Virus record (IMG/VR): IMGVR_UViG_3300027741_000123
Location: 1 to 43,457 of that record
Length of the DNA stretch: 43,457 nucleotides
From: a virus
Direction: 5' to 3' (one strand)
This document shows positions 1-43,457 of this stretch, in pieces. Below the pieces are notes generated by a model. That model was not told where the DNA came from and made no database searches. It saw only the letters and a program-made list of their open reading frames with translations. Both the position numbers and the translations under genes were made by a program. Numbering within the stretch: the stretch's first letter is position 1; each line of letters begins with the position of its first letter.

Positions 1-158
1 GTACCTGCAGCCATTTCAGGAGGCATAGAGGAAGGCGTCGGGGGTGGCCCTGCTAATCCGGGCATTTGTTGTGGTGCAGCAAATTGCCCTTGACCCGGAG
101 GTGGAGCCATCTGAGCTTGTTCAGCTTTCATTTCTGCATCGGCTTTAAGGATTGCTTG
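1..158. repeat. Terminal direct repeat, copy 1 (circular joint)
   Basis: Bases 1-158 match 43300-43457 except for one base: A at 32 against G at 43331. The repeat lies inside the portal gene, and joining the ends keeps that frame open, so it marks a circular or circularly permuted assembly rather than a gene duplication. The mismatch changes one portal codon (Ser in this copy, Pro in the other). Confidence 0.95.
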
Positions 159-1754
159 GACAAGATCAGGTTCTTTGCGTCGATATTTTTCGATTCGTGC
201 AAGATGAGTTACGGGGATTTGTCCCTGTGCCGCTTGATTAGCAAGACCTTGAAGTAAAGCTTCTTCGATTGTTTCTTCTTCAACTCGCGCTGACTCTGCA
301 TCAGGATCGTCAATGTATGGGTGACGCGAACGCAAAGTGTGGAGGCTAATTGCTTTCATGCCAAGCAATTGACCAAGTTGGATAGTTGTGCCTTGAACGT
401 CTGAACCGGGGATTGTGTAAGCAACAACGTTGTCTGTAGTTTCAATATGGACTGATGGAGTAAATTCAACTGTCCCTTTATCTCCGGGCCAGCCAGAAAA
501 CATAGAGTATTTTTTCTCAGGCCAATAAGTTTTATACTGTTCAAAGATAACAGTGTTGACATGTTCTAAAGCGACTTCCATTACTTCTTGCATTTCTTGT
601 ACGCGCGGGTCAACGGCAGTTCCCATCATGGAATCCATGCCTCGTCCTGTACGTAATGACCCGTAAGTTTCTCCACCGGCTTGTGGTACTAAACCTGTAC
701 CAATACGAACATTACGTTCAAGTCGGTCAATCATTTGTTGGGTATAGGGATCAGGGTTACCGGCTAATTCACCAATGTTCTTAGCATCAAGAACAATGTT
801 CATCTCACCGGTACGACCGTCTTTCCATTGACCACCAACCAACTGAGGAGTTTTGATTGAATCTCCAATAATGAAACGGTCACGGAAAATAGCTTTTTCT
901 CCAGCGGCAATAGCAAGTGCTTGAAGTTGTGCCATCAGATCGACTTGACCAGTGAGGTTAGCAATTTGAGAAATGATTTTGTCTAACGTGACACGTGCTG
1001 GAGTATAAACAGGGCAGATGCCGGTAGGATTAGGCCACCGTTTAAGTTCCATACTATGAACAATGGTGCCAGTTGAACCAAGTGTACGTTGCTCCCAATT
1101 GCGAGGCCCAAGAATTCCGATGACAGTCACTTCATCATCTACCCATTCAACTACATCCCACATTTCGGTTCCGGTATGAGAAATCTCTTTAATCCAACCT
1201 TGGGTTTCTGGATAATGTTCCCGCAACCAAATCGAAGATTTAGGATAAATGAACGCGCAATTCTTAGGTGGCGTAAGATCTTCCGGAGCTTTAGGTTCAG
1301 GATAAGAAGTTAAAGGATCACGTAATTCCAAACGCGGGTATCCAGTTTGAAAGTCAGGTACCACGATAAAAGAAGCAGTGGAATAACCAGCAAGATGTCG
1401 CATTGCACGGCGAAGATGCAATTTGGTTTTAGAATGATGATGAGTAGCCCCAAGAATTTTGCGACGAATAGCACCAAATTCACGGGAACGAACACCAACT
1501 TCTTTAGTCGAATCAATAGCAGGCGAATTCATATATGGCATCACACTCGCTGCGCGCATACCTAAAAAGTCAATTGCTTCTGCAATAAGTGCTGGAGTAG
1601 TTGGCGGCAAAACGTCAGAGTCTGTCTCTGACACATAAGGAAGAACCCAATCGGCATTGTAGCGCCGACGTACCTCAATCATTTTGCCAAGCAAAGCGCC
1701 ATTGTTCATCTGCCGATTGCGGCAAATCATGACAATTTGATCCCATGTAATCAT
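1..1754 (-). CDS. Portal protein (N-terminal 584 codons; continues at 43158-43457)
   Basis: Reading down from ATG at 1754 the frame is open to base 1. It continues without a break at 43299 and stops at 43158, giving a 631-residue protein. The portal forms the dodecameric DNA gate at the capsid vertex. I call it from its place directly after TerL (ATGA overlap), its length, and sequence content typical of actinophage portals: a long alpha/beta body with the GLVPQAGGETYGSLRTGR region near residue 410, then a charged helical segment and a low-complexity Pro/Gln/Met-rich tail. No catalytic motif is expected. A late structural neighbourhood supports the call. The alternative, another head-vertex protein, is less likely because no other portal-sized candidate exists. 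Confidence 0.8.
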   Translation of the reverse strand, partial: MITWDQIVMICRNRQMNNGALLGKMIEVRRRYNADWVLPYVSETDSDVLPPTTPALIAEAIDFLGMRAASVMPYMNSPAIDSTKEVGVRSREFGAIRRKILGATHHHSKTKLHLRRAMRHLAGYSTASFIVVPDFQTGYPRLELRDPLTSYPEPKAPEDLTPPKNCAFIYPKSSIWLREHYPETQGWIKEISHTGTEMWDVVEWVDDEVTVIGILGPRNWEQRTLGSTGTIVHSMELKRWPNPTGICPVYTPARVTLDKIISQIANLTGQVDLMAQLQALAIAAGEKAIFRDRFIIGDSIKTPQLVGGQWKDGRTGEMNIVLDAKNIGELAGNPDPYTQQMIDRLERNVRIGTGLVPQAGGETYGSLRTGRGMDSMMGTAVDPRVQEMQEVMEVALEHVNTVIFEQYKTYWPEKKYSMFSGWPGDKGTVEFTPSVHIETTDNVVAYTIPGSDVQGTTIQLGQLLGMKAISLHTLRSRHPYIDDPDAESARVEEETIEEALLQGLANQAAQGQIPVTHLARIEKYRRKEPDLVQAILKADAEMKAEQAQMAPPPGQGQFAAPQQMPGLAGPPPTPSSMPPEMAAG

Positions 1755-3496
1755 GAATACACTCCAATCGGAACAATTAATCCCGTATGCGTTGGGCGAT
1801 ACGGCATACCTGCAAAAGCAAATTGATCAGGACTAAAATGTTCTGACCCTCTTCGTTCCCTCCAAAGAATCCATCCAAACCATAATGCCATTAATCTGTC
1901 TTGACGTAAACGGGCGCCTTTAATATGAGGACGCCAACGTTTAAGTTGATTAATTGTTTCATCCATTAGATGACGAGTATAAACATCATCTGCATATGGA
2001 ATTTCAATTAACCCCAACCGGCAATCTCTTGCCATAGAAGCAATACCAATTTCTTCGTCATACTTATTATCACCCGTTAAATGGGATCTAATAGCAAAAC
2101 CAAAACGATCTTGCATTGCTAATAACTGTCGATCAGACGAAAGTCCTTTCTGAAAAGCATTGGCTTCGATAACAACATCTGTTACTGAAATACCATCGCC
2201 TACAAGCCGGAGAATCATTTCTTCAACCCGAGCAAACACCTGCTCATACGAAGTTAACTTTTGATCCTCATAAAGATCTACTAATTTAAGTTTACCATCA
2301 TGAAAGCAAAGACCTTCAACAACATTAAAACCACCAAGAGCAGGATCAAGAGTAACAACACCTACACCACCCGGAGCGCGATCTTTAATCTGTCGCACAG
2401 GATTACACATCATTGCCACATGTTCATCAGTAAATGTGCGATCGCCAGCAACCAAAGGATTCTGCATATAGTTACGCGCCCAAGCTGCCTCACCTACTTT
2501 CATGCGAGTACGATCCAGCATATCCATTGTGTAACCTGCACCAGTATCATCATCGTAAGGCCACAATGGTTCATGGTTACCAGAGAGTTCATTAAACACC
2601 ACCGCGGGTAGTTTAATAACCCTCATAACATCTACACCAAAGTTATCTATTAGCACTTCATAAAAATCTTGCTCGCCTACACGTGTTCCATTAATGGTAG
2701 TGCGACCACGTTCGCCCGGTCGTGACAACCAATCCTGCCGAAACACTTGAACAATTTTATTGGTTTGATTGTAATTCTTAAGAGACGTTACGTCGTCAAC
2801 GTGGAGATGGTCTGTACGTGTACCAGCAATAGCGCTGCCAATGCCAAGGCCAACCATAGAATAATCACGTTCGTCAAATGAACCTTTTTTGTACACAGAG
2901 AAATAATCTGCTTGCCAAGCTTGTGCAACCTTTTGTGCAGGCTGTGGTTCAAACGGACCCCACTTAGTAACGTACTCACGATACGGACCTCCCTGAGACA
3001 TACGCGATTTAACACGTGCAAGAATTTTACGAGACATTGGTTGTCCTTCAGAAGCAACCGTAAAACGAAATGAAGGATCAATCGCTAATTTGTAAGAAGC
3101 ATAATCTTCAAACAACGTAGTTTTACCATGTTCCGGAGGCCACAAAATCATTGTGATATTACCCGGAGGGGTATGTTCATAAGCATGAATGGCTTTGATA
3201 TGAAACCACGGCGAGTTCATCCCAAAATATTTTTTGCGAAACGCAGCAAAACCTTCCGACCACCCATCGGCAGCCGGAAGGTTTTCTGTATCTAACCGAA
3301 GCTCATCTACACGGTGAGCAAAATCTGGATATCGTTCACGCCAACGAGAATAAGTATTACGTGCAACACCAGCAGCAGCACACGCAACATCAATGCTGCG
3401 TTCTGCTTCAAACGATTCCATAAACGCTTGCCGACGTTTAATAGAAGACTTGCTTCTTGTCTCGTTTTGTTTAGCAAAAACTATAGGATCAGCCAT
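1751..3496 (-). CDS. terL: Terminase large subunit with N-terminal helix-turn-helix
   Basis: This 581-residue ATPase-nuclease packages DNA into the prohead. Visible motifs are an N-terminal homeodomain-like HTH at about residues 19-65 (AAAGVARNTYSRWRERYPDF), Walker A PPEHGKTT at 120-127, Walker B LHVDD at 231-235, and RNase H-fold nuclease acids D384 (TLDPALGG), E444 (VVIEAN) and D533 (RQDRLMALWF). It overlaps the portal start by four bases. No separate small terminase gene was found, and the HTH resembles the DNA-recognition domain of small terminases, so one protein may do both jobs (inference). The ATG at 3496 lacks an obvious Shine-Dalgarno sequence, and a small hairpin (3510-3524) lies just upstream. 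Confidence 0.95.
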   Translation of the reverse strand: MADPIVFAKQNETRSKSSIKRRQAFMESFEAERSIDVACAAAGVARNTYSRWRERYPDFAHRVDELRLDTENLPAADGWSEGFAAFRKKYFGMNSPWFHIKAIHAYEHTPPGNITMILWPPEHGKTTLFEDYASYKLAIDPSFRFTVASEGQPMSRKILARVKSRMSQGGPYREYVTKWGPFEPQPAQKVAQAWQADYFSVYKKGSFDERDYSMVGLGIGSAIAGTRTDHLHVDDVTSLKNYNQTNKIVQVFRQDWLSRPGERGRTTINGTRVGEQDFYEVLIDNFGVDVMRVIKLPAVVFNELSGNHEPLWPYDDDTGAGYTMDMLDRTRMKVGEAAWARNYMQNPLVAGDRTFTDEHVAMMCNPVRQIKDRAPGGVGVVTLDPALGGFNVVEGLCFHDGKLKLVDLYEDQKLTSYEQVFARVEEMILRLVGDGISVTDVVIEANAFQKGLSSDRQLLAMQDRFGFAIRSHLTGDNKYDEEIGIASMARDCRLGLIEIPYADDVYTRHLMDETINQLKRWRPHIKGARLRQDRLMALWFGWILWRERRGSEHFSPDQFAFAGMPYRPTHTGLIVPIGVYS

Positions 3497-3524
3497 GTAA
3501 GCACAAATGCTAACACGGAGTTAG

Positions 3525-3836
3525 TCATCCAGACGCCCTAAGCGAACCTTCAAAAGTTCCTGAAACTTTTTCATAGTAAATACCTTTTGGCGCACGAACA
3601 CCACCAGTTTCTTCGTTGACATTATAAAAGATATTCACAGATTCGCCAGCAGGAACAGAAACGGTTTCAAGCAAAACACCACTAGCCGTAGCCGTGTTAT
3701 TATCCCAAACCCTAATTACACCTACAACAACATCAGTATTGCGTACAGTTAAACCATAATAAGTAGCAGGCGTATCTTGAACAAGTAATGAACCTGCACT
3801 AATATTAAAAGATTTAACTGGAGAGCGGCTAGCCAT
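3525..3836 (-). CDS. Small beta-rich virion protein, unknown
   Basis: This 103-residue protein starts at ATG 3836 behind a GGAG box (ggagtttt-ATG). It is predicted to be mostly beta strand (alternating hydrophobics around TYYGLTVRNTDVVVGVIRVW and VSVPAGESVNIFYN), with no signal peptide or membrane segment. It lies immediately upstream of TerL in the late operon. A beta-sandwich decoration, head-fibre or spike protein would fit, but I do not recognise a family and the role is inference. Confidence 0.75.
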   Translation of the reverse strand: MASRSPVKSFNISAGSLLVQDTPATYYGLTVRNTDVVVGVIRVWDNNTATASGVLLETVSVPAGESVNIFYNVNEETGGVRAPKGIYYEKVSGTFEGSLRASG

Positions 3837-3847
3837 AAAACTCCTTA

Positions 3848-4297
3848 TTAGATAAAAAACATTCCGGCATGGTTCATATTCACTTCATTAGGACGACTGA
3901 TTTGCTGAACACCACGAACAACAGGCACAGCATCAGTATCAACAAACAAACGAAGCGTAACCCCATTGGTCCTATTGCCAATAACAAGACCTAAAACAAC
4001 ATCACCAGCAACAAGAGTGCCAGTAGGAATGTGAAGATCAGCAATCCGATTAATAGTTGCACGGTCTAAAACAAAAGAAACAAAATCACCAAATTTTACC
4101 TGATTTTCCGGCGCAACCACAACAACTTCAACCGGAACAACTTCCTCAATAGGTACATCAACCAAACTAGCAGCGGCGCGTAAAGCCGCCATTTCCACAT
4201 CAGAAGCTTCAGTTAATACCGGCTCTTCTAAAATAACACCAGCCGGAGGTTGCGCTTCAATAGGCTCCTCAACCTCAACATCTTTTTTAGGGGCCAT
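3848..4297 (-). CDS. Late structural-operon protein with acidic N-terminus, unknown
   Basis: This 149-residue protein is called from ATG at 4297, which overlaps the previous stop as TGATG. A TTG one codon earlier is the only alternative. The first 70 residues are acidic and Pro/Val/Glu-rich (EEVVPVEVVVVAPENQ), and the C-terminal 80 look like a compact beta domain (VKFGDFVSFVLDRATINRI, GTLVAGDVVLGLVIGNRT). No family was recognised. Its place before TerL suggests a head or packaging accessory protein. Confidence 0.7.
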   Translation of the reverse strand: MAPKKDVEVEEPIEAQPPAGVILEEPVLTEASDVEMAALRAAASLVDVPIEEVVPVEVVVVAPENQVKFGDFVSFVLDRATINRIADLHIPTGTLVAGDVVLGLVIGNRTNGVTLRLFVDTDAVPVVRGVQQISRPNEVNMNHAGMFFI

Positions 4298-4497
4298 CAA
4301 TAACCACCCATCGGCGAAGAAGGCATACCCATGCCGCCACCCATGCCACCCATACCGCCACCCATCGGAGGCATCGGAGGACGCATTGAAGGACGAGGCA
4401 TAGGCTTCTTAACCGCAGCCTTCTTAACAGCTTTCTTAGAAACAGCTTTCTTAACAGGTTTCTTAACCATTTTTTTCGCAGGTTTCTTAGCAGCCAT
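4297..4497 (-). CDS. Histone H1-like Lys/Ala/Pro protein with Gly-Met tail
   Basis: The 66-residue product has two halves. Residues 1-32 are repeated KK/PA/KKAV units like the tails of bacterial and eukaryotic H1-type DNA-compacting proteins. Residues 33-66 are Pro, Met and Gly only, with GGGMGGMGGG-type repeats. It begins with ATG in a TGATG overlap with the previous gene. A basic disordered protein in a late operon could bind packaged DNA or nucleate assembly, but this rests on composition alone. Confidence 0.7.
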   Translation of the reverse strand: MAAKKPAKKMVKKPVKKAVSKKAVKKAAVKKPMPRPSMRPPMPPMGGGMGGMGGGMGMPSSPMGGY

Positions 4498-4700
4498 CAG
4501 TACATACCCTTCTGCGACTTGGGATGCTTTGTTGCAGTTTGCATCCCACTACCACTAACACGACCGCCACCAGACGGTTTAGAATTAATATTTGTTGCAC
4601 ACGGATAACCAGCATTAATGCCTTTACCAGCAACAAACGAAGCAGAACGAGAAGGCGCACCTTTAGCAAAAAAATCTGTAGTATCCGGAACTTCACTCAT
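4497..4700 (-). CDS. Small Gly-rich late protein, paralogue of the 4697-4882 gene
   Basis: This 67-residue protein starts at ATG 4700 in an ATGA overlap. Its middle, GKGINAGYPCATNINSKPSG followed by GGRV, matches the neighbouring gene's GKGIN...NVNSKPTGGGRV. Both products are therefore copies of one short motif. No domain was recognised. It probably encodes a small structural or assembly peptide. Confidence 0.7.
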   Translation of the reverse strand: MSEVPDTTDFFAKGAPSRSASFVAGKGINAGYPCATNINSKPSGGGRVSGSGMQTATKHPKSQKGMY

Positions 4701-4882
4701 GACCAGCCTTTCATAGCATCAGAAACCTTGCCAGTACGACCAGCCTTACCCGCTTTAGGATGAGGATTCTCCGCATACACAAGAGCAGGCCCAACACGCC
4801 CACCACCAGTAGGTTTCGAATTAACATTCAAAGGCGAAGTAGACGGCCCCGGATTAATACCCTTACCAGAATAATTTTTCAT
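4697..4882 (-). CDS. First gene of the leftward late operon; small Gly-rich protein
   Basis: This 61-residue protein is called from ATG 4882. The frame stays open further upstream, but that stretch translates to a Cys/Val/Trp-rich string arising from GT-rich non-coding DNA, so I reject the longer form. It shares the GKGIN-x-NSKPxGGGRV motif with the next gene (4497-4700), which suggests a tandem duplication. No strong Shine-Dalgarno sequence is visible. It is the first gene downstream of the putative leftward promoter and terminator-like hairpin. Confidence 0.65.
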   Translation of the reverse strand: MKNYSGKGINPGPSTSPLNVNSKPTGGGRVGPALVYAENPHPKAGKAGRTGKVSDAMKGWS

Positions 4883-4931
4883 ATACACACAATACCACAC
4901 AACACACAAAAAACCTACACACCAAAAGAAG

Positions 4932-4963
4932 GAGCCTGCCCCCACACACATAGAGGCAGGCTC
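4932..4963 (-). terminator. Terminator-like hairpin in the late-operon leader
   Basis: GAGCCTGCC (4932-4940) and GGCAGGCTC (4955-4963) form a perfect 9-bp stem. Read on the minus strand the stem is followed by CTTCTTTTGG and, further on, a run of six T. It stands about 50 nt before the first late gene, so it could attenuate leftward transcription. It is not followed by T on the plus strand. Confidence 0.5.
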
Positions 4964-5042
4964 AACTTCCAACACGCACACACAAGCGCAAACAAAGCAT
5001 ACCACAATGAGCCAAGAACATGGTACCATTAAGAGACACACA

Positions 5043-5193
5043 TAGAAGCACCTCACCGGAGAGAGGCATACGTCCGGCATTGGCTAGCAACCAATGGTTC
5101 GCCCGTCAGAGGGGCTTCCATCATCACGCCCAGCTAAGTGGTGAATGTGTGAACCTACTACAACAGGTCGGGAGGACCCGGGGGGGATCTGTT
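5043..5193. ncRNA. Structured RNA candidate (cloverleaf-like, about 150 nt)
   Basis: No credible gene lies here, but nested helices can be drawn. GAAGC-A-CCTC (5045-5054) pairs with GAGG-G-GCTTC (5109-5118), closing a junction that holds CCGGA/TCCGG (5056-5060/5073-5077) and CATTGG/CCAATG (5078-5083/5091-5096). Then follow CATCATCAC/GTGGTGAATG (5119-5127/5138-5147, one bulge) and AACAGGTC/GATCTGTT (5162-5169/5186-5193). Two G-T wobbles would be A-C mismatches on the minus strand, which favours plus. The predicted leftward promoter just upstream would instead put it in the late-operon leader. The strand is unresolved. Confidence 0.5.
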
Positions 5194-5194
5194 A

Positions 5195-5375
5195 AAGACA
5201 CACACCCACAACCCCAACACACCAACAACAACCACCTGTTGTCACCGCACACCCAAACAAGCAATCTCACTATAAACAGACCCCCTAGTACTGTCACATC
5301 ACCCCCTCAACCCGCACGGTTTACGCCCAAAAAACAAAAAACAACCCTCCAACCACACCAAACCACACACAACGA
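5195..5375. other. C/A-rich, G-poor spacer in the divergent control region
   Basis: On the plus strand this stretch is almost all C and A with short ACACAC and CAACAA runs. At about 5375-5390 it flips abruptly to G/T-rich sequence. The flip coincides with the change of coding strand, as expected at a divergent transcription start or replication origin. I see no gene, and apart from the promoter at 5269-5297 no discrete site. Confidence 0.6.
5269..5297 (-). promoter_or_regulatory. Sigma70-like leftward promoter for the late operon
   Basis: On the minus strand GTGACA (5297-5292) and TATAGT (5274-5269) each differ from the bacterial -35 and -10 consensus by one base and are spaced by exactly 17 nt. 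Transcription would start near 5262 and give a leader of roughly 380 nt carrying the structured element at 5043-5193 and the hairpin at 4932-4963 before the first late gene. Confidence 0.5.
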
Positions 5376-5393
5376 TTAACGTTTGTTGCGGTT

Positions 5394-6090
5394 GTGATGG
5401 GTGTTTGTTGTGTTGGGGGAGGTGGTGGTGGCAGGCTTCTGTTGTGGGTAACGGTTGGTGGTGTTGCAGCGCCCATCACGGAGCCGAGGGCCAGGGCAAA
5501 CCAAGTTCGCCAACAAGTTGACTGAACTTGTTTACATGGCCTTCGTTCCGCGCTGTTCGCTTCCACGCTTCGATTCTGCGTCCTGCCGACTACCTTTCGG
5601 GACTCAGCGTGAAGGCTGGCGGATGAGAATCCGGCTTCCCTTGTGGGCGAACGATGGTCCCGAAACGGCAGGAACGTTCGCCACCCGCTGGGTGTCGAAC
5701 TCGCTGTGACCTTCGGACTGCGTTTGTCTGGGCGGTGTGCATTGGGGGTCCGAAGGCCACGGTCTAGCTTAGAGATCCCTGCGCTTATCCGCCGCTAGGG
5801 CAGAGGATTCTGATTTCGGCGGCGAGGCGCTACGTTTTTGGTTTCGGTTGGGCGTGTTGGGCTCAGGCGCACACCACCGAAATAACAATCCTCGTACCTG
5901 CTCGTGGAGAGAGTCCGACTATTTCCACAGCCCGTCGCAGGCTCCGGTGTGGAAATGCCGCCCTCCTTACCTACTCGCGACCCTAGACGGCGCGCACAGG
6001 AATCTCATCTTGGGTGGGGTAGTTCAGGTCGTAGCCGAGAGAGTCGGTTAAAGGCTTAACTGCAAACTACTAGAGGCGGATACCGCCGCA
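5394..6090 (+). ncRNA. Large ornate structured RNA candidate (about 700 nt)
   Basis: GC-rich, non-coding by composition, and full of complementary segments: GTGATGGG/CCCATCAC (5394-5401/5472-5479), GAGGGCCA/TGGCCTTC (5486-5493/5537-5544) enclosing AACAAGTT/AACTTGTT (5512-5519/5525-5532), 5611-5619/5631-5638, GGCGAACG/CGTTCGCC (5646-5653/5675-5682), a 13-bp helix with one mismatch (5706-5718/5748-5760), CCGCCG/CGGCGG (5789-5794/5817-5822), TTTCGGT/ACCGAAA (5842-5848/5876-5882), ATTTCCACA/TGTGGAAAT (5921-5929/5948-5956), AGCCGA/TCGGTT (6033-6038/6044-6049) and GGCGG/CCGCC (6075-6079/6083-6087). Wobble pairs fit the plus strand. Size, phage context and nearby tRNAs recall the GOLLD and ROOL classes, but membership is unproven. 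The ends are approximate. Confidence 0.65.
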
Positions 6091-6108
6091 TACATACAGG
6101 AGTAGGTT

Positions 6109-6777
6109 ATGAGCGCATTGTTGGAGGCTGGAAGCACCGAGGCAGGTAAGAAGGTGTGTAACACGTTTTTTCGGGAGATGTCGTTGGATGTTTCGGGTTT
6201 GCAGATGGTTGCAGGAACCGGACCGCGCAGTTTGGTGTTGGAGGATCGGTACACCCGTTGGGCGGCGAGCGAGGCGGTCCGGTTGGAGGTGCGGCGTCTG
6301 AAGATGCGGTACGCAGATCGGTTGGTCGTGGTTTCGGGCGGTGCCGAGGGTTTCGACGAGTTGTGGTTCAAGGTTGCGGCGGATGAGGGTGTGAAGACGG
6401 TGTTGTGCCTGCCATCACAGAGTGCGTCGTTCTACGCGTGGGGCCGGAAGGGGTCGTTGCTCGGTCGTGATCGGACGCCTCAGTTGCAGGCGATGTTGGA
6501 ACGAGCTTCGTTCCTCCCGATCTGGGTCGATCAGATCATCAAGGTTCAGCGTGAGGACGGAGTGTACGCGCTCGGTGGTGATGGGCCGTTCGTGGATTGG
6601 GAGCGTGGGACGTCGTTCTGGAAGCGGGAGAAGGGGACGGAACACATCAACATGATTCGGAACCGGTTCATGATTCAGATTGCGGATGGGTTTGAGGTGT
6701 TTGCGAGTGACACGCCGGGGACGCAGCATTGTCTCCGAGCGATCAAGCAGGCGAAGGTTCCGTATCGGTTCGTTTGA
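6109..6777 (+). CDS. SLOG-family (YspA/DprA-like) nucleotide-binding protein
   Basis: This 222-residue protein has a Rossmann-like SLOG core: a first strand ending in the glycine loop GTGPR (36-40) and the later VVVSGGAEGFDE motif (73-84) with a helix and strand after it (VKTVLCLPS). SLOG domains bind nucleotides or NAD-derived ligands and occur as sensors in several phage-defence systems, so a role in sensing or sequestering such a ligand is plausible but inferred. It starts at ATG 6109 with AGGAG six bases upstream. It directly follows the large RNA candidate and is GC-rich with GTG/CGG-heavy codons unlike the rest of the phage. Its stop codon begins the first hairpin element. Confidence 0.75.
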   Translation: MSALLEAGSTEAGKKVCNTFFREMSLDVSGLQMVAGTGPRSLVLEDRYTRWAASEAVRLEVRRLKMRYADRLVVVSGGAEGFDELWFKVAADEGVKTVLCLPSQSASFYAWGRKGSLLGRDRTPQLQAMLERASFLPIWVDQIIKVQREDGVYALGGDGPFVDWERGTSFWKREKGTEHINMIRNRFMIQIADGFEVFASDTPGTQHCLRAIKQAKVPYRFV

Positions 6778-6832
6778 GTCAATTTCAGGTGCATCCGGGC
6801 GTTGTCCGGGTGCATCTGGGGCTTTACTCAAA
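6773..6832 (+). promoter_or_regulatory. Intergenic RNA hairpin element, copy 1
   Basis: The outer stem TTTGAGT/ACTCAAA (6773-6779/6826-6832) includes the stop codon of the SLOG gene. The inner 15-bp stem is 6786-6800 paired with 6804-6818 around loop GTT, with three G-T wobbles that only pair on the plus strand. Copies 2 and 3 follow the next two genes. No T-run follows, so it is not a simple terminator. Confidence 0.8.
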
Positions 6833-6852
6833 CATATACAGGAGGCAGGAAG

Positions 6853-7242
6853 ATGCACCTTGCAACAGCAGGTCAAGCGCGTGTTTGGAACAAGCGGTTC
6901 GGTGATGCACCGAGTTCCGCGTTGTATGTTGGTCGGCCGTCGAAGTGGGGTAACCCGTTCCCGGTCACGAAGTGGCGGTCGACGAGCAGGGCGGTTCAGG
7001 AGTACGTCGATTGGTTGTTGTTCATGGATGGTGAACCAGAGGAGTTGCGTCAGTCGTTGATGGATGGCGAGCTGTCGGGGCAGGAGTTGGTGTGTTGGTG
7101 TGTGGATCGTGGCGGTGTTGGTGTGTGTCATGCGAAGGTGTTGGCGCGGGTTCAGGCGCAGTTTGAGACACCGGGGTGGACGCTGGCGGATGTGCGAGCG
7201 TATTGGTTGCACAAGTTGTCAAGAATTGGGTATTGGGCTTGA
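6853..7242 (+). CDS. DUF4326-family protein
   Basis: This 129-residue protein carries the DUF4326 signature: an N-terminal YVGRPSKWGNPF motif (about residues 27-38) and a C-terminal cysteine/histidine motif LVCWCVDR...GVCHAKVL. The family's biochemical function is unknown to me. The conserved Cys-x-Cys and Cys-His pair suggest a metal or nucleotide site (inference). The start is ATG 6853 behind AGGAGG. The longer reading from 6802 would run through the hairpin element and is rejected. It sits between two copies of that element and next to the SLOG gene, which suggests a joint function. Confidence 0.8.
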   Translation: MHLATAGQARVWNKRFGDAPSSALYVGRPSKWGNPFPVTKWRSTSRAVQEYVDWLLFMDGEPEELRQSLMDGELSGQELVCWCVDRGGVGVCHAKVLARVQAQFETPGWTLADVRAYWLHKLSRIGYWA

Positions 7243-7296
7243 GTCAATTTCAGGTGCATCTGAACGTCGTTCAGGTGCATCTGGGGCTTTACTCAA
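7239..7296 (+). promoter_or_regulatory. Intergenic RNA hairpin element, copy 2
   Basis: TTGAGT/ACTCAA (7239-7244/7291-7296) forms the outer stem and again contains the preceding stop codon. The inner 15-bp stem is 7251-7265 with 7269-7283 around loop GTC. Near the loop the arms differ from copy 1 on both sides (CTGAAC/GTTCAG against CCGGGC/GTCCGG), so pairing is kept by compensatory changes. Confidence 0.8.
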
Positions 7297-7318
7297 ACAC
7301 ACACAGGAGAAGACACAC

Positions 7319-7480
7319 ATGATGGTTCCGAAGTGGATGGAACGGCAGCAGGCGTGGGCGGAGGCGACGGGTCAGAAGTACGTGGACCTGTTGGACGCGC
7401 TTGATGAAGTCACAAGCTGGTGGTTCGACGAGCCGGGTGGTTGGTTCAAGCTCAAGGCAGCTCGTAGCAAGCGTAGTTGA
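7319..7480 (+). CDS. Small cassette protein, unknown
   Basis: This 53-residue protein starts at ATG 7319 (a second ATG follows at 7322) behind an AGGAGA box. It is Trp-rich (PKWMERQQAWAEA, SWWFDEPGGWF) with an amphipathic helix in the middle. There is no recognised family, membrane segment or cysteine. GC-rich codon use matches its cassette neighbours. It lies between hairpin elements 2 and 3. Confidence 0.7.
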   Translation: MMVPKWMERQQAWAEATGQKYVDLLDALDEVTSWWFDEPGGWFKLKAARSKRS

Positions 7481-7532
7481 GTGGATTTCGAGGGCATCCG
7501 GCGCGAGTCGGGTGCCTTCGGAGGCTAACTCA
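7478..7532 (+). promoter_or_regulatory. Intergenic RNA hairpin element, copy 3
   Basis: The primary sequence has diverged from copies 1 and 2 but the shape is kept. The outer TGAGT/ACTCA stem (7478-7482/7528-7532) starts at the preceding stop codon, and the inner 14-bp stem is 7489-7502 with 7507-7520, capped by a GCGA (GNRA) tetraloop. Three G-T pairs place it on the plus strand. It lies just before the Shine-Dalgarno sequence of the next gene. Confidence 0.75.
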
Positions 7533-7557
7533 GCCCAACACATACAAGGAGCAGCAC

Positions 7558-8232
7558 ATGTCAGAGGTACAGCAGGGCAGCAACAACCGGCAGGACATCT
7601 GGATGTACGGTGATCTGCAGAGTCGTATCAACATCCCGTGTCCGCAGACGGATTTCGGGCAGATGCAGTACAACAAGGCGATCCGTCGCAATCAGGTGGA
7701 CCGTCAGCTTGGTCTGTCGTACGTGAAGTTGGAGAACGAGATGCAACTGTTCTCGTTGTGGCTTCCGGAGAACCCGGTCGGAAAGCAGTTCATCACGATC
7801 ATGACGGACGCGACGCAGCGTGTGTTCATCGCAGGGAAGATGGCTCTCACGATCGAATCGGAGTTCGGGATGATCATCCCGCTCATGATGCCGGACCCAG
7901 ACCGACCAAAGATGACGATGGTCGCGGACGAAGCGTACATGGCAGAGAACCCCGACGCGGTACTGACCGGCAAGCACGATCTGGCTCACTGCAACGCAGA
8001 AGCCGTCGAAATCGTCAAGAAGGCGCGTGGCACTCGGGCGAAGGACGGGTGTTACCCGGAACGCCACTGCATCTCGTACTGCTACTGGCCGACGCTTCAG
8101 GAGTCCACTGACTTCATGAACGATGTGCGCGCAGCGATGCAGTACTACATCGAGCGTGCCATCTGGGCGGATGATCCCGCAGGTGCCATCATCAACGCCG
8201 AGCAGGACGAACACGAAAACATTTGGGCCTAG
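7558..8232 (+). CDS. Cassette protein of 224 residues, unknown
   Basis: It starts at ATG 7558 with AGGAG upstream; the upstream in-frame extension covers hairpin element 3 and is rejected. The N-terminal half is beta-rich (YVKLENEMQLFSLWLPEN, QFITIMTDATQRVFIAGKMA). The C-terminal half has a cluster HCNAE...GCYPERHCISYCYW that could bind metal, and an acidic tail. I recognise no family. It has the same GC-rich codon use as the three genes before it and is the last gene of the cassette, followed by two strong hairpins. Confidence 0.8.
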   Translation: MSEVQQGSNNRQDIWMYGDLQSRINIPCPQTDFGQMQYNKAIRRNQVDRQLGLSYVKLENEMQLFSLWLPENPVGKQFITIMTDATQRVFIAGKMALTIESEFGMIIPLMMPDPDRPKMTMVADEAYMAENPDAVLTGKHDLAHCNAEAVEIVKKARGTRAKDGCYPERHCISYCYWPTLQESTDFMNDVRAAMQYYIERAIWADDPAGAIINAEQDEHENIWA

Positions 8233-8239
8233 CGGCAAC

Positions 8240-8278
8240 CGGGTGGGGGTGCGCGCAAATCGCGCGTTCCCCCACCCG
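8240..8278 (+). terminator. Strong GC hairpin after the cassette
   Basis: CGGGTGGGGG (8240-8249) pairs with CCCCCACCCG (8269-8278). After one T-T mismatch the stem continues as GCGCGC/CGCGCGT around a short AT loop. It starts 8 bases after the last cassette stop. There is no T-run, so it may pause or stabilise rather than terminate. Confidence 0.6.
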
Positions 8279-8292
8279 CTCGCAGTGGTTCT

Positions 8293-8320
8293 GCTCGCAC
8301 CGGCATGGGCCGGTGCGAGC
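8293..8320 (+). terminator. Second perfect hairpin after the cassette
   Basis: GCTCGCACCGGC (8293-8304) and GCCGGTGCGAGC (8309-8320) form a perfect 12-bp stem with loop ATGG. It is followed by AAAATTAAAAG, not T, so on the plus strand it lacks a canonical tail. Together with 8240-8278 it marks the end of the GC-rich cassette. Confidence 0.6.
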
Positions 8321-8345
8321 AAAATTAAAAGTTGGTGCCGTGTAG

Positions 8346-8385
8346 GGAGGAACCGACTCGGTTAGACCCTCCAGACGGTGAGTCG
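8346..8385 (+). promoter_or_regulatory. Leader with two mutually exclusive hairpins
   Basis: GGAGG-AACCG-ACT-CGGTT with CCTCC (8346-8350 to 8368-8372) forms one nested hairpin. CGACTC (8354-8359) with GAGTCG (8380-8385) forms a competing one. It precedes the 47-residue gene by about 50 nt. Such a pair could act as a switch, but short stems can arise by chance. Confidence 0.35.
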
Positions 8386-8432
8386 TGTTTCCAGATAGTT
8401 AGTGTTGTTTCTATTTGATTGGAGTTTTTGGT

Positions 8433-8576
8433 ATGAATTCTGTTTGGTTGGCTAAGTTTCAGTTTTACACTGGGCAACTGAGTTCTGTGGTTGCACGTGT
8501 TCAGGTGTTGCTTGATGAGTTGGAGGAGTTTTGTGAGCAGTGTGGTCCAATGTGTATTTGTGAGGAGGTGGCGTGA
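8433..8576 (+). CDS. Small Cys-cluster protein, unknown
   Basis: This 47-residue protein starts at ATG 8433, eight bases after GGAG. An amphipathic helix (VVARVQVLLDELEEF) is followed by a cluster of four cysteines, CEQCGPMCIC, that could bind zinc. Its stop overlaps the next start as TGATG. GT-rich codons match the downstream early genes, not the GC-rich cassette. No family was recognised. Confidence 0.7.
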   Translation: MNSVWLAKFQFYTGQLSSVVARVQVLLDELEEFCEQCGPMCICEEVA

Positions 8577-8698
8577 TGTGGTTTGAGTTGGGGGAGTTGA
8601 CGTTGGAGTTGGATGTGCCGTGTGTGTTTTTGTTGTGTGTTTCTGTTGTTGCTGTTGTGTATATTCGTTCAATCAAAGGTGGTTGTGATGACAAGTAG
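8576..8698 (+). CDS. Single-pass membrane microprotein
   Basis: This 40-residue protein has one clear hydrophobic segment (VPCVFLLCVSVVAVVYI, about 14-30) followed by a positively charged RSIKGG tail, as expected of an N-out, C-in membrane peptide. It is coupled to the previous gene by TGATG and overlaps the next start. An early membrane peptide might alter the host envelope or exclude other phages (inference only). Confidence 0.6.
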   Translation: MWFELGELTLELDVPCVFLLCVSVVAVVYIRSIKGGCDDK

Positions 8699-8915
8699 TT
8701 TTGTGTTTGATTTTTCTAAGTGGAAGCCTCTTGATGTTGCTTCTCTTGATGATCCTGCGTATGATGCTGTGCGTGCGCAGTTTGAATCATTGTTGTGGTT
8801 GGTTCCTGCTGAGGTGTTGAGGAACTGGACTGAAGAGTTTGAAGTTGAGATGAAGTGGGCTGCTGGTAAAGCTGATCGTATGTGTCAAGATCATTGGGTT
8901 CGTGGTAAAAAGTAG
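8688..8915 (+). CDS. Early protein of 75 residues, unknown
   Basis: Called from ATG 8688 with AAAGGTGG seven bases upstream; the in-frame extension to 8613 covers the membrane microprotein and is rejected. Soluble and mostly helical, with several tryptophans (SLLWLVPAEVLRNWTEEFE, MKWAAGK). No family was recognised. It is the last gene before the RNA candidate at 8916-9130. Confidence 0.7.
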   Translation: MTSSFVFDFSKWKPLDVASLDDPAYDAVRAQFESLLWLVPAEVLRNWTEEFEVEMKWAAGKADRMCQDHWVRGKK

Positions 8916-9130
8916 TTGTCGTCTGAGCGACGTTAAATAGGCTTTAGGCTCAGAGCGTCCCCCGTTTGGGGGTGTAGCGTTGGAGGATCATCGACGGATG
9001 TGATTCCTGAACGCGGTTGGGGCGTGCCATCATCGTCAACCGTTAGCTTATAAGAGATGGTACTGGATCAGATTGATCGTCTGATTTGGGGGAAGACCGG
9101 CAAGTTGATCGCTTGTCGGTCTTTCTTTTT
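8916..9130 (+). ncRNA. Structured RNA candidate ending in an intrinsic terminator
   Basis: The stretch has no usable frame. Helices include TCTGAGC/GCTCAGA (8922-8928/8948-8954), CCCCC/GGGGG (8959-8963/8968-8972), CGTT plus GGATCA with TGATTCC plus AACG (8978-8990/9001-9013), and GTTG plus AACG arms with CAACCGTT (9010-9019/9037-9044), the last competing for AACG. It ends with a textbook terminator at 9093-9130. That architecture suits a phage small RNA or a structured leader. No known class was recognised. Confidence 0.5.
9093..9130 (+). terminator. Intrinsic terminator abutting tRNA-Lys
   Basis: AAGACCGGCAAG (9093-9104) pairs with CTTGTCGGTCTT (9112-9123) over 12 positions including one G-T wobble, followed by TCTTTTT. 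The T-run ends at 9130, and the first base of tRNA-Lys is 9131. Confidence 0.9.
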
Positions 9131-9203
9131 GCCCCTATAGCTCAGTTGGTAGAGCATCGGACTTTTAATCCGCTGGTCGCAGGTTCGATCCCTGCTGGGG
9201 GTA
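9131..9203 (+). tRNA. tRNA-Lys (TTT)
   Basis: A complete cloverleaf: acceptor GCCCCTA/TGGGGGT, D-arm GCTCAGTTGGTAGAGC, anticodon loop CTTTTAA with anticodon TTT, T-loop GTTCGATCC and discriminator A. CCA is not encoded. It reads AAA, a codon used heavily in the late genes. Confidence 0.95.
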
Positions 9204-9363
9204 CTTGTGTGTTGCGTGAAGATCAGTGAGCTAGCCATCTCCTGTTGTGGTGAAGATAAACCTGCGCACGGGTACTGCGTTAACAGTTTTTTCATTGGAC
9301 TGAAGGTTTTTCGCTCGCTGGTTTTCATGGAGTACATAACAAATAAGAAAGGTTGGTGTTGTT
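9204..9363 (+). other. Short non-coding gap after tRNA-Lys
   Basis: About 160 bases without a supported gene. It is likely leader sequence for the gene at 9364 and holds an AAAGG box near its end. I see no clear promoter, hairpin or repeat. Confidence 0.5.
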
Positions 9364-9705
9364 GTGCGTTATATGGGTCCGTATGAGAACATGATTGAGT
9401 TACGTAAGAAACATGAAGAGTCTGGTGGATTCTTTTTTAGTGAATCAACTATGAATTATTTTGCTTCAGAGATTTACCGTGATAATAGTTTGCGTGAAGT
9501 TGTTTTTTGGGGTAGATATTTTCTTACTTCTGAACAAGATTATGGTGGTGCTTGGAATGGTCAACGTCGTTGGACTATCCGTTTGTGTAAGAACAATGGT
9601 GACATTGAAACTTTTGGTTTGTTTGGTGGATATTTAACTTTTGATGATGCTTTTGAAGCTGTTGTTGGGTTGCAAGAAGATCAACATAAGGAGAACATAG
9701 AATGA
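9364..9705 (+). CDS. Small phage protein, DUF7447-like
   Basis: This 113-residue protein is called from GTG 9364, with AAAGG about eleven bases upstream. It has the pattern seen in a widespread actinophage family of unknown function: FFFSESTMNYFASEI, then a GRYFLTSEQ motif, a basic strand (RRWTIRLC) and an acidic helical tail with F-DAFEAV. The family name is from memory and not searched. It is soluble and an ATGA overlap joins it to the next gene. Confidence 0.7.
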   Translation: MRYMGPYENMIELRKKHEESGGFFFSESTMNYFASEIYRDNSLREVVFWGRYFLTSEQDYGGAWNGQRRWTIRLCKNNGDIETFGLFGGYLTFDDAFEAVVGLQEDQHKENIE

Positions 9706-9881
9706 GTTGGGGTTGGTGTGGCCGTTGTGGTGGAGAGTTAATTAGTTGCGAATGTGAAGAACTAATAGATGATGATGATTGTAATTATGATGCAGATGCT
9801 GATGATTATGAAGTTGTGAATGATTCACAAGTTGTAATGGAATACAATTCTGACGGTGCTATGAGAATTGTGGTTTTGTGA
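9702..9881 (+). CDS. Zinc-ribbon-like acidic microprotein
   Basis: This 59-residue protein starts at ATG 9702 (ATGA overlap, AAGGAG upstream). CGRCGGELISCEC near the N-terminus provides four cysteines as CxxC and CxC, followed by a run of aspartates. A small zinc-binding protein with an acidic tail fits, possibly a DNA mimic or adaptor (inference). Confidence 0.65.
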   Translation: MSWGWCGRCGGELISCECEELIDDDDCNYDADADDYEVVNDSQVVMEYNSDGAMRIVVL

Positions 9882-10051
9882 TGGCAAGTATGACTAGCGG
9901 AAATCATTTGACTGTGTTTGTTTTAGATTGGCGTGAAGCGCAGTTGCTTGAAACTGTGTTACTTGCTTTTCTTGCGCGTAAACCGGTCAATGATGAAGAG
10001 CTTGGGATGCATTGGGCTGTTGATGCTTTGTATAAAGAGTTTTTAGGGTGA
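9881..10051 (+). CDS. Early protein of 56 residues, unknown
   Basis: Starts at ATG 9881 in a TGATG overlap. It has a short beta strand (LTVFVLDW) and two helices (REAQLLETVLLAFLA, EELGMHWAVDALYKEFL). There are no motifs, and the next gene overlaps as GTGA. Confidence 0.65.
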   Translation: MASMTSGNHLTVFVLDWREAQLLETVLLAFLARKPVNDEELGMHWAVDALYKEFLG

Positions 10052-10221
10052 CAGTTATTTGTAATTCTTGCAATGATCGTGTTGCCCAGTACAAGTTTGT
10101 GTATCCGGATGCGACGTTTGATATTTGTGATAGCTGTTTACCTATTCATGGGTATGAACGTCAAATGATTAATTTAGGAGTTGGTGGTAATGTTAAGATA
10201 CAGAGTGCAAGACAGCGATGA
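10048..10221 (+). CDS. Zinc-finger microprotein
   Basis: This 57-residue protein starts at GTG 10048, coupled through GTGA. CNSC at residues 5-8 and CDSC at 27-30 form a probable four-cysteine zinc site, with FVYPDATFDI between them. It overlaps the next gene by 32 bases in another frame. It may be a small nucleic-acid-binding or adaptor protein. Confidence 0.65.
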   Translation: MTVICNSCNDRVAQYKFVYPDATFDICDSCLPIHGYERQMINLGVGGNVKIQSARQR

Positions 10222-10423
10222 TCCGAATGTGTGTTTGATTGAAATGCCTTATGACTTGTTAGATGCTGTTTATTCTGCTTTGTCTGATGTGATGATGAAA
10301 CGTATTGTTGACTTTCGTAAGTATGGTGATAAGCAACAGTCGTTAGATTATTTTGATTTGCATATTAGGATGACTGAGTTGATTCGTGAATGGGAAACTA
10401 ATACACGTAATCAACCGTTTTAA
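10190..10423 (+). CDS. Early protein of 77 residues, unknown
   Basis: ATG 10190 is chosen because TTAGGAG lies nine bases upstream; a TTG at 10181 would be too close to it. Mostly helical and rich in Asp and Tyr (PYDLLDAVYSALSDVMMKRI). No family was recognised. It is the last gene before the SSB leader. Confidence 0.7.
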   Translation: MLRYRVQDSDDPNVCLIEMPYDLLDAVYSALSDVMMKRIVDFRKYGDKQQSLDYFDLHIRMTELIREWETNTRNQPF

Positions 10424-10474
10424 TTGTCCCTTGGCGTTGGGGTTCAGCGTCTTTTAAACATATAGGAGGTAGCT

Positions 10475-10903
10475 ATGGCTGCTATTAATTCATGCACGCT
10501 AGTAGGTAATGTTACGCGTGATCCGGAGCTTCGGTTTACTCAAGCTGGATTGGCTGTTGCTAATTTCAGTATTGCTGTAAATCGTCGTTGGCAAAATCAG
10601 TTGACAAAAGAATGGGACGAGAAAGTTTCGTTCTTTGATGTGACATGTTGGCAGCAGTTAGCTGAAAATGTTGCTGAGTCTTTGACACGTGGTATGCGTG
10701 TTGTTGTTGCTGGTCGTCTTGAGCAGCGTTCGTGGGAGACTGACACTGGCGATAAGCGCAATAAGATTGAGATTGTTGCTGATCTTGTTGCGCCTTCATT
10801 GGAGTGGGCAACTGTTGTTGTAACAAAAAATGAGAAGCGCGATGGTGGCGTCGAAGATAAGAATTACAACTCATATACAAGTGCCGATGAGCGGCCTTTC
10901 TGA
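10475..10903 (+). CDS. ssb: Single-stranded DNA-binding protein
   Basis: This 142-residue OB-fold SSB coats single-stranded DNA during phage replication and recombination. It shows the family start NSCTLVGNVTRDPELRFT, the VANFSIAVNRRW strand, the FFDVTCWQQLAENV motif, the GMRVVVAGRLEQRSWE strand and an acidic tail ending DERPF, like the DDIPF-type tip that recruits partner proteins. The linker is short compared with cellular SSB. It starts at ATG 10475 with AGGAGG. It is the only clear replication protein in the genome. Confidence 0.97.
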   Translation: MAAINSCTLVGNVTRDPELRFTQAGLAVANFSIAVNRRWQNQLTKEWDEKVSFFDVTCWQQLAENVAESLTRGMRVVVAGRLEQRSWETDTGDKRNKIEIVADLVAPSLEWATVVVTKNEKRDGGVEDKNYNSYTSADERPF

Positions 10904-10908
10904 AAGTG

Positions 10909-11388
10909 ATGGTGCATACAATGGATGAACGTCAGACTGAGTGGATTCGTTCCGCTAATGAAATGATTGACTGGTTTGCGGATAACCCGGAGATGATTCC
11001 TGTTTCGAATATTCGTATTCATCGTTGGTATTGGGACTGGGATTTTCGTGCAAAGACTGACGAGCAAGGCGATCTGACTTCTGACCGTGTTGAGCGTTTG
11101 CTTGCGACTATGCGTGAGGACGCTGCAACTTTGCGTGCTAACACACCTATTGGTTCTGTTGAGAAAATTGATAGTGACTTTACGTATGGTGTGTCACGCA
11201 AGTTTGGTGTGCATGAGTTTTCTTTGGCTACTGCTGCTAGTGCTACTTGCACGATGGTGGAGACTGAGGAAGTCAAGGAAGTTGTGTCGTATGACATTCC
11301 TGATGAGGTTCGTGAGCAGTACAAGGTTGTGATTAATGAGCCGGTCATGAAGAAGGTTTGTCCGCCGATTACTAATAGGGAGTTGTGA
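10909..11388 (+). CDS. Early phage protein of 159 residues, unknown
   Basis: Begins just after SSB at ATG 10909; GTG 10906 and ATG 10921 are alternatives. It has a Trp-rich strand (IRIHRWYWDWDF), a helix with DRVERLLATMRED, and a C-terminal acidic region (VETEEVKEVVSYDIPDEV). It resembles conserved hypothetical proteins next to SSB in actinophages, which suggests an early DNA-metabolism role, but no motif shows it. The stop overlaps the next start as TGATG. Confidence 0.7.
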   Translation: MVHTMDERQTEWIRSANEMIDWFADNPEMIPVSNIRIHRWYWDWDFRAKTDEQGDLTSDRVERLLATMREDAATLRANTPIGSVEKIDSDFTYGVSRKFGVHEFSLATAASATCTMVETEEVKEVVSYDIPDEVREQYKVVINEPVMKKVCPPITNREL

Positions 11389-11858
11389 TGGAAATTACTT
11401 CAGAAATTACGTTTGAGTTTGATGAACGTATTTTTGGTCGTGCTGTTGCTAATCAATTGGATTTGTCCGAGCTTGCCGGTGAGATCGATATGGATGATCT
11501 TGCCGACAACATTAGTCTTGACAGTATTGCTGACCATATCGATGTTGATTACGATGAATTGTCTGAGCGCATTACTGAGAGTGACGACTTTATGGATCAT
11601 GTTGTCGCACGATTTTGTTTAAAAAGTCTTGATGAAAATCCTTCATACATTCTTTTTATTAACAAGATTGTCGAAGATGTTAAAGTTGTAATTGACGCAG
11701 ACAAGGTAGAACCAATCGAATCAGTTGGTTGGTATGAGCGTATGAACGATCAGGTTCGTAAAGGTTTTGAACGTCTTACACTTAAGAAGTTTGATGCTGT
11801 TTACGAGTATGGTCGTATTACGGATGACAAGTCCGACACACATCGGCTTGGAGAATAA
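11388..11858 (+). CDS. Acidic repeat protein, unknown
   Basis: This 156-residue protein is called from ATG 11388 (TGATG); GTG 11385 is one codon earlier. Residues 22-66 repeat a motif of the form (L/I)D-(L/V)-D-x-(L/I)-A-x-x-I, as in IDMDDLADNISLDSIADHID, suggesting stacked short helices with an acidic face. A globular C-terminal part follows. The function is unknown; the charge pattern would suit protein binding or DNA mimicry. Confidence 0.7.
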   Translation: MEITSEITFEFDERIFGRAVANQLDLSELAGEIDMDDLADNISLDSIADHIDVDYDELSERITESDDFMDHVVARFCLKSLDENPSYILFINKIVEDVKVVIDADKVEPIESVGWYERMNDQVRKGFERLTLKKFDAVYEYGRITDDKSDTHRLGE

Positions 11859-11867
11859 GGAGATAAT

Positions 11868-12869
11868 ATGCACGCACTAGAAATTGACCGTCAAGGTCGC
11901 GCATCGTTTTGTTATAACGAGAAAAATGGTAATCCTTGGCACATGTTGGGCGCACCGTTTGAGTCCGGGTTTACTCTTGAGCAAGGTCTTGAAGCTGCGC
12001 GTGTGCGTAAAGCGGAAAAGACTACGCTGTATGCTTTGACTCCGTTTGGTATGCAGGAAGTTGAGTCGCATAACGCAATTATTTGGCCTTCTGTTGATGA
12101 GCCTGATCGTTATGATGTGATTGGTGTTAATAGCCAGTCGTATCATCTTGTTCAGTATTCAGAGGTCGCTGAGATTGCGATGGCTATTGTTGGTGCTTCA
12201 TCTGGTGAAGCGATTCTTGACACTATGGGTTTGCTGCACGGTGGCAAGAAGTTCTTTGGTTTTATTGATTTTGGAGATATGGATCTTGAACTCCCGAATG
12301 GTGCAGTTGACAAGCTTGTTCGTGGTTTGGGATTCGTCTCTTCTCATGACAGCACACAGGCAATTACTTTTTATACCACGATGGTGAGGGCTGTGTGTCA
12401 GAACACTGTAACTGCTGGTCTGTCGTCCGCTAAGAACAAGATGTCGATTCGACATACTGCTAATGCCGATGCTCGTTTGTATCAGGCTCGTAGTCTTCTT
12501 GGTTTGGCGTATGGTGCTGACATTGAGTTCACTAAAATTGTGACTAAGCTGTCGGAGATGTCAGCTAAGCATGATACGCTTCAGCGTGTCATCAAGATGA
12601 TTTGGCCGTTGGAAGATGATGCACCGGATAGAGCTAAGACGATTTGGAATAATCGTGCCGATAAGATTCACAAACTTTGGTATGCTCCGTCTAATGCTGG
12701 TGGGTTTGGTGAGAATCGTTGGGTTGTTTACAACACGATTGGTGAGTATTTGGATCATGCGTATGGTTCTGATCCGATCAAGCGTGCAACAAATTCGATT
12801 GATCCCACTTCGTCAGTGACTAATAAAAAGCTGATGATGCTTGACTATCTTGTTGGTTCTTCTAACTAA
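11868..12869 (+). CDS. DUF932-family phage/plasmid protein
   Basis: A 333-residue member of the DUF932 (TIGR03299-like) group found in many phages and plasmids. It shows the family pattern PWHMLG near residue 24, YHLVQYSEVAEIA, the GKKFFGFIDFGD strand, AVCQNTV, and the helical MSIRHTANADARLYQAR region. Its biochemical role is unproven; it is commonly encoded beside recombination or single-strand annealing genes. Here it lies directly before the Cas4-like nuclease, probably as one recombination or replication unit. ATG 11868 follows AAGGAG. Confidence 0.85.
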   Translation: MHALEIDRQGRASFCYNEKNGNPWHMLGAPFESGFTLEQGLEAARVRKAEKTTLYALTPFGMQEVESHNAIIWPSVDEPDRYDVIGVNSQSYHLVQYSEVAEIAMAIVGASSGEAILDTMGLLHGGKKFFGFIDFGDMDLELPNGAVDKLVRGLGFVSSHDSTQAITFYTTMVRAVCQNTVTAGLSSAKNKMSIRHTANADARLYQARSLLGLAYGADIEFTKIVTKLSEMSAKHDTLQRVIKMIWPLEDDAPDRAKTIWNNRADKIHKLWYAPSNAGGFGENRWVVYNTIGEYLDHAYGSDPIKRATNSIDPTSSVTNKKLMMLDYLVGSSN

Positions 12870-12877
12870 GGAGTTTT

Positions 12878-13780
12878 ATGCCTATCAATAAGGATCTGTC
12901 TTCTTTGCCTGCTGGGGAGTCACGTTCTGCTGTGGTTCCTGATTCGAATCCGTTTATTGGTCGTGCGCTTGCCGGTCAATGGTTGGATGAGAATCATGAG
13001 CAGCATAAGAATCATGCTGTTGAAGGAACGAAGTTTCGTTTCTCTATGGCTGGTTCTTGTAGTCGTGCGCTTGCGTATTACATGACGCAGGTTGAGGAGA
13101 CTGATCCTATTGATGAGGCTGATGCTTGGCGCATGGGGCTTGGGACTATGATTCATGAGGCTTTGCAGGATGCGTGTGTGAAAGCGTTTCCGGGTGCTGA
13201 GACTGAAGTTAAAGTACAGGTTGATGGTCTTAACGGTTCAGGTCATATCGATATGGTGTTGTATGAGTATCGTGATGACAAACCGTGGGTAACTGCTGTC
13301 GAAATCAAATCAATTAATGGGTTTGGTTTTAAGATGGCAGCTACTGGCTTTAAAGGTCCGGCTGAAGGTCCTCGTCGTTCGCATATTCAGCAGGGTGCGC
13401 TTGGTGCTATGGGCGTTAACGCTGATGAGTTAATTATTTGTTATGTTGCTATGGAGAATGTGTCACCTTCTCTTGCTAAATATTCTGATGATCCTGTGTT
13501 CGGCAGGTTTACTGCACAGTGGACGTATGATCGTGCGACGTACATGAAGTATGCGGTTGATGAGATTGATCGTGTCAATCATGTGATTAATGCGCTTGAG
13601 TCCGGTGCTGTTGCTGCTGATATTGAACCAACTGTTGAAAGAGATGATGGTTTGATTGTATCTATTACTAACCCGTCTAATGGTGCATGGATTTTGCAGC
13701 ATGAAAATGAGGTTCTTGATAGTGGCACTGTGTGGAATTGCAATTATTGCCGTTGGCAATCTCGTTGTTCTAAGGAGTAG
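12878..13780 (+). CDS. Cas4/RecB-like PD-(D/E)XK nuclease with Fe-S cluster
   Basis: This 300-residue protein has the Cas4-type layout: first cysteine C61 (GSCSRALAYY), H93 (TMIHEAL), D125 (GHIDMVLYE), E142-x-K144 (AVEIKS), Q171 (HIQQ), and a C-terminal C288-x2-C291-x5-C297 triad that with C61 would bind a 4Fe-4S cluster. Such enzymes are ssDNA exonucleases that process DNA ends. No Cas1/Cas2 or CRISPR array is present, so the role is phage recombination or host-DNA degradation. It follows DUF932 by 8 bases and starts at ATG 12878 behind GGAG. Confidence 0.9.
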   Translation: MPINKDLSSLPAGESRSAVVPDSNPFIGRALAGQWLDENHEQHKNHAVEGTKFRFSMAGSCSRALAYYMTQVEETDPIDEADAWRMGLGTMIHEALQDACVKAFPGAETEVKVQVDGLNGSGHIDMVLYEYRDDKPWVTAVEIKSINGFGFKMAATGFKGPAEGPRRSHIQQGALGAMGVNADELIICYVAMENVSPSLAKYSDDPVFGRFTAQWTYDRATYMKYAVDEIDRVNHVINALESGAVAADIEPTVERDDGLIVSITNPSNGAWILQHENEVLDSGTVWNCNYCRWQSRCSKE

Positions 13781-13785
13781 TTGTT

Positions 13786-14052
13786 TTGGATTTTCAAAAA
13801 CATGTTGTGTTCGATGCAAAGTACATTCTTCTTGATCAGCTTAGTGGTTTAATGACTGGTGCTGATTCGATTAATGATGTTGCTGAGATCATTGTGTTAA
13901 ATGATATTAATGAGATTGATGTGCTTGTTCCATCTGAATTGTTAGAGATGCGTATTTCTAAAGATTGGGATGACAAATATGTATATACTTGTACCGGTCT
14001 TGGAAACGTAGCCGCTAGTATTTGTTCGCTTGCTAATAACATAAAGATCTAG
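13786..14052 (+). CDS. Early protein of 88 residues, unknown
   Basis: No ATG is usable near the 5' end. TTG 13786 has AAGGAG about ten bases upstream, inside the end of the nuclease gene, so I take TTG. It has a helix-rich N-terminus (YILLDQLSGLMTGADS) and a strand-rich middle (EIIVLNDINEIDVLVP). There is no motif. Its stop codon begins the hairpin at 14050. Confidence 0.65.
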   Translation: MDFQKHVVFDAKYILLDQLSGLMTGADSINDVAEIIVLNDINEIDVLVPSELLEMRISKDWDDKYVYTCTGLGNVAASICSLANNIKI

Positions 14053-14127
14053 CCAATCAAAGAACCGCCTCTTTGATTTGGCTATCGCTGGGCTAGGGGT
14101 TCCGCCGCCCCTAGCCCAGCATTTTCT
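14050..14127 (+). terminator. Twin hairpin terminator
   Basis: The first hairpin pairs 14050-14063 with 14070-14084 (14 bp with one bulged T) and starts at the stop codon. The second is GCTGGGCTAGGGG (14087-14099) with CCCCTAGCCCAGC (14108-14120), a perfect 13 bp, followed by ATTTTCT. The second looks like a working intrinsic terminator separating the replication genes from the next block. Confidence 0.85.
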
Positions 14128-14138
14128 ATGGAGGGTTG

Positions 14139-14732
14139 ATGACTGCTGATGCTTCGAATATGTTGGAACGTATTGCACGTATCCAATCACGTTGTGTGGA
14201 TGAAGATGTTGTAGAAGAAGTTGTGAGTCCTATTAATGCACCAGAAGGTGGCTATGTGGACTTGGTGTTTGATGAGGGTAATTTGATTCGCATTGTCGAT
14301 GCTCGTAATAATAAAACCGAGATTGGCAATTGGTTAGATATTAATGGGAATCGTGTGTTACGTATCCCGTGGCCGGTGTTAGGTGATGTGCGTGCTAATA
14401 CTTTAGGTCGTACTCGTAACACGCAAAGCACTGAAAATGCTGCAGCTTTTATGCAGTTACCTAAGTCCGGTACTGCGCGCGCACAGGTTTTGTCTGCGTT
14501 TATTTTAGATTGGCGTAACAATGGTAATGGTTTGATCGATGAAGATGTAGCTGCTAGGTTACAGATGAATCTTTATACGGCTGCACCACGTAGAACCGAG
14601 CTTGTAAACATGGGTTGGTTGCGTGCGTCTGGCAATTATGGGCGAACTAAAATGAATAGTGAATCAATCAAGTGGGAATTGTCCGCTGAAGCTATTACAA
14701 AATTGAATCTTCCAGAGAGAAAGAATAAGTGA
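14139..14732 (+). CDS. Winged-helix DNA-binding protein candidate
   Basis: This 197-residue protein is called from ATG 14139 behind GGAGGG; TTG 14136 is too close to it. Residues 108-160 read as a winged helix: SGTARAQVLSAFI, then IDEDVAARLQ, then TAAPRRTELVNMGWLRASG, the usual recognition helix and wing spacing of MarR-like or phage wHTH domains. The N-terminal part is acidic. A regulatory or replication-initiation role is plausible. It is the first gene after a terminator, so it may have its own promoter, which I cannot see. Confidence 0.65.
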   Translation: MTADASNMLERIARIQSRCVDEDVVEEVVSPINAPEGGYVDLVFDEGNLIRIVDARNNKTEIGNWLDINGNRVLRIPWPVLGDVRANTLGRTRNTQSTENAAAFMQLPKSGTARAQVLSAFILDWRNNGNGLIDEDVAARLQMNLYTAAPRRTELVNMGWLRASGNYGRTKMNSESIKWELSAEAITKLNLPERKNK

Positions 14733-14738
14733 TACAAG

Positions 14739-15698
14739 ATGCGTTCTATAGTGCCAGTTAAAGATTTTGGTAGGCGTATGGTTGAGCATGGTCGTATTCG
14801 GCTTGGCGTTAAAGCCGGTAAAGCTATGAAATCAATTGATACATTTCGGTTTACGTCTGCTGATGAAACTGCTGTGCGTCAGTTAGCTGAACAGTTTGGT
14901 GGTGAAGCTCGTCCTTGGTCTGATCCTAAAGCTTCTCCTACTAATCAGTGGGAAGTGTTGTCGCAAGCGTCTGAGATTCCTGTGTGGATTATTCCGGGTG
15001 GGTTAGATGTAAACTATGAGATGTGGTCGGGTGGTGGTTGTGTTCGTCGATGTGATGGGATTGATTGTGAAACTTCGCAACGTAGTTTTGATGCTGATTA
15101 TGAGCCAGTTATGGTTCCTTGTATTTGTGGTAACAAAGGCAAGTTAGAGTGCCGTCCGTATACACGGTTGAATGTGATCATTCCGTCTATCCGGTTTGGT
15201 GGTTCGTGGCGTCTTGAATCTAAAGGTTGGAACGCTGCTGAAGAGTTGCCGGGTATGGCTGAGATGCTCGCGAATATTCAGGATGGTGGGCATTTGCGTG
15301 GACGTTTGCGTCTTGAGCATCGTCAGTCTCAAGGTGGTCGTCGTAAGTTTGTTGTGCCAACGCTTGCTATTGATGTGAGTGTTAATGAGATGTTGACTGG
15401 TAATGCTGATGTGCGTTCGCTGGTTAGTTCATCTGAGTCAGGCGGGGGCCAGACTCAGGTGGAGATTCCATCTGTGTCAAGTGATTTGAGACGCTCACTT
15501 GAGCAGGTGGAATCGCCTATTGATGACATCATTGACGCAGTTATTGTTGATGATTTTGATGAGCCTGTTGGTCAGATTTATAAGTTGCCTAACGCGCCGC
15601 GTTATGCTGTTGATCTTACTGATCGGCAGATTGATGGGCTTGTTGATGGTTCCGCTAAGTGGTCTGAAACAACTGAAGGTTTGGTTGTTAAAGCGTGA
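14739..15698 (+). CDS. phiC31 Gp3-like protein (RDF-type family)
   Basis: This 319-residue protein has the Gp3-like pattern: GRIRLGVKAGKAMKSIDTFRF at 18-38, QLAEQFGGEARPW, YEMWSGGGCVRRCDG at 93-107, further cysteines at 110, 128, 130 and 138 that probably bind zinc, RPYTRLNVIIPSI, WRLESKGWNAAEELPGMAE and RGRLRLEHRQ. In phiC31 this family is the recombination directionality factor for the serine integrase. Here no integrase exists, so a replication or early DNA role is more likely. The C-terminal 100 residues are an acidic extension. It begins at ATG 14739, six bases after the previous stop. Confidence 0.8.
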   Translation: MRSIVPVKDFGRRMVEHGRIRLGVKAGKAMKSIDTFRFTSADETAVRQLAEQFGGEARPWSDPKASPTNQWEVLSQASEIPVWIIPGGLDVNYEMWSGGGCVRRCDGIDCETSQRSFDADYEPVMVPCICGNKGKLECRPYTRLNVIIPSIRFGGSWRLESKGWNAAEELPGMAEMLANIQDGGHLRGRLRLEHRQSQGGRRKFVVPTLAIDVSVNEMLTGNADVRSLVSSSESGGGQTQVEIPSVSSDLRRSLEQVESPIDDIIDAVIVDDFDEPVGQIYKLPNAPRYAVDLTDRQIDGLVDGSAKWSETTEGLVVKA

Positions 15699-16015
15699 TT
15701 GAATCTAACCACACTAATCAGTGCCAATATTTTTATATTCGTGCATGGGCTAAGTTCCGTGGCACAAATGATCAAGAGTTAGATTGGCTGTTGCGTAAAG
15801 CACAAGTCACATTAGCCCCATGGGATTCTGTGTACCGGCATCCTCATGGTGTGTGGCAAACGTTTAGTAATGTGCGTAATGAAGAAACAAAAGTCAAAGT
15901 CCAAAAGATTTACACCAAAATTTTAGAGGATTGGTTTGAAGAAGGATCACAATTTCGATCTCCTTCACGCAACATGGGAAGCACACAAAACAATGTGCGT
16001 TCGATGTCGCAATAA
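15695..16015 (+). CDS. Early protein of 106 residues, unknown
   Basis: Starts at GTG 15695 in a GTGA overlap with the Gp3-like gene. It has a Trp/Arg-rich alpha/beta N-terminus (YFYIRAWAKFRGTNDQELDW) and a basic, Ser/Asn-rich tail. The last 80 bases are shared with the next gene in another frame. No family was recognised. Confidence 0.7.
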   Translation: MIESNHTNQCQYFYIRAWAKFRGTNDQELDWLLRKAQVTLAPWDSVYRHPHGVWQTFSNVRNEETKVKVQKIYTKILEDWFEEGSQFRSPSRNMGSTQNNVRSMSQ

Positions 16016-16094
16016 AAATGCTTGTTCTAAAGGTTTAGTGATGAGGGATGCTATGCTTCGTGCTATCCGAATTGCTCTAGCTTTGGAGAATTAA
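15936..16094 (+). CDS. Overlapping small CxxC protein
   Basis: A 52-residue frame from TTG 15936 (AGAGG six bases upstream) to TAA 16094. It reads FDLLHATWEAHKTMCVRCRN and then KNACSKGLVMRDAMLRAIR, a pattern I recall from small actinophage proteins: a helix, a three-cysteine knuckle (CVRC plus C30) and a basic helix. It overlaps the previous gene by 80 bases and the next by one (TAATG). The fluent coding pattern past 16015 and the coupled stop argue it is real. Confidence 0.65.
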   Translation: MKKDHNFDLLHATWEAHKTMCVRCRNKNACSKGLVMRDAMLRAIRIALALEN

Positions 16095-16288
16095 TGGGCA
16101 TCTATGATCATCCTTCTTACGCTAATCATGGTGGCGGTAAAGGTCCACGGACCAAAAAGCAGCGCCGGTTGCAACGTGAACAAGCAAGTGTTGATGCTTT
16201 AAAAGAAAAACTTGGGAAGATTGAGCGTGATGCTATTTGGCGTGAAGCTCAAGAGCCTACGTTGCATAGCATAAAATGGCGTCCTTGA
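16094..16288 (+). CDS. Small basic helical protein, unknown
   Basis: This 64-residue protein starts at ATG 16094, coupled by TAATG. The N-terminus is Gly/His/Tyr-rich; residues 18-52 form one long charged helix (KKQRRLQREQASVDALKEKL). Basic charge suggests nucleic-acid binding. No family was recognised. It ends four bases before tRNA-Gln. Confidence 0.7.
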   Translation: MGIYDHPSYANHGGGKGPRTKKQRRLQREQASVDALKEKLGKIERDAIWREAQEPTLHSIKWRP

Positions 16289-16291
16289 TTT

Positions 16292-16363
<72 letters not shown>

Positions 16364-16407
16364 CGTCGTCGTAACCCTGAATTAGACCAGTTCTTATTCA
16401 GGTTTTG

Positions 16408-16491
16408 GTCCGAATGGCGAAATTGGCAAACGCAAGGGACTTAAAATCCCTCACCTTGATAGGTTTGCGGGTTCAAGTCCCGCTTCGGACA
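16408..16491 (+). tRNA. tRNA-Leu (TAA)
   Basis: Acceptor GTCCGAA/TTCGGAC, anticodon arm GGGA-CTTAAAA-TCCC with anticodon TAA, a long variable arm (ACCTTGATAGGTT) as expected of class II tRNAs, T-loop GTTCAAGTC and discriminator A. It reads TTA. Confidence 0.94.
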
Positions 16492-16499
16492 CGACATAT

Positions 16500-16526
16500 C
16501 TACACAGATACTATGTAGCTGTGTAG
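16500..16526. promoter_or_regulatory. Inverted repeat, operator candidate
   Basis: CTACACAG (16500-16507) and CTGTGTAG (16519-16526) are perfect inverted 8-mers around an 11-bp centre that itself contains CTATGTAG. It stands about 50 bases before the VRR-NUC gene and just after the tRNAs. The symmetry and lack of a T-run fit a dimeric repressor site better than a terminator. Confidence 0.4.
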
Positions 16527-16577
16527 CAAATCCGCGATTTGGTAGCGTAGGTAAACGATAAACAGTAGCGTAGAAGT

Positions 16578-16913
16578 ATGCCTAATGAATTAGATTTTGC
16601 TGTTAAAGAAAAACAATTGCAACGCACAGTCGAACAAGTACTTACAACACTTGGGTTTCTGTGGTTCCATGATCGTTCGCTGCAGCACGCTACGGTTCGT
16701 TCTACCAACCCCGGATTTCCTGATATCTGTGCTGTGCATCCAGTGTCTGGAGTGTTGGTGTTTATCGAATTAAAATCTGAGCGTGGTCGTATGCGACCTG
16801 CACAGTTAGAGTGGAAAGCTGCGTTAGAGAAATCTAATGCAGTTTATATTGGTCCTGTTAAACCGTCAGAGTTGACTGAATTGATCATTGAATTGGAGGA
16901 GTTAATCGAATGA
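16578..16913 (+). CDS. VRR-NUC domain nuclease
   Basis: A 111-residue, single-domain PD-(D/E)XK nuclease of the VRR-NUC family, known from FAN1 and from stand-alone phage enzymes that cut branched DNA such as Holliday junctions. It shows GFPDI (46-50, catalytic D49), FIELKSERGRMRP (62-74, E64-x-K66) and QLEW (76-79). The product is about family minimum length and complete. It starts at ATG 16578 with only a weak upstream purine box. A role in resolving replication intermediates before packaging is inferred. Confidence 0.92.
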   Translation: MPNELDFAVKEKQLQRTVEQVLTTLGFLWFHDRSLQHATVRSTNPGFPDICAVHPVSGVLVFIELKSERGRMRPAQLEWKAALEKSNAVYIGPVKPSELTELIIELEELIE

Positions 16914-17194
16914 TTTGTAAGTTTTGTGGTGAGTACGTAGAGCCTGAAGAAGAATCACGTATGTGCCATGAGAACAATGGTGGTCCTCATGAAAAACGTG
17001 GGCGGGGTCGTCCTCGTAAAGTTGTTAAACCCGCATCGTGGGATGAAGTTCAACCTAAAACTATTGTTCGTGTAGCAAATGAACGTGGTGATTTTTCGTT
17101 TTTTAAATTGGCTGATGAAGGCAAATCGGTTACAGTGTGGAGTCCAAGTACCGGTATGCGTACTTTTGCAATTGAAAGAGTGACTGTTAAATGA
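16910..17194 (+). CDS. Zinc-knuckle and AT-hook protein
   Basis: This 94-residue protein overlaps the nuclease stop as ATGA. The N-terminus has CKFCG at 3-7 and a later C/H pair (MCHENNGGPH) that together could bind zinc. Residues 29-37 read KRGRGRPRK, a classical AT-hook that binds the minor groove of AT-rich DNA. The C-terminal half is a small beta domain. Given the A/T-rich late genes, it may regulate or organise them (inference). Confidence 0.75.
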   Translation: MICKFCGEYVEPEEESRMCHENNGGPHEKRGRGRPRKVVKPASWDEVQPKTIVRVANERGDFSFFKLADEGKSVTVWSPSTGMRTFAIERVTVK

Positions 17195-17364
17195 TGCCGC
17201 ATCCTTCTATCACTGAGTTTGAGACAGATGAACTTGTGGCTGTGTGGATGCCACGCAAAACAGTTGAACGTTGGGCAGACGTACAACGCCCTCAAATCTT
17301 GCCACGCCAACGTGAAATCACTGTGTATGCATGTCGTGTTGCGTTAGCAGATGATTTAACGTGA
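17191..17364 (+). CDS. Small protein of 57 residues, unknown
   Basis: Starts at ATG 17191 (ATGA overlap; a second ATG at 17194 is possible). It has an acidic N-terminus, the segment LVAVWMPRKTVERWADVQRP, then a basic strand. It ends in a GTGA overlap with the HTH gene. No family was recognised. Confidence 0.65.
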   Translation: MMPHPSITEFETDELVAVWMPRKTVERWADVQRPQILPRQREITVYACRVALADDLT

Positions 17365-17603
17365 ACGGACCAACTCTTACATTTGCACCAGTGATTGAAC
17401 GTGTAAGCTGGCAATCCGGTATTGATGCTAAATCAATTACATGTCAAGACATCGCGTTGGCCGTAGGTTATTCAGCGCGAACAGTTCAACGCTGGGTTAA
17501 ACGCAACAAAATCAATTGGAAATACGCTGACCGTGTTGCCGTCAATCTTGGATGGCACCCATGTGTTTTGTGGCCCACAGAATGGAATGATCTTATTGAG
17601 TGA
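17361..17603 (+). CDS. Helix-turn-helix DNA-binding protein
   Basis: This 80-residue protein starts at GTG 17361 (GTGA coupling). Residues 28-50 form an HTH (CQDIALAVGYSARTVQRWVK) with the recognition helix SARTVQRWV, similar to phage Cro-like or replication-adaptor proteins. A small early regulator near the end of the rightward operon fits. Its target is unknown; the inverted repeat at 16500-16526 is a candidate. Confidence 0.75.
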   Translation: MNGPTLTFAPVIERVSWQSGIDAKSITCQDIALAVGYSARTVQRWVKRNKINWKYADRVAVNLGWHPCVLWPTEWNDLIE

Positions 17604-17784
17604 TGGCAGTCGTAAACTGCAATTAGAATTGACTGAAGCACAGTTTGATGTGTTCTTAGCCGCTATGGAATTTGCTCATGATGAATGGAAAAAACATGAT
17701 TATCGTAAACGATCTGATGTCCATACTTTGCAACGAGCAAGGAGTAGATTGTTGACTGCGTGGAGCAAAGCCCCCCGTTACTAA
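17587..17784 (+). CDS. Last rightward gene; small helical protein
   Basis: This 65-residue protein is called from ATG 17587; TTG 17596, nearer the preceding stop, is also possible. It contains LQLELTEAQFDVFLAAMEFA and a basic C-terminal helix. No family was recognised. Its TAA at 17782-17784 directly touches the stop of the convergent gene. Confidence 0.65.
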   Translation: MILLSDGSRKLQLELTEAQFDVFLAAMEFAHDEWKKHDYRKRSDVHTLQRARSRLLTAWSKAPRY

Positions 17785-18090
17785 CTATTTGGTTTTGCCT
17801 TTGTTGCGTTTAGAAATAGCCGCAGCTTTACTTTTAGCATCAGCCTTAGATGATGCACCCCAAGCATTTAACGATAAAAGTAAACGAGTGGGTTCTCCGT
17901 TTGGTTTACGTTCTGGTCCGGGCATGTTGCCCATGCGAGCGAGGAAACTGGCGCGACGCGGGTTGTCTCCTGACTTAACGGGAGTTTTTAATGTGCCGCC
18001 AGTTTGTTTTTTGTAAGACGCCCGACCTTTTGCGTTGAGTCCACCCGCTGGGTTCTTGCCTTCTTTGCGTTGCCATGCTGCACTAGCCAT
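17785..18090 (-). CDS. DUF6321-like basic protein
   Basis: This 101-residue Lys/Arg/Ala-rich protein begins ASAAWQRKEGKNPAGGLNAK and contains SYKKQTGGTLKTPVKSGDNP and RRASFLARMGNMPGPE, a pattern I associate with the DUF6321 family found in many phages (name from memory, no search). Strong positive charge suggests nucleic-acid binding, but the role is unknown. It starts at ATG 18090, in a TAATG overlap. It is the last gene of the leftward array. Confidence 0.8.
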   Translation of the reverse strand: MASAAWQRKEGKNPAGGLNAKGRASYKKQTGGTLKTPVKSGDNPRRASFLARMGNMPGPERKPNGEPTRLLLSLNAWGASSKADAKSKAAAISKRNKGKTK

Positions 18091-18254
18091 TAACGTTTTC
18101 CTTTTTTACGAGACGCTGCCATATTGTCTACAAGGTTTGGGTATGGGCGGTCTGCTTTTGCTGCAGCTTTTTTAGCTGAAGCTTTTTGTGTTGATGAGAG
18201 TGGTTTGCTTTTCTTTTTTGGGTCAGGTTTATCCCAAACTTTTTTGGCGACCAT
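18090..18254 (-). CDS. Small Lys-rich protein
   Basis: This 54-residue protein runs from ATG 18254 to TAA 18090. Its composition is Lys/Ala/Pro/Ser (KKVWDKPDPKKKSKPLSST, SAKKAAAKADR, SRKKGKR), like the adjacent basic protein and the H1-like gene at 4297. It is coupled downstream by TAATG. It is probably a disordered nucleic-acid-binding peptide. Confidence 0.7.
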   Translation of the reverse strand: MVAKKVWDKPDPKKKSKPLSSTQKASAKKAAAKADRPYPNLVDNMAASRKKGKR

Positions 18255-18256
18255 GA

Positions 18257-18502
18257 TTATTTTTTGAATGATCCGGATGTAGGGTCACCGACTTGTGTTG
18301 CACCAAGTGAAAACAACAAACACAAAACGATTGCAACGATTGCGCCCTTCAATGGTTCGACTGAAAGTAGTGCATCAAAGTTTGCACCGGTGGCAATCCA
18401 GCCTGCTGCATAGCCCTGAGACGCTGTTCTAATAAGCCGGTCTAAAAGGTCTTGCCACCAGTCACGGTTTTCAAAGGCTTTAATTAAGTTGATCGTAGGC
18501 AT
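18257..18502 (-). CDS. Holin, r1t-like
   Basis: This 81-residue membrane protein matches the layout of phage r1t-type holins: a soluble amphipathic start (WWQDLLDRLIRTASQGYAAG), a first hydrophobic stretch through about residue 43, and a clear transmembrane segment GAIVAIVLCLLFSLGA near 53-68, ending in a short polar tail. Holins form the lesion that releases the endolysin. ATG 18502 follows GAGGAG. It overlaps the previous gene by 23 bases. Four genes separate it from the amidase. Confidence 0.8.
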   Translation of the reverse strand: MPTINLIKAFENRDWWQDLLDRLIRTASQGYAAGWIATGANFDALLSVEPLKGAIVAIVLCLLFSLGATQVGDPTSGSFKK

Positions 18503-18809
18503 TGTTTTTTTGCTCCTCTATAGAGGTGACAGCCCAGTAACAATCACCATAACCAGCGAGATCAACAAGGCTGTCACGAAATTCTTTAGGTTTCTTCTTC
18601 TTAAGTTTAGCATTTCCCAATCGCGAAAGTTTAACGGCCATCATAAATAGCACGCCTTCTGACGCACTTAGTTTAATACCGGACAATTCGTTAAAGATTC
18701 TAACAGTCCGAGAGTAATCGATATAGGGGTGATCGTAAGCTTCACCTCGATTACCGAATACTAAATGATGTGCTTCGGTTGATGTTGATTCTTTTTGCCA
18801 ATCATTCAT
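18480..18809 (-). CDS. DUF6378-like protein
   Basis: This 109-residue protein is called from ATG 18809, close to the previous stop; TTG 18815 is an alternative. It shows RGEAYDHPYIDYSRT, SEGVLFMMAVKLSRLGN and KEFRDSLVDLAGYGDCYWAV, the pattern of the DUF6378 family common in phages. The all-helical layout recalls MazG-type nucleotide hydrolases, but I do not see a full metal motif, so the reaction is unknown. It sits between a metallophosphoesterase and the holin. Confidence 0.8.
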   Translation of the reverse strand: MNDWQKESTSTEAHHLVFGNRGEAYDHPYIDYSRTVRIFNELSGIKLSASEGVLFMMAVKLSRLGNAKLKKKKPKEFRDSLVDLAGYGDCYWAVTSIEEQKNNAYDQLN

Positions 18810-18811
18810 AT

Positions 18812-19645
18812 TCAAAAGAAATACTTTCTTGCTAGAAATTTGTCTAATGTCATGCCTTCGTATTTACGGCACAGGTAGGACAATGAAACAAACATTGGAT
18901 CGTAAGCCCCATCAGATACTTCATGTTTAACAATGATGCCGCGCCAATGCGCATTGCCTTGCCAGCCTTTGTAATCTTCATCATGCAAATAAGCCGCGCC
19001 AGCCACTAAACCACATTGTTGCTGACCATTAGATAAGAACCGTACAGCATAATCCAATGTTTGTTGATGTCCCATAGTAAAAGAGTGACCTATTTTTGAA
19101 AGCCGAGTAGCTGCTGTGCCACCGTATGGTCTGCCGGTCATGGGCGCAGCCCAATAATGGGCGTAATGGATGCCATCAATTTCTACTGGTTTGAGAAATG
19201 GATGTACGTTCCAATCATGTGCTTTGTAATTCAAATCGTCAGTGCTGATTGTTCCATCTAGTTTAGGGTCATCGTTTGTAGCTCGGTTGATGCGGTCTTC
19301 GTGATTGCCGAGTAGCAGATGTCGTTCAGGTAAGTATTGTGCGTGCTTGTGGGTTCTAGCTCGCTCGTTATATGACTCTAGAGGAGCGCAAAGAATATCA
19401 AAAGCTTCATTTGCAGCTTCGATATCTGCTTTGTATCTCCGACCTTCAAATGTTTTTTTACCAACGTCATAGCTACTAAGACTTTCCATGTCTGCATGAT
19501 CGCCAAGATGCACGATCACATCAGGTTTTTTGTCAATGATGTATTGGCCGATCCAATGCAAATGATCAGTTGGTACGTTTGGTTTTGCTTGTGTGTCGGG
19601 GATAATGAGATGTGTGCGGCCTATTAAGGCGTCTTCCGTTTCCAT
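18812..19645 (-). CDS. Calcineurin-like metallophosphoesterase
   Basis: This 277-residue protein carries the metal-binding motifs of the family: D17 (IPDTQ), GDHAD at 48-52, GNHEDR at 113-118, and histidines in HYAHYW and GHSFTMGHQQ. Substrates could be DNA ends, nucleotides or phosphorylated envelope components. Its place inside the lysis block, right after the amidase and a membrane protein, hints at an envelope or late role, though such genes are found throughout phages. The start ATG 19645 follows GGAGG and overlaps the previous stop. Confidence 0.92.
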   Translation of the reverse strand: METEDALIGRTHLIIPDTQAKPNVPTDHLHWIGQYIIDKKPDVIVHLGDHADMESLSSYDVGKKTFEGRRYKADIEAANEAFDILCAPLESYNERARTHKHAQYLPERHLLLGNHEDRINRATNDDPKLDGTISTDDLNYKAHDWNVHPFLKPVEIDGIHYAHYWAAPMTGRPYGGTAATRLSKIGHSFTMGHQQTLDYAVRFLSNGQQQCGLVAGAAYLHDEDYKGWQGNAHWRGIIVKHEVSDGAYDPMFVSLSYLCRKYEGMTLDKFLARKYFF

Positions 19646-19929
19646 ATACCCCTCCGGTTATGCCATTCAAAGTGTTCGTTTACCCGTGAGTTTACATCTT
19701 CAATATTATTTTTTACGCGATCAACTTGATAATTGACATGATCAATTTTGTTTTCAATTGATTCCAATTTAACAGCGTTCATGCCATGTTCTTCTGTGTT
19801 CAGTTTACGTGTCTTCCGGGCTTGCCAAATAACACCGGCCAAAGCCAGACCACCAGTGATAACTGCACTAATGATCTGGCTTACGTCAGCCGCTAAAACA
19901 ACTGGAGTCACGCAACTAACTTCTGCCAT
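19624..19929 (-). CDS. One-TM coiled-coil protein, DUF2746-like
   Basis: This 101-residue protein has one N-terminal membrane helix (VSQIISAVITGGLALAGVIW, about 16-35), a basic stop-transfer (ARKTRK), and a coiled coil with heptads through IENKIDHVNYQVDRVKNNIE. It resembles DUF2746 proteins located next to actinophage lysins. A second holin or pinholin-like role, or a membrane anchor for lysis proteins, is inferred. The start overlaps the amidase gene by 22 bases. Confidence 0.75.
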   Translation of the reverse strand: MAEVSCVTPVVLAADVSQIISAVITGGLALAGVIWQARKTRKLNTEEHGMNAVKLESIENKIDHVNYQVDRVKNNIEDVNSRVNEHFEWHNRRGIWKRKTP

Positions 19930-20957
19930 GTTTGTGTGCCGATAATCCCATCGACCGACAAACCATTAGATGCTTGAAAATTTCGTACAGCAGCAGCAGT
20001 CAATGGACCAAATACACCATCAGCTACAACAGGAAAGTTCTTTAGATTCAAAGCAATCTGTGCCATTGATACAGCACCACCCTCACTGCCGGATGAAAGC
20101 ACTTGGCTTTGCGCATCCGCTAAGGCATGAAGAAACTCGTCGCCCTCACCGGATGGTGCTGGATGATTTTGAGCAGCGATCCAATCAAAGAATTGTCTAG
20201 TTGCTTCTTCTGTTCGTGGCCCCCAAATTCCGTCTGCAGGGATTTGCAGGTTCCGTTGCCAAGAAGTAACCCCAGAGGCTGTTAGAGGACCATATACGCC
20301 GTCCTGAGGAACTCCTACAACCTTCTGGATATCTTTGACTTTCCGCCCTGTCGAACCCAACCCATAGAAAACACCTGACACAACCGGAGGTGTGGGGAAT
20401 GGGGTCGTTCCCACAGAAGAATCAATTGCGTTAAATAATTTATCCCACGGATAATCAGGTCCGGGATCAGTATGACCACCCGGAACAAACGCAAAACTAA
20501 TCTCCCGATGAGAAGTAATCCCTCGCAACTCACCGCCACGCAAAGCATTAGCATTTAAAAAGCGTACCGGAATATCGTAACGATCACACAAAGCACGAAC
20601 CAATGGACCAACTTGAGTCTCAATCATTTGTGTTGAGTAACCATCAGCCCAACCCTCTACACCTTGAGAAGCATAACCAGCTTGCTCAATGCCAATACCA
20701 CAATCATTAGTAGGTGTATGTGCCGTATGCCATGCAGTGTCATCAGGGTCTACAGAACAAACAATAGAATCGTTATCACAACAATAATGCGCTGAAGCTT
20801 GTGGCGCATTAGGTCCAGCAAAATATCCGGCACAGTTCTCAGCAGTAGTCGAATATTCGCCTGCTTCCATATCGTGAATAACAATAAGAGTCGGTGCTGT
20901 GCGCCGACCATTACTAAAATTCACTGCTGGCAAATAAGGGATTGATTCAAGGTTCAT
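19908..20957 (-). CDS. Endolysin: N-acetylmuramoyl-L-alanine amidase with two PG-binding domains
   Basis: This 349-residue Amidase_2 enzyme cleaves the bond between muramic acid and the peptide stem. The catalytic domain at about 20-180 shows VIHDMEAGE (H28), ASAHYCCDNDSIVCSVD, NDCGIGIEQAG, TSHREIS (H150) and the zinc motif GHTDPGPDYPWD (H162, D164). Two PG_binding_1 repeats follow, at about 200-260 and 285-346, each with the DG-x-(Y/W/F)GP-x-T motif. No signal peptide is present, so release depends on the holin. ATG 20957 follows AAAGGA. The domain set is common in phages of Actinobacteria. Confidence 0.96.
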   Translation of the reverse strand: MNLESIPYLPAVNFSNGRRTAPTLIVIHDMEAGEYSTTAENCAGYFAGPNAPQASAHYCCDNDSIVCSVDPDDTAWHTAHTPTNDCGIGIEQAGYASQGVEGWADGYSTQMIETQVGPLVRALCDRYDIPVRFLNANALRGGELRGITSHREISFAFVPGGHTDPGPDYPWDKLFNAIDSSVGTTPFPTPPVVSGVFYGLGSTGRKVKDIQKVVGVPQDGVYGPLTASGVTSWQRNLQIPADGIWGPRTEEATRQFFDWIAAQNHPAPSGEGDEFLHALADAQSQVLSSGSEGGAVSMAQIALNLKNFPVVADGVFGPLTAAAVRNFQASNGLSVDGIIGTQTWQKLVA

Positions 20958-20991
20958 TGTTAAATTCCTTTCTAACTATATGATACACAAA

Positions 20992-21969
20992 TCAAGCTCG
21001 CCACCGCATCCAAATCATTCCGCTAAAACCATTTTGACCAGCACGTGATGCAGTTGTAGCTGCACCGACTCCACCTGCACCTCCACCAGATCCAATTGTA
21101 GATGCTGCCGTAGCTGCTGTACTGGAAGATCCAATTCCACCATTACCACCGCTGCTTGTTGAACCACCCAATCCACGGGTAGTATTTCCTCCGCCACCGC
21201 CACCTGCAGCAAATGCTTTGCCCGTAGTGGGCCAACCACTAGGCGTTGATGAAGGCGCAACCCAATCGGTTGGTATAGAAAAACCTGTGCCACCTGCACC
21301 ACCGGTAGAAGATGCACCAGCAAAACCTATAGATCCTTTACCGCCGCCACCACCACCAGCACGTACTAACAACACGCTTGGTACTGTTACCCCATATGCT
21401 GCGCCACCTGCGTTTCCTTGGCCGCTGGTCCCGGACCCAACTGATGTAGTAGTACCACCTGAGTATCCTGCGCCGCCACCAGAACCACCAGTACCAGCAG
21501 TTAAAGTGCCATTTGTGCCGCCCCTACCACCGCCAACAGCAGTACTAGATCTATAAGGTGAAAGTGCTGCAAAATCATATAAATAACTATCACTACCATT
21601 TGTTGGAGCCGACGCAGTTGATGCACCGCCTGCACCTCCATCACCTAAAACTGCAAAAATATTTCGATCAATAAGAAAATTAGTAAATTGCAAAACTCCT
21701 CCCGCTCCACCACCACCACCGCTAGCATTGCCTGCGTTGCTTGCAGCACCACCCGCTCCACCAGCAACAACAATCATTTCGACAACGCCCGGAACGAGAG
21801 TAGCAATACTTGCCCAATTCCCAGCTCCTTTTGTAATCAAAGCATATTTCCACCCACCAGACTGATATAAATTTACATTTGCTGCACCAAAAAAATCAGT
21901 ACCTGCAATAGAAAAATTTGGATGAACATACGTAGATGCTGAACTTACAATCCCAAACGTAGAAGGCAT
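20992..21969 (-). CDS. Glycine-rich tail tip/fibre protein
   Basis: The 325-residue protein is called from ATG 21969 in a TGATG overlap; an upstream in-frame extension inside the tail gene is rejected. After a beta-rich start (STFGIVSSASTYVHPNF) the body is a series of Gly/Ala/Ser runs such as GGAGGAASNAGNASGGGGGA. These glycine-rich domains cap tail fibres and bind host receptors in several phages. Its position after the tail gene and before the lysin supports a receptor-binding role. The poly-glycine II fold is inferred from composition. Confidence 0.8.
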   Translation of the reverse strand: MPSTFGIVSSASTYVHPNFSIAGTDFFGAANVNLYQSGGWKYALITKGAGNWASIATLVPGVVEMIVVAGGAGGAASNAGNASGGGGGAGGVLQFTNFLIDRNIFAVLGDGGAGGASTASAPTNGSDSYLYDFAALSPYRSSTAVGGGRGGTNGTLTAGTGGSGGGAGYSGGTTTSVGSGTSGQGNAGGAAYGVTVPSVLLVRAGGGGGGKGSIGFAGASSTGGAGGTGFSIPTDWVAPSSTPSGWPTTGKAFAAGGGGGGNTTRGLGGSTSSGGNGGIGSSSTAATAASTIGSGGGAGGVGAATTASRAGQNGFSGMIWMRWRA

Positions 21970-24680
21970 CAGCTTGCCGCCAAATCGCCTACAAGAATCC
22001 ATGTATTATAACTAATACACATTGCTGTTACAGCGCTATATCGAGTGCGAGGTTTTAACGTTGGGGTTCCGTTAATTGATTGAGTCCCAGATGCCGAAAA
22101 CACCGGAGGTGTAGTTGTAGTAGTAACAATAAAATCAATTCTTTGACCGGGTTCAGTGCTTGCTCCTATCGTGTTGTCAATTACAACAGCATCAGAAGAA
22201 TCAAGAAGAATTAAAGTGCCGATATCACTAGCATTAAGATAAGTTCTAATCGCCCAATTACGGATATCTTGAGGAGTTAGCCAGTCGCCTTGAGCGCCAG
22301 TGTCACCAGTGTCGCCCTTTGGCCCGACAATCGAAACGGCAGCAGGCCATGCGCCCGAAGCCTTTGGCCCCGAAATTGTTTTTGCAGATGTGTTTAAATA
22401 AAAATCACCGTCAACTCCAAGACTTGACGATGGAGTAGTTGTACCATTACGAATAGTTTTGCCATCTACACCATTAGCGCCATTGGTACCATTGGTACCA
22501 TTGGTACCAGCAGTTCCAACGGGTATACCAAAATTCAAAGTTGGATTACTAGAACTACCAGTAGTAGTAACAGTTGCAGAAGAACCTGCTGACAAATTTG
22601 TGACAGAACCAATAGTCAACAAAGGACTTTGATAAATAACTGGTGTCAAATTAGAAACAGTTTTATCTACAGTAATGCACTTAACATGCCAAACACCTTC
22701 AAGCCAAGATTCATCACGATTCCACTGTTGAACATCAACACCTTGTTGCTCACCAGTAGTAATACTATCAATAAATACGTTTTTTATTTCATCACCCAGT
22801 TTTAATTCAATAATTGAACGAGCTTTCATTAATGCATTTAGTTCTGCAAAATCTGTATATGGGTCCATTCCTACAGACAAAGCATAATTATGTGTTACTG
22901 AATCTCTAATAATGATAGGCAAATAAATTTCTTCTTGACGCTCCGGAACTGGCACCGCACGCAAAGTCCATTTGTTTAATTTTGCATTTGCAGAATTGCT
23001 ACTACCGCTCCATGTAAATTGCAGTTCTTTATATTCGTCTGTTACGCCATCTACTGCAACAGTTGTGCCATTGACCGCCAAAGATCCAAGGTTAGATGCA
23101 TCTCCAACAAATTTAACGGCTATATCTGTACCACCTGTAGAATAGTTTTGGCCTTCAGCATCTACACGAACAAATTGTTTTGGTTCAGTGGTACCAAAAT
23201 TAATTTTCCCTGTGCGTAACCACCCAGATGTTTGGCGTGTAGAACTTTCTCCAAAAACACCAGCACTAGCCGTAGTAAAATATAATTTGTCATTGTAATT
23301 AACAATTGATTGAACTTCGCTAGCGGCACCTAATGTATTTGTAACCATCAGATCTGTTGCATAAGCCGGTTGAAGATCATCTACCAGTTGTCCAAGATCA
23401 ATTCGACCTAAACCACAATAATCAAGACCGTCGGTAGTTAAATATCTATTCCAATTAAACCAAACGTACTGTCCTTTAGGTTCAAATGCAGTGACTCCAC
23501 CATGAAATGAAGAGTCCGTGGCATTGAATGTTCCAGTGGTCGTTGTCCCCGCAATTTGTTGCAAATAGTTTTCAAGTTTAATTACTGGTCCAAATGAAAC
23601 TCCACCGGTTTGCAAAAAAGTGCCAAGACGTACACCTTTGCTTGTTCCAATTAGTAAATATCCAGCATAAGAATACATTGTGTTAATTACTTCACCTAAA
23701 GGTAGTGAAGCAATAGGAGCGGGAGGATTAAGTTTTGCTGCCGCTTCATTAAATGAGCAACGATAAATTGAAGAACTCAATCCATTTGTTGAAGAAGATG
23801 AATTAATTGGGTCAGTTGCAGAAAGATATACACCATCTGGTCCAAGGACCGCTGAAGTAAAATGTGGCATTGCGCCTTGTTCATAATCTGCAATAAGAAG
23901 ATGAGAAGATTTTGAAATAGATACAAGTTGATCTGCAGCAGTGTCATAATATTTAGCTAACACATAATTACCGGCAACTAAAACATCACTATAATTTTTG
24001 TTAGTTGCACCTAGTCTTGCAAACTTAAATGTTGTATCTAAAAAGATTTTCCAAACACCCCATTCGCGTCCCGTACTATTAGAACTAGTAAAATATCCTG
24101 CTAAACCATTAGAACCAAATGATGTTAACCATCCCGCCGCCGCTGTTCCTTCAGTTGACCCATCAATAAAAGAAATTGTGTCACCACTACCACCGACACG
24201 GGTCATAGTTGTGCCAACAGTCCATGCACCAACTGTTGGATCAGGAACGTTATACATTTGCCAACCACTATTGACACCACCAGCTGAAGTATTGCGAACA
24301 AACATCAGATTGTCTTGAATAGTGAAAAGCCAAGAACCTTTATATGCGTTAGCAGGTGCAGCAACTTTTGTTGTTGTGGTATTTAACAAAGAAAGTTCAT
24401 GTTCATTAAACGGATTAACATTTAAAGACTCATGGAACCGGCGACGACTAGACCCATCATAAACATCAAACCAATACTGCCCTGCACCTAAACGAAAATC
24501 TGCACCACTACGTTTCCAAACATACACAGTATTCAATGTTTGTTCAGTAGCCTCAGAATTCAAATCATTTTGTAAACGCATAGCTTCGACGGTGGTACGT
24601 CGAAAACTTGCAAGATCAATTTCATAATGTTTGCCATTAAGAACAATAGGTAAATGGCTGCGTGTATCGATAGCGCTCAT
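21969..24680 (-). CDS. Large tail protein with collagen-like repeats
   Basis: This 903-residue protein begins with ATG 24680 (ATGA overlap). Residues 1-100 include FRLGAGQYWFDVYDG and RRRFHESLNVNPFNEHELSL, a pattern I recall from actinophage tail proteins. The middle 500 residues are beta-rich repeats with many TTxGxF-type turns, compatible with a propeller as in podoviral tail-nozzle proteins. Near 740-760 lie Gly-X-Y runs (GTNGTNGTNGANG) and later GPKGDTGDTGAQG, collagen-like trimer segments. It probably builds the tail nozzle or the shaft that carries the glycine-rich tip. Confidence 0.8.
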   Translation of the reverse strand: MSAIDTRSHLPIVLNGKHYEIDLASFRRTTVEAMRLQNDLNSEATEQTLNTVYVWKRSGADFRLGAGQYWFDVYDGSSRRRFHESLNVNPFNEHELSLLNTTTTKVAAPANAYKGSWLFTIQDNLMFVRNTSAGGVNSGWQMYNVPDPTVGAWTVGTTMTRVGGSGDTISFIDGSTEGTAAAGWLTSFGSNGLAGYFTSSNSTGREWGVWKIFLDTTFKFARLGATNKNYSDVLVAGNYVLAKYYDTAADQLVSISKSSHLLIADYEQGAMPHFTSAVLGPDGVYLSATDPINSSSSTNGLSSSIYRCSFNEAAAKLNPPAPIASLPLGEVINTMYSYAGYLLIGTSKGVRLGTFLQTGGVSFGPVIKLENYLQQIAGTTTTGTFNATDSSFHGGVTAFEPKGQYVWFNWNRYLTTDGLDYCGLGRIDLGQLVDDLQPAYATDLMVTNTLGAASEVQSIVNYNDKLYFTTASAGVFGESSTRQTSGWLRTGKINFGTTEPKQFVRVDAEGQNYSTGGTDIAVKFVGDASNLGSLAVNGTTVAVDGVTDEYKELQFTWSGSSNSANAKLNKWTLRAVPVPERQEEIYLPIIIRDSVTHNYALSVGMDPYTDFAELNALMKARSIIELKLGDEIKNVFIDSITTGEQQGVDVQQWNRDESWLEGVWHVKCITVDKTVSNLTPVIYQSPLLTIGSVTNLSAGSSATVTTTGSSSNPTLNFGIPVGTAGTNGTNGTNGANGVDGKTIRNGTTTPSSSLGVDGDFYLNTSAKTISGPKASGAWPAAVSIVGPKGDTGDTGAQGDWLTPQDIRNWAIRTYLNASDIGTLILLDSSDAVVIDNTIGASTEPGQRIDFIVTTTTTPPVFSASGTQSINGTPTLKPRTRYSAVTAMCISYNTWILVGDLAAS
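22480..22511 (-). repeat. Tandem 9-bp repeats encoding Gly-Thr-Asn triplets
   Basis: Units of ccattggta recur at a 9-base step, giving GTN-GTN-GTN in the tail protein. Such perfect repeats can gain or lose units by slippage and change the fibre length. Confidence 0.75.
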
Positions 24681-25579
24681 ACGCCCATGAACCCATAAAG
24701 ATCAAGAAGCCGACGTGACTCTTCGCTGCTGCGTCGATCTGCTTCCATACGCCAACGTTGTGCTTGTTTAGCATATGTTTCTGTCGGGACTTCTAATGCA
24801 TTACGTGACTGCCCTTGCCGGGTGAAGTCCAAACGTAATGCTTCTTTGTCATACATCAGACGACTAGCTGCACCGAATGTAAGAATATCTTCTGCTGAGA
24901 TTGGAAGACCAACAGTTGATTGCAGATCAGTAGCAGTAGTAACACTTGCGGTATCTAAAGTTTTTGCATAAGTAATTCGAACGTCAACATCTTGTGCGTA
25001 AAAACGACCACGATCAATTTGAACCGAATACCCACTGGCGTAATCTGTTGTGTCTTGGTTACGAACAAGTCGTGTAACTAAATTAAAAGATGGATAACCA
25101 ACGCCATCAAAACTTTTACGTTCCGCATCAAGGATACGAAACACTTCACCAGTGGCACCAGCCAAATTAATTTGATTTACATTGGCAGGAAAGTTGAGTG
25201 TTGTTGTAACAACTTTGTAAATCGAACGAGGGATTGCACGTAACTCTTGTAACACTTCATTAAAAATTGCTTGTTTAGGAAATCGAGGTTCAACAAACAT
25301 AGGGATACCAGCAGTATGCCCAATAGCTACAGTGTCATTCCAACCACGTAAAACTGTAAGCGTATAAGGAGCAGCAGATGCAATTGCCATTACTAACATC
25401 TGTTCGTATTCCAATTCAATAACTGAACCAACAGCTAAATCTGGCGTAGGCGTAAAGCCCGGAATTACAGAATCAGTTGAAGAATTAACAGTAGTCCCAA
25501 GAGTATTAATACGATCACGGCCAACAGCGCCATCTAATTTAGATTTAGTTGCAGAAACGATTGTGTTCATTGTACTCAC
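24677..25579 (-). CDS. Neck/tail adaptor protein candidate
   Basis: This 300-residue protein starts at GTG 25579 in a GTGA overlap; an ATG nine bases later has a poorer spacing. The N-terminus SATKSKLDGAVGRDRINTLG, the beta-rich stretch VIELEYEQMLVMAIASAAPY and the helical C-terminus (KQAQRWRMEADRRSSEESRR) are shared, as I recall, with actinophage proteins encoded between capsid and tail genes. A head-tail connector or tail-tube accessory role is inferred from position. No enzymatic motif is seen. Confidence 0.65.
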   Translation of the reverse strand: MSTMNTIVSATKSKLDGAVGRDRINTLGTTVNSSTDSVIPGFTPTPDLAVGSVIELEYEQMLVMAIASAAPYTLTVLRGWNDTVAIGHTAGIPMFVEPRFPKQAIFNEVLQELRAIPRSIYKVVTTTLNFPANVNQINLAGATGEVFRILDAERKSFDGVGYPSFNLVTRLVRNQDTTDYASGYSVQIDRGRFYAQDVDVRITYAKTLDTASVTTATDLQSTVGLPISAEDILTFGAASRLMYDKEALRLDFTRQGQSRNALEVPTETYAKQAQRWRMEADRRSSEESRRLLDLYGFMGV

Positions 25580-26412
25580 GGCAACCTCAATTCTTTTTTA
25601 GGTTTTTGAATACGTTCTTGGTATTCATCCCAAAGCTCTTCATTTAATTCTAACGTTTTAATATGCCCAGTGCGAACACCGGTATGAACATACGTTGCGT
25701 AACCCAAAGAATTAGCGCGCATACAAAATGCAATGTCCTCTCCGAATTGAACGCCTTTTGATAGACCTTCTACAAACCATGGGTGCGGATTAGGTTGACC
25801 AAAAGCATCAGTGCTGAACCCATCCGGGTGCGGTTTAGCCATGTGTTGCAATACCTGCCGATGCACCAACATAAAAGCAGCACCAGTTGCTAAAACTTTA
25901 ACTAAAGCATTACGTGGATAATCTGTTACTGGTTCCGGAACAACTTGATCTAAACCATCGTATGCTTTACGAGTTATACCAGCGTAAAGAGTTGGATACA
26001 TTTTAGTTCGACCACCCGCAAAACATAAACCACCAATAATGTAACATTCAGGTTTGCGTGATTTGGCTTTACGATTTCCACCATATGCATGACCTAACAA
26101 TTGGCATAAAGCATTACGTTCAAATGTCATGTCGGAATCAATCATAAATAACCAATCAACATTCTTATAAGTAGGATCAGTTAAAAACGTGTCAATAATT
26201 TGTGACCGACCTTCAGCAACCCGTGGACCAGTCAACAACTCAATAGAACCACCAGCAATTACATGTTGACACGCCGGTATAACCCCATCTCCAACTGCGT
26301 CAAACATTAACAAACTATTCCAATCAGAAAAAGTTTGATGTTTAATTTCTCCTGCGCTTAACGTAGAAATTGCGACGCTAACAGTTGGATGAGGACGCAC
26401 TTCTGACACCAT
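25576..26412 (-). CDS. GT-A glycosyltransferase in the head-tail block
   Basis: The 278-residue protein has a GT-A fold layout: first strand TVSVAISTLS, a nucleotide-sugar region ending in the DxD motif MIDSDMTF (D92, D94), an acceptor-side GGLCFAGG, GEDIAFCMRANSLGY (E225, D226) and TGHIKT (H250). It would transfer a sugar from a UDP- or GDP-sugar. Its place directly after the capsid gene suggests glycosylation of virion protein; modification of host surface or DNA is also possible. ATG 26412 has AAGGAGG four bases away, which the upstream hairpin loop could mask. Confidence 0.88.
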   Translation of the reverse strand: MVSEVRPHPTVSVAISTLSAGEIKHQTFSDWNSLLMFDAVGDGVIPACQHVIAGGSIELLTGPRVAEGRSQIIDTFLTDPTYKNVDWLFMIDSDMTFERNALCQLLGHAYGGNRKAKSRKPECYIIGGLCFAGGRTKMYPTLYAGITRKAYDGLDQVVPEPVTDYPRNALVKVLATGAAFMLVHRQVLQHMAKPHPDGFSTDAFGQPNPHPWFVEGLSKGVQFGEDIAFCMRANSLGYATYVHTGVRTGHIKTLELNEELWDEYQERIQKPKKELRLP

Positions 26413-26416
26413 TTAG

Positions 26417-26470
26417 CCTCCTTGTGAATGTGGCAGGAACCAGTAAGGAGGGAAACTGGTTCCTGCCACA
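26417..26470 (-). promoter_or_regulatory. 16-bp hairpin with a loop complementary to the next Shine-Dalgarno sequence
   Basis: Between the capsid gene and the glycosyltransferase gene, 26455-26470 and 26429-26444 form a perfect 16-bp stem with loop TTCCCTCCTT on the minus strand. The loop segment CCTCCTT is the exact complement of AAGGAGG (26423-26417), the Shine-Dalgarno sequence just downstream. No T-run follows, so it is not a classical terminator. A loop-to-SD pseudoknot could repress translation of the glycosyltransferase while the stem protects capsid mRNA. Confidence 0.7.
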
Positions 26471-26495
26471 TAAGATTAAACAGCAATACTACTGT

Positions 26496-27653
26496 TTATG
26501 AATAGCTTAAAGCAGTCATGCGGAACATGTGCTTTTGGCCTTTAACTTGCAGACCCTCTTCACAAACAATTTGACCTTTGTCAGCATCACCAGTTTTAGC
26601 AAGGGACTCAAACACAAGAGGGCGGAGGATACGACGAGTAACAAGATCGCGTTTGATACCAAATGCATCATTAGGTGAAACCCAACGGTTACGAACAATT
26701 GGGAGGGACCCATACTCGGTTTCAACAAACGAAGTTGAAACACGACCACGCTTAGGATCATCCACGGTTTGCCGCACAACACCGGTATTGCCAACATCGT
26801 TCAGATCCAAAAGACTTGCAGGGTTAACCACAAGTCGATCCGGGAGACCACCAGCGTTGTAACATTTTTGAAGTTGAATTTGCACGTTTAAAGCAGAAAG
26901 CGAACTTGTCGAAGTGTCAACATTAGTTGAAATGAAATAGGCAAGACCACCCGTAGTACGAATCTTAGAAGTAGTACTGTTAGAGAACTGACCATAAAGA
27001 TATGCTTGCTCTCGCGACTGACTATTTTCATAAGTACGAAGATGCAACTGATGCGCCCACTGATCCGGGATACCATAACGCGGAACAACACGGCCAGTAC
27101 CAGTCATTTGAATAGCAGTAGGACCAAAAATTTGAGTAACATTTGTGGACTTACTAGTATCATCAGCACGGAAAGCAGCAGGATCAGAACCTTCGGCAAG
27201 TGCGGTACCAAGACCAATAATAACTGCACCGGCATCATAAGTATCTGCGGTAGCATTGGCCGCATAATTGCGTGTAACCGTCAAAGTATCAGTAGTAGTG
27301 TTGATTGCAGTAACACGCAAAACTTCAGGAACGTTTACTGCTGCTTTACGAATAGTTAAAACATCACCAGTGCTGAATTTGATTCCGTCACCACTTGCTA
27401 CAACAACAGACGTTGTAGTTGTACTAGTAATAGCAGTTTGCAAAGTAGTACGAGGTGCAAGATTACGCTCATCAAGCCAGTTGAAAAGAATTTGATCAAC
27501 CGGACGTTGTGAAATAACTGACATACCGTCTGATGCCATGCCGGTAAGCATGGGAAGTTCTTCGGGCGAGTACATATAAATAGCCTCGTCCATATTAACG
27601 ATAAGACCATTAGTCAGATCGTAAGAAGTAGCGGTACCCGAAAGAGTAGCCAT
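26496..27653 (-). CDS. Major capsid protein, SU10/DUF5309 type
   Basis: The 385-residue protein matches the HK97-fold major capsid group formerly called DUF5309. It has an N-terminus with EAIYMYSPEELPMLTGM, a central immunoglobulin-like insertion rich in Thr/Val (about 75-145), an E-loop or P-domain with FGPTAIQMTGTGRVVPRYG, DQWAHQLHLRTYENSQSREQ, and the C-terminal LPDRLVVNPASLLDL and GIKRDLVTRRILRPLVFE. It follows a scaffold candidate and a small CxxC protein. The start ATG 27653 has AAAGGA about ten bases upstream. No protease gene was recognised. Confidence 0.9.
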   Translation of the reverse strand: MATLSGTATSYDLTNGLIVNMDEAIYMYSPEELPMLTGMASDGMSVISQRPVDQILFNWLDERNLAPRTTLQTAITSTTTTSVVVASGDGIKFSTGDVLTIRKAAVNVPEVLRVTAINTTTDTLTVTRNYAANATADTYDAGAVIIGLGTALAEGSDPAAFRADDTSKSTNVTQIFGPTAIQMTGTGRVVPRYGIPDQWAHQLHLRTYENSQSREQAYLYGQFSNSTTSKIRTTGGLAYFISTNVDTSTSSLSALNVQIQLQKCYNAGGLPDRLVVNPASLLDLNDVGNTGVVRQTVDDPKRGRVSTSFVETEYGSLPIVRNRWVSPNDAFGIKRDLVTRRILRPLVFESLAKTGDADKGQIVCEEGLQVKGQKHMFRMTALSYS

Positions 27654-27659
27654 AGCAGA

Positions 27660-27974
27660 TTATTCCTTTCCAAAATTGGGATTGTGTAATTGATCTTTGC
27701 GAATTGTTTCAAGAGCTGACCGATTGTCGGCCATCTCTTTAACCCCAAGTGGACTTAAACCTTTATCAAGGTACGGCATAAAAGAACCATCTCTGCGGGT
27801 TTCCCCTGCAACTCCGGCTTCCCATGATGGCTGTGCCATTGGACGAAAAGGTTGACGTCTACCCCGAGTTGGAGTTGCTGCAGAAGTAAGTGAAAGATTT
27901 TTGGCTTTCAATTTACAACCGTAACAAAGAGGATCAAAATTTTCGCCACCATGGGGACCAGAATGTGTTCTCAT
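27660..27974 (-). CDS. Small CxxC protein before the capsid gene
   Basis: This 104-residue protein starts in an ATGA overlap with the scaffold gene. HSGPHGGENFDPLCYGCKLK near the N-terminus gives a CxxC pair with two histidines nearby. The rest is Arg/Pro-rich with a helical end. I recall similar actinophage proteins upstream of capsid genes but know no function. A head-assembly factor is inferred from position. Confidence 0.7.
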   Translation of the reverse strand: MRTHSGPHGGENFDPLCYGCKLKAKNLSLTSAATPTRGRRQPFRPMAQPSWEAGVAGETRRDGSFMPYLDKGLSPLGVKEMADNRSALETIRKDQLHNPNFGKE

Positions 27975-28537
27975 CGCGACCTTGCAGATTCACTTCCTTG
28001 CCAATCAGATGCGTTAAACACGAACTTCTCATTACCTTTTCGTGCTTGCTCAAAGATTTTGCCAAGCACTGCAACCGAAGCTTCTTCAGAAGTTGCGCCA
28101 CTACGACGCATTGAATGAAATTCGGTGTAAGCACTAGACATTGGATCGCCTTCTTCGATTGGTGCAGCGGCATCCCCAGAGTCCGCACCAAGAGAAGCGC
28201 GAGCATAGGTTTGACCAGCATCAAAAGCAGAATTTGATTGTGAGCCAGAAGGTTCCGGAGCAACGTTTCCACTAAAAAGGTTGTAGCGGGTTGCTTCGGC
28301 ACGAATAGCTTCTTCGGAAAGTTCTCCGTCGTAAGCTTTCATGAACAACTCAACCTGAGGATTAACCCGAGGATCAAGACCAGCTTCCAGAAATGCTAAT
28401 TTACGCATTGCTGCTTCACCGGCTTTAGCCTTTTCTTCGTTTCGCTTATTGGCTTGACGAAGATTACGGATTGCATCAGGCTCAGAAGAATCTTCGATCT
28501 CTTCGACGTTCTCTGAGTAATCATCTGTCATGGACAT
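27971..28537 (-). CDS. Scaffold protein candidate
   Basis: The 188-residue protein is called from ATG 28537 with AAAAGGAG ten bases upstream; the longer frame to 28615 lacks such a site. It is acidic and largely helical, with a coiled-coil stretch (DAIRNLRQANKRNEEKAKAG), a Ser/Ala/Gly linker and a basic-acidic C-terminal helix. Size, charge and its place just before the capsid genes fit an assembly scaffold that is expelled or degraded on maturation. No protease motif is visible. Confidence 0.65.
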   Translation of the reverse strand: MSMTDDYSENVEEIEDSSEPDAIRNLRQANKRNEEKAKAGEAAMRKLAFLEAGLDPRVNPQVELFMKAYDGELSEEAIRAEATRYNLFSGNVAPEPSGSQSNSAFDAGQTYARASLGADSGDAAAPIEEGDPMSSAYTEFHSMRRSGATSEEASVAVLGKIFEQARKGNEKFVFNASDWQGSESARSR

Positions 28538-28792
28538 TGAGGTACAACTCCTTTTCCAATACGCAACAGTGCGGAGGACACCGTTGGAGGGCGGTAAAGA
28601 AATCATCTTAATCACATTTACCGCTAAACGTGGATGATCTGCCCGACTAATTACACGTTAATCTGCGGGGAAAGAATAACGGGTATCCTTGGTAGCTCAC
28701 TCAAGGCCATTGCTAGCTCACTTGAGGCCGATAAGGATATTAACAGTATGCCCGATAATACTTTAAAACACAAGTATGAAATTTAAAAAACA
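28538..28792 (-). promoter_or_regulatory. Control gap before the capsid genes
   Basis: This 255-base gap is the largest in the leftward array apart from the leader. It holds a direct repeat, TAGCTCACTCAAGGCC and TAGCTCACTTGAGGCC (28693-28708 and 28714-28729), with a 21-bp step, flanked by TATCCTT/AAGGATA (28684-28690/28733-28739). In RNA, CTCAAG and CTTGAG inside these repeats pair to make a stem-loop. Very AT-rich DNA follows upstream, next to a -10-like hexamer. It may be an operator or leader for capsid expression. Confidence 0.55.
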
Positions 28793-28821
28793 TTATAACG
28801 CGGACCCAATGTTTGTTTCAC
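28792..28821 (-). promoter_or_regulatory. Sigma70-like promoter for scaffold and capsid genes
   Basis: On the minus strand a perfect TATAAT (28797-28792) overlaps the stop codon of the upstream gene. GTGAAA (28821-28816) lies 18 bases before it and matches four of six -35 positions. The downstream DNA is AT-rich. Transcripts would start near 28785 and carry the repeat element as leader. Confidence 0.4.
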
Positions 28822-29737
28822 CCATTTTGTTCGCCGCCATTGTTTGCGTTTGACCATCGAACTGAGCTTTTCGTTGAGCTAATCTTAACTCTAATTCTTT
28901 TTGATTTTGCGTATTAACACCAAAAGCTACATCAGCAGCCAATTCCGCCGCCGTTGCCGGAGTTGTAGTAACCGACGGGATTTCAACACGCTTCTCACCC
29001 GGTTTTAACGCGCCAAAATCTGTCATAAAATCTAAAGTTTGCGGTTTGCCAATAGCAGTTTCACCTAAATTAGTTTCAAACAAAGAAGACATTGACGCCA
29101 TTTTTGCAAAATTTGCTGTTGCTTCTTTATACCCAACTCCCATTTCCGCTAAACGAGATGCATAGTTTAAACTTAAGGAACCAACAGATTTTTCAGCAGC
29201 CGCACCAATTTCGGCAGCTTGTGCAGCACGTAACAAAACTGGAGTAGTTTTTTCTGGGTCAACAAAGTAAGCAGCTAAAGCAGCATCGCCTTCAACACCA
29301 AAATAATTTGCAAAAACTTGTCGAACAATTCCATTTGTCTTTCCAACTTTGTCATAACCTTCGACTAAACGCGTTCGAAATTCTTCCGGATTAACATCGT
29401 TTTCAATTAATTTAGTAAAATCATTTGGGTCATTAAAAAACTTTGCAGGGATACCAACAGATTCCATTGATGTTCGATAACTACGTTCAAGATTAATGTA
29501 ATCACCCGGAGTAATAGCAGCTTTCTTTTGTTTCAAACTTTCCATAGCAGGAAAACGCTGTTTGTACTCAGTAGTATCTTGCAACCAAAGCATTAAAGAA
29601 TCAGGATCAGAACCATCTTCAACAATATGTTTCCACAATCTTCCGCCTAAACCTTCGGCACCCTTTCCTACAGGCAAATCTAATTTAGTTAATAAAGTTT
29701 GCATAGCAACATACGCATCAGCAGTTTCAACAGCCAT
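28793..29737 (-). CDS. Internal virion protein candidate
   Basis: This 314-residue soluble, helical protein starts at ATG 29737 in a TAATG overlap. The pattern GDYINLERSYRTSMESVGIP, FFNDPNDFTKLIENDVNPEE and FANYFGVEGDAALAAYFVDP recurs, as I recall, in proteins of short-tailed actinophages encoded after the large virion gene. It probably belongs to the set ejected with DNA. No enzymatic motif is seen. The last 60 residues are Gln/Lys-rich and likely disordered. Confidence 0.65.
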   Translation of the reverse strand: MAVETADAYVAMQTLLTKLDLPVGKGAEGLGGRLWKHIVEDGSDPDSLMLWLQDTTEYKQRFPAMESLKQKKAAITPGDYINLERSYRTSMESVGIPAKFFNDPNDFTKLIENDVNPEEFRTRLVEGYDKVGKTNGIVRQVFANYFGVEGDAALAAYFVDPEKTTPVLLRAAQAAEIGAAAEKSVGSLSLNYASRLAEMGVGYKEATANFAKMASMSSLFETNLGETAIGKPQTLDFMTDFGALKPGEKRVEIPSVTTTPATAAELAADVAFGVNTQNQKELELRLAQRKAQFDGQTQTMAANKMGETNIGSAL

Positions 29738-30024
29738 TACAAACCACCTTTCCTCTCAACAATTGGAACAATAACCATATTGTTTTTTAAATTAGAATTA
29801 TTAGTATTTAACGTAGCCAACATGTTTGCAGTTTGCCCAATAGTTTCAGCACCCCATTTACCATCTGCTTTAACACCAACAAAATTTTGCCATTCTTTTA
29901 CAGCCTCTTCAGTTTTTGGTCCGTACCGACCATCAATACGGCCTTGATACAAACCACTCTGCCACAACAAACCTTGAACATCACGAACAAAATCTCCCTG
30001 AGAATTTCTTTGCAACCATGCCAT
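29737..30024 (-). CDS. Peptidoglycan-binding protein, virion-associated
   Basis: This 95-residue protein is called from ATG 30024 (TGATG overlap); GTG 30027 is one codon earlier. Residues 5-60 form one PG_binding_1 domain: VRDVQGLLWQSGLYQGRIDG, RYGPKTEEAVKEWQNF, ADGKWGAETIG. The tail is Asn-rich. It has no catalytic domain. Being among internal virion genes, it could hold the injection apparatus to the cell wall beside the transglycosylase-like protein encoded upstream. Confidence 0.88.
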   Translation of the reverse strand: MAWLQRNSQGDFVRDVQGLLWQSGLYQGRIDGRYGPKTEEAVKEWQNFVGVKADGKWGAETIGQTANMLATLNTNNSNLKNNMVIVPIVERKGGL

Positions 30025-31010
30025 CACATCACCCCAAAAGTTTTGCCAATAGAAACAATTGATTTGTTAACTTCTGCCGCAGCATTTTTCGTGGATTTCC
30101 ACTCATCCAAATTGCGAACATAACGTGCAGTCTCAGTTAATGACATATCTTTTGGCGCTCCACCATTAGCAGTATTTTCTCCCCCTAAAACAACCGGCCA
30201 CCATTTCATATCATTCATTAAATCAATTTGATCAGGAGTTTTTTCTAACAGATTTCCAATTAATTCTCGATGTGGTCGAAAGTAATCACGCACAGTAATT
30301 CCACTATCAATCTGTGGAGCAAGCCATGAAAACTTTGCTTTAGCACGACGAGCAATTTCATTTTTAATTGAAGCATTATCCATTTCATTTCGTGCAGCTT
30401 GTCGCGCCCAACCAAATGCTTCTTCATCACTAACAGTAACATAATAATCACTGGCACTTTTTTTTGTTTCAGTCATAACGTCATGCACAAAACCGGCGTT
30501 TTGAGCAACAGTAATATCCAGTTGATCTGCAACAACATCGCGGATAACATCTGCTGTCCAATTATTTGCTGCTGCTTGATTTGCAAATTGCGTCCAATCG
30601 CGAGGTGGCATACCTAATACCCGCGAAATGTCCGTCATGGTCGCTGCAATATTTGTTGCTTGTTGAGCTTCGGTAGGGCCAGTGTTTGTTTGCGCACCCC
30701 CTCCGGCTCCTAAAGTTTTAGAAATCTGCCGATATACCTGTGTACCGATTCCTTGATCACTTACCCTATTAGCTTTACCTTGTAAATAAATTTTAAAAAG
30801 CGTGGGGTTTTGTACCCACCCGTCCGCTTCTTCTTCCGTAAAACCTTGTTGTTCCATCAGCAAAGTTTTAAATTTCTGTGCGCTAGACGCAGCGTAAGCT
30901 ATACCTGTTGCTTGTTGAAAAGGTGTTGCAGTTCGAATACCTATTCCGACATTACTTGTTGGTAAACCAGTTAATAAAGAATAATAATTTCCGTTAGCAT
31001 CAAAAGGCAT
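30024..31010 (-). CDS. Internal virion protein candidate
   Basis: This 328-residue helical, soluble protein starts at ATG 31010, two bases after the previous stop, with GGAAAGGG upstream. It includes EQQGFTEEEADGWVQNPTLF and a Gly/Ala/Thr linker near 100-125, then long helices (FGWARQAARNEMDNASIKNE). Like the 314-residue protein it looks like part of an ejectosome set in a short-tailed phage. The evidence is position and composition only. Confidence 0.6.
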   Translation of the reverse strand: MPFDANGNYYSLLTGLPTSNVGIGIRTATPFQQATGIAYAASSAQKFKTLLMEQQGFTEEEADGWVQNPTLFKIYLQGKANRVSDQGIGTQVYRQISKTLGAGGGAQTNTGPTEAQQATNIAATMTDISRVLGMPPRDWTQFANQAAANNWTADVIRDVVADQLDITVAQNAGFVHDVMTETKKSASDYYVTVSDEEAFGWARQAARNEMDNASIKNEIARRAKAKFSWLAPQIDSGITVRDYFRPHRELIGNLLEKTPDQIDLMNDMKWWPVVLGGENTANGGAPKDMSLTETARYVRNLDEWKSTKNAAAEVNKSIVSIGKTFGVM

Positions 31011-31012
31011 AA

Positions 31013-32728
31013 TTAACCCTTTCCGGCTTGAATGACAGCATCGTAACCAAATTTAGAAAACAGACTTTGTAATCCATTAAACATATTGTTCATTGTAGTT
31101 TCATCCATAGAATAATCTCTTGCATTTTTTAGCAAACGAGTAGCGAACTCTTGATCTGTACGAGGCCGAATTGAATATGGATCAGACATATAAGCGTTGC
31201 CGACACCAGTAGAATTCCCATATAGTTGCGTATAAGGATCAGCAACATAACCACCGGGCATGGCAGAGGTGACAACCGGATTCGCCATTTTCTGTAAAAC
31301 TCCGGCCACACGTGTACGACTATCATTAGGCGTAGGTGTTAGCCGAAAACCACCAAGATTATTTCTACCATTCCTATTGGCGCGAGCTACATCTTCATTA
31401 GTCACAAACGCATAAGCAACATCTTCCCAATTCTGCCAATTATGTTGACCAGAATAAAGATCGTTAGCGTAAGCACGGGCTACTGCGTCTTGAGCTTCTT
31501 GACTATGATTGCTGGAATCAATATTTCGAAAAACATTTGTTGTGTAATAATCCCAAATCTGTTGGCTTAAACCATAAGCACCAAAGGCATTGCCTTGTTT
31601 TTGATCCCAAGTATAAGAACTACTTTTAACTGCATTTAAAAATTTGCCAACATCATCACCAAATGATTGAGTACTATTAATATCAATACCAGCAATTGAT
31701 GGAGCTTCTGCCCCATCTTTAACTGACAAAATTAATCGATAACCTGCCTCCGGATTATTCGGATCAATAGCTTGAATCTCGTTTCTATCCCAAACCGCAC
31801 TGGAATCAGCTTTGTTACTAGCAACCCAATCACTTAAAGCCTTGATCTGTTCGGTATTCCCCGTCATAGTTAACGCACGATACGCACGAAAATCTGCACC
31901 ATCTCCTACATTACTTAACGGCTGTAAACCATAGACGCGAGCCAATTGATTCAAATAAGACTGTGCCGTGGAATCCGGTCCACCACCACGTAAAGGAAGA
32001 GCATTAACAGCAGCATCGCTGTTGCTGCTTCCGTACCCCCCATAATTGGTTCGATACGGGTTGTCAGCCGACGTATTTGCATTTGCAGTTTTACGTAATA
32101 AATCTTGTGTTTCTTCTTGAGTAAAATAACGACCAAGTTTACTTAAAGCCCACGTTTGGATTCCTTCTAATGCATCAGCATAATTAAACGCTTGAGCAGT
32201 AGCAGTTTCTCTTGCCGCAGCGTTCATTGAAATTTTACGATTCATATAAGAATCTAATGTGTCTTGTCCGCCATTGACTCCACCGCTAGTAGCAGCTTCA
32301 TCAAAAAATAAAAGAAACGCGTCCTTAGTTGCAGCATCCATTTGAGGCGAAGTCGGAGGACCTTCTGTATTAGGTACTGGTTCTGTTGATCCCGCACCAT
32401 TTTGAGCAAGAACAGCACCAGCAGTCCCACCAGTCAAAAAACCTGCACCCCATAAACGTTCTTTCAGTTGAATAATTTCAATAGAACTCATACGTTCTAA
32501 CAAACTAATTGCATCACCACGACGAATCTGTTGCGGGAACCAACTAGGGAAAGCACCAGATTGAGCAGGTTGATATCGGTTACGTAATTCAATAACAGTT
32601 TGATCGTCTAATTCTTTACTCTGCGGATTACGTGCTGCAGCTATCCAACCTCCAGAACTAGGAGCAACCGTAGAAGATGTACCTGATGTACCTGATCCAC
32701 CTGTTGGATTAAAATCATCCGAAGCCAT
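31013..32728 (-). CDS. Virion protein with lytic-transglycosylase-like domain
   Basis: The 571-residue protein starts in a TAATG overlap with the giant gene. Near residues 365-460 it reads WDQKQGNAFGAYGLSQQIWD and then AVARAYANDLYSGQHNWQNW, the core of SLT/lysozyme-like domains, where GxYGLxQ follows the catalytic glutamate. I do not see a clear glutamate before this motif, so activity is uncertain. The N-terminus is Ser/Gly/Thr-rich and disordered. It would locally open peptidoglycan during DNA entry, like the wall-digesting domain of T7 gp16. Confidence 0.75.
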   Translation of the reverse strand: MASDDFNPTGGSGTSGTSSTVAPSSGGWIAAARNPQSKELDDQTVIELRNRYQPAQSGAFPSWFPQQIRRGDAISLLERMSSIEIIQLKERLWGAGFLTGGTAGAVLAQNGAGSTEPVPNTEGPPTSPQMDAATKDAFLLFFDEAATSGGVNGGQDTLDSYMNRKISMNAAARETATAQAFNYADALEGIQTWALSKLGRYFTQEETQDLLRKTANANTSADNPYRTNYGGYGSSNSDAAVNALPLRGGGPDSTAQSYLNQLARVYGLQPLSNVGDGADFRAYRALTMTGNTEQIKALSDWVASNKADSSAVWDRNEIQAIDPNNPEAGYRLILSVKDGAEAPSIAGIDINSTQSFGDDVGKFLNAVKSSSYTWDQKQGNAFGAYGLSQQIWDYYTTNVFRNIDSSNHSQEAQDAVARAYANDLYSGQHNWQNWEDVAYAFVTNEDVARANRNGRNNLGGFRLTPTPNDSRTRVAGVLQKMANPVVTSAMPGGYVADPYTQLYGNSTGVGNAYMSDPYSIRPRTDQEFATRLLKNARDYSMDETTMNNMFNGLQSLFSKFGYDAVIQAGKG

Positions 32729-35700
32729 TAGTTACCTTTCGTTGCTGCTTGTAATGCAGCAGTAGATTTCAAATTAGTTGCAGGAAGAATCAAACTTGTC
32801 CAAACTTTTTGGACTTCAGGATTATCTGTAACAAAAGTTTGCCCCCAAGACAAAAAGTTTTGACGCAAATTATTCCGTTTTTCACGGCTACCTTTACTAT
32901 TTTGACCTTTCAACAAATCATATTCGTACACATAAGTGTCATAACCCCGAACAAGTTTTCGCATTGGTTCTAAATGTTCAATCTTTGGCAAGTCTTTATC
33001 TTCAAAATTAATGACATCAGACAACTGACGTAACACTAACTCCGCATCATTATTAACTTGACTTGCAATTTGATTAGCAAAAATAGGATGTTGTTTCATG
33101 AACGTATCAGAATAGATGTTCCATCGATCCGTAATTTGACGACGGGTAGCTGAATCATCAGTGTTTTCCAAAGCAACATCTTTTCGTAATTTATTTGGAA
33201 AATAAAGATTTGCTGCAGAAGCAAACCTAAGATCTCTGTACCACTGCTCCGGATCTTTCTCTAATTTAAAACCATAAGAAACAAAATCAGTAAAAGCTTG
33301 CTGAGAAAACTCATCAGATTCTTTGGCTTGCGGCATTAACCAAGGCGCAGCTTTTGGATATTGATCCATGAAGTCTCTGTTTTGAGTCATCCAATTTAAA
33401 GCGCGCGCACTAGGAGTCAACGGTGCTTTAGTAGTTTTAGTTGTAACAAAAATACTCCACGGTTGACCTTCAGGATGTTCGCTTAAAAACACACTTAATG
33501 CTTCATCAGGGTCCATGTATTTAATAAGTTCACCAAATTCCGGTGCTAACTTTTCATTAGCAAATTCATTTTGCGGAGTAATCGGACCCACAAACCCAAG
33601 AAAAGCACGTAACAACATATTAGTACGCGCCCAATTAGTAGCTTTCTGAATATAACGTTCAATCTCTATATCTGAAGCGTCCTCAGGAATACTTAACGAA
33701 TTGATTTTTGCAACAAGAGCATCACCCGCTTTGCTATTAGGATCGTCCATCGCCGCAAGTTCTGCTTTCAATGACAAAGCCTGAGATTCCATTTGAGCCA
33801 TTGCGGTAATAGTTGCTCTATTCAATTCGCCACTAGACAATGCAGTACCATTTTGAAAAGTTGCAGTCCATAAACGCTGATAATTAGCAGGAACAAACTG
33901 CGCGATTGTTGTTCCTACCAAATCTTTCCACGTTGAAGCATTAACAGCACGGCCCGCAGATAACGCTGAAATAACCGGTTTAGCTTCAGGGAAATGTTCC
34001 GCAACTACAGTTGCAGGAATCATACCGATTGGCGACAAAGCGGGAAGATTCTGGAAATCAGCAGGAACACCCGGCAAAACATTATTGATTTTTCCAGTCA
34101 AAGTGTTAGCAACAGGAACTTCAAAACCCTGTCCAAATATAGCGTTCATGCCCGGAATACGACTCATCAGTTCTTGTAACGATTCAGTCATTGGAAAAGC
34201 AAAAACCTTTTGTCCCGACGTTGGATCATCATGAACAAAACCAGCAGAGCTAATTCCATGTACAAGAAGTTGTACACGCCGAAAAGCTTCCGGAGAATAA
34301 GTTGTGGTTTTTACCCAACGCTTCAAAAAAGATTCTTGAGCAAATTCAAATGGAACAAGGTTTTTAACTTTTTCTTGAAAAAAACTTCTGACCTTATGGT
34401 CGTCAATGAACGGTAACATATCGGACATCGCTCGCGCATTAGCAATTTCCATATTCATCTTTTCAAGATTGGCATCAAACATAACCCAATCAAGAACAAC
34501 TTTTAGATCTTCATCATTCATTGTCAACAATACTGATTCGGGATCCAATTTTTGTGCATACACAAGACCATTAATTTCTTTTGTAAAATCTTCAATATTC
34601 CCAATAGTTTGTCTAGTCCCCATAGGAATCATTGACCACGCATTTTGTATTTCAATAATTGTATCTTCCGGATCTAAAGCCCTAGGAACAATACGTTTAA
34701 TCACAGAATCAAATTTGGAATCTAAAAGACTATCGCGCAACTGCCCAGTGACAGCACGCGCCCATTCCAAACCATCTGATAAACCCAGCATATACATTGG
34801 GCTACGTACAATACTGAATACGGCTGGTCCGATAACTTCGCCAAATCCCCATGTCACAAATTTTTGCCATGCGTTTTCTGGGGCTACAAATCGTGTGGGA
34901 CGCAACAACGTCCGAGGAAAATCCCTCATTGGGACTTGCGCTAAAGCGTCAACTCCAAAAGTTCCCGCATGAATGGGTGATAAAATTTCATGTAAGTATG
35001 AACCATTAGAAGAGTTGGTAAACATATTGAAAATAAGATCAGCAATTGTTTCTCCCCAAACACGAAAAGCTTCATCTTGATGTACACCTTGTACCACATG
35101 TTGACCAAAGTCATCTAATTGTCCGGCTTCGTTATACCGGGCATACGCTTCGTCTGGAAAAAATACTTTAAATTTATTCATTAAAGTATCATCTGTAATT
35201 TTTACAATACTTGGGTGATCACCTAATTTTTCAAAAGCTCCAAGAGAATTCGCAACATTAATTTTTCCAGTTTGAGCAAATGGCAAAGATTCAGGACGAT
35301 GATGACCCATTACATATGGCCTAAATTCTCCGGCTCCCGTAGTCATATCAGTTAACAAACTAGAAATTCGATTAGCTTGATCAAAATCTGTAAATGCAAT
35401 GTTATTTATAGGCGTTAACGGAGTTGTTTGAGTCGAAGCATGAAGCATCTGATCTGTTAATTCGCTATCAAATGAAACAAATAACTCGTTAATGATTTCA
35501 ATTTCATCAGGAGTTGCGCCTTTTTCTATTAATGCAGTTCGAATTGGTTCAAATCCACGTAATGAATCATCCATAGAATTGCGAAGTTCTTTAAATAAAT
35601 TAACAGTATCTGCATCCATCATTACCGTATACAAACTTGTTGTATTTGTAAAAGGTGAATGAGTTACTTGTTGACCGGTTATCGGATTTTGAATACTACG

Positions 35701-38700
35701 AGGATTACTGTCAACAAAAAAACGATAATCAGGATCATGTAAATTGTTAATGGCTGCTTCAACAACTGCAGCGCGATCGGAAACAGGATCAGCAATAGAA
35801 ATAGGTGTATCGTTTAATAACGATTGCCCAATTCGTTTGGGACCACTAACAAAAATTTCCAAAGCCTCCATTAAGGAATTGTTTCCTTGATCCGACAATC
35901 TAGAAGCTTCAATAACAAGATCTTCAAACCGACTACCAGTTGGATACATTTTTAAAGCTTGACGGATTGGTGCAGGTAAAGATTCAAGATCAATGTTTTT
36001 AGCAATAAATTTTTCGCTAACTCCAGTTTCTCCTTTAAACGCAATGTCACCTTGCATGAATTCTTCAATCATGCGTTTTGTTTTTTTAGGCAAACTTTGA
36101 ACGAAACTTTGGAGTTCGCGTAAACCACCGGCAATGGTATCAACGTTCATGCGACGAGCTTGAGTAACCGGAATCCGAACTGTAGAACCATTTTCAATTG
36201 ATTGTTGAACAAACGTTCGGACACCACCATCCGGCATAACACGCCAAAAATTGGAATCTGATATATCGCTACTCCCAGCGACAATCCTATTTAATTCTTC
36301 TAAAAGTTCTCCGCGTGAAAGACGATCCCTGATAGTTCTTTTTCCAATTACACTTTCAGTCCGTCCGCTTCCCGGATCAATCATAATGAACTTGCCTTTA
36401 GGGATTACAATTTGATCATTCGCACCAGTTGCTAATTCAATCTCATTAGGGCGATCTGCTCCTAATCCGCGGGTAAAAGGTTTCGCAGCTTCTCTATCAA
36501 TAAGCACTGTTTGTGAAACACCGCCACCCCACATTTGTGCAAAATCAAGATTGTATTGTGTTTGAGCAGTTGAAATTGCACGGCCTGCATTGCGACCTGA
36601 ATAATTAGTTCCTAAAACAAGATTGCCTTCTTTGTCTACATAATATTGAAAATCTGCATTTAGGGTACGTACAATATACTTTTCTTGTAATCTCCGATAT
36701 TCTTTAATCGATTCAATTATTTGTGTCGCATCAGTAGAGCCAAAAAGATCAGGATCGGCAAATAAATCTGGAGTATCTTTTACATATTGTTCGAACAACG
36801 CAATATTTTCATCAGAAAAACGAGTGTTAACTTGTTCTTTTGTAAGATGAGACAATTCGTTGAAACCATAAGTTTGCGAAATCGCTGGGTAATCGTGTGC
36901 TGAATCTCCACCATAAAGTATTCCAGATCCAATTTGGTCTTTTTGTATTTCACCACGGGACAAAGCAAGTACTTGATCAAAAAGTTTTGCATCAACTAAC
37001 ATCGTTTCAATATCATCTTGACGAATAATTTGTTCAGGTTGTAATTGATCAAAGTATGCTAAAGAACCCGGACGGGTATCTCTAATCAAAGTTTCATATT
37101 GACGAATTTCTTTTTTAGTAAAACCTGTTTTTACTAAATCGTCATAAACACTAGAAACATCAACAAGTTGACTTAAAGTTTTTGTGTCATGAAAAATGGC
37201 TGAAGCATTTGTTACAACGGAATTATCAGCATTTGAATTAAAAATATCTAAAATATTTTGTTTGTTTAAATTCCATGTGCGAGGATCGGCTACATTTTCT
37301 AACGGTGGTTGATACGCAATTGCATCTCGCAATCCGGATCGGACAAGTTCCTCTAGTTTAGGAATTGCTTCAAGTTCTTTTAATTCTGCAACAATTGTTG
37401 AAAGATCTTGACCGGGTTTAGCAGTTGCAGCTTGTTGCAACAAATCTAAAATTTGAGGGTTATTCCCTAATTCCGTCCATAATGCAGCAATGTCATTGCT
37501 ATTAGAATTCCAAGCTATTCCTAAACTATTTAAATGTGCAATCTGACGATCAATTGGGTCTGGACGAAGAGGTGTGTCAAGATGTGGAGCGCCACGATAA
37601 TATGGGTTGGCGGGGTCATGAGTTTGTGTCCATAAATCTGTATGGGATCGATCAAATTCTGTTGAAGTATCTAAAAAGGATTCTACTTCATTGCGAATAC
37701 CCTGAATCAAAGTTTCTTCGTCGTCAATATTTTTTAAGAAATTTTGTGCAATTGGGTCATCAATAGATTCGTAACCCCATTTTCCTGTTGCGTTAAATAA
37801 CAACTGATCTTTAGTATTATTTGTGATGATTTCTTTGGTGTGGTCAGATGCAAGATTTTGAAAAGTTCCAATAAGGCGATTAACAAAATTGGTTTTGCCT
37901 TCTTCAGTTAAAGTTTGATAATGCGCCCAAGCAATTGTACGCAACATCGAATATGCATCATTCAATTGTGGATTTGTAGCATACGCAGCAAAGCTAACTG
38001 TATGTGCAAGTTCGTCAGCAACAGTTTCCGCAAACTCACGAACCTGCAATTGCAAAACTTGTTCGCCGTTAACAGTTGTTATTTTAACAAATTGATTTGC
38101 AATATCTGGCCTTTGCTGCCCAAGGATTCTTAATAACTGCCCAACTTGCTCAACATGTTCTGGAAAACCGTCAATAGCCGCATTGACCTCCCATTGCGTT
38201 CCAGCGAGTAGAGGCTCAACGTGAGTAAGAAAATCGTCTTCAGGTAACTTGCCCAATAACGGTGCAGTTGATTGAACCATAATTGGATCGTTATCAATTA
38301 ATGTGTAAATAGGAGCAACATCATGCAGCATCGCTTCTGCTTCACCGTCTGCGGGATCAAAAGTATTCCATTGACGATCTTCCAATAAAACAACTTCGCC
38401 TCGGTTAGAACGATCAAATGAAGATTTTTTAATTGTAAGTCGTTGAGTTGCAGAATCTTCTAAACCATTAGCCGGTGCAATCATCCCGCCAATGCTTGCT
38501 TGTTGATCTGCAAAAGCTTGTTGACCTAAAGGATTACGAAGCAACATCGCTGTGTCACGTTTCATTGCTTTGTTGATTGTTGCTAAATCAATTAATCCAA
38601 GACCTTCCGCCAAAGCAGCATTATCTGTTTGTCCTAAAACTGCTAATACACCTCTTTGTAATTGTTTTGGTAAAAATTGGAATTCAAAATTTCTCATCGA

Positions 38701-41700
38701 TTTGACAATACGCGCGGTGTGATAAGTTGACGCTAATTGCAAATAATCAAAAGTTCCTAGTTTTGCATTTAATCCAAGAGTTTCAGCAACATGATGCATG
38801 TACTCTGCTTTGTTTTTAAATTGCAAAACTGTTGCAAGATTAGTTAATTCTTCCCCTAATCCGGCGCGCGATGCTTCACCCCAAAGTCGTTTAGGAAGTT
38901 TTCCTAAATGATTTAAAGGCGTATTAAAAAATCCGTCACGTTCTAATAATTGAGTTGCGTGTTTTGCAGCCCAATTTGGAGTACGAGCTAATCTGTCAAG
39001 AGTTCCAAAAATAAAACCACGACGATTTTCTGCAATGTTAGAAGCAACTGATGACATGGGCGCCCAAATTCCTCTACGTGCATAGAACGCAAGGTATTCT
39101 TCACCAGCAGCACGCGGAATAAATCCAAGTCGCATTAACGTTAATGGTTTCCATACGTTAGTCATTGCTGCAGTAAGGAAATCTCCATTTAAACGTCGAA
39201 GAACTCTACTGGTCATAGAGATACGTTGCATGACATCAATAAATTCTTTGACGTTAGGAATTCCAATACGTCCGGCATAGTTGCTAATTGGCATTACGCC
39301 AATACGCAATTTTTCAATAGCATTAGCTCCGTTACGAACAGCTAATATATCTTCGTCATTAGGTGTGTAACGGAATCGTTCAACATGGTTTAAGAAATCA
39401 TCTGCTAGTTTTCTTCCTTCTGCACTTTCTAAAACACCGGCTGCATCAAACAAGGCACGCATGAATTTTTTTTCAACAAAAATACGCGAAGCTAAAGTTG
39501 GGTTAGTAACTTGCGGCATATACGAACGCACAATTTTTAGAATCTCATTATCTTTAGCACTTAATTTGGCAAGTTTCTTTCCAGCAACATTCGCCTTTGC
39601 CTCCATGACATTGCCAAGTTCTGCAGCAATGTAGGACCAAACACCTGAAGTGTCTGTACGGAGATAAGACGGATCTCGTCTTGACTCAATTGTTTGTTGT
39701 AATTCTTTTTTAAGAAAATCAATTAAACTAATTGAAGACGGATTTAAATTAGGATCAATAGCGGGATCAAAAGCAAAAATTTCATCAAAAATACTTTCAT
39801 CTCCATTATCTAAAATAGATAATGCACTATCAATTTCACTTTCAAATAAATTACTTACGCCTTTATTTGGATTGTCAATAGGTATACCCCGGATAAATTC
39901 TTCCATAAATTTATCTAAAGTTTCTTTGTCCATGCCTGCTAATACGCCATAATTTAAAAGTTTAGAAAATTCAACAACGCCTTTTTCCCCAGCTAAAGGT
40001 AACCATTTGTTTTCAGGTACATGATTGGCAAGCGCCCAAAGAATTTTTGCTCCTTTGCGTGCCCCCCACGTTGCAGTACGAACAAAAAGATTTGGGTGTG
40101 CTTGTGTAGCAAGAATTGCTTTAGTTGCATCTTCGGTAATATTAATAAAGCTACGTAAAAATTGTGTTCCGGATGTAAGCCGAGGTAATTCTGCTAATGA
40201 ATGGCGACTAGTAAAATATGCGTCATCTGCTAAACGTCCAAACACACGCCATGTATTACGCACATAAGCACCATTACCAAAACCACGAATATTAAGACCA
40301 GTAAAATCACCTGTCCCTAATCGATACAAACCATCTGTTTGTAACCATTTCCAAAGATCTGCACGCGATTTAATTCCACCTAATCCTTGTCCAAGTAATT
40401 TTGTTTCCAATTCTTGCAACACCGGAACTTGGACCCTTCCATAAGGAAGGTCTTTCATAAGATCAACAATTGCATTAGGAACGCCATTCCGTGCGTCCTC
40501 AAATCCTTGGACGACTCTATCCATCCATGTACGCGTTCCTCGTAAACTTGTTTTTTGTAACCAATTAAATGTTTTTGAACCTAATGTATCCAAAATGGGT
40601 TTACCGGTTCGCATCAAGATGGAACTCAATACATCAATATCTTCAAGAGAAGTATGGATGCCATCAATTATTATTTGGCTACGAGTACCATTTAATGGTG
40701 ATGCTAAACTTTGTCGAAAAGAATTTGCTTGTTCCAATAATGAACTTTGAATTTCATCGTAATAGTCTAATAAAAATTGAGTTGGATATCCCTCAGCATC
40801 AATAAGAATATTTTGTGCAATTAATTTATTAGATTGGATTAAATTTATTGTTGTCTGCGGAATACCTTTTTGCAATAAACGATCAATAAAAGAAGAGACA
40901 TTAAAAATATTGGAAGCGTCGTTAACACGTGAAATGATTTCTGGAGTTTGTGCAACTTTGATAATTGTAATTGCACCTTCCGTGCCTTCAGCAACATTTT
41001 TAAAATTCCCAATAATAGTTCTTTCCACTGTGCGTGCAGAATCTAAAGCTGCCGCTAAAGCAATTTCACTAGGAGCAATTCCGTATGCAGCAATCCGAGT
41101 CCATTTAACTGCAGGACCAACAACGTTCATTGGGTCTAGAACTACAGTATTGATTGCATCAGCAGTACCGGAAATGCCCGTGTACGCTGCGCTATCTTGA
41201 GGAATTCCTAAACCACTAGCTAATGAAGTTCCCCACGTAAGCAAAGAATCTTTGCCTTTAATTTTGTTTACTGCATTTTTAAATTGTGGTGTATTCGCAA
41301 CATTGTTTTGCAAATATGTAAACCGGTCACGCATTTCATTGCTTTGTGGATCTAACCCTTGCTTAACTAAATAATCAGCAACTTTCATGCCCGAAGCAAC
41401 GGCCCGAGCCAATTCGTAACTTTCGTAATTTCCATCCAACATTTGAAATGCATCAAACGCATTATTTGATCTCACATAATCTGCATCGTTGTCTGCTCTA
41501 TCCCACGCCGCAGCGCCACCTTCTTTAAAAAAATCTTGGTTGTTTACTTCATCTGCCAATCCGCGAAATTGATCAAAAAGGTTATCTGGAACATTTTTTC
41601 CTGATGTGTTTGGTTCAGCAAAATTTTCTGTACGAGTTGTGATTGTTTGATTGCGTCCGTTTAAACCTGAAATCCAAGAAGGCATACTAGTGCCGGGATT

Positions 41701-42597
41701 ATTTTTTGATCCCCAATCTGCAAACGCTGAAAGCATTGCTCCCGGATTCATATAGTCTCTTGTGTAAGATCCCGGTGGCGCTGCTTCATTGGTATTTACT
41801 GGTTCGCCAGCTTTTTGACGGTAATTAACTGTATGGACATTCATTGCACCGTAACGATAAAAAAGGTTTTGCCATTCATCTTCAGTAAGACGGATACCAT
41901 TTTTTTCCATTAAATATTTGGCGCGTCCTATTTTTAAATTAAATCGGGCTTTTTGTGATTGACCACTAATTTCGTCTTGATAACGAGCGTGCCGAGAATT
42001 AACGTCATCAGCCAAATTACTAACATCTTCAAATAAAGACATTGGGTTTACATCAATAACAGGTTTGTTGTACCAAGCGTTTTTATCGCCAATTGTTAAA
42101 TCGCCTTGACCTATTGTTAAATGTTCATCTTGAAATTTTTGTGAATCTTGAAGAGTACCAACAATCGGATCAATTACATTGTTAACAAGAACATGTTGCG
42201 GCCATTCCCACCAAGAAACAAAATTCTTAGCTGGAGCAGCTGGAGGAGAATAACCGGCGTCTAAATAAAAACGTTGTTGGTCTGCACTCATTTTGTTCCA
42301 TCGGGAACGTTGTTGATCCTCACTATCGTCACGAAATTTAGCAACGGTTAAAGCGCGAGCAGCAAGTGACACAGATCGGCGTGCTGTACGAACCATTTCA
42401 TCATCGTCTAAAGAAGAAGTAGATAACGTAGTTGCACTTGCCGGATCCAATTCTAAAACTTCGGTTTGCAACAACTTAAACCGACGATTATAAAAAGCGG
42501 TTTTGTCATCAATAGATGATGGTTGTGTAGAAGAACCAGAAACCGGAGTAGACGGATTAGTGGGTTCTTGCGGTTGTTGCAAATAATTTGTGGTCAT
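32728..42597 (-). CDS. Giant virion-associated protein, 3,289 residues
   Basis: One uninterrupted frame from ATG 42597 (ATGA overlap). The first 60 residues are disordered Pro/Ser/Thr/Gln. The rest is mostly helical with repeated soluble domains. Landmarks are WKPLTLMRLGFIPRAAGEEY near 1,147, DELAHTVSFAAYA near 1,526 (one residue short of a zincin HExxH), YYRGAPHLDTPL near 1,664, IDPGSGRTESVIGKRTIRDR near 2,067 and WGFGEVIGPAVFSIVRSPMY near 2,580. I found no convincing RNA polymerase, protease or ADP-ribosyltransferase motif set. I recall similarly huge genes in podovirus-like Microbacterium phages. An ejected internal virion protein is the best inference. Confidence 0.75.
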   Translation of the reverse strand: MTTNYLQQPQEPTNPSTPVSGSSTQPSSIDDKTAFYNRRFKLLQTEVLELDPASATTLSTSSLDDDEMVRTARRSVSLAARALTVAKFRDDSEDQQRSRWNKMSADQQRFYLDAGYSPPAAPAKNFVSWWEWPQHVLVNNVIDPIVGTLQDSQKFQDEHLTIGQGDLTIGDKNAWYNKPVIDVNPMSLFEDVSNLADDVNSRHARYQDEISGQSQKARFNLKIGRAKYLMEKNGIRLTEDEWQNLFYRYGAMNVHTVNYRQKAGEPVNTNEAAPPGSYTRDYMNPGAMLSAFADWGSKNNPGTSMPSWISGLNGRNQTITTRTENFAEPNTSGKNVPDNLFDQFRGLADEVNNQDFFKEGGAAAWDRADNDADYVRSNNAFDAFQMLDGNYESYELARAVASGMKVADYLVKQGLDPQSNEMRDRFTYLQNNVANTPQFKNAVNKIKGKDSLLTWGTSLASGLGIPQDSAAYTGISGTADAINTVVLDPMNVVGPAVKWTRIAAYGIAPSEIALAAALDSARTVERTIIGNFKNVAEGTEGAITIIKVAQTPEIISRVNDASNIFNVSSFIDRLLQKGIPQTTINLIQSNKLIAQNILIDAEGYPTQFLLDYYDEIQSSLLEQANSFRQSLASPLNGTRSQIIIDGIHTSLEDIDVLSSILMRTGKPILDTLGSKTFNWLQKTSLRGTRTWMDRVVQGFEDARNGVPNAIVDLMKDLPYGRVQVPVLQELETKLLGQGLGGIKSRADLWKWLQTDGLYRLGTGDFTGLNIRGFGNGAYVRNTWRVFGRLADDAYFTSRHSLAELPRLTSGTQFLRSFINITEDATKAILATQAHPNLFVRTATWGARKGAKILWALANHVPENKWLPLAGEKGVVEFSKLLNYGVLAGMDKETLDKFMEEFIRGIPIDNPNKGVSNLFESEIDSALSILDNGDESIFDEIFAFDPAIDPNLNPSSISLIDFLKKELQQTIESRRDPSYLRTDTSGVWSYIAAELGNVMEAKANVAGKKLAKLSAKDNEILKIVRSYMPQVTNPTLASRIFVEKKFMRALFDAAGVLESAEGRKLADDFLNHVERFRYTPNDEDILAVRNGANAIEKLRIGVMPISNYAGRIGIPNVKEFIDVMQRISMTSRVLRRLNGDFLTAAMTNVWKPLTLMRLGFIPRAAGEEYLAFYARRGIWAPMSSVASNIAENRRGFIFGTLDRLARTPNWAAKHATQLLERDGFFNTPLNHLGKLPKRLWGEASRAGLGEELTNLATVLQFKNKAEYMHHVAETLGLNAKLGTFDYLQLASTYHTARIVKSMRNFEFQFLPKQLQRGVLAVLGQTDNAALAEGLGLIDLATINKAMKRDTAMLLRNPLGQQAFADQQASIGGMIAPANGLEDSATQRLTIKKSSFDRSNRGEVVLLEDRQWNTFDPADGEAEAMLHDVAPIYTLIDNDPIMVQSTAPLLGKLPEDDFLTHVEPLLAGTQWEVNAAIDGFPEHVEQVGQLLRILGQQRPDIANQFVKITTVNGEQVLQLQVREFAETVADELAHTVSFAAYATNPQLNDAYSMLRTIAWAHYQTLTEEGKTNFVNRLIGTFQNLASDHTKEIITNNTKDQLLFNATGKWGYESIDDPIAQNFLKNIDDEETLIQGIRNEVESFLDTSTEFDRSHTDLWTQTHDPANPYYRGAPHLDTPLRPDPIDRQIAHLNSLGIAWNSNSNDIAALWTELGNNPQILDLLQQAATAKPGQDLSTIVAELKELEAIPKLEELVRSGLRDAIAYQPPLENVADPRTWNLNKQNILDIFNSNADNSVVTNASAIFHDTKTLSQLVDVSSVYDDLVKTGFTKKEIRQYETLIRDTRPGSLAYFDQLQPEQIIRQDDIETMLVDAKLFDQVLALSRGEIQKDQIGSGILYGGDSAHDYPAISQTYGFNELSHLTKEQVNTRFSDENIALFEQYVKDTPDLFADPDLFGSTDATQIIESIKEYRRLQEKYIVRTLNADFQYYVDKEGNLVLGTNYSGRNAGRAISTAQTQYNLDFAQMWGGGVSQTVLIDREAAKPFTRGLGADRPNEIELATGANDQIVIPKGKFIMIDPGSGRTESVIGKRTIRDRLSRGELLEELNRIVAGSSDISDSNFWRVMPDGGVRTFVQQSIENGSTVRIPVTQARRMNVDTIAGGLRELQSFVQSLPKKTKRMIEEFMQGDIAFKGETGVSEKFIAKNIDLESLPAPIRQALKMYPTGSRFEDLVIEASRLSDQGNNSLMEALEIFVSGPKRIGQSLLNDTPISIADPVSDRAAVVEAAINNLHDPDYRFFVDSNPRSIQNPITGQQVTHSPFTNTTSLYTVMMDADTVNLFKELRNSMDDSLRGFEPIRTALIEKGATPDEIEIINELFVSFDSELTDQMLHASTQTTPLTPINNIAFTDFDQANRISSLLTDMTTGAGEFRPYVMGHHRPESLPFAQTGKINVANSLGAFEKLGDHPSIVKITDDTLMNKFKVFFPDEAYARYNEAGQLDDFGQHVVQGVHQDEAFRVWGETIADLIFNMFTNSSNGSYLHEILSPIHAGTFGVDALAQVPMRDFPRTLLRPTRFVAPENAWQKFVTWGFGEVIGPAVFSIVRSPMYMLGLSDGLEWARAVTGQLRDSLLDSKFDSVIKRIVPRALDPEDTIIEIQNAWSMIPMGTRQTIGNIEDFTKEINGLVYAQKLDPESVLLTMNDEDLKVVLDWVMFDANLEKMNMEIANARAMSDMLPFIDDHKVRSFFQEKVKNLVPFEFAQESFLKRWVKTTTYSPEAFRRVQLLVHGISSAGFVHDDPTSGQKVFAFPMTESLQELMSRIPGMNAIFGQGFEVPVANTLTGKINNVLPGVPADFQNLPALSPIGMIPATVVAEHFPEAKPVISALSAGRAVNASTWKDLVGTTIAQFVPANYQRLWTATFQNGTALSSGELNRATITAMAQMESQALSLKAELAAMDDPNSKAGDALVAKINSLSIPEDASDIEIERYIQKATNWARTNMLLRAFLGFVGPITPQNEFANEKLAPEFGELIKYMDPDEALSVFLSEHPEGQPWSIFVTTKTTKAPLTPSARALNWMTQNRDFMDQYPKAAPWLMPQAKESDEFSQQAFTDFVSYGFKLEKDPEQWYRDLRFASAANLYFPNKLRKDVALENTDDSATRRQITDRWNIYSDTFMKQHPIFANQIASQVNNDAELVLRQLSDVINFEDKDLPKIEHLEPMRKLVRGYDTYVYEYDLLKGQNSKGSREKRNNLRQNFLSWGQTFVTDNPEVQKVWTSLILPATNLKSTAALQAATKGN

Positions 42598-43019
42598 TGC
42601 ATCCTTTGCATTTGCAATTGATTAACAATTTCAAGAATAGCTGGATCGTTGCCAGCATTAGCAGCCATTGTTTTTAAAAGTTCAATTGTCGGATTTGTCA
42701 CTGGTGTGTTAGGCGGAGGTTGCACTTGATCTAATAAGCCTTGATTTGGTAATGCTGTAGGCGCGCTAAAAGCTCCCGCTCCGGGCATTGGTGCTTCTTG
42801 TGCTGCTTGCAAAATGTTTTGAAGGGACATTCCAGTTGTAGCTGGAGGTGGCGTTGCACTAGTTGCAGATTCTGGAGATGTTGACCGCAAAGGTTCTGGA
42901 ATGATTTGGCTATTAGGAATAGGAATGGTTTTCATAGCGGCTTGTTGATCGCCAGCTATTCCATATGGTTGACCCGGGGCAACATTTGCAAGTGGTTGTG
43001 ACTTAGATTTCCTCGGCAT
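42594..43019 (-). CDS. Pro/Gln/Ala-rich protein before the giant gene
   Basis: The 141-residue protein is called from ATG 43019, with GGAGGTG six bases away; the TTG one codon upstream is too close to it. It starts MPRKSKSQPLANVAPGQPYG, a motif I recall from actinophage proteins next to the portal. The middle is Pro/Thr/Ser-rich and the end is a helix (PAILEIVNQLQMQRMQ). It is probably a flexible head-vertex or assembly factor. Confidence 0.75.
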   Translation of the reverse strand: MPRKSKSQPLANVAPGQPYGIAGDQQAAMKTIPIPNSQIIPEPLRSTSPESATSATPPPATTGMSLQNILQAAQEAPMPGAGAFSAPTALPNQGLLDQVQPPPNTPVTNPTIELLKTMAANAGNDPAILEIVNQLQMQRMQ

Positions 43020-43161
43020 CAATCACCTCCACATCATTAACTTCACTGTTTGCGTACAACTCTGCATAAGCGATGTCCGGTAATTCTCCATCATAAACTT
43101 TATTTAATGCTTCCATAATTTCGTCACCATGAATAAACCACCAACCTAAATCATTAATCAT
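43003..43161 (-). CDS. Small acidic protein after the portal
   Basis: A 52-residue frame from ATG 43161, overlapping the portal stop as ATGA, to TAA 43003. It reads INDLGWWFIHGDEIMEALNK and ends in an acidic tail that overlaps the next gene by 17 bases while carrying that gene's Shine-Dalgarno sequence. No family was recognised. The coupled start, coupled end and acidic coding pattern support it as real. Confidence 0.7.
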   Translation of the reverse strand: MINDLGWWFIHGDEIMEALNKVYDGELPDIAYAELYANSEVNDVEVIDAEEI

Positions 43162-43457
43162 TGTGGTCCTCCTTGCGGCGCTGCCCCTTGAGGCGGCCCT
43201 TGTTGAGCAAGAGCTTGTAACAACGCGGCCATATCAGGTTTGCCTTGTCCTTGTGGTGGCCCACTAGACGGCATTGGTGCGCCTTGTCCTCCTCCAGCCG
43301 TACCTGCAGCCATTTCAGGAGGCATAGAGGGAGGCGTCGGGGGTGGCCCTGCTAATCCGGGCATTTGTTGTGGTGCAGCAAATTGCCCTTGACCCGGAGG
43401 TGGAGCCATCTGAGCTTGTTCAGCTTTCATTTCTGCATCGGCTTTAAGGATTGCTTG
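43158..43457 (-). CDS. Portal protein, C-terminal part (continues from base 1 side)
   Basis: The frame enters from the window end and stops at TGA 43158. It is the last 100 codons of the portal gene whose start is at 1754; 53 of them are repeated in the copy at 1-158. The segment is low complexity, rich in Pro, Gln, Gly and Met (PPPGQGQFAAPQQMPG, ALLQALAQQGPPQG). Such tails on portals are usually disordered. Confidence 0.85.
   Translation of the reverse strand, partial: QAILKADAEMKAEQAQMAPPPGQGQFAAPQQMPGLAGPPPTPPSMPPEMAAGTAGGGQGAPMPSSGPPQGQGKPDMAALLQALAQQGPPQGAAPQGGPQ
43300..43457. repeat. Terminal direct repeat, copy 2
   Basis: Matches bases 1-158 except G at 43331 where copy 1 has A at 32. 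It marks the closing point of the circular assembly. Confidence 0.95.

Follow-up and report, generated by a model that had tools for sequence, protein, structure and literature searches.

Why does each of three consecutive genes in a phage genome end in an RNA hairpin, and what might such hairpins do for the message that carries them? We analyzed 43,457 bases of DNA, hereafter the window, which make up an entire virus record. Its ends carry a direct repeat of about 158 bases (positions 1-158 and 43300-43457), and over this common stretch of about 158 bases both ends align to L050, an independent contig; given that the terminal repeat is backed by this second contig, the viral genome is probably complete. 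Distant relatives of one of its genes (11868-12869; about 27-29% identity) occur mostly in actinobacteriophages. The genes next to the hairpins are all on the plus strand. Gene 1 (6109-6777, 222 aa) is SLOG-like, with weak matches to the Pfam families YAcAr and DNA_processg_A, both under the curated cut-off, and gene 2 (6853-7242, 129 aa) encodes a DUF4326 protein (PF14216, E 4.7e-17). Gene 3 (7319-7480, 53 aa), whose small product has a basic C-terminus, and gene 4 (7558-8232, 224 aa) have no assigned function. We found no relatives of genes 1 and 4 in phage records, and the matches of gene 2 there, at less than 60% identity, fit DUF4326 alone.

A preliminary description had placed hairpins at 6773-6832, 7239-7296 and 7478-7532 on the plus strand, and all three are present and far above chance. 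Hairpin 1 (6775-6830) lies between genes 1 and 2, hairpin 2 (7240-7295) between genes 2 and 3, and hairpin 3 (7478-7532) between genes 3 and 4, each starting with the TGA stop codon of the gene before it. The first two are capped by triloops (GUU and GUC) and the third by the tetraloop GCGA, which bears out the GNRA loop reported for it. Their minimum free energies are -34.5, -30.3 and -35.4 kcal/mol (z = -7.5, -7.4 and -6.6), and for each hairpin none of 200 dinucleotide shuffles was as stable. In sliding windows over the surrounding region, gene bodies gave z of about 0, while the hairpin-containing spacers fell to between -4.5 and -5.6 on the plus strand. The predicted inner helix is 16-18 bp long with a common core of 15 bp, such that the 14-15 bp first proposed describes the core but falls short of the full predicted fold. 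With the outer stem of 5-8 bp, the helix comes to about 22-25 bp, a length sufficient for a double-strand nuclease.

A hairpin-pattern search of viral contigs yielded one true relative, IMGVR_UViG_3300037189_016918 (12,150 bases; hereafter L009). The two phages share a backbone that is 80% identical over window positions 2-5449 and includes a 581-aa protein, probably the terminase, that is 96% identical; on the other flank, window positions 8610-9220 are 73% identical to L009. Between these flanks lies a GC-rich island (5450-8610; 57% GC) in which DNA alignment to L009 fails except at hairpin 3. The corresponding island of L009 (9102-11537) is likewise GC-rich (59%), against 42-44% GC outside the islands in both phages. 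Genes for SLOG and DUF4326 proteins are absent from the island of L009, itself a 12-kb fragment, and homologues of gene 3 (L009 10421-10588; 35% amino acid and 55% DNA identity) and gene 4 (L009 10681-11295; 28% and 48%) are present. When we searched for further relatives with the terminase, we recovered only L009 and a 5.6-kb contig that ends short of the island.

Two more observations concern the edges of the island. Just outside it, where left- and right-going genes diverge, a block of about 150 bases (window 5044-5196, L009 8683-8850) is nearly identical in the two phages, well beyond the 80% of the backbone, and it is no more structured than shuffled sequence. On the other side, a Pistol self-cleaving ribozyme (8917-8979, 60.4 bits) is shortly followed by a tRNA-Lys gene (9131-9203), and this pair is present in L009 too.

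L009 carries two hairpins of the same kind: copy A (10331-10387), before the gene 3 homologue, and copy B (10586-10640), between the homologues of genes 3 and 4, both with UUCG loops. The gene 3 homologues therefore sit between two hairpins in both phages, and all five copies are more stable than expected by chance. We built a hairpin model, R1, from the five copies, and these score 69-79 bits against it (79.4, 76.6 and 70.3 for hairpins 1, 2 and 3). The stems start at or just after each stop codon and finish near the next Shine-Dalgarno site, which they leave uncovered. Fusion of the stop codon to a TGAGT/ACTCA outer stem, described for the window, holds in all three copies there and breaks down in L009 copy A, where a TAG stop lies outside the stem; as four of the five copies include the stop codon in the outer stem, fusion is the norm but not obligatory. 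A leader text had been described as common to the hairpins. In the window, the leader ACATACAGGAG is also found ahead of gene 1, a gene with no R1-family hairpin upstream, and while the window leaders resemble ACAUACAGGAG, those of L009 differ. We rejected it as part of the hairpin element on the grounds that it is not conserved in L009; it is an ordinary Shine-Dalgarno leader outside the conserved element.

Judged from these alignments, the hairpins themselves are preserved as the surrounding genes differ almost completely. Hairpin 3 and copy B are 85% identical over 61 bases, the only stretch of the islands that blastn could align, and the best 55-mer match between the islands (47 of 55) falls in this hairpin, compared to 36 of 55 for the next best and 31-32 in shuffles. 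Given the 55% and 48% DNA identity of the neighboring genes, this hairpin has been preserved far better than its surroundings, and its structure is conserved at the homologous locus, between the gene 3 and gene 4 homologues. Within the window, a single gene separates hairpins 1 and 2, which share 89% identity with each other and 64-68% with hairpin 3.

The differences among copies also respect pairing. Near the loop, hairpins 1 and 2 are separated by three paired changes (C-G to U-A, G-C to A-U and G-U to A-U), each retaining the pair, as the preliminary description had noticed. In the alignment of all five copies, 99% of pair cells hold standard pairs, five pairs are altered on both sides, and one mid-stem pair is seen as G-C, U-A and C-G; when partners were slid by 1-3 columns, zero double changes were found. 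The covariation score was not reached in any of 500 shuffles, in a small alignment of five copies from two related phages, where the kinship of copies inflates such scores. We therefore regard the covariation evidence for kept pairing as strong but not final, and the proposal of a selected RNA structure is strengthened by the two L009 copies and the double-changed pairs. Since each copy contains four to five G-U pairs, only the mRNA strand folds well (about -31 to -42 kcal/mol, versus -20 to -27 for the antisense strand), and this preference is what one expects of an mRNA element rather than of a DNA palindrome or operator. We also considered whether the G-U pairs are specially protected and rejected this: in hairpin 1, three of five G-U pairs are invariant compared to eight of 15 Watson-Crick pairs, and because their conservation is no higher than that of other pairs, we excluded it as evidence for a specific binder.

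The conserved part of the hairpin is its middle and lower stem. All five copies retain the mid-stem GCAUCYG / RGGUGC amid other pairs that co-vary, whereas the five loops (GUU, GUC, GCGA, UUCG and UUCG) are of four different kinds, three of the five being stable GNRA or UUCG tetraloops. Recognition by the loop was rejected on this basis. Given that the loops are exchangeable, selection appears to act on the stem, and their variability argues that helix stability is needed, or that a factor or nuclease reads the stem. The conservation of GCAUC and GGUGC beyond the needs of stability could reflect either a specific partner or recent shared ancestry.

So far, our searches place the R1 family in two phages only. 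Rfam returned nothing over the hairpins at gathering score or at E values up to 5, and outside its source copies the R1 model scored 14-28 bits at best. A loose hairpin pattern found 38 stretches in IMG/VR, of which L009 was the sole true one (L010, L011 and L012 were rejected as chance matches). Across GTDB genomes, a strict pattern gave zero matches and a loose pattern matched at least 120 stretches; among the matches listed none was convincing by fold, and none of the first 80 was by R1. Four matches of 26-28 bits from 396 genomes of one phylum were judged to be ordinary hairpins. BLAST against phage and plasmid records gave nothing meaningful. Some of the collections searched may omit very near relatives.

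We consider gene-end mRNA processing or 3' protection the most likely role of the hairpins, with belief and doubt about equally weighted. On this view, a single cis-acting RNA element recurs along the polycistronic message of a variable phage island, and each copy closes a cistron at its 3' end. After the ribosome departs from the stop codon, the outer stem would zip onto the stable inner helix, at which, or at whose edge, an RNase III-type double-strand nuclease could then cut. Alternatively, the cut may fall in the A-rich linker downstream of the helix, or the helix may merely block 3'-to-5' exonucleases. In each case every cistron would act as a separate message served by a Shine-Dalgarno site of its own. 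The sequences show the structure, its conservation in both phages, the covariation, the preference for the mRNA strand and the placement ahead of the next ribosome-binding site; cleavage or protection, and the nuclease, are what we infer from them.

The anatomy of the hairpins fits such RNase III-type processing or mRNA stabilization. Exchangeable loops, three of five of them stable tetraloops, suit the need for a stable helix. Spacing lends further support to a role at gene ends, since the island genes of the window are separated by spacers of 75-77 nt (92-94 nt in L009) that are taken up by a hairpin and a Shine-Dalgarno site, whereas right-going genes of the backbone mostly lie -4 to +9 nt apart, overlapping or almost abutting. 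The G-U pairs, which lower stability, count against processing or protection, as do the mid-stem conservation in excess of what stability demands and the small set of five copies from two related phages, and the lower stem is shorter than in the RNase III sites of T7. Two strong adjacent hairpins outside the R1 family follow gene 4 (8241-8320, -61.6 kcal/mol), and a second very strong adjacent pair, also outside it, lies at 14046-14125 (-48.3 kcal/mol); both pairs are probably operon ends. We rejected stop-codon readthrough as a general function: it is open only after hairpin 1, into gene 2, and in-frame stops occur soon after hairpins 2 and 3.

Alternatively, the hairpins may be operators, at which a phage or host RNA-binding protein would read the conserved mid-stem and control translation of the downstream gene. 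The conserved mid-stem amid co-varying pairs is consistent with this reading, as are the reach of the stem from the stop to near the next Shine-Dalgarno site and the presence, between hairpins in both phages, of a gene for a small protein with a basic C-terminus. However, the loop, which is the usual point of recognition in known phage operators, is not conserved, and the Shine-Dalgarno site is not covered. The SLOG and DUF4326 proteins, proposed initially as binders, lose ground as candidates, given that the L009 fragment has two hairpins and neither gene in its island, and an AlphaFold model for the gene 4 pair was unusable (pLDDT 29.9). We therefore hold operators to be possible but doubtful.

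It is also conceivable, if unlikely, that the hairpins are translational insulators that keep a terminating ribosome from sliding to the next start and thus leave cistrons independent. The stop codon is part of the outer stem in four of five copies, and hairpins separate the island genes while many backbone genes overlap, but the stop codon of L009 copy A stands outside the stem. We judge it quite improbable that the hairpins are boundary or recombination modules, flanking genes for cassette exchange as do the promoter-stem-loop modules that T4-type phages carry. In favor of this, hairpins 1 and 2 are nearly alike with one gene between them, and the two islands share hairpins but differ in gene content; yet the identity of hairpin 3 to the other two offers little for homologous recombination, compensatory changes point to selection on RNA pairing that recombination does not need, and a sigma-70-like promoter scan of the three spacers, with phage- or host-specific promoters outside its scope, gave zero matches. 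Transcription terminators or attenuators are very unlikely: the hairpins are strong, GC-rich and at gene ends, but a T-run is missing (the sequence after stem 1 is AACAUAUACAGG), a terminator scan reported none of the three, and the genes are co-directional with no promoter-like match between them. Although the DNA also carries imperfect palindromes, chance or DNA-level inverted repeats, such as DNA-binding operators, are strongly disfavored by the shuffles, the covariation and the strand preference of the G-U pairs.

The hairpins adjoin a long, apparently noncoding region that is highly structured in L009, matches no Rfam family, and merits its own study. In L009, about 820 nt that lead from the backbone to the first gene of the island (9290-10110) fold at -412 kcal/mol compared to -306 for shuffles (z of about -14 on both strands), contain neither a convincing gene nor a credible Rfam match, and carry a repeated hairpin motif, ACGATGAGACTGT, at 9761 and 9901. 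Its counterpart in the window (5421-6095), alignable at the 5' edge only, is weaker, with z of -3.6 and -5.0 where a coding control reached -3.6. This GC-rich stretch of L009 may be a large ornate RNA of a new kind. Like GOLLD and ROOL (PMC12286853), it is a long, ornate RNA-like stretch of phage sequence that has a tRNA gene about 2 kb downstream, although neither family matched it. A broader reading, which we think improbable, is that the island is an RNA-centered exchangeable module in which a long structured noncoding RNA precedes small genes split by a conserved stem element, read by its stem and not its loop by a phage or host factor, with the product of gene 3 or 4 as that factor. If so, the hairpins would supply the cis-acting half of a new system of post-transcriptional control, one that outlasts gene replacement.

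This adjacent region may outweigh the hairpins in importance. The hairpins are an element of phage RNA that endures longer than its neighboring genes, at 85% identity beside proteins at 28-35% and with pairing kept by double changes, and they lend themselves to clean tests of how phages mark or protect the ends of genes within long messages.

Several known systems share features with these hairpins. Cluster K mycobacteriophages carry SAS/ESAS elements, repeated inverted repeats found just before the starts of some non-structural genes, in which differences between the ESAS arms generally do not support RNA pairing, such that the authors prefer DNA-binding sites (PMC3203893). Our hairpins are likewise repeated inverted repeats upstream of gene starts, but their pairing is maintained by compensatory changes, and the conserved 13-bp start sequence GGGATAGGAGCCC is absent. 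The 17-bp dyad repeats of Cluster O mycobacteriophages (PMC4351075) are also repeated and often intergenic; unlike the hairpins, they have invariant 7-bp arms, number more than 30 copies and occur within genes as well.

Compared with the PeSL of T4-type phages, which are mobile regulatory cassettes, the hairpins are similarly stem-loop units between shuffled small genes, but here selection falls on RNA pairing and the spacers gave no sigma-70-like match, phage- or host-specific promoters being outside that scan. Enterobacterial REP-type palindromes are intercistronic and stabilize mRNA, and our gene-end hairpins could in principle block 3' exonucleases in the same way, although they are confined to a phage island. 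By analogy, the nearest in kind are the RNase III processing hairpins between the early genes of T7. The hairpins described here differ in their longer upper and shorter lower stem, in the stop codon within the stem and in their conserved stem sequence. Yet both are intercistronic elements of phage polycistronic mRNA, placed between a stop codon and the next ribosome-binding site, both have two stems parted by an asymmetric bulged region, and the predicted helices here attain the double-stranded length of about 20 bp or more that characterizes the T7 sites.

Follow-up and report, generated by a model that had tools for sequence, protein, structure and literature searches.

Known hairpins and pseudoknots at gene junctions

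Strong RNA hairpins directly behind a major capsid gene, within polycistronic late operons, are already known from phages. T-phi of phage T7 lies between genes 10 and 11, and hairpins behind the major capsid protein (MCP) gene are present in several Streptomyces and Microbacterium phages whose hosts are known. The locus described here resembles them in placement: a strong, conserved RNA hairpin separates the MCP stop codon from the start codon that follows, both in the window (the whole 43,457-nucleotide stretch of viral DNA that was analyzed, IMG/VR record IMGVR_UViG_3300027741_000123) and in all relatives in which this region is readable. It differs in that the known post-capsid hairpins compared have no anti-Shine-Dalgarno (anti-SD) sequence in the loop and no tie to the SD of the next gene, the motif being absent from the Streptomyces and Microbacterium phages as well, whereas the window hairpin has such a loop and is without a U-tract.

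H-type pseudoknots that sequester an SD are also established, among them the preQ1-II and SAM-II riboswitches, rpsO and repBA. Here the likeness is in a loop sequence that can pair with the downstream SD region and in the position of the motif beside the 3' strand of the stem. The phage hairpins differ in having no known ligand or protein, in sitting between the genes of an operon instead of in a 5' leader, and in having longer stems (9-17 bp, those of the riboswitches being shorter) with linkers of 3-10 nt, so that partial opening would be needed in most of them.

A third comparison is offered by the ESAS of Cluster K mycobacteriophages, 17-bp inverted repeats with a spacer of mostly 4-13 bp. 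They directly precede an element that bears the SD of phage genes, these genes being non-structural (PMC3203893). Inverted-repeat length and position just 5' of the SD element are similar. The ESAS repeats, however, have a common consensus sequence and occur together with a 13-bp repeat, and their authors see little support for hairpins in the mRNA (PMC3203893); that 13-bp SAS repeat, GGGATAGGAGCCC, has no match in the window at up to two mismatches. A literature search, incomplete in coverage, found no report of hairpins with anti-SD loops, and such a hairpin between phage genes is probably undescribed.

The hairpin behind the capsid gene

The elements of the junction, in the order in which the minus strand is read, are as follows.

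26496..27653, minus strand: major capsid protein gene (SU10_MCP), 385 aa; Pfam PF17236, E 3.8e-50; PHROG 1328 major head protein, E 8e-35
26455..26471, minus strand: 5' arm of the hairpin, ATGTGGCAGGAACCAGT, from inverted-repeat search and folding
26445..26454, minus strand: loop TTCCCTCCTT, 10 nt, with CCTCCTT (anti-SD) as its 3' end, from sequence and fold
26428..26444, minus strand: 3' arm of the hairpin, ACTGGTTCCTGCCACAT, from inverted-repeat search and folding
26424..26427, minus strand: linker TCAC, 4 nt, from sequence
26417..26423, minus strand: Shine-Dalgarno AAGGAGG, from sequence
25576..26412, minus strand: glycosyltransferase-like gene, 278 aa; PHROG 34859 glycosyltransferase, E 4.8e-11; PHROG 1574, E 6e-15

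Hairpin and SD both lie inside the 83-nt gap between the capsid stop codon and the downstream start codon. The stem is perfect, with 26471-26455 pairing with 26444-26428; an initial annotation had described it as 16 bp, but an outer A-T pair extends it to 17 bp. That annotation had also placed the SD ten bases past the stem, where the actual distance is 4 nt, and had correctly put it four bases before the ATG (26412-26410, minus strand), the spacer being CTAA. Its reading of the loop holds by sequence: CCTCCTT is the exact complement of the downstream AAGGAGG and matches the anti-SD of 16S rRNA. As for the two genes, which it had named capsid and glycosyltransferase, Pfam and PHROG matches make the first assignment (SU10_MCP) firm; the second is of moderate strength, as the product has a PHROG match to a glycosyltransferase family and no match in Pfam. 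No close relative of the window region turned up in searches of annotated phages, and no confirmed relative of the window capsid in searches of bacterial genomes.

The hairpin has a folding energy of -30.9 kcal/mol, and no other perfect inverted repeat with a short loop in the window is as long; the 141-nt context of the hairpin folds with z = -5.0, and none of 200 shuffles was equally stable. By inspection, no structural gene of the window has an SD as strong as this AAGGAGG. CCTCCTT occurs four times in the 43,457 bases, both strands counted, and two of these occurrences are the hairpin loop and its SD. Simple arithmetic under equal base frequencies puts the chance that a given 10-nt loop contains a 7-nt complement of the next SD at about 4 x 4^-7 = 2.4e-4. 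The fold also shows the SD paired with coding sequence, a pairing that was set aside, as the complementary TCCTC is absent from the relative L002 described below.

An Rfam 15 scan at the hairpin gave no family above its gathering score; the matches below threshold were generic miRNA models, which match any perfect hairpin, and one weak match. Elsewhere in the window the plus strand has a Pistol self-cleaving ribozyme at 8917-8979 (Rfam RF02679, 60.4 bits against a gathering score of 34.5). This ribozyme immediately follows a small ORF, and about 150 nt separate it from a tRNA gene downstream. Two strong tandem hairpins (8235-8327, plus strand) stand behind an ORF ending at 8232. Three similar plus-strand hairpins (6781-6823, 7246-7288 and 7482-7527) occupy gaps between small ORFs, each some 15-20 nt before AGGAG and a start codon; the first two contain AATTTCAGGTGCATC, and none has an anti-SD loop. 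The structural module also includes a single ORF of 3289 aa (32728-42597, minus strand) that takes up nearly a quarter of the record.

Conservation among capsid relatives

The two nearest relatives, L001 and L002, were retrieved solely by capsid similarity. In L001 the stem differs by one base, the loop is TCCCCTCCTT and the SD is AAGGAGG. In L002 the stem is 15 bp, and 9 of these 15 pairs are changed on both sides relative to the window, with no one-sided change and no broken pair; the loop, TATCCTCCTT, retains eight of ten bases, including the entire CCTCCTT at the same position. These pair swaps around a retained loop indicate that structure is maintained in the stem and sequence in the loop, the contrast between loop and arm conservation having p = 0.06 when this single comparison is taken alone. 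Because the loop is kept in L001 and within the rewritten stem of L002, a chance origin of the match between loop and SD appears unlikely.

Loss of the loop with retention of the SD, which the initial annotation had named as evidence against its proposal, is seen in neither close relative. Covariation of loop and SD, which it had suggested as a check, is less telling: both elements are kept in L001, while in L002 the SD is one base different and the loop unchanged, the SD itself being constrained by 16S rRNA. The SD of L002, like that of the unrelated loci L190 and L210 described below, is AAGGAGA, which leaves the first C of the loop motif unmatched. Covariation cannot in any case prove pairing of loop and SD, because any SD complements the anti-SD by definition.

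More distant capsid relatives, at about 50% identity, have a strong hairpin (about 11-18 bp) after the capsid gene wherever the region is readable, but without an anti-SD loop, the loops being unrelated and mostly small. Across 15 relatives the pairing of the stem is preserved by compensatory changes and by changes from G-C to G-U; these fit the coding-strand RNA and, in these comparisons, show that selection acts on the RNA stem itself. Since the distant relatives have the hairpin without the loop, the hairpin is taken to be the older element, with a role beyond the loop, and the anti-SD loop to be an addition in one branch.

Strength of the SD largely follows the same division. The SD duplex energy is -8.2 to -11.7 kcal/mol in the three capsid-family members with an anti-SD loop, against -5.6 and -6.5 kcal/mol in L003 and L030, distant members without it in which the SD is similarly placed and a possible glycosyltransferase is encoded downstream; the SDs of distant capsid relatives are mostly weak. 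L010, however, has a fairly strong SD, yet no anti-SD loop, and the group of L013, L018, L026 and L031 possibly combines a fairly strong SD with lack of the loop, the start codon being less certain there. No anti-SD loop was found with distant relatives of the downstream gene.

Recurrence in unrelated phages

A blind scan of IMG/VR sought CCTCCTT followed after 13-27 nt by AAGGAG(G), with an ATG one short spacer further on, and then a strong stem enclosing CCTCCTT. Among the matches listed in two scans, 15 of 230 viral sites have such a hairpin, the threshold for stem score having been set after a first set of hits was seen; with near-copies removed, these represent about ten further unrelated phage families among the matches listed. 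When the motif was scrambled (TTCCTCC) and the downstream pattern left as it was, one of 109 matches listed had a hairpin, and the scan of bacterial genomes gave none in 134 matches listed. For the matches listed, Fisher p values are 0.026 against the scrambled control and 0.0015 against bacteria, and 0.004 at family level against the pooled controls. Between two of the new loci, L188 and L196, 4 of 11 stem pairs are changed on both sides, while the loop is identical at 16 of 16 positions.

A major capsid gene precedes the element in the window family, L210 and L416. L188 and L196 share a different upstream protein, of 132-135 aa, which in L188 is encoded by the gene after the capsid gene; behind the L188 capsid gene there is a further hairpin, from which the motif is absent. 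In L198 and L368 the upstream gene codes, by synteny, for a probable major tail protein, relatives of which sit between a tail completion gene and, farther on, a gp15-like gene. In L396 the element is found between a gene for a probable ssDNA-binding protein (a weak match, E 0.006) and a DNA-polymerase-like gene, and in L121, L190, L163, L219 and L419 the neighboring genes are other or ambiguous, the contexts of the last three being less clear. As far as gene context goes, this supports a putative role in lowering expression behind abundant products.

Relatives of the tail protein at 52% identity have no hairpin at all, and the anti-SD loop was found neither with tail-protein relatives in annotated phages nor with relatives of the L188 capsid in Streptomyces and Microbacterium phages. 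Annotated phages gave no relative of the L188, L396 or L121 upstream proteins. One further locus, L306, surfaced through the control pattern: in its first 100 bases the minus strand has a 16-bp hairpin with an interrupted anti-SD, TTTCCTCCCCTTTC, as its loop, 10 nt before AAGGAG and ATG and ahead of possible head genes.

Geometry and energy of a possible pseudoknot

The loops have a geometry that fits an H-type pseudoknot, with L1 = 3 and L2 = 0 in the window and ranges of 2-7 and 0-4 over all families. Of 11 families, 10 have the motif closer to the 3' arm (L1 > L2) and one is a tie (p about 0.004); in six the motif touches this arm (L2 = 0; p about 0.009), both p values being relative to random placement inside the limits of the scan patterns themselves. 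This 3'-side placement argues for pairing in cis, as a loop acting in trans would have no such preference.

Reach was estimated from an A-form model in which the linker has to run the full length of stem 1. For an unopened stem of 17 pairs the span is about 59 A, beyond the reach of a 4-nt linker; in the model the length of the third loop becomes sufficient once 3-4 bp are opened in the window and 0-4 bp in the other families. The rough net free energy of the pseudoknot relative to the hairpin, for which a pseudoknot penalty of 8 kcal/mol was assumed and the error is several kcal/mol, is -2.0 kcal/mol in the window, -1.7 in L001, +4.7 in L002, +5.6 in L210 and -7.6 to +1.9 in the others. Since the stem must open and the energy is near neutral, pairing would be partial or conditional. 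The pseudoknot of the initial annotation, proposed to block ribosomes, fits the complementarity, conservation and recurrence of the loop, but it could not form on an intact 17-bp stem and would give a partial or conditional block.

Interpretation of the anti-SD loop

The interpretation that we favor, and for which we see about equal chances of being right and of being wrong, is that the hairpin serves as a translational attenuator of the downstream gene in cis. Between the capsid stop and the next start, the hairpin would display CCUCCUU on the 3' side of its loop. On opening of a few basal stem pairs, in which a terminating ribosome might assist, the loop could pair with AAGGAGG in an H-type pseudoknot stacked on the stem. 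Such pairing would compete with 16S rRNA and lower initiation on the downstream gene, and one polycistronic mRNA would then yield much capsid and little of the downstream product.

Since the strong post-capsid hairpins of all readable capsid relatives have unrelated loops, and several cultivated Streptomyces and Microbacterium phages have post-capsid hairpins too, the stem might instead act as a transcription attenuator, a stabilizer of the 3' end or a processing site after the capsid gene, its loop being incidental or neutral. The compensatory and G-U changes would suit such a role, as they reflect selection on the RNA stem. The stem is followed by TCACAAGGAGG, however, with no U-tract as an intrinsic terminator would have, and it is absent from a terminator scan (which takes loops of 3-8 only); moreover, retention of the loop despite a rewritten stem and the excess of anti-SD loops over controls would go unexplained. 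We consider this reading unlikely, though it is the least so of the alternatives. A helpful hairpin is the hardest to credit: a closed stem would hold the anti-SD off the SD and keep the start region open, with a strong SD offsetting lost translational coupling. The SD does lie outside the stem, is only weakly paired in the minimum-energy fold and is the strongest among the structural genes, and a melted stem would allow a 7-bp anti-SD:SD hairpin of -7.8 kcal/mol; insulation, though, requires no anti-SD, and nearly any other loop would serve it better.

Improbable as well, if less so than a hairpin that aids expression, is mimicry of the 16S rRNA 3' end in trans, by which the loop would act as an SD sponge or as bait for a factor that binds this end, such as a ribosome-assembly factor. 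Likeness to the 16S tail extends beyond CCTCCTT in L396 (ACCTCCTTTCTA), L121 (ACCTCCTTTCA) and L210, an extension that pairing with the loop's own SD does not need, and L002 retains CC although its own SD is without the matching G. Mimicry would not lead one to expect the excess of L1 over L2, with zero nucleotides between CCTCCTT and the 3' arm in six families, or, within the capsid family, the association of the loop with a strong SD next to it (the blind scans covered only sites next to SDs). Because SD and anti-SD are both constrained by the ribosome, sequence alone cannot separate action in cis from action in trans.

Attenuation in cis may extend beyond this family. More tentatively, and with somewhat less confidence than for the locus itself, we suggest that anti-SD-loop hairpins could be widespread, unrecognized cis-regulators of phages, evolved repeatedly behind genes for abundant proteins and throttling the next gene through a reversible SD pseudoknot, possibly modulated by the ribosome. 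Phages need hundreds of copies of the capsid protein and few of the neighboring products from the same mRNA. If the suggestion is true, a compact translational element, made of sequence only, would explain part of phage stoichiometry; a simple pattern would suffice to recognize it in any genome, and it would provide a small, portable part for the tuning of operons.
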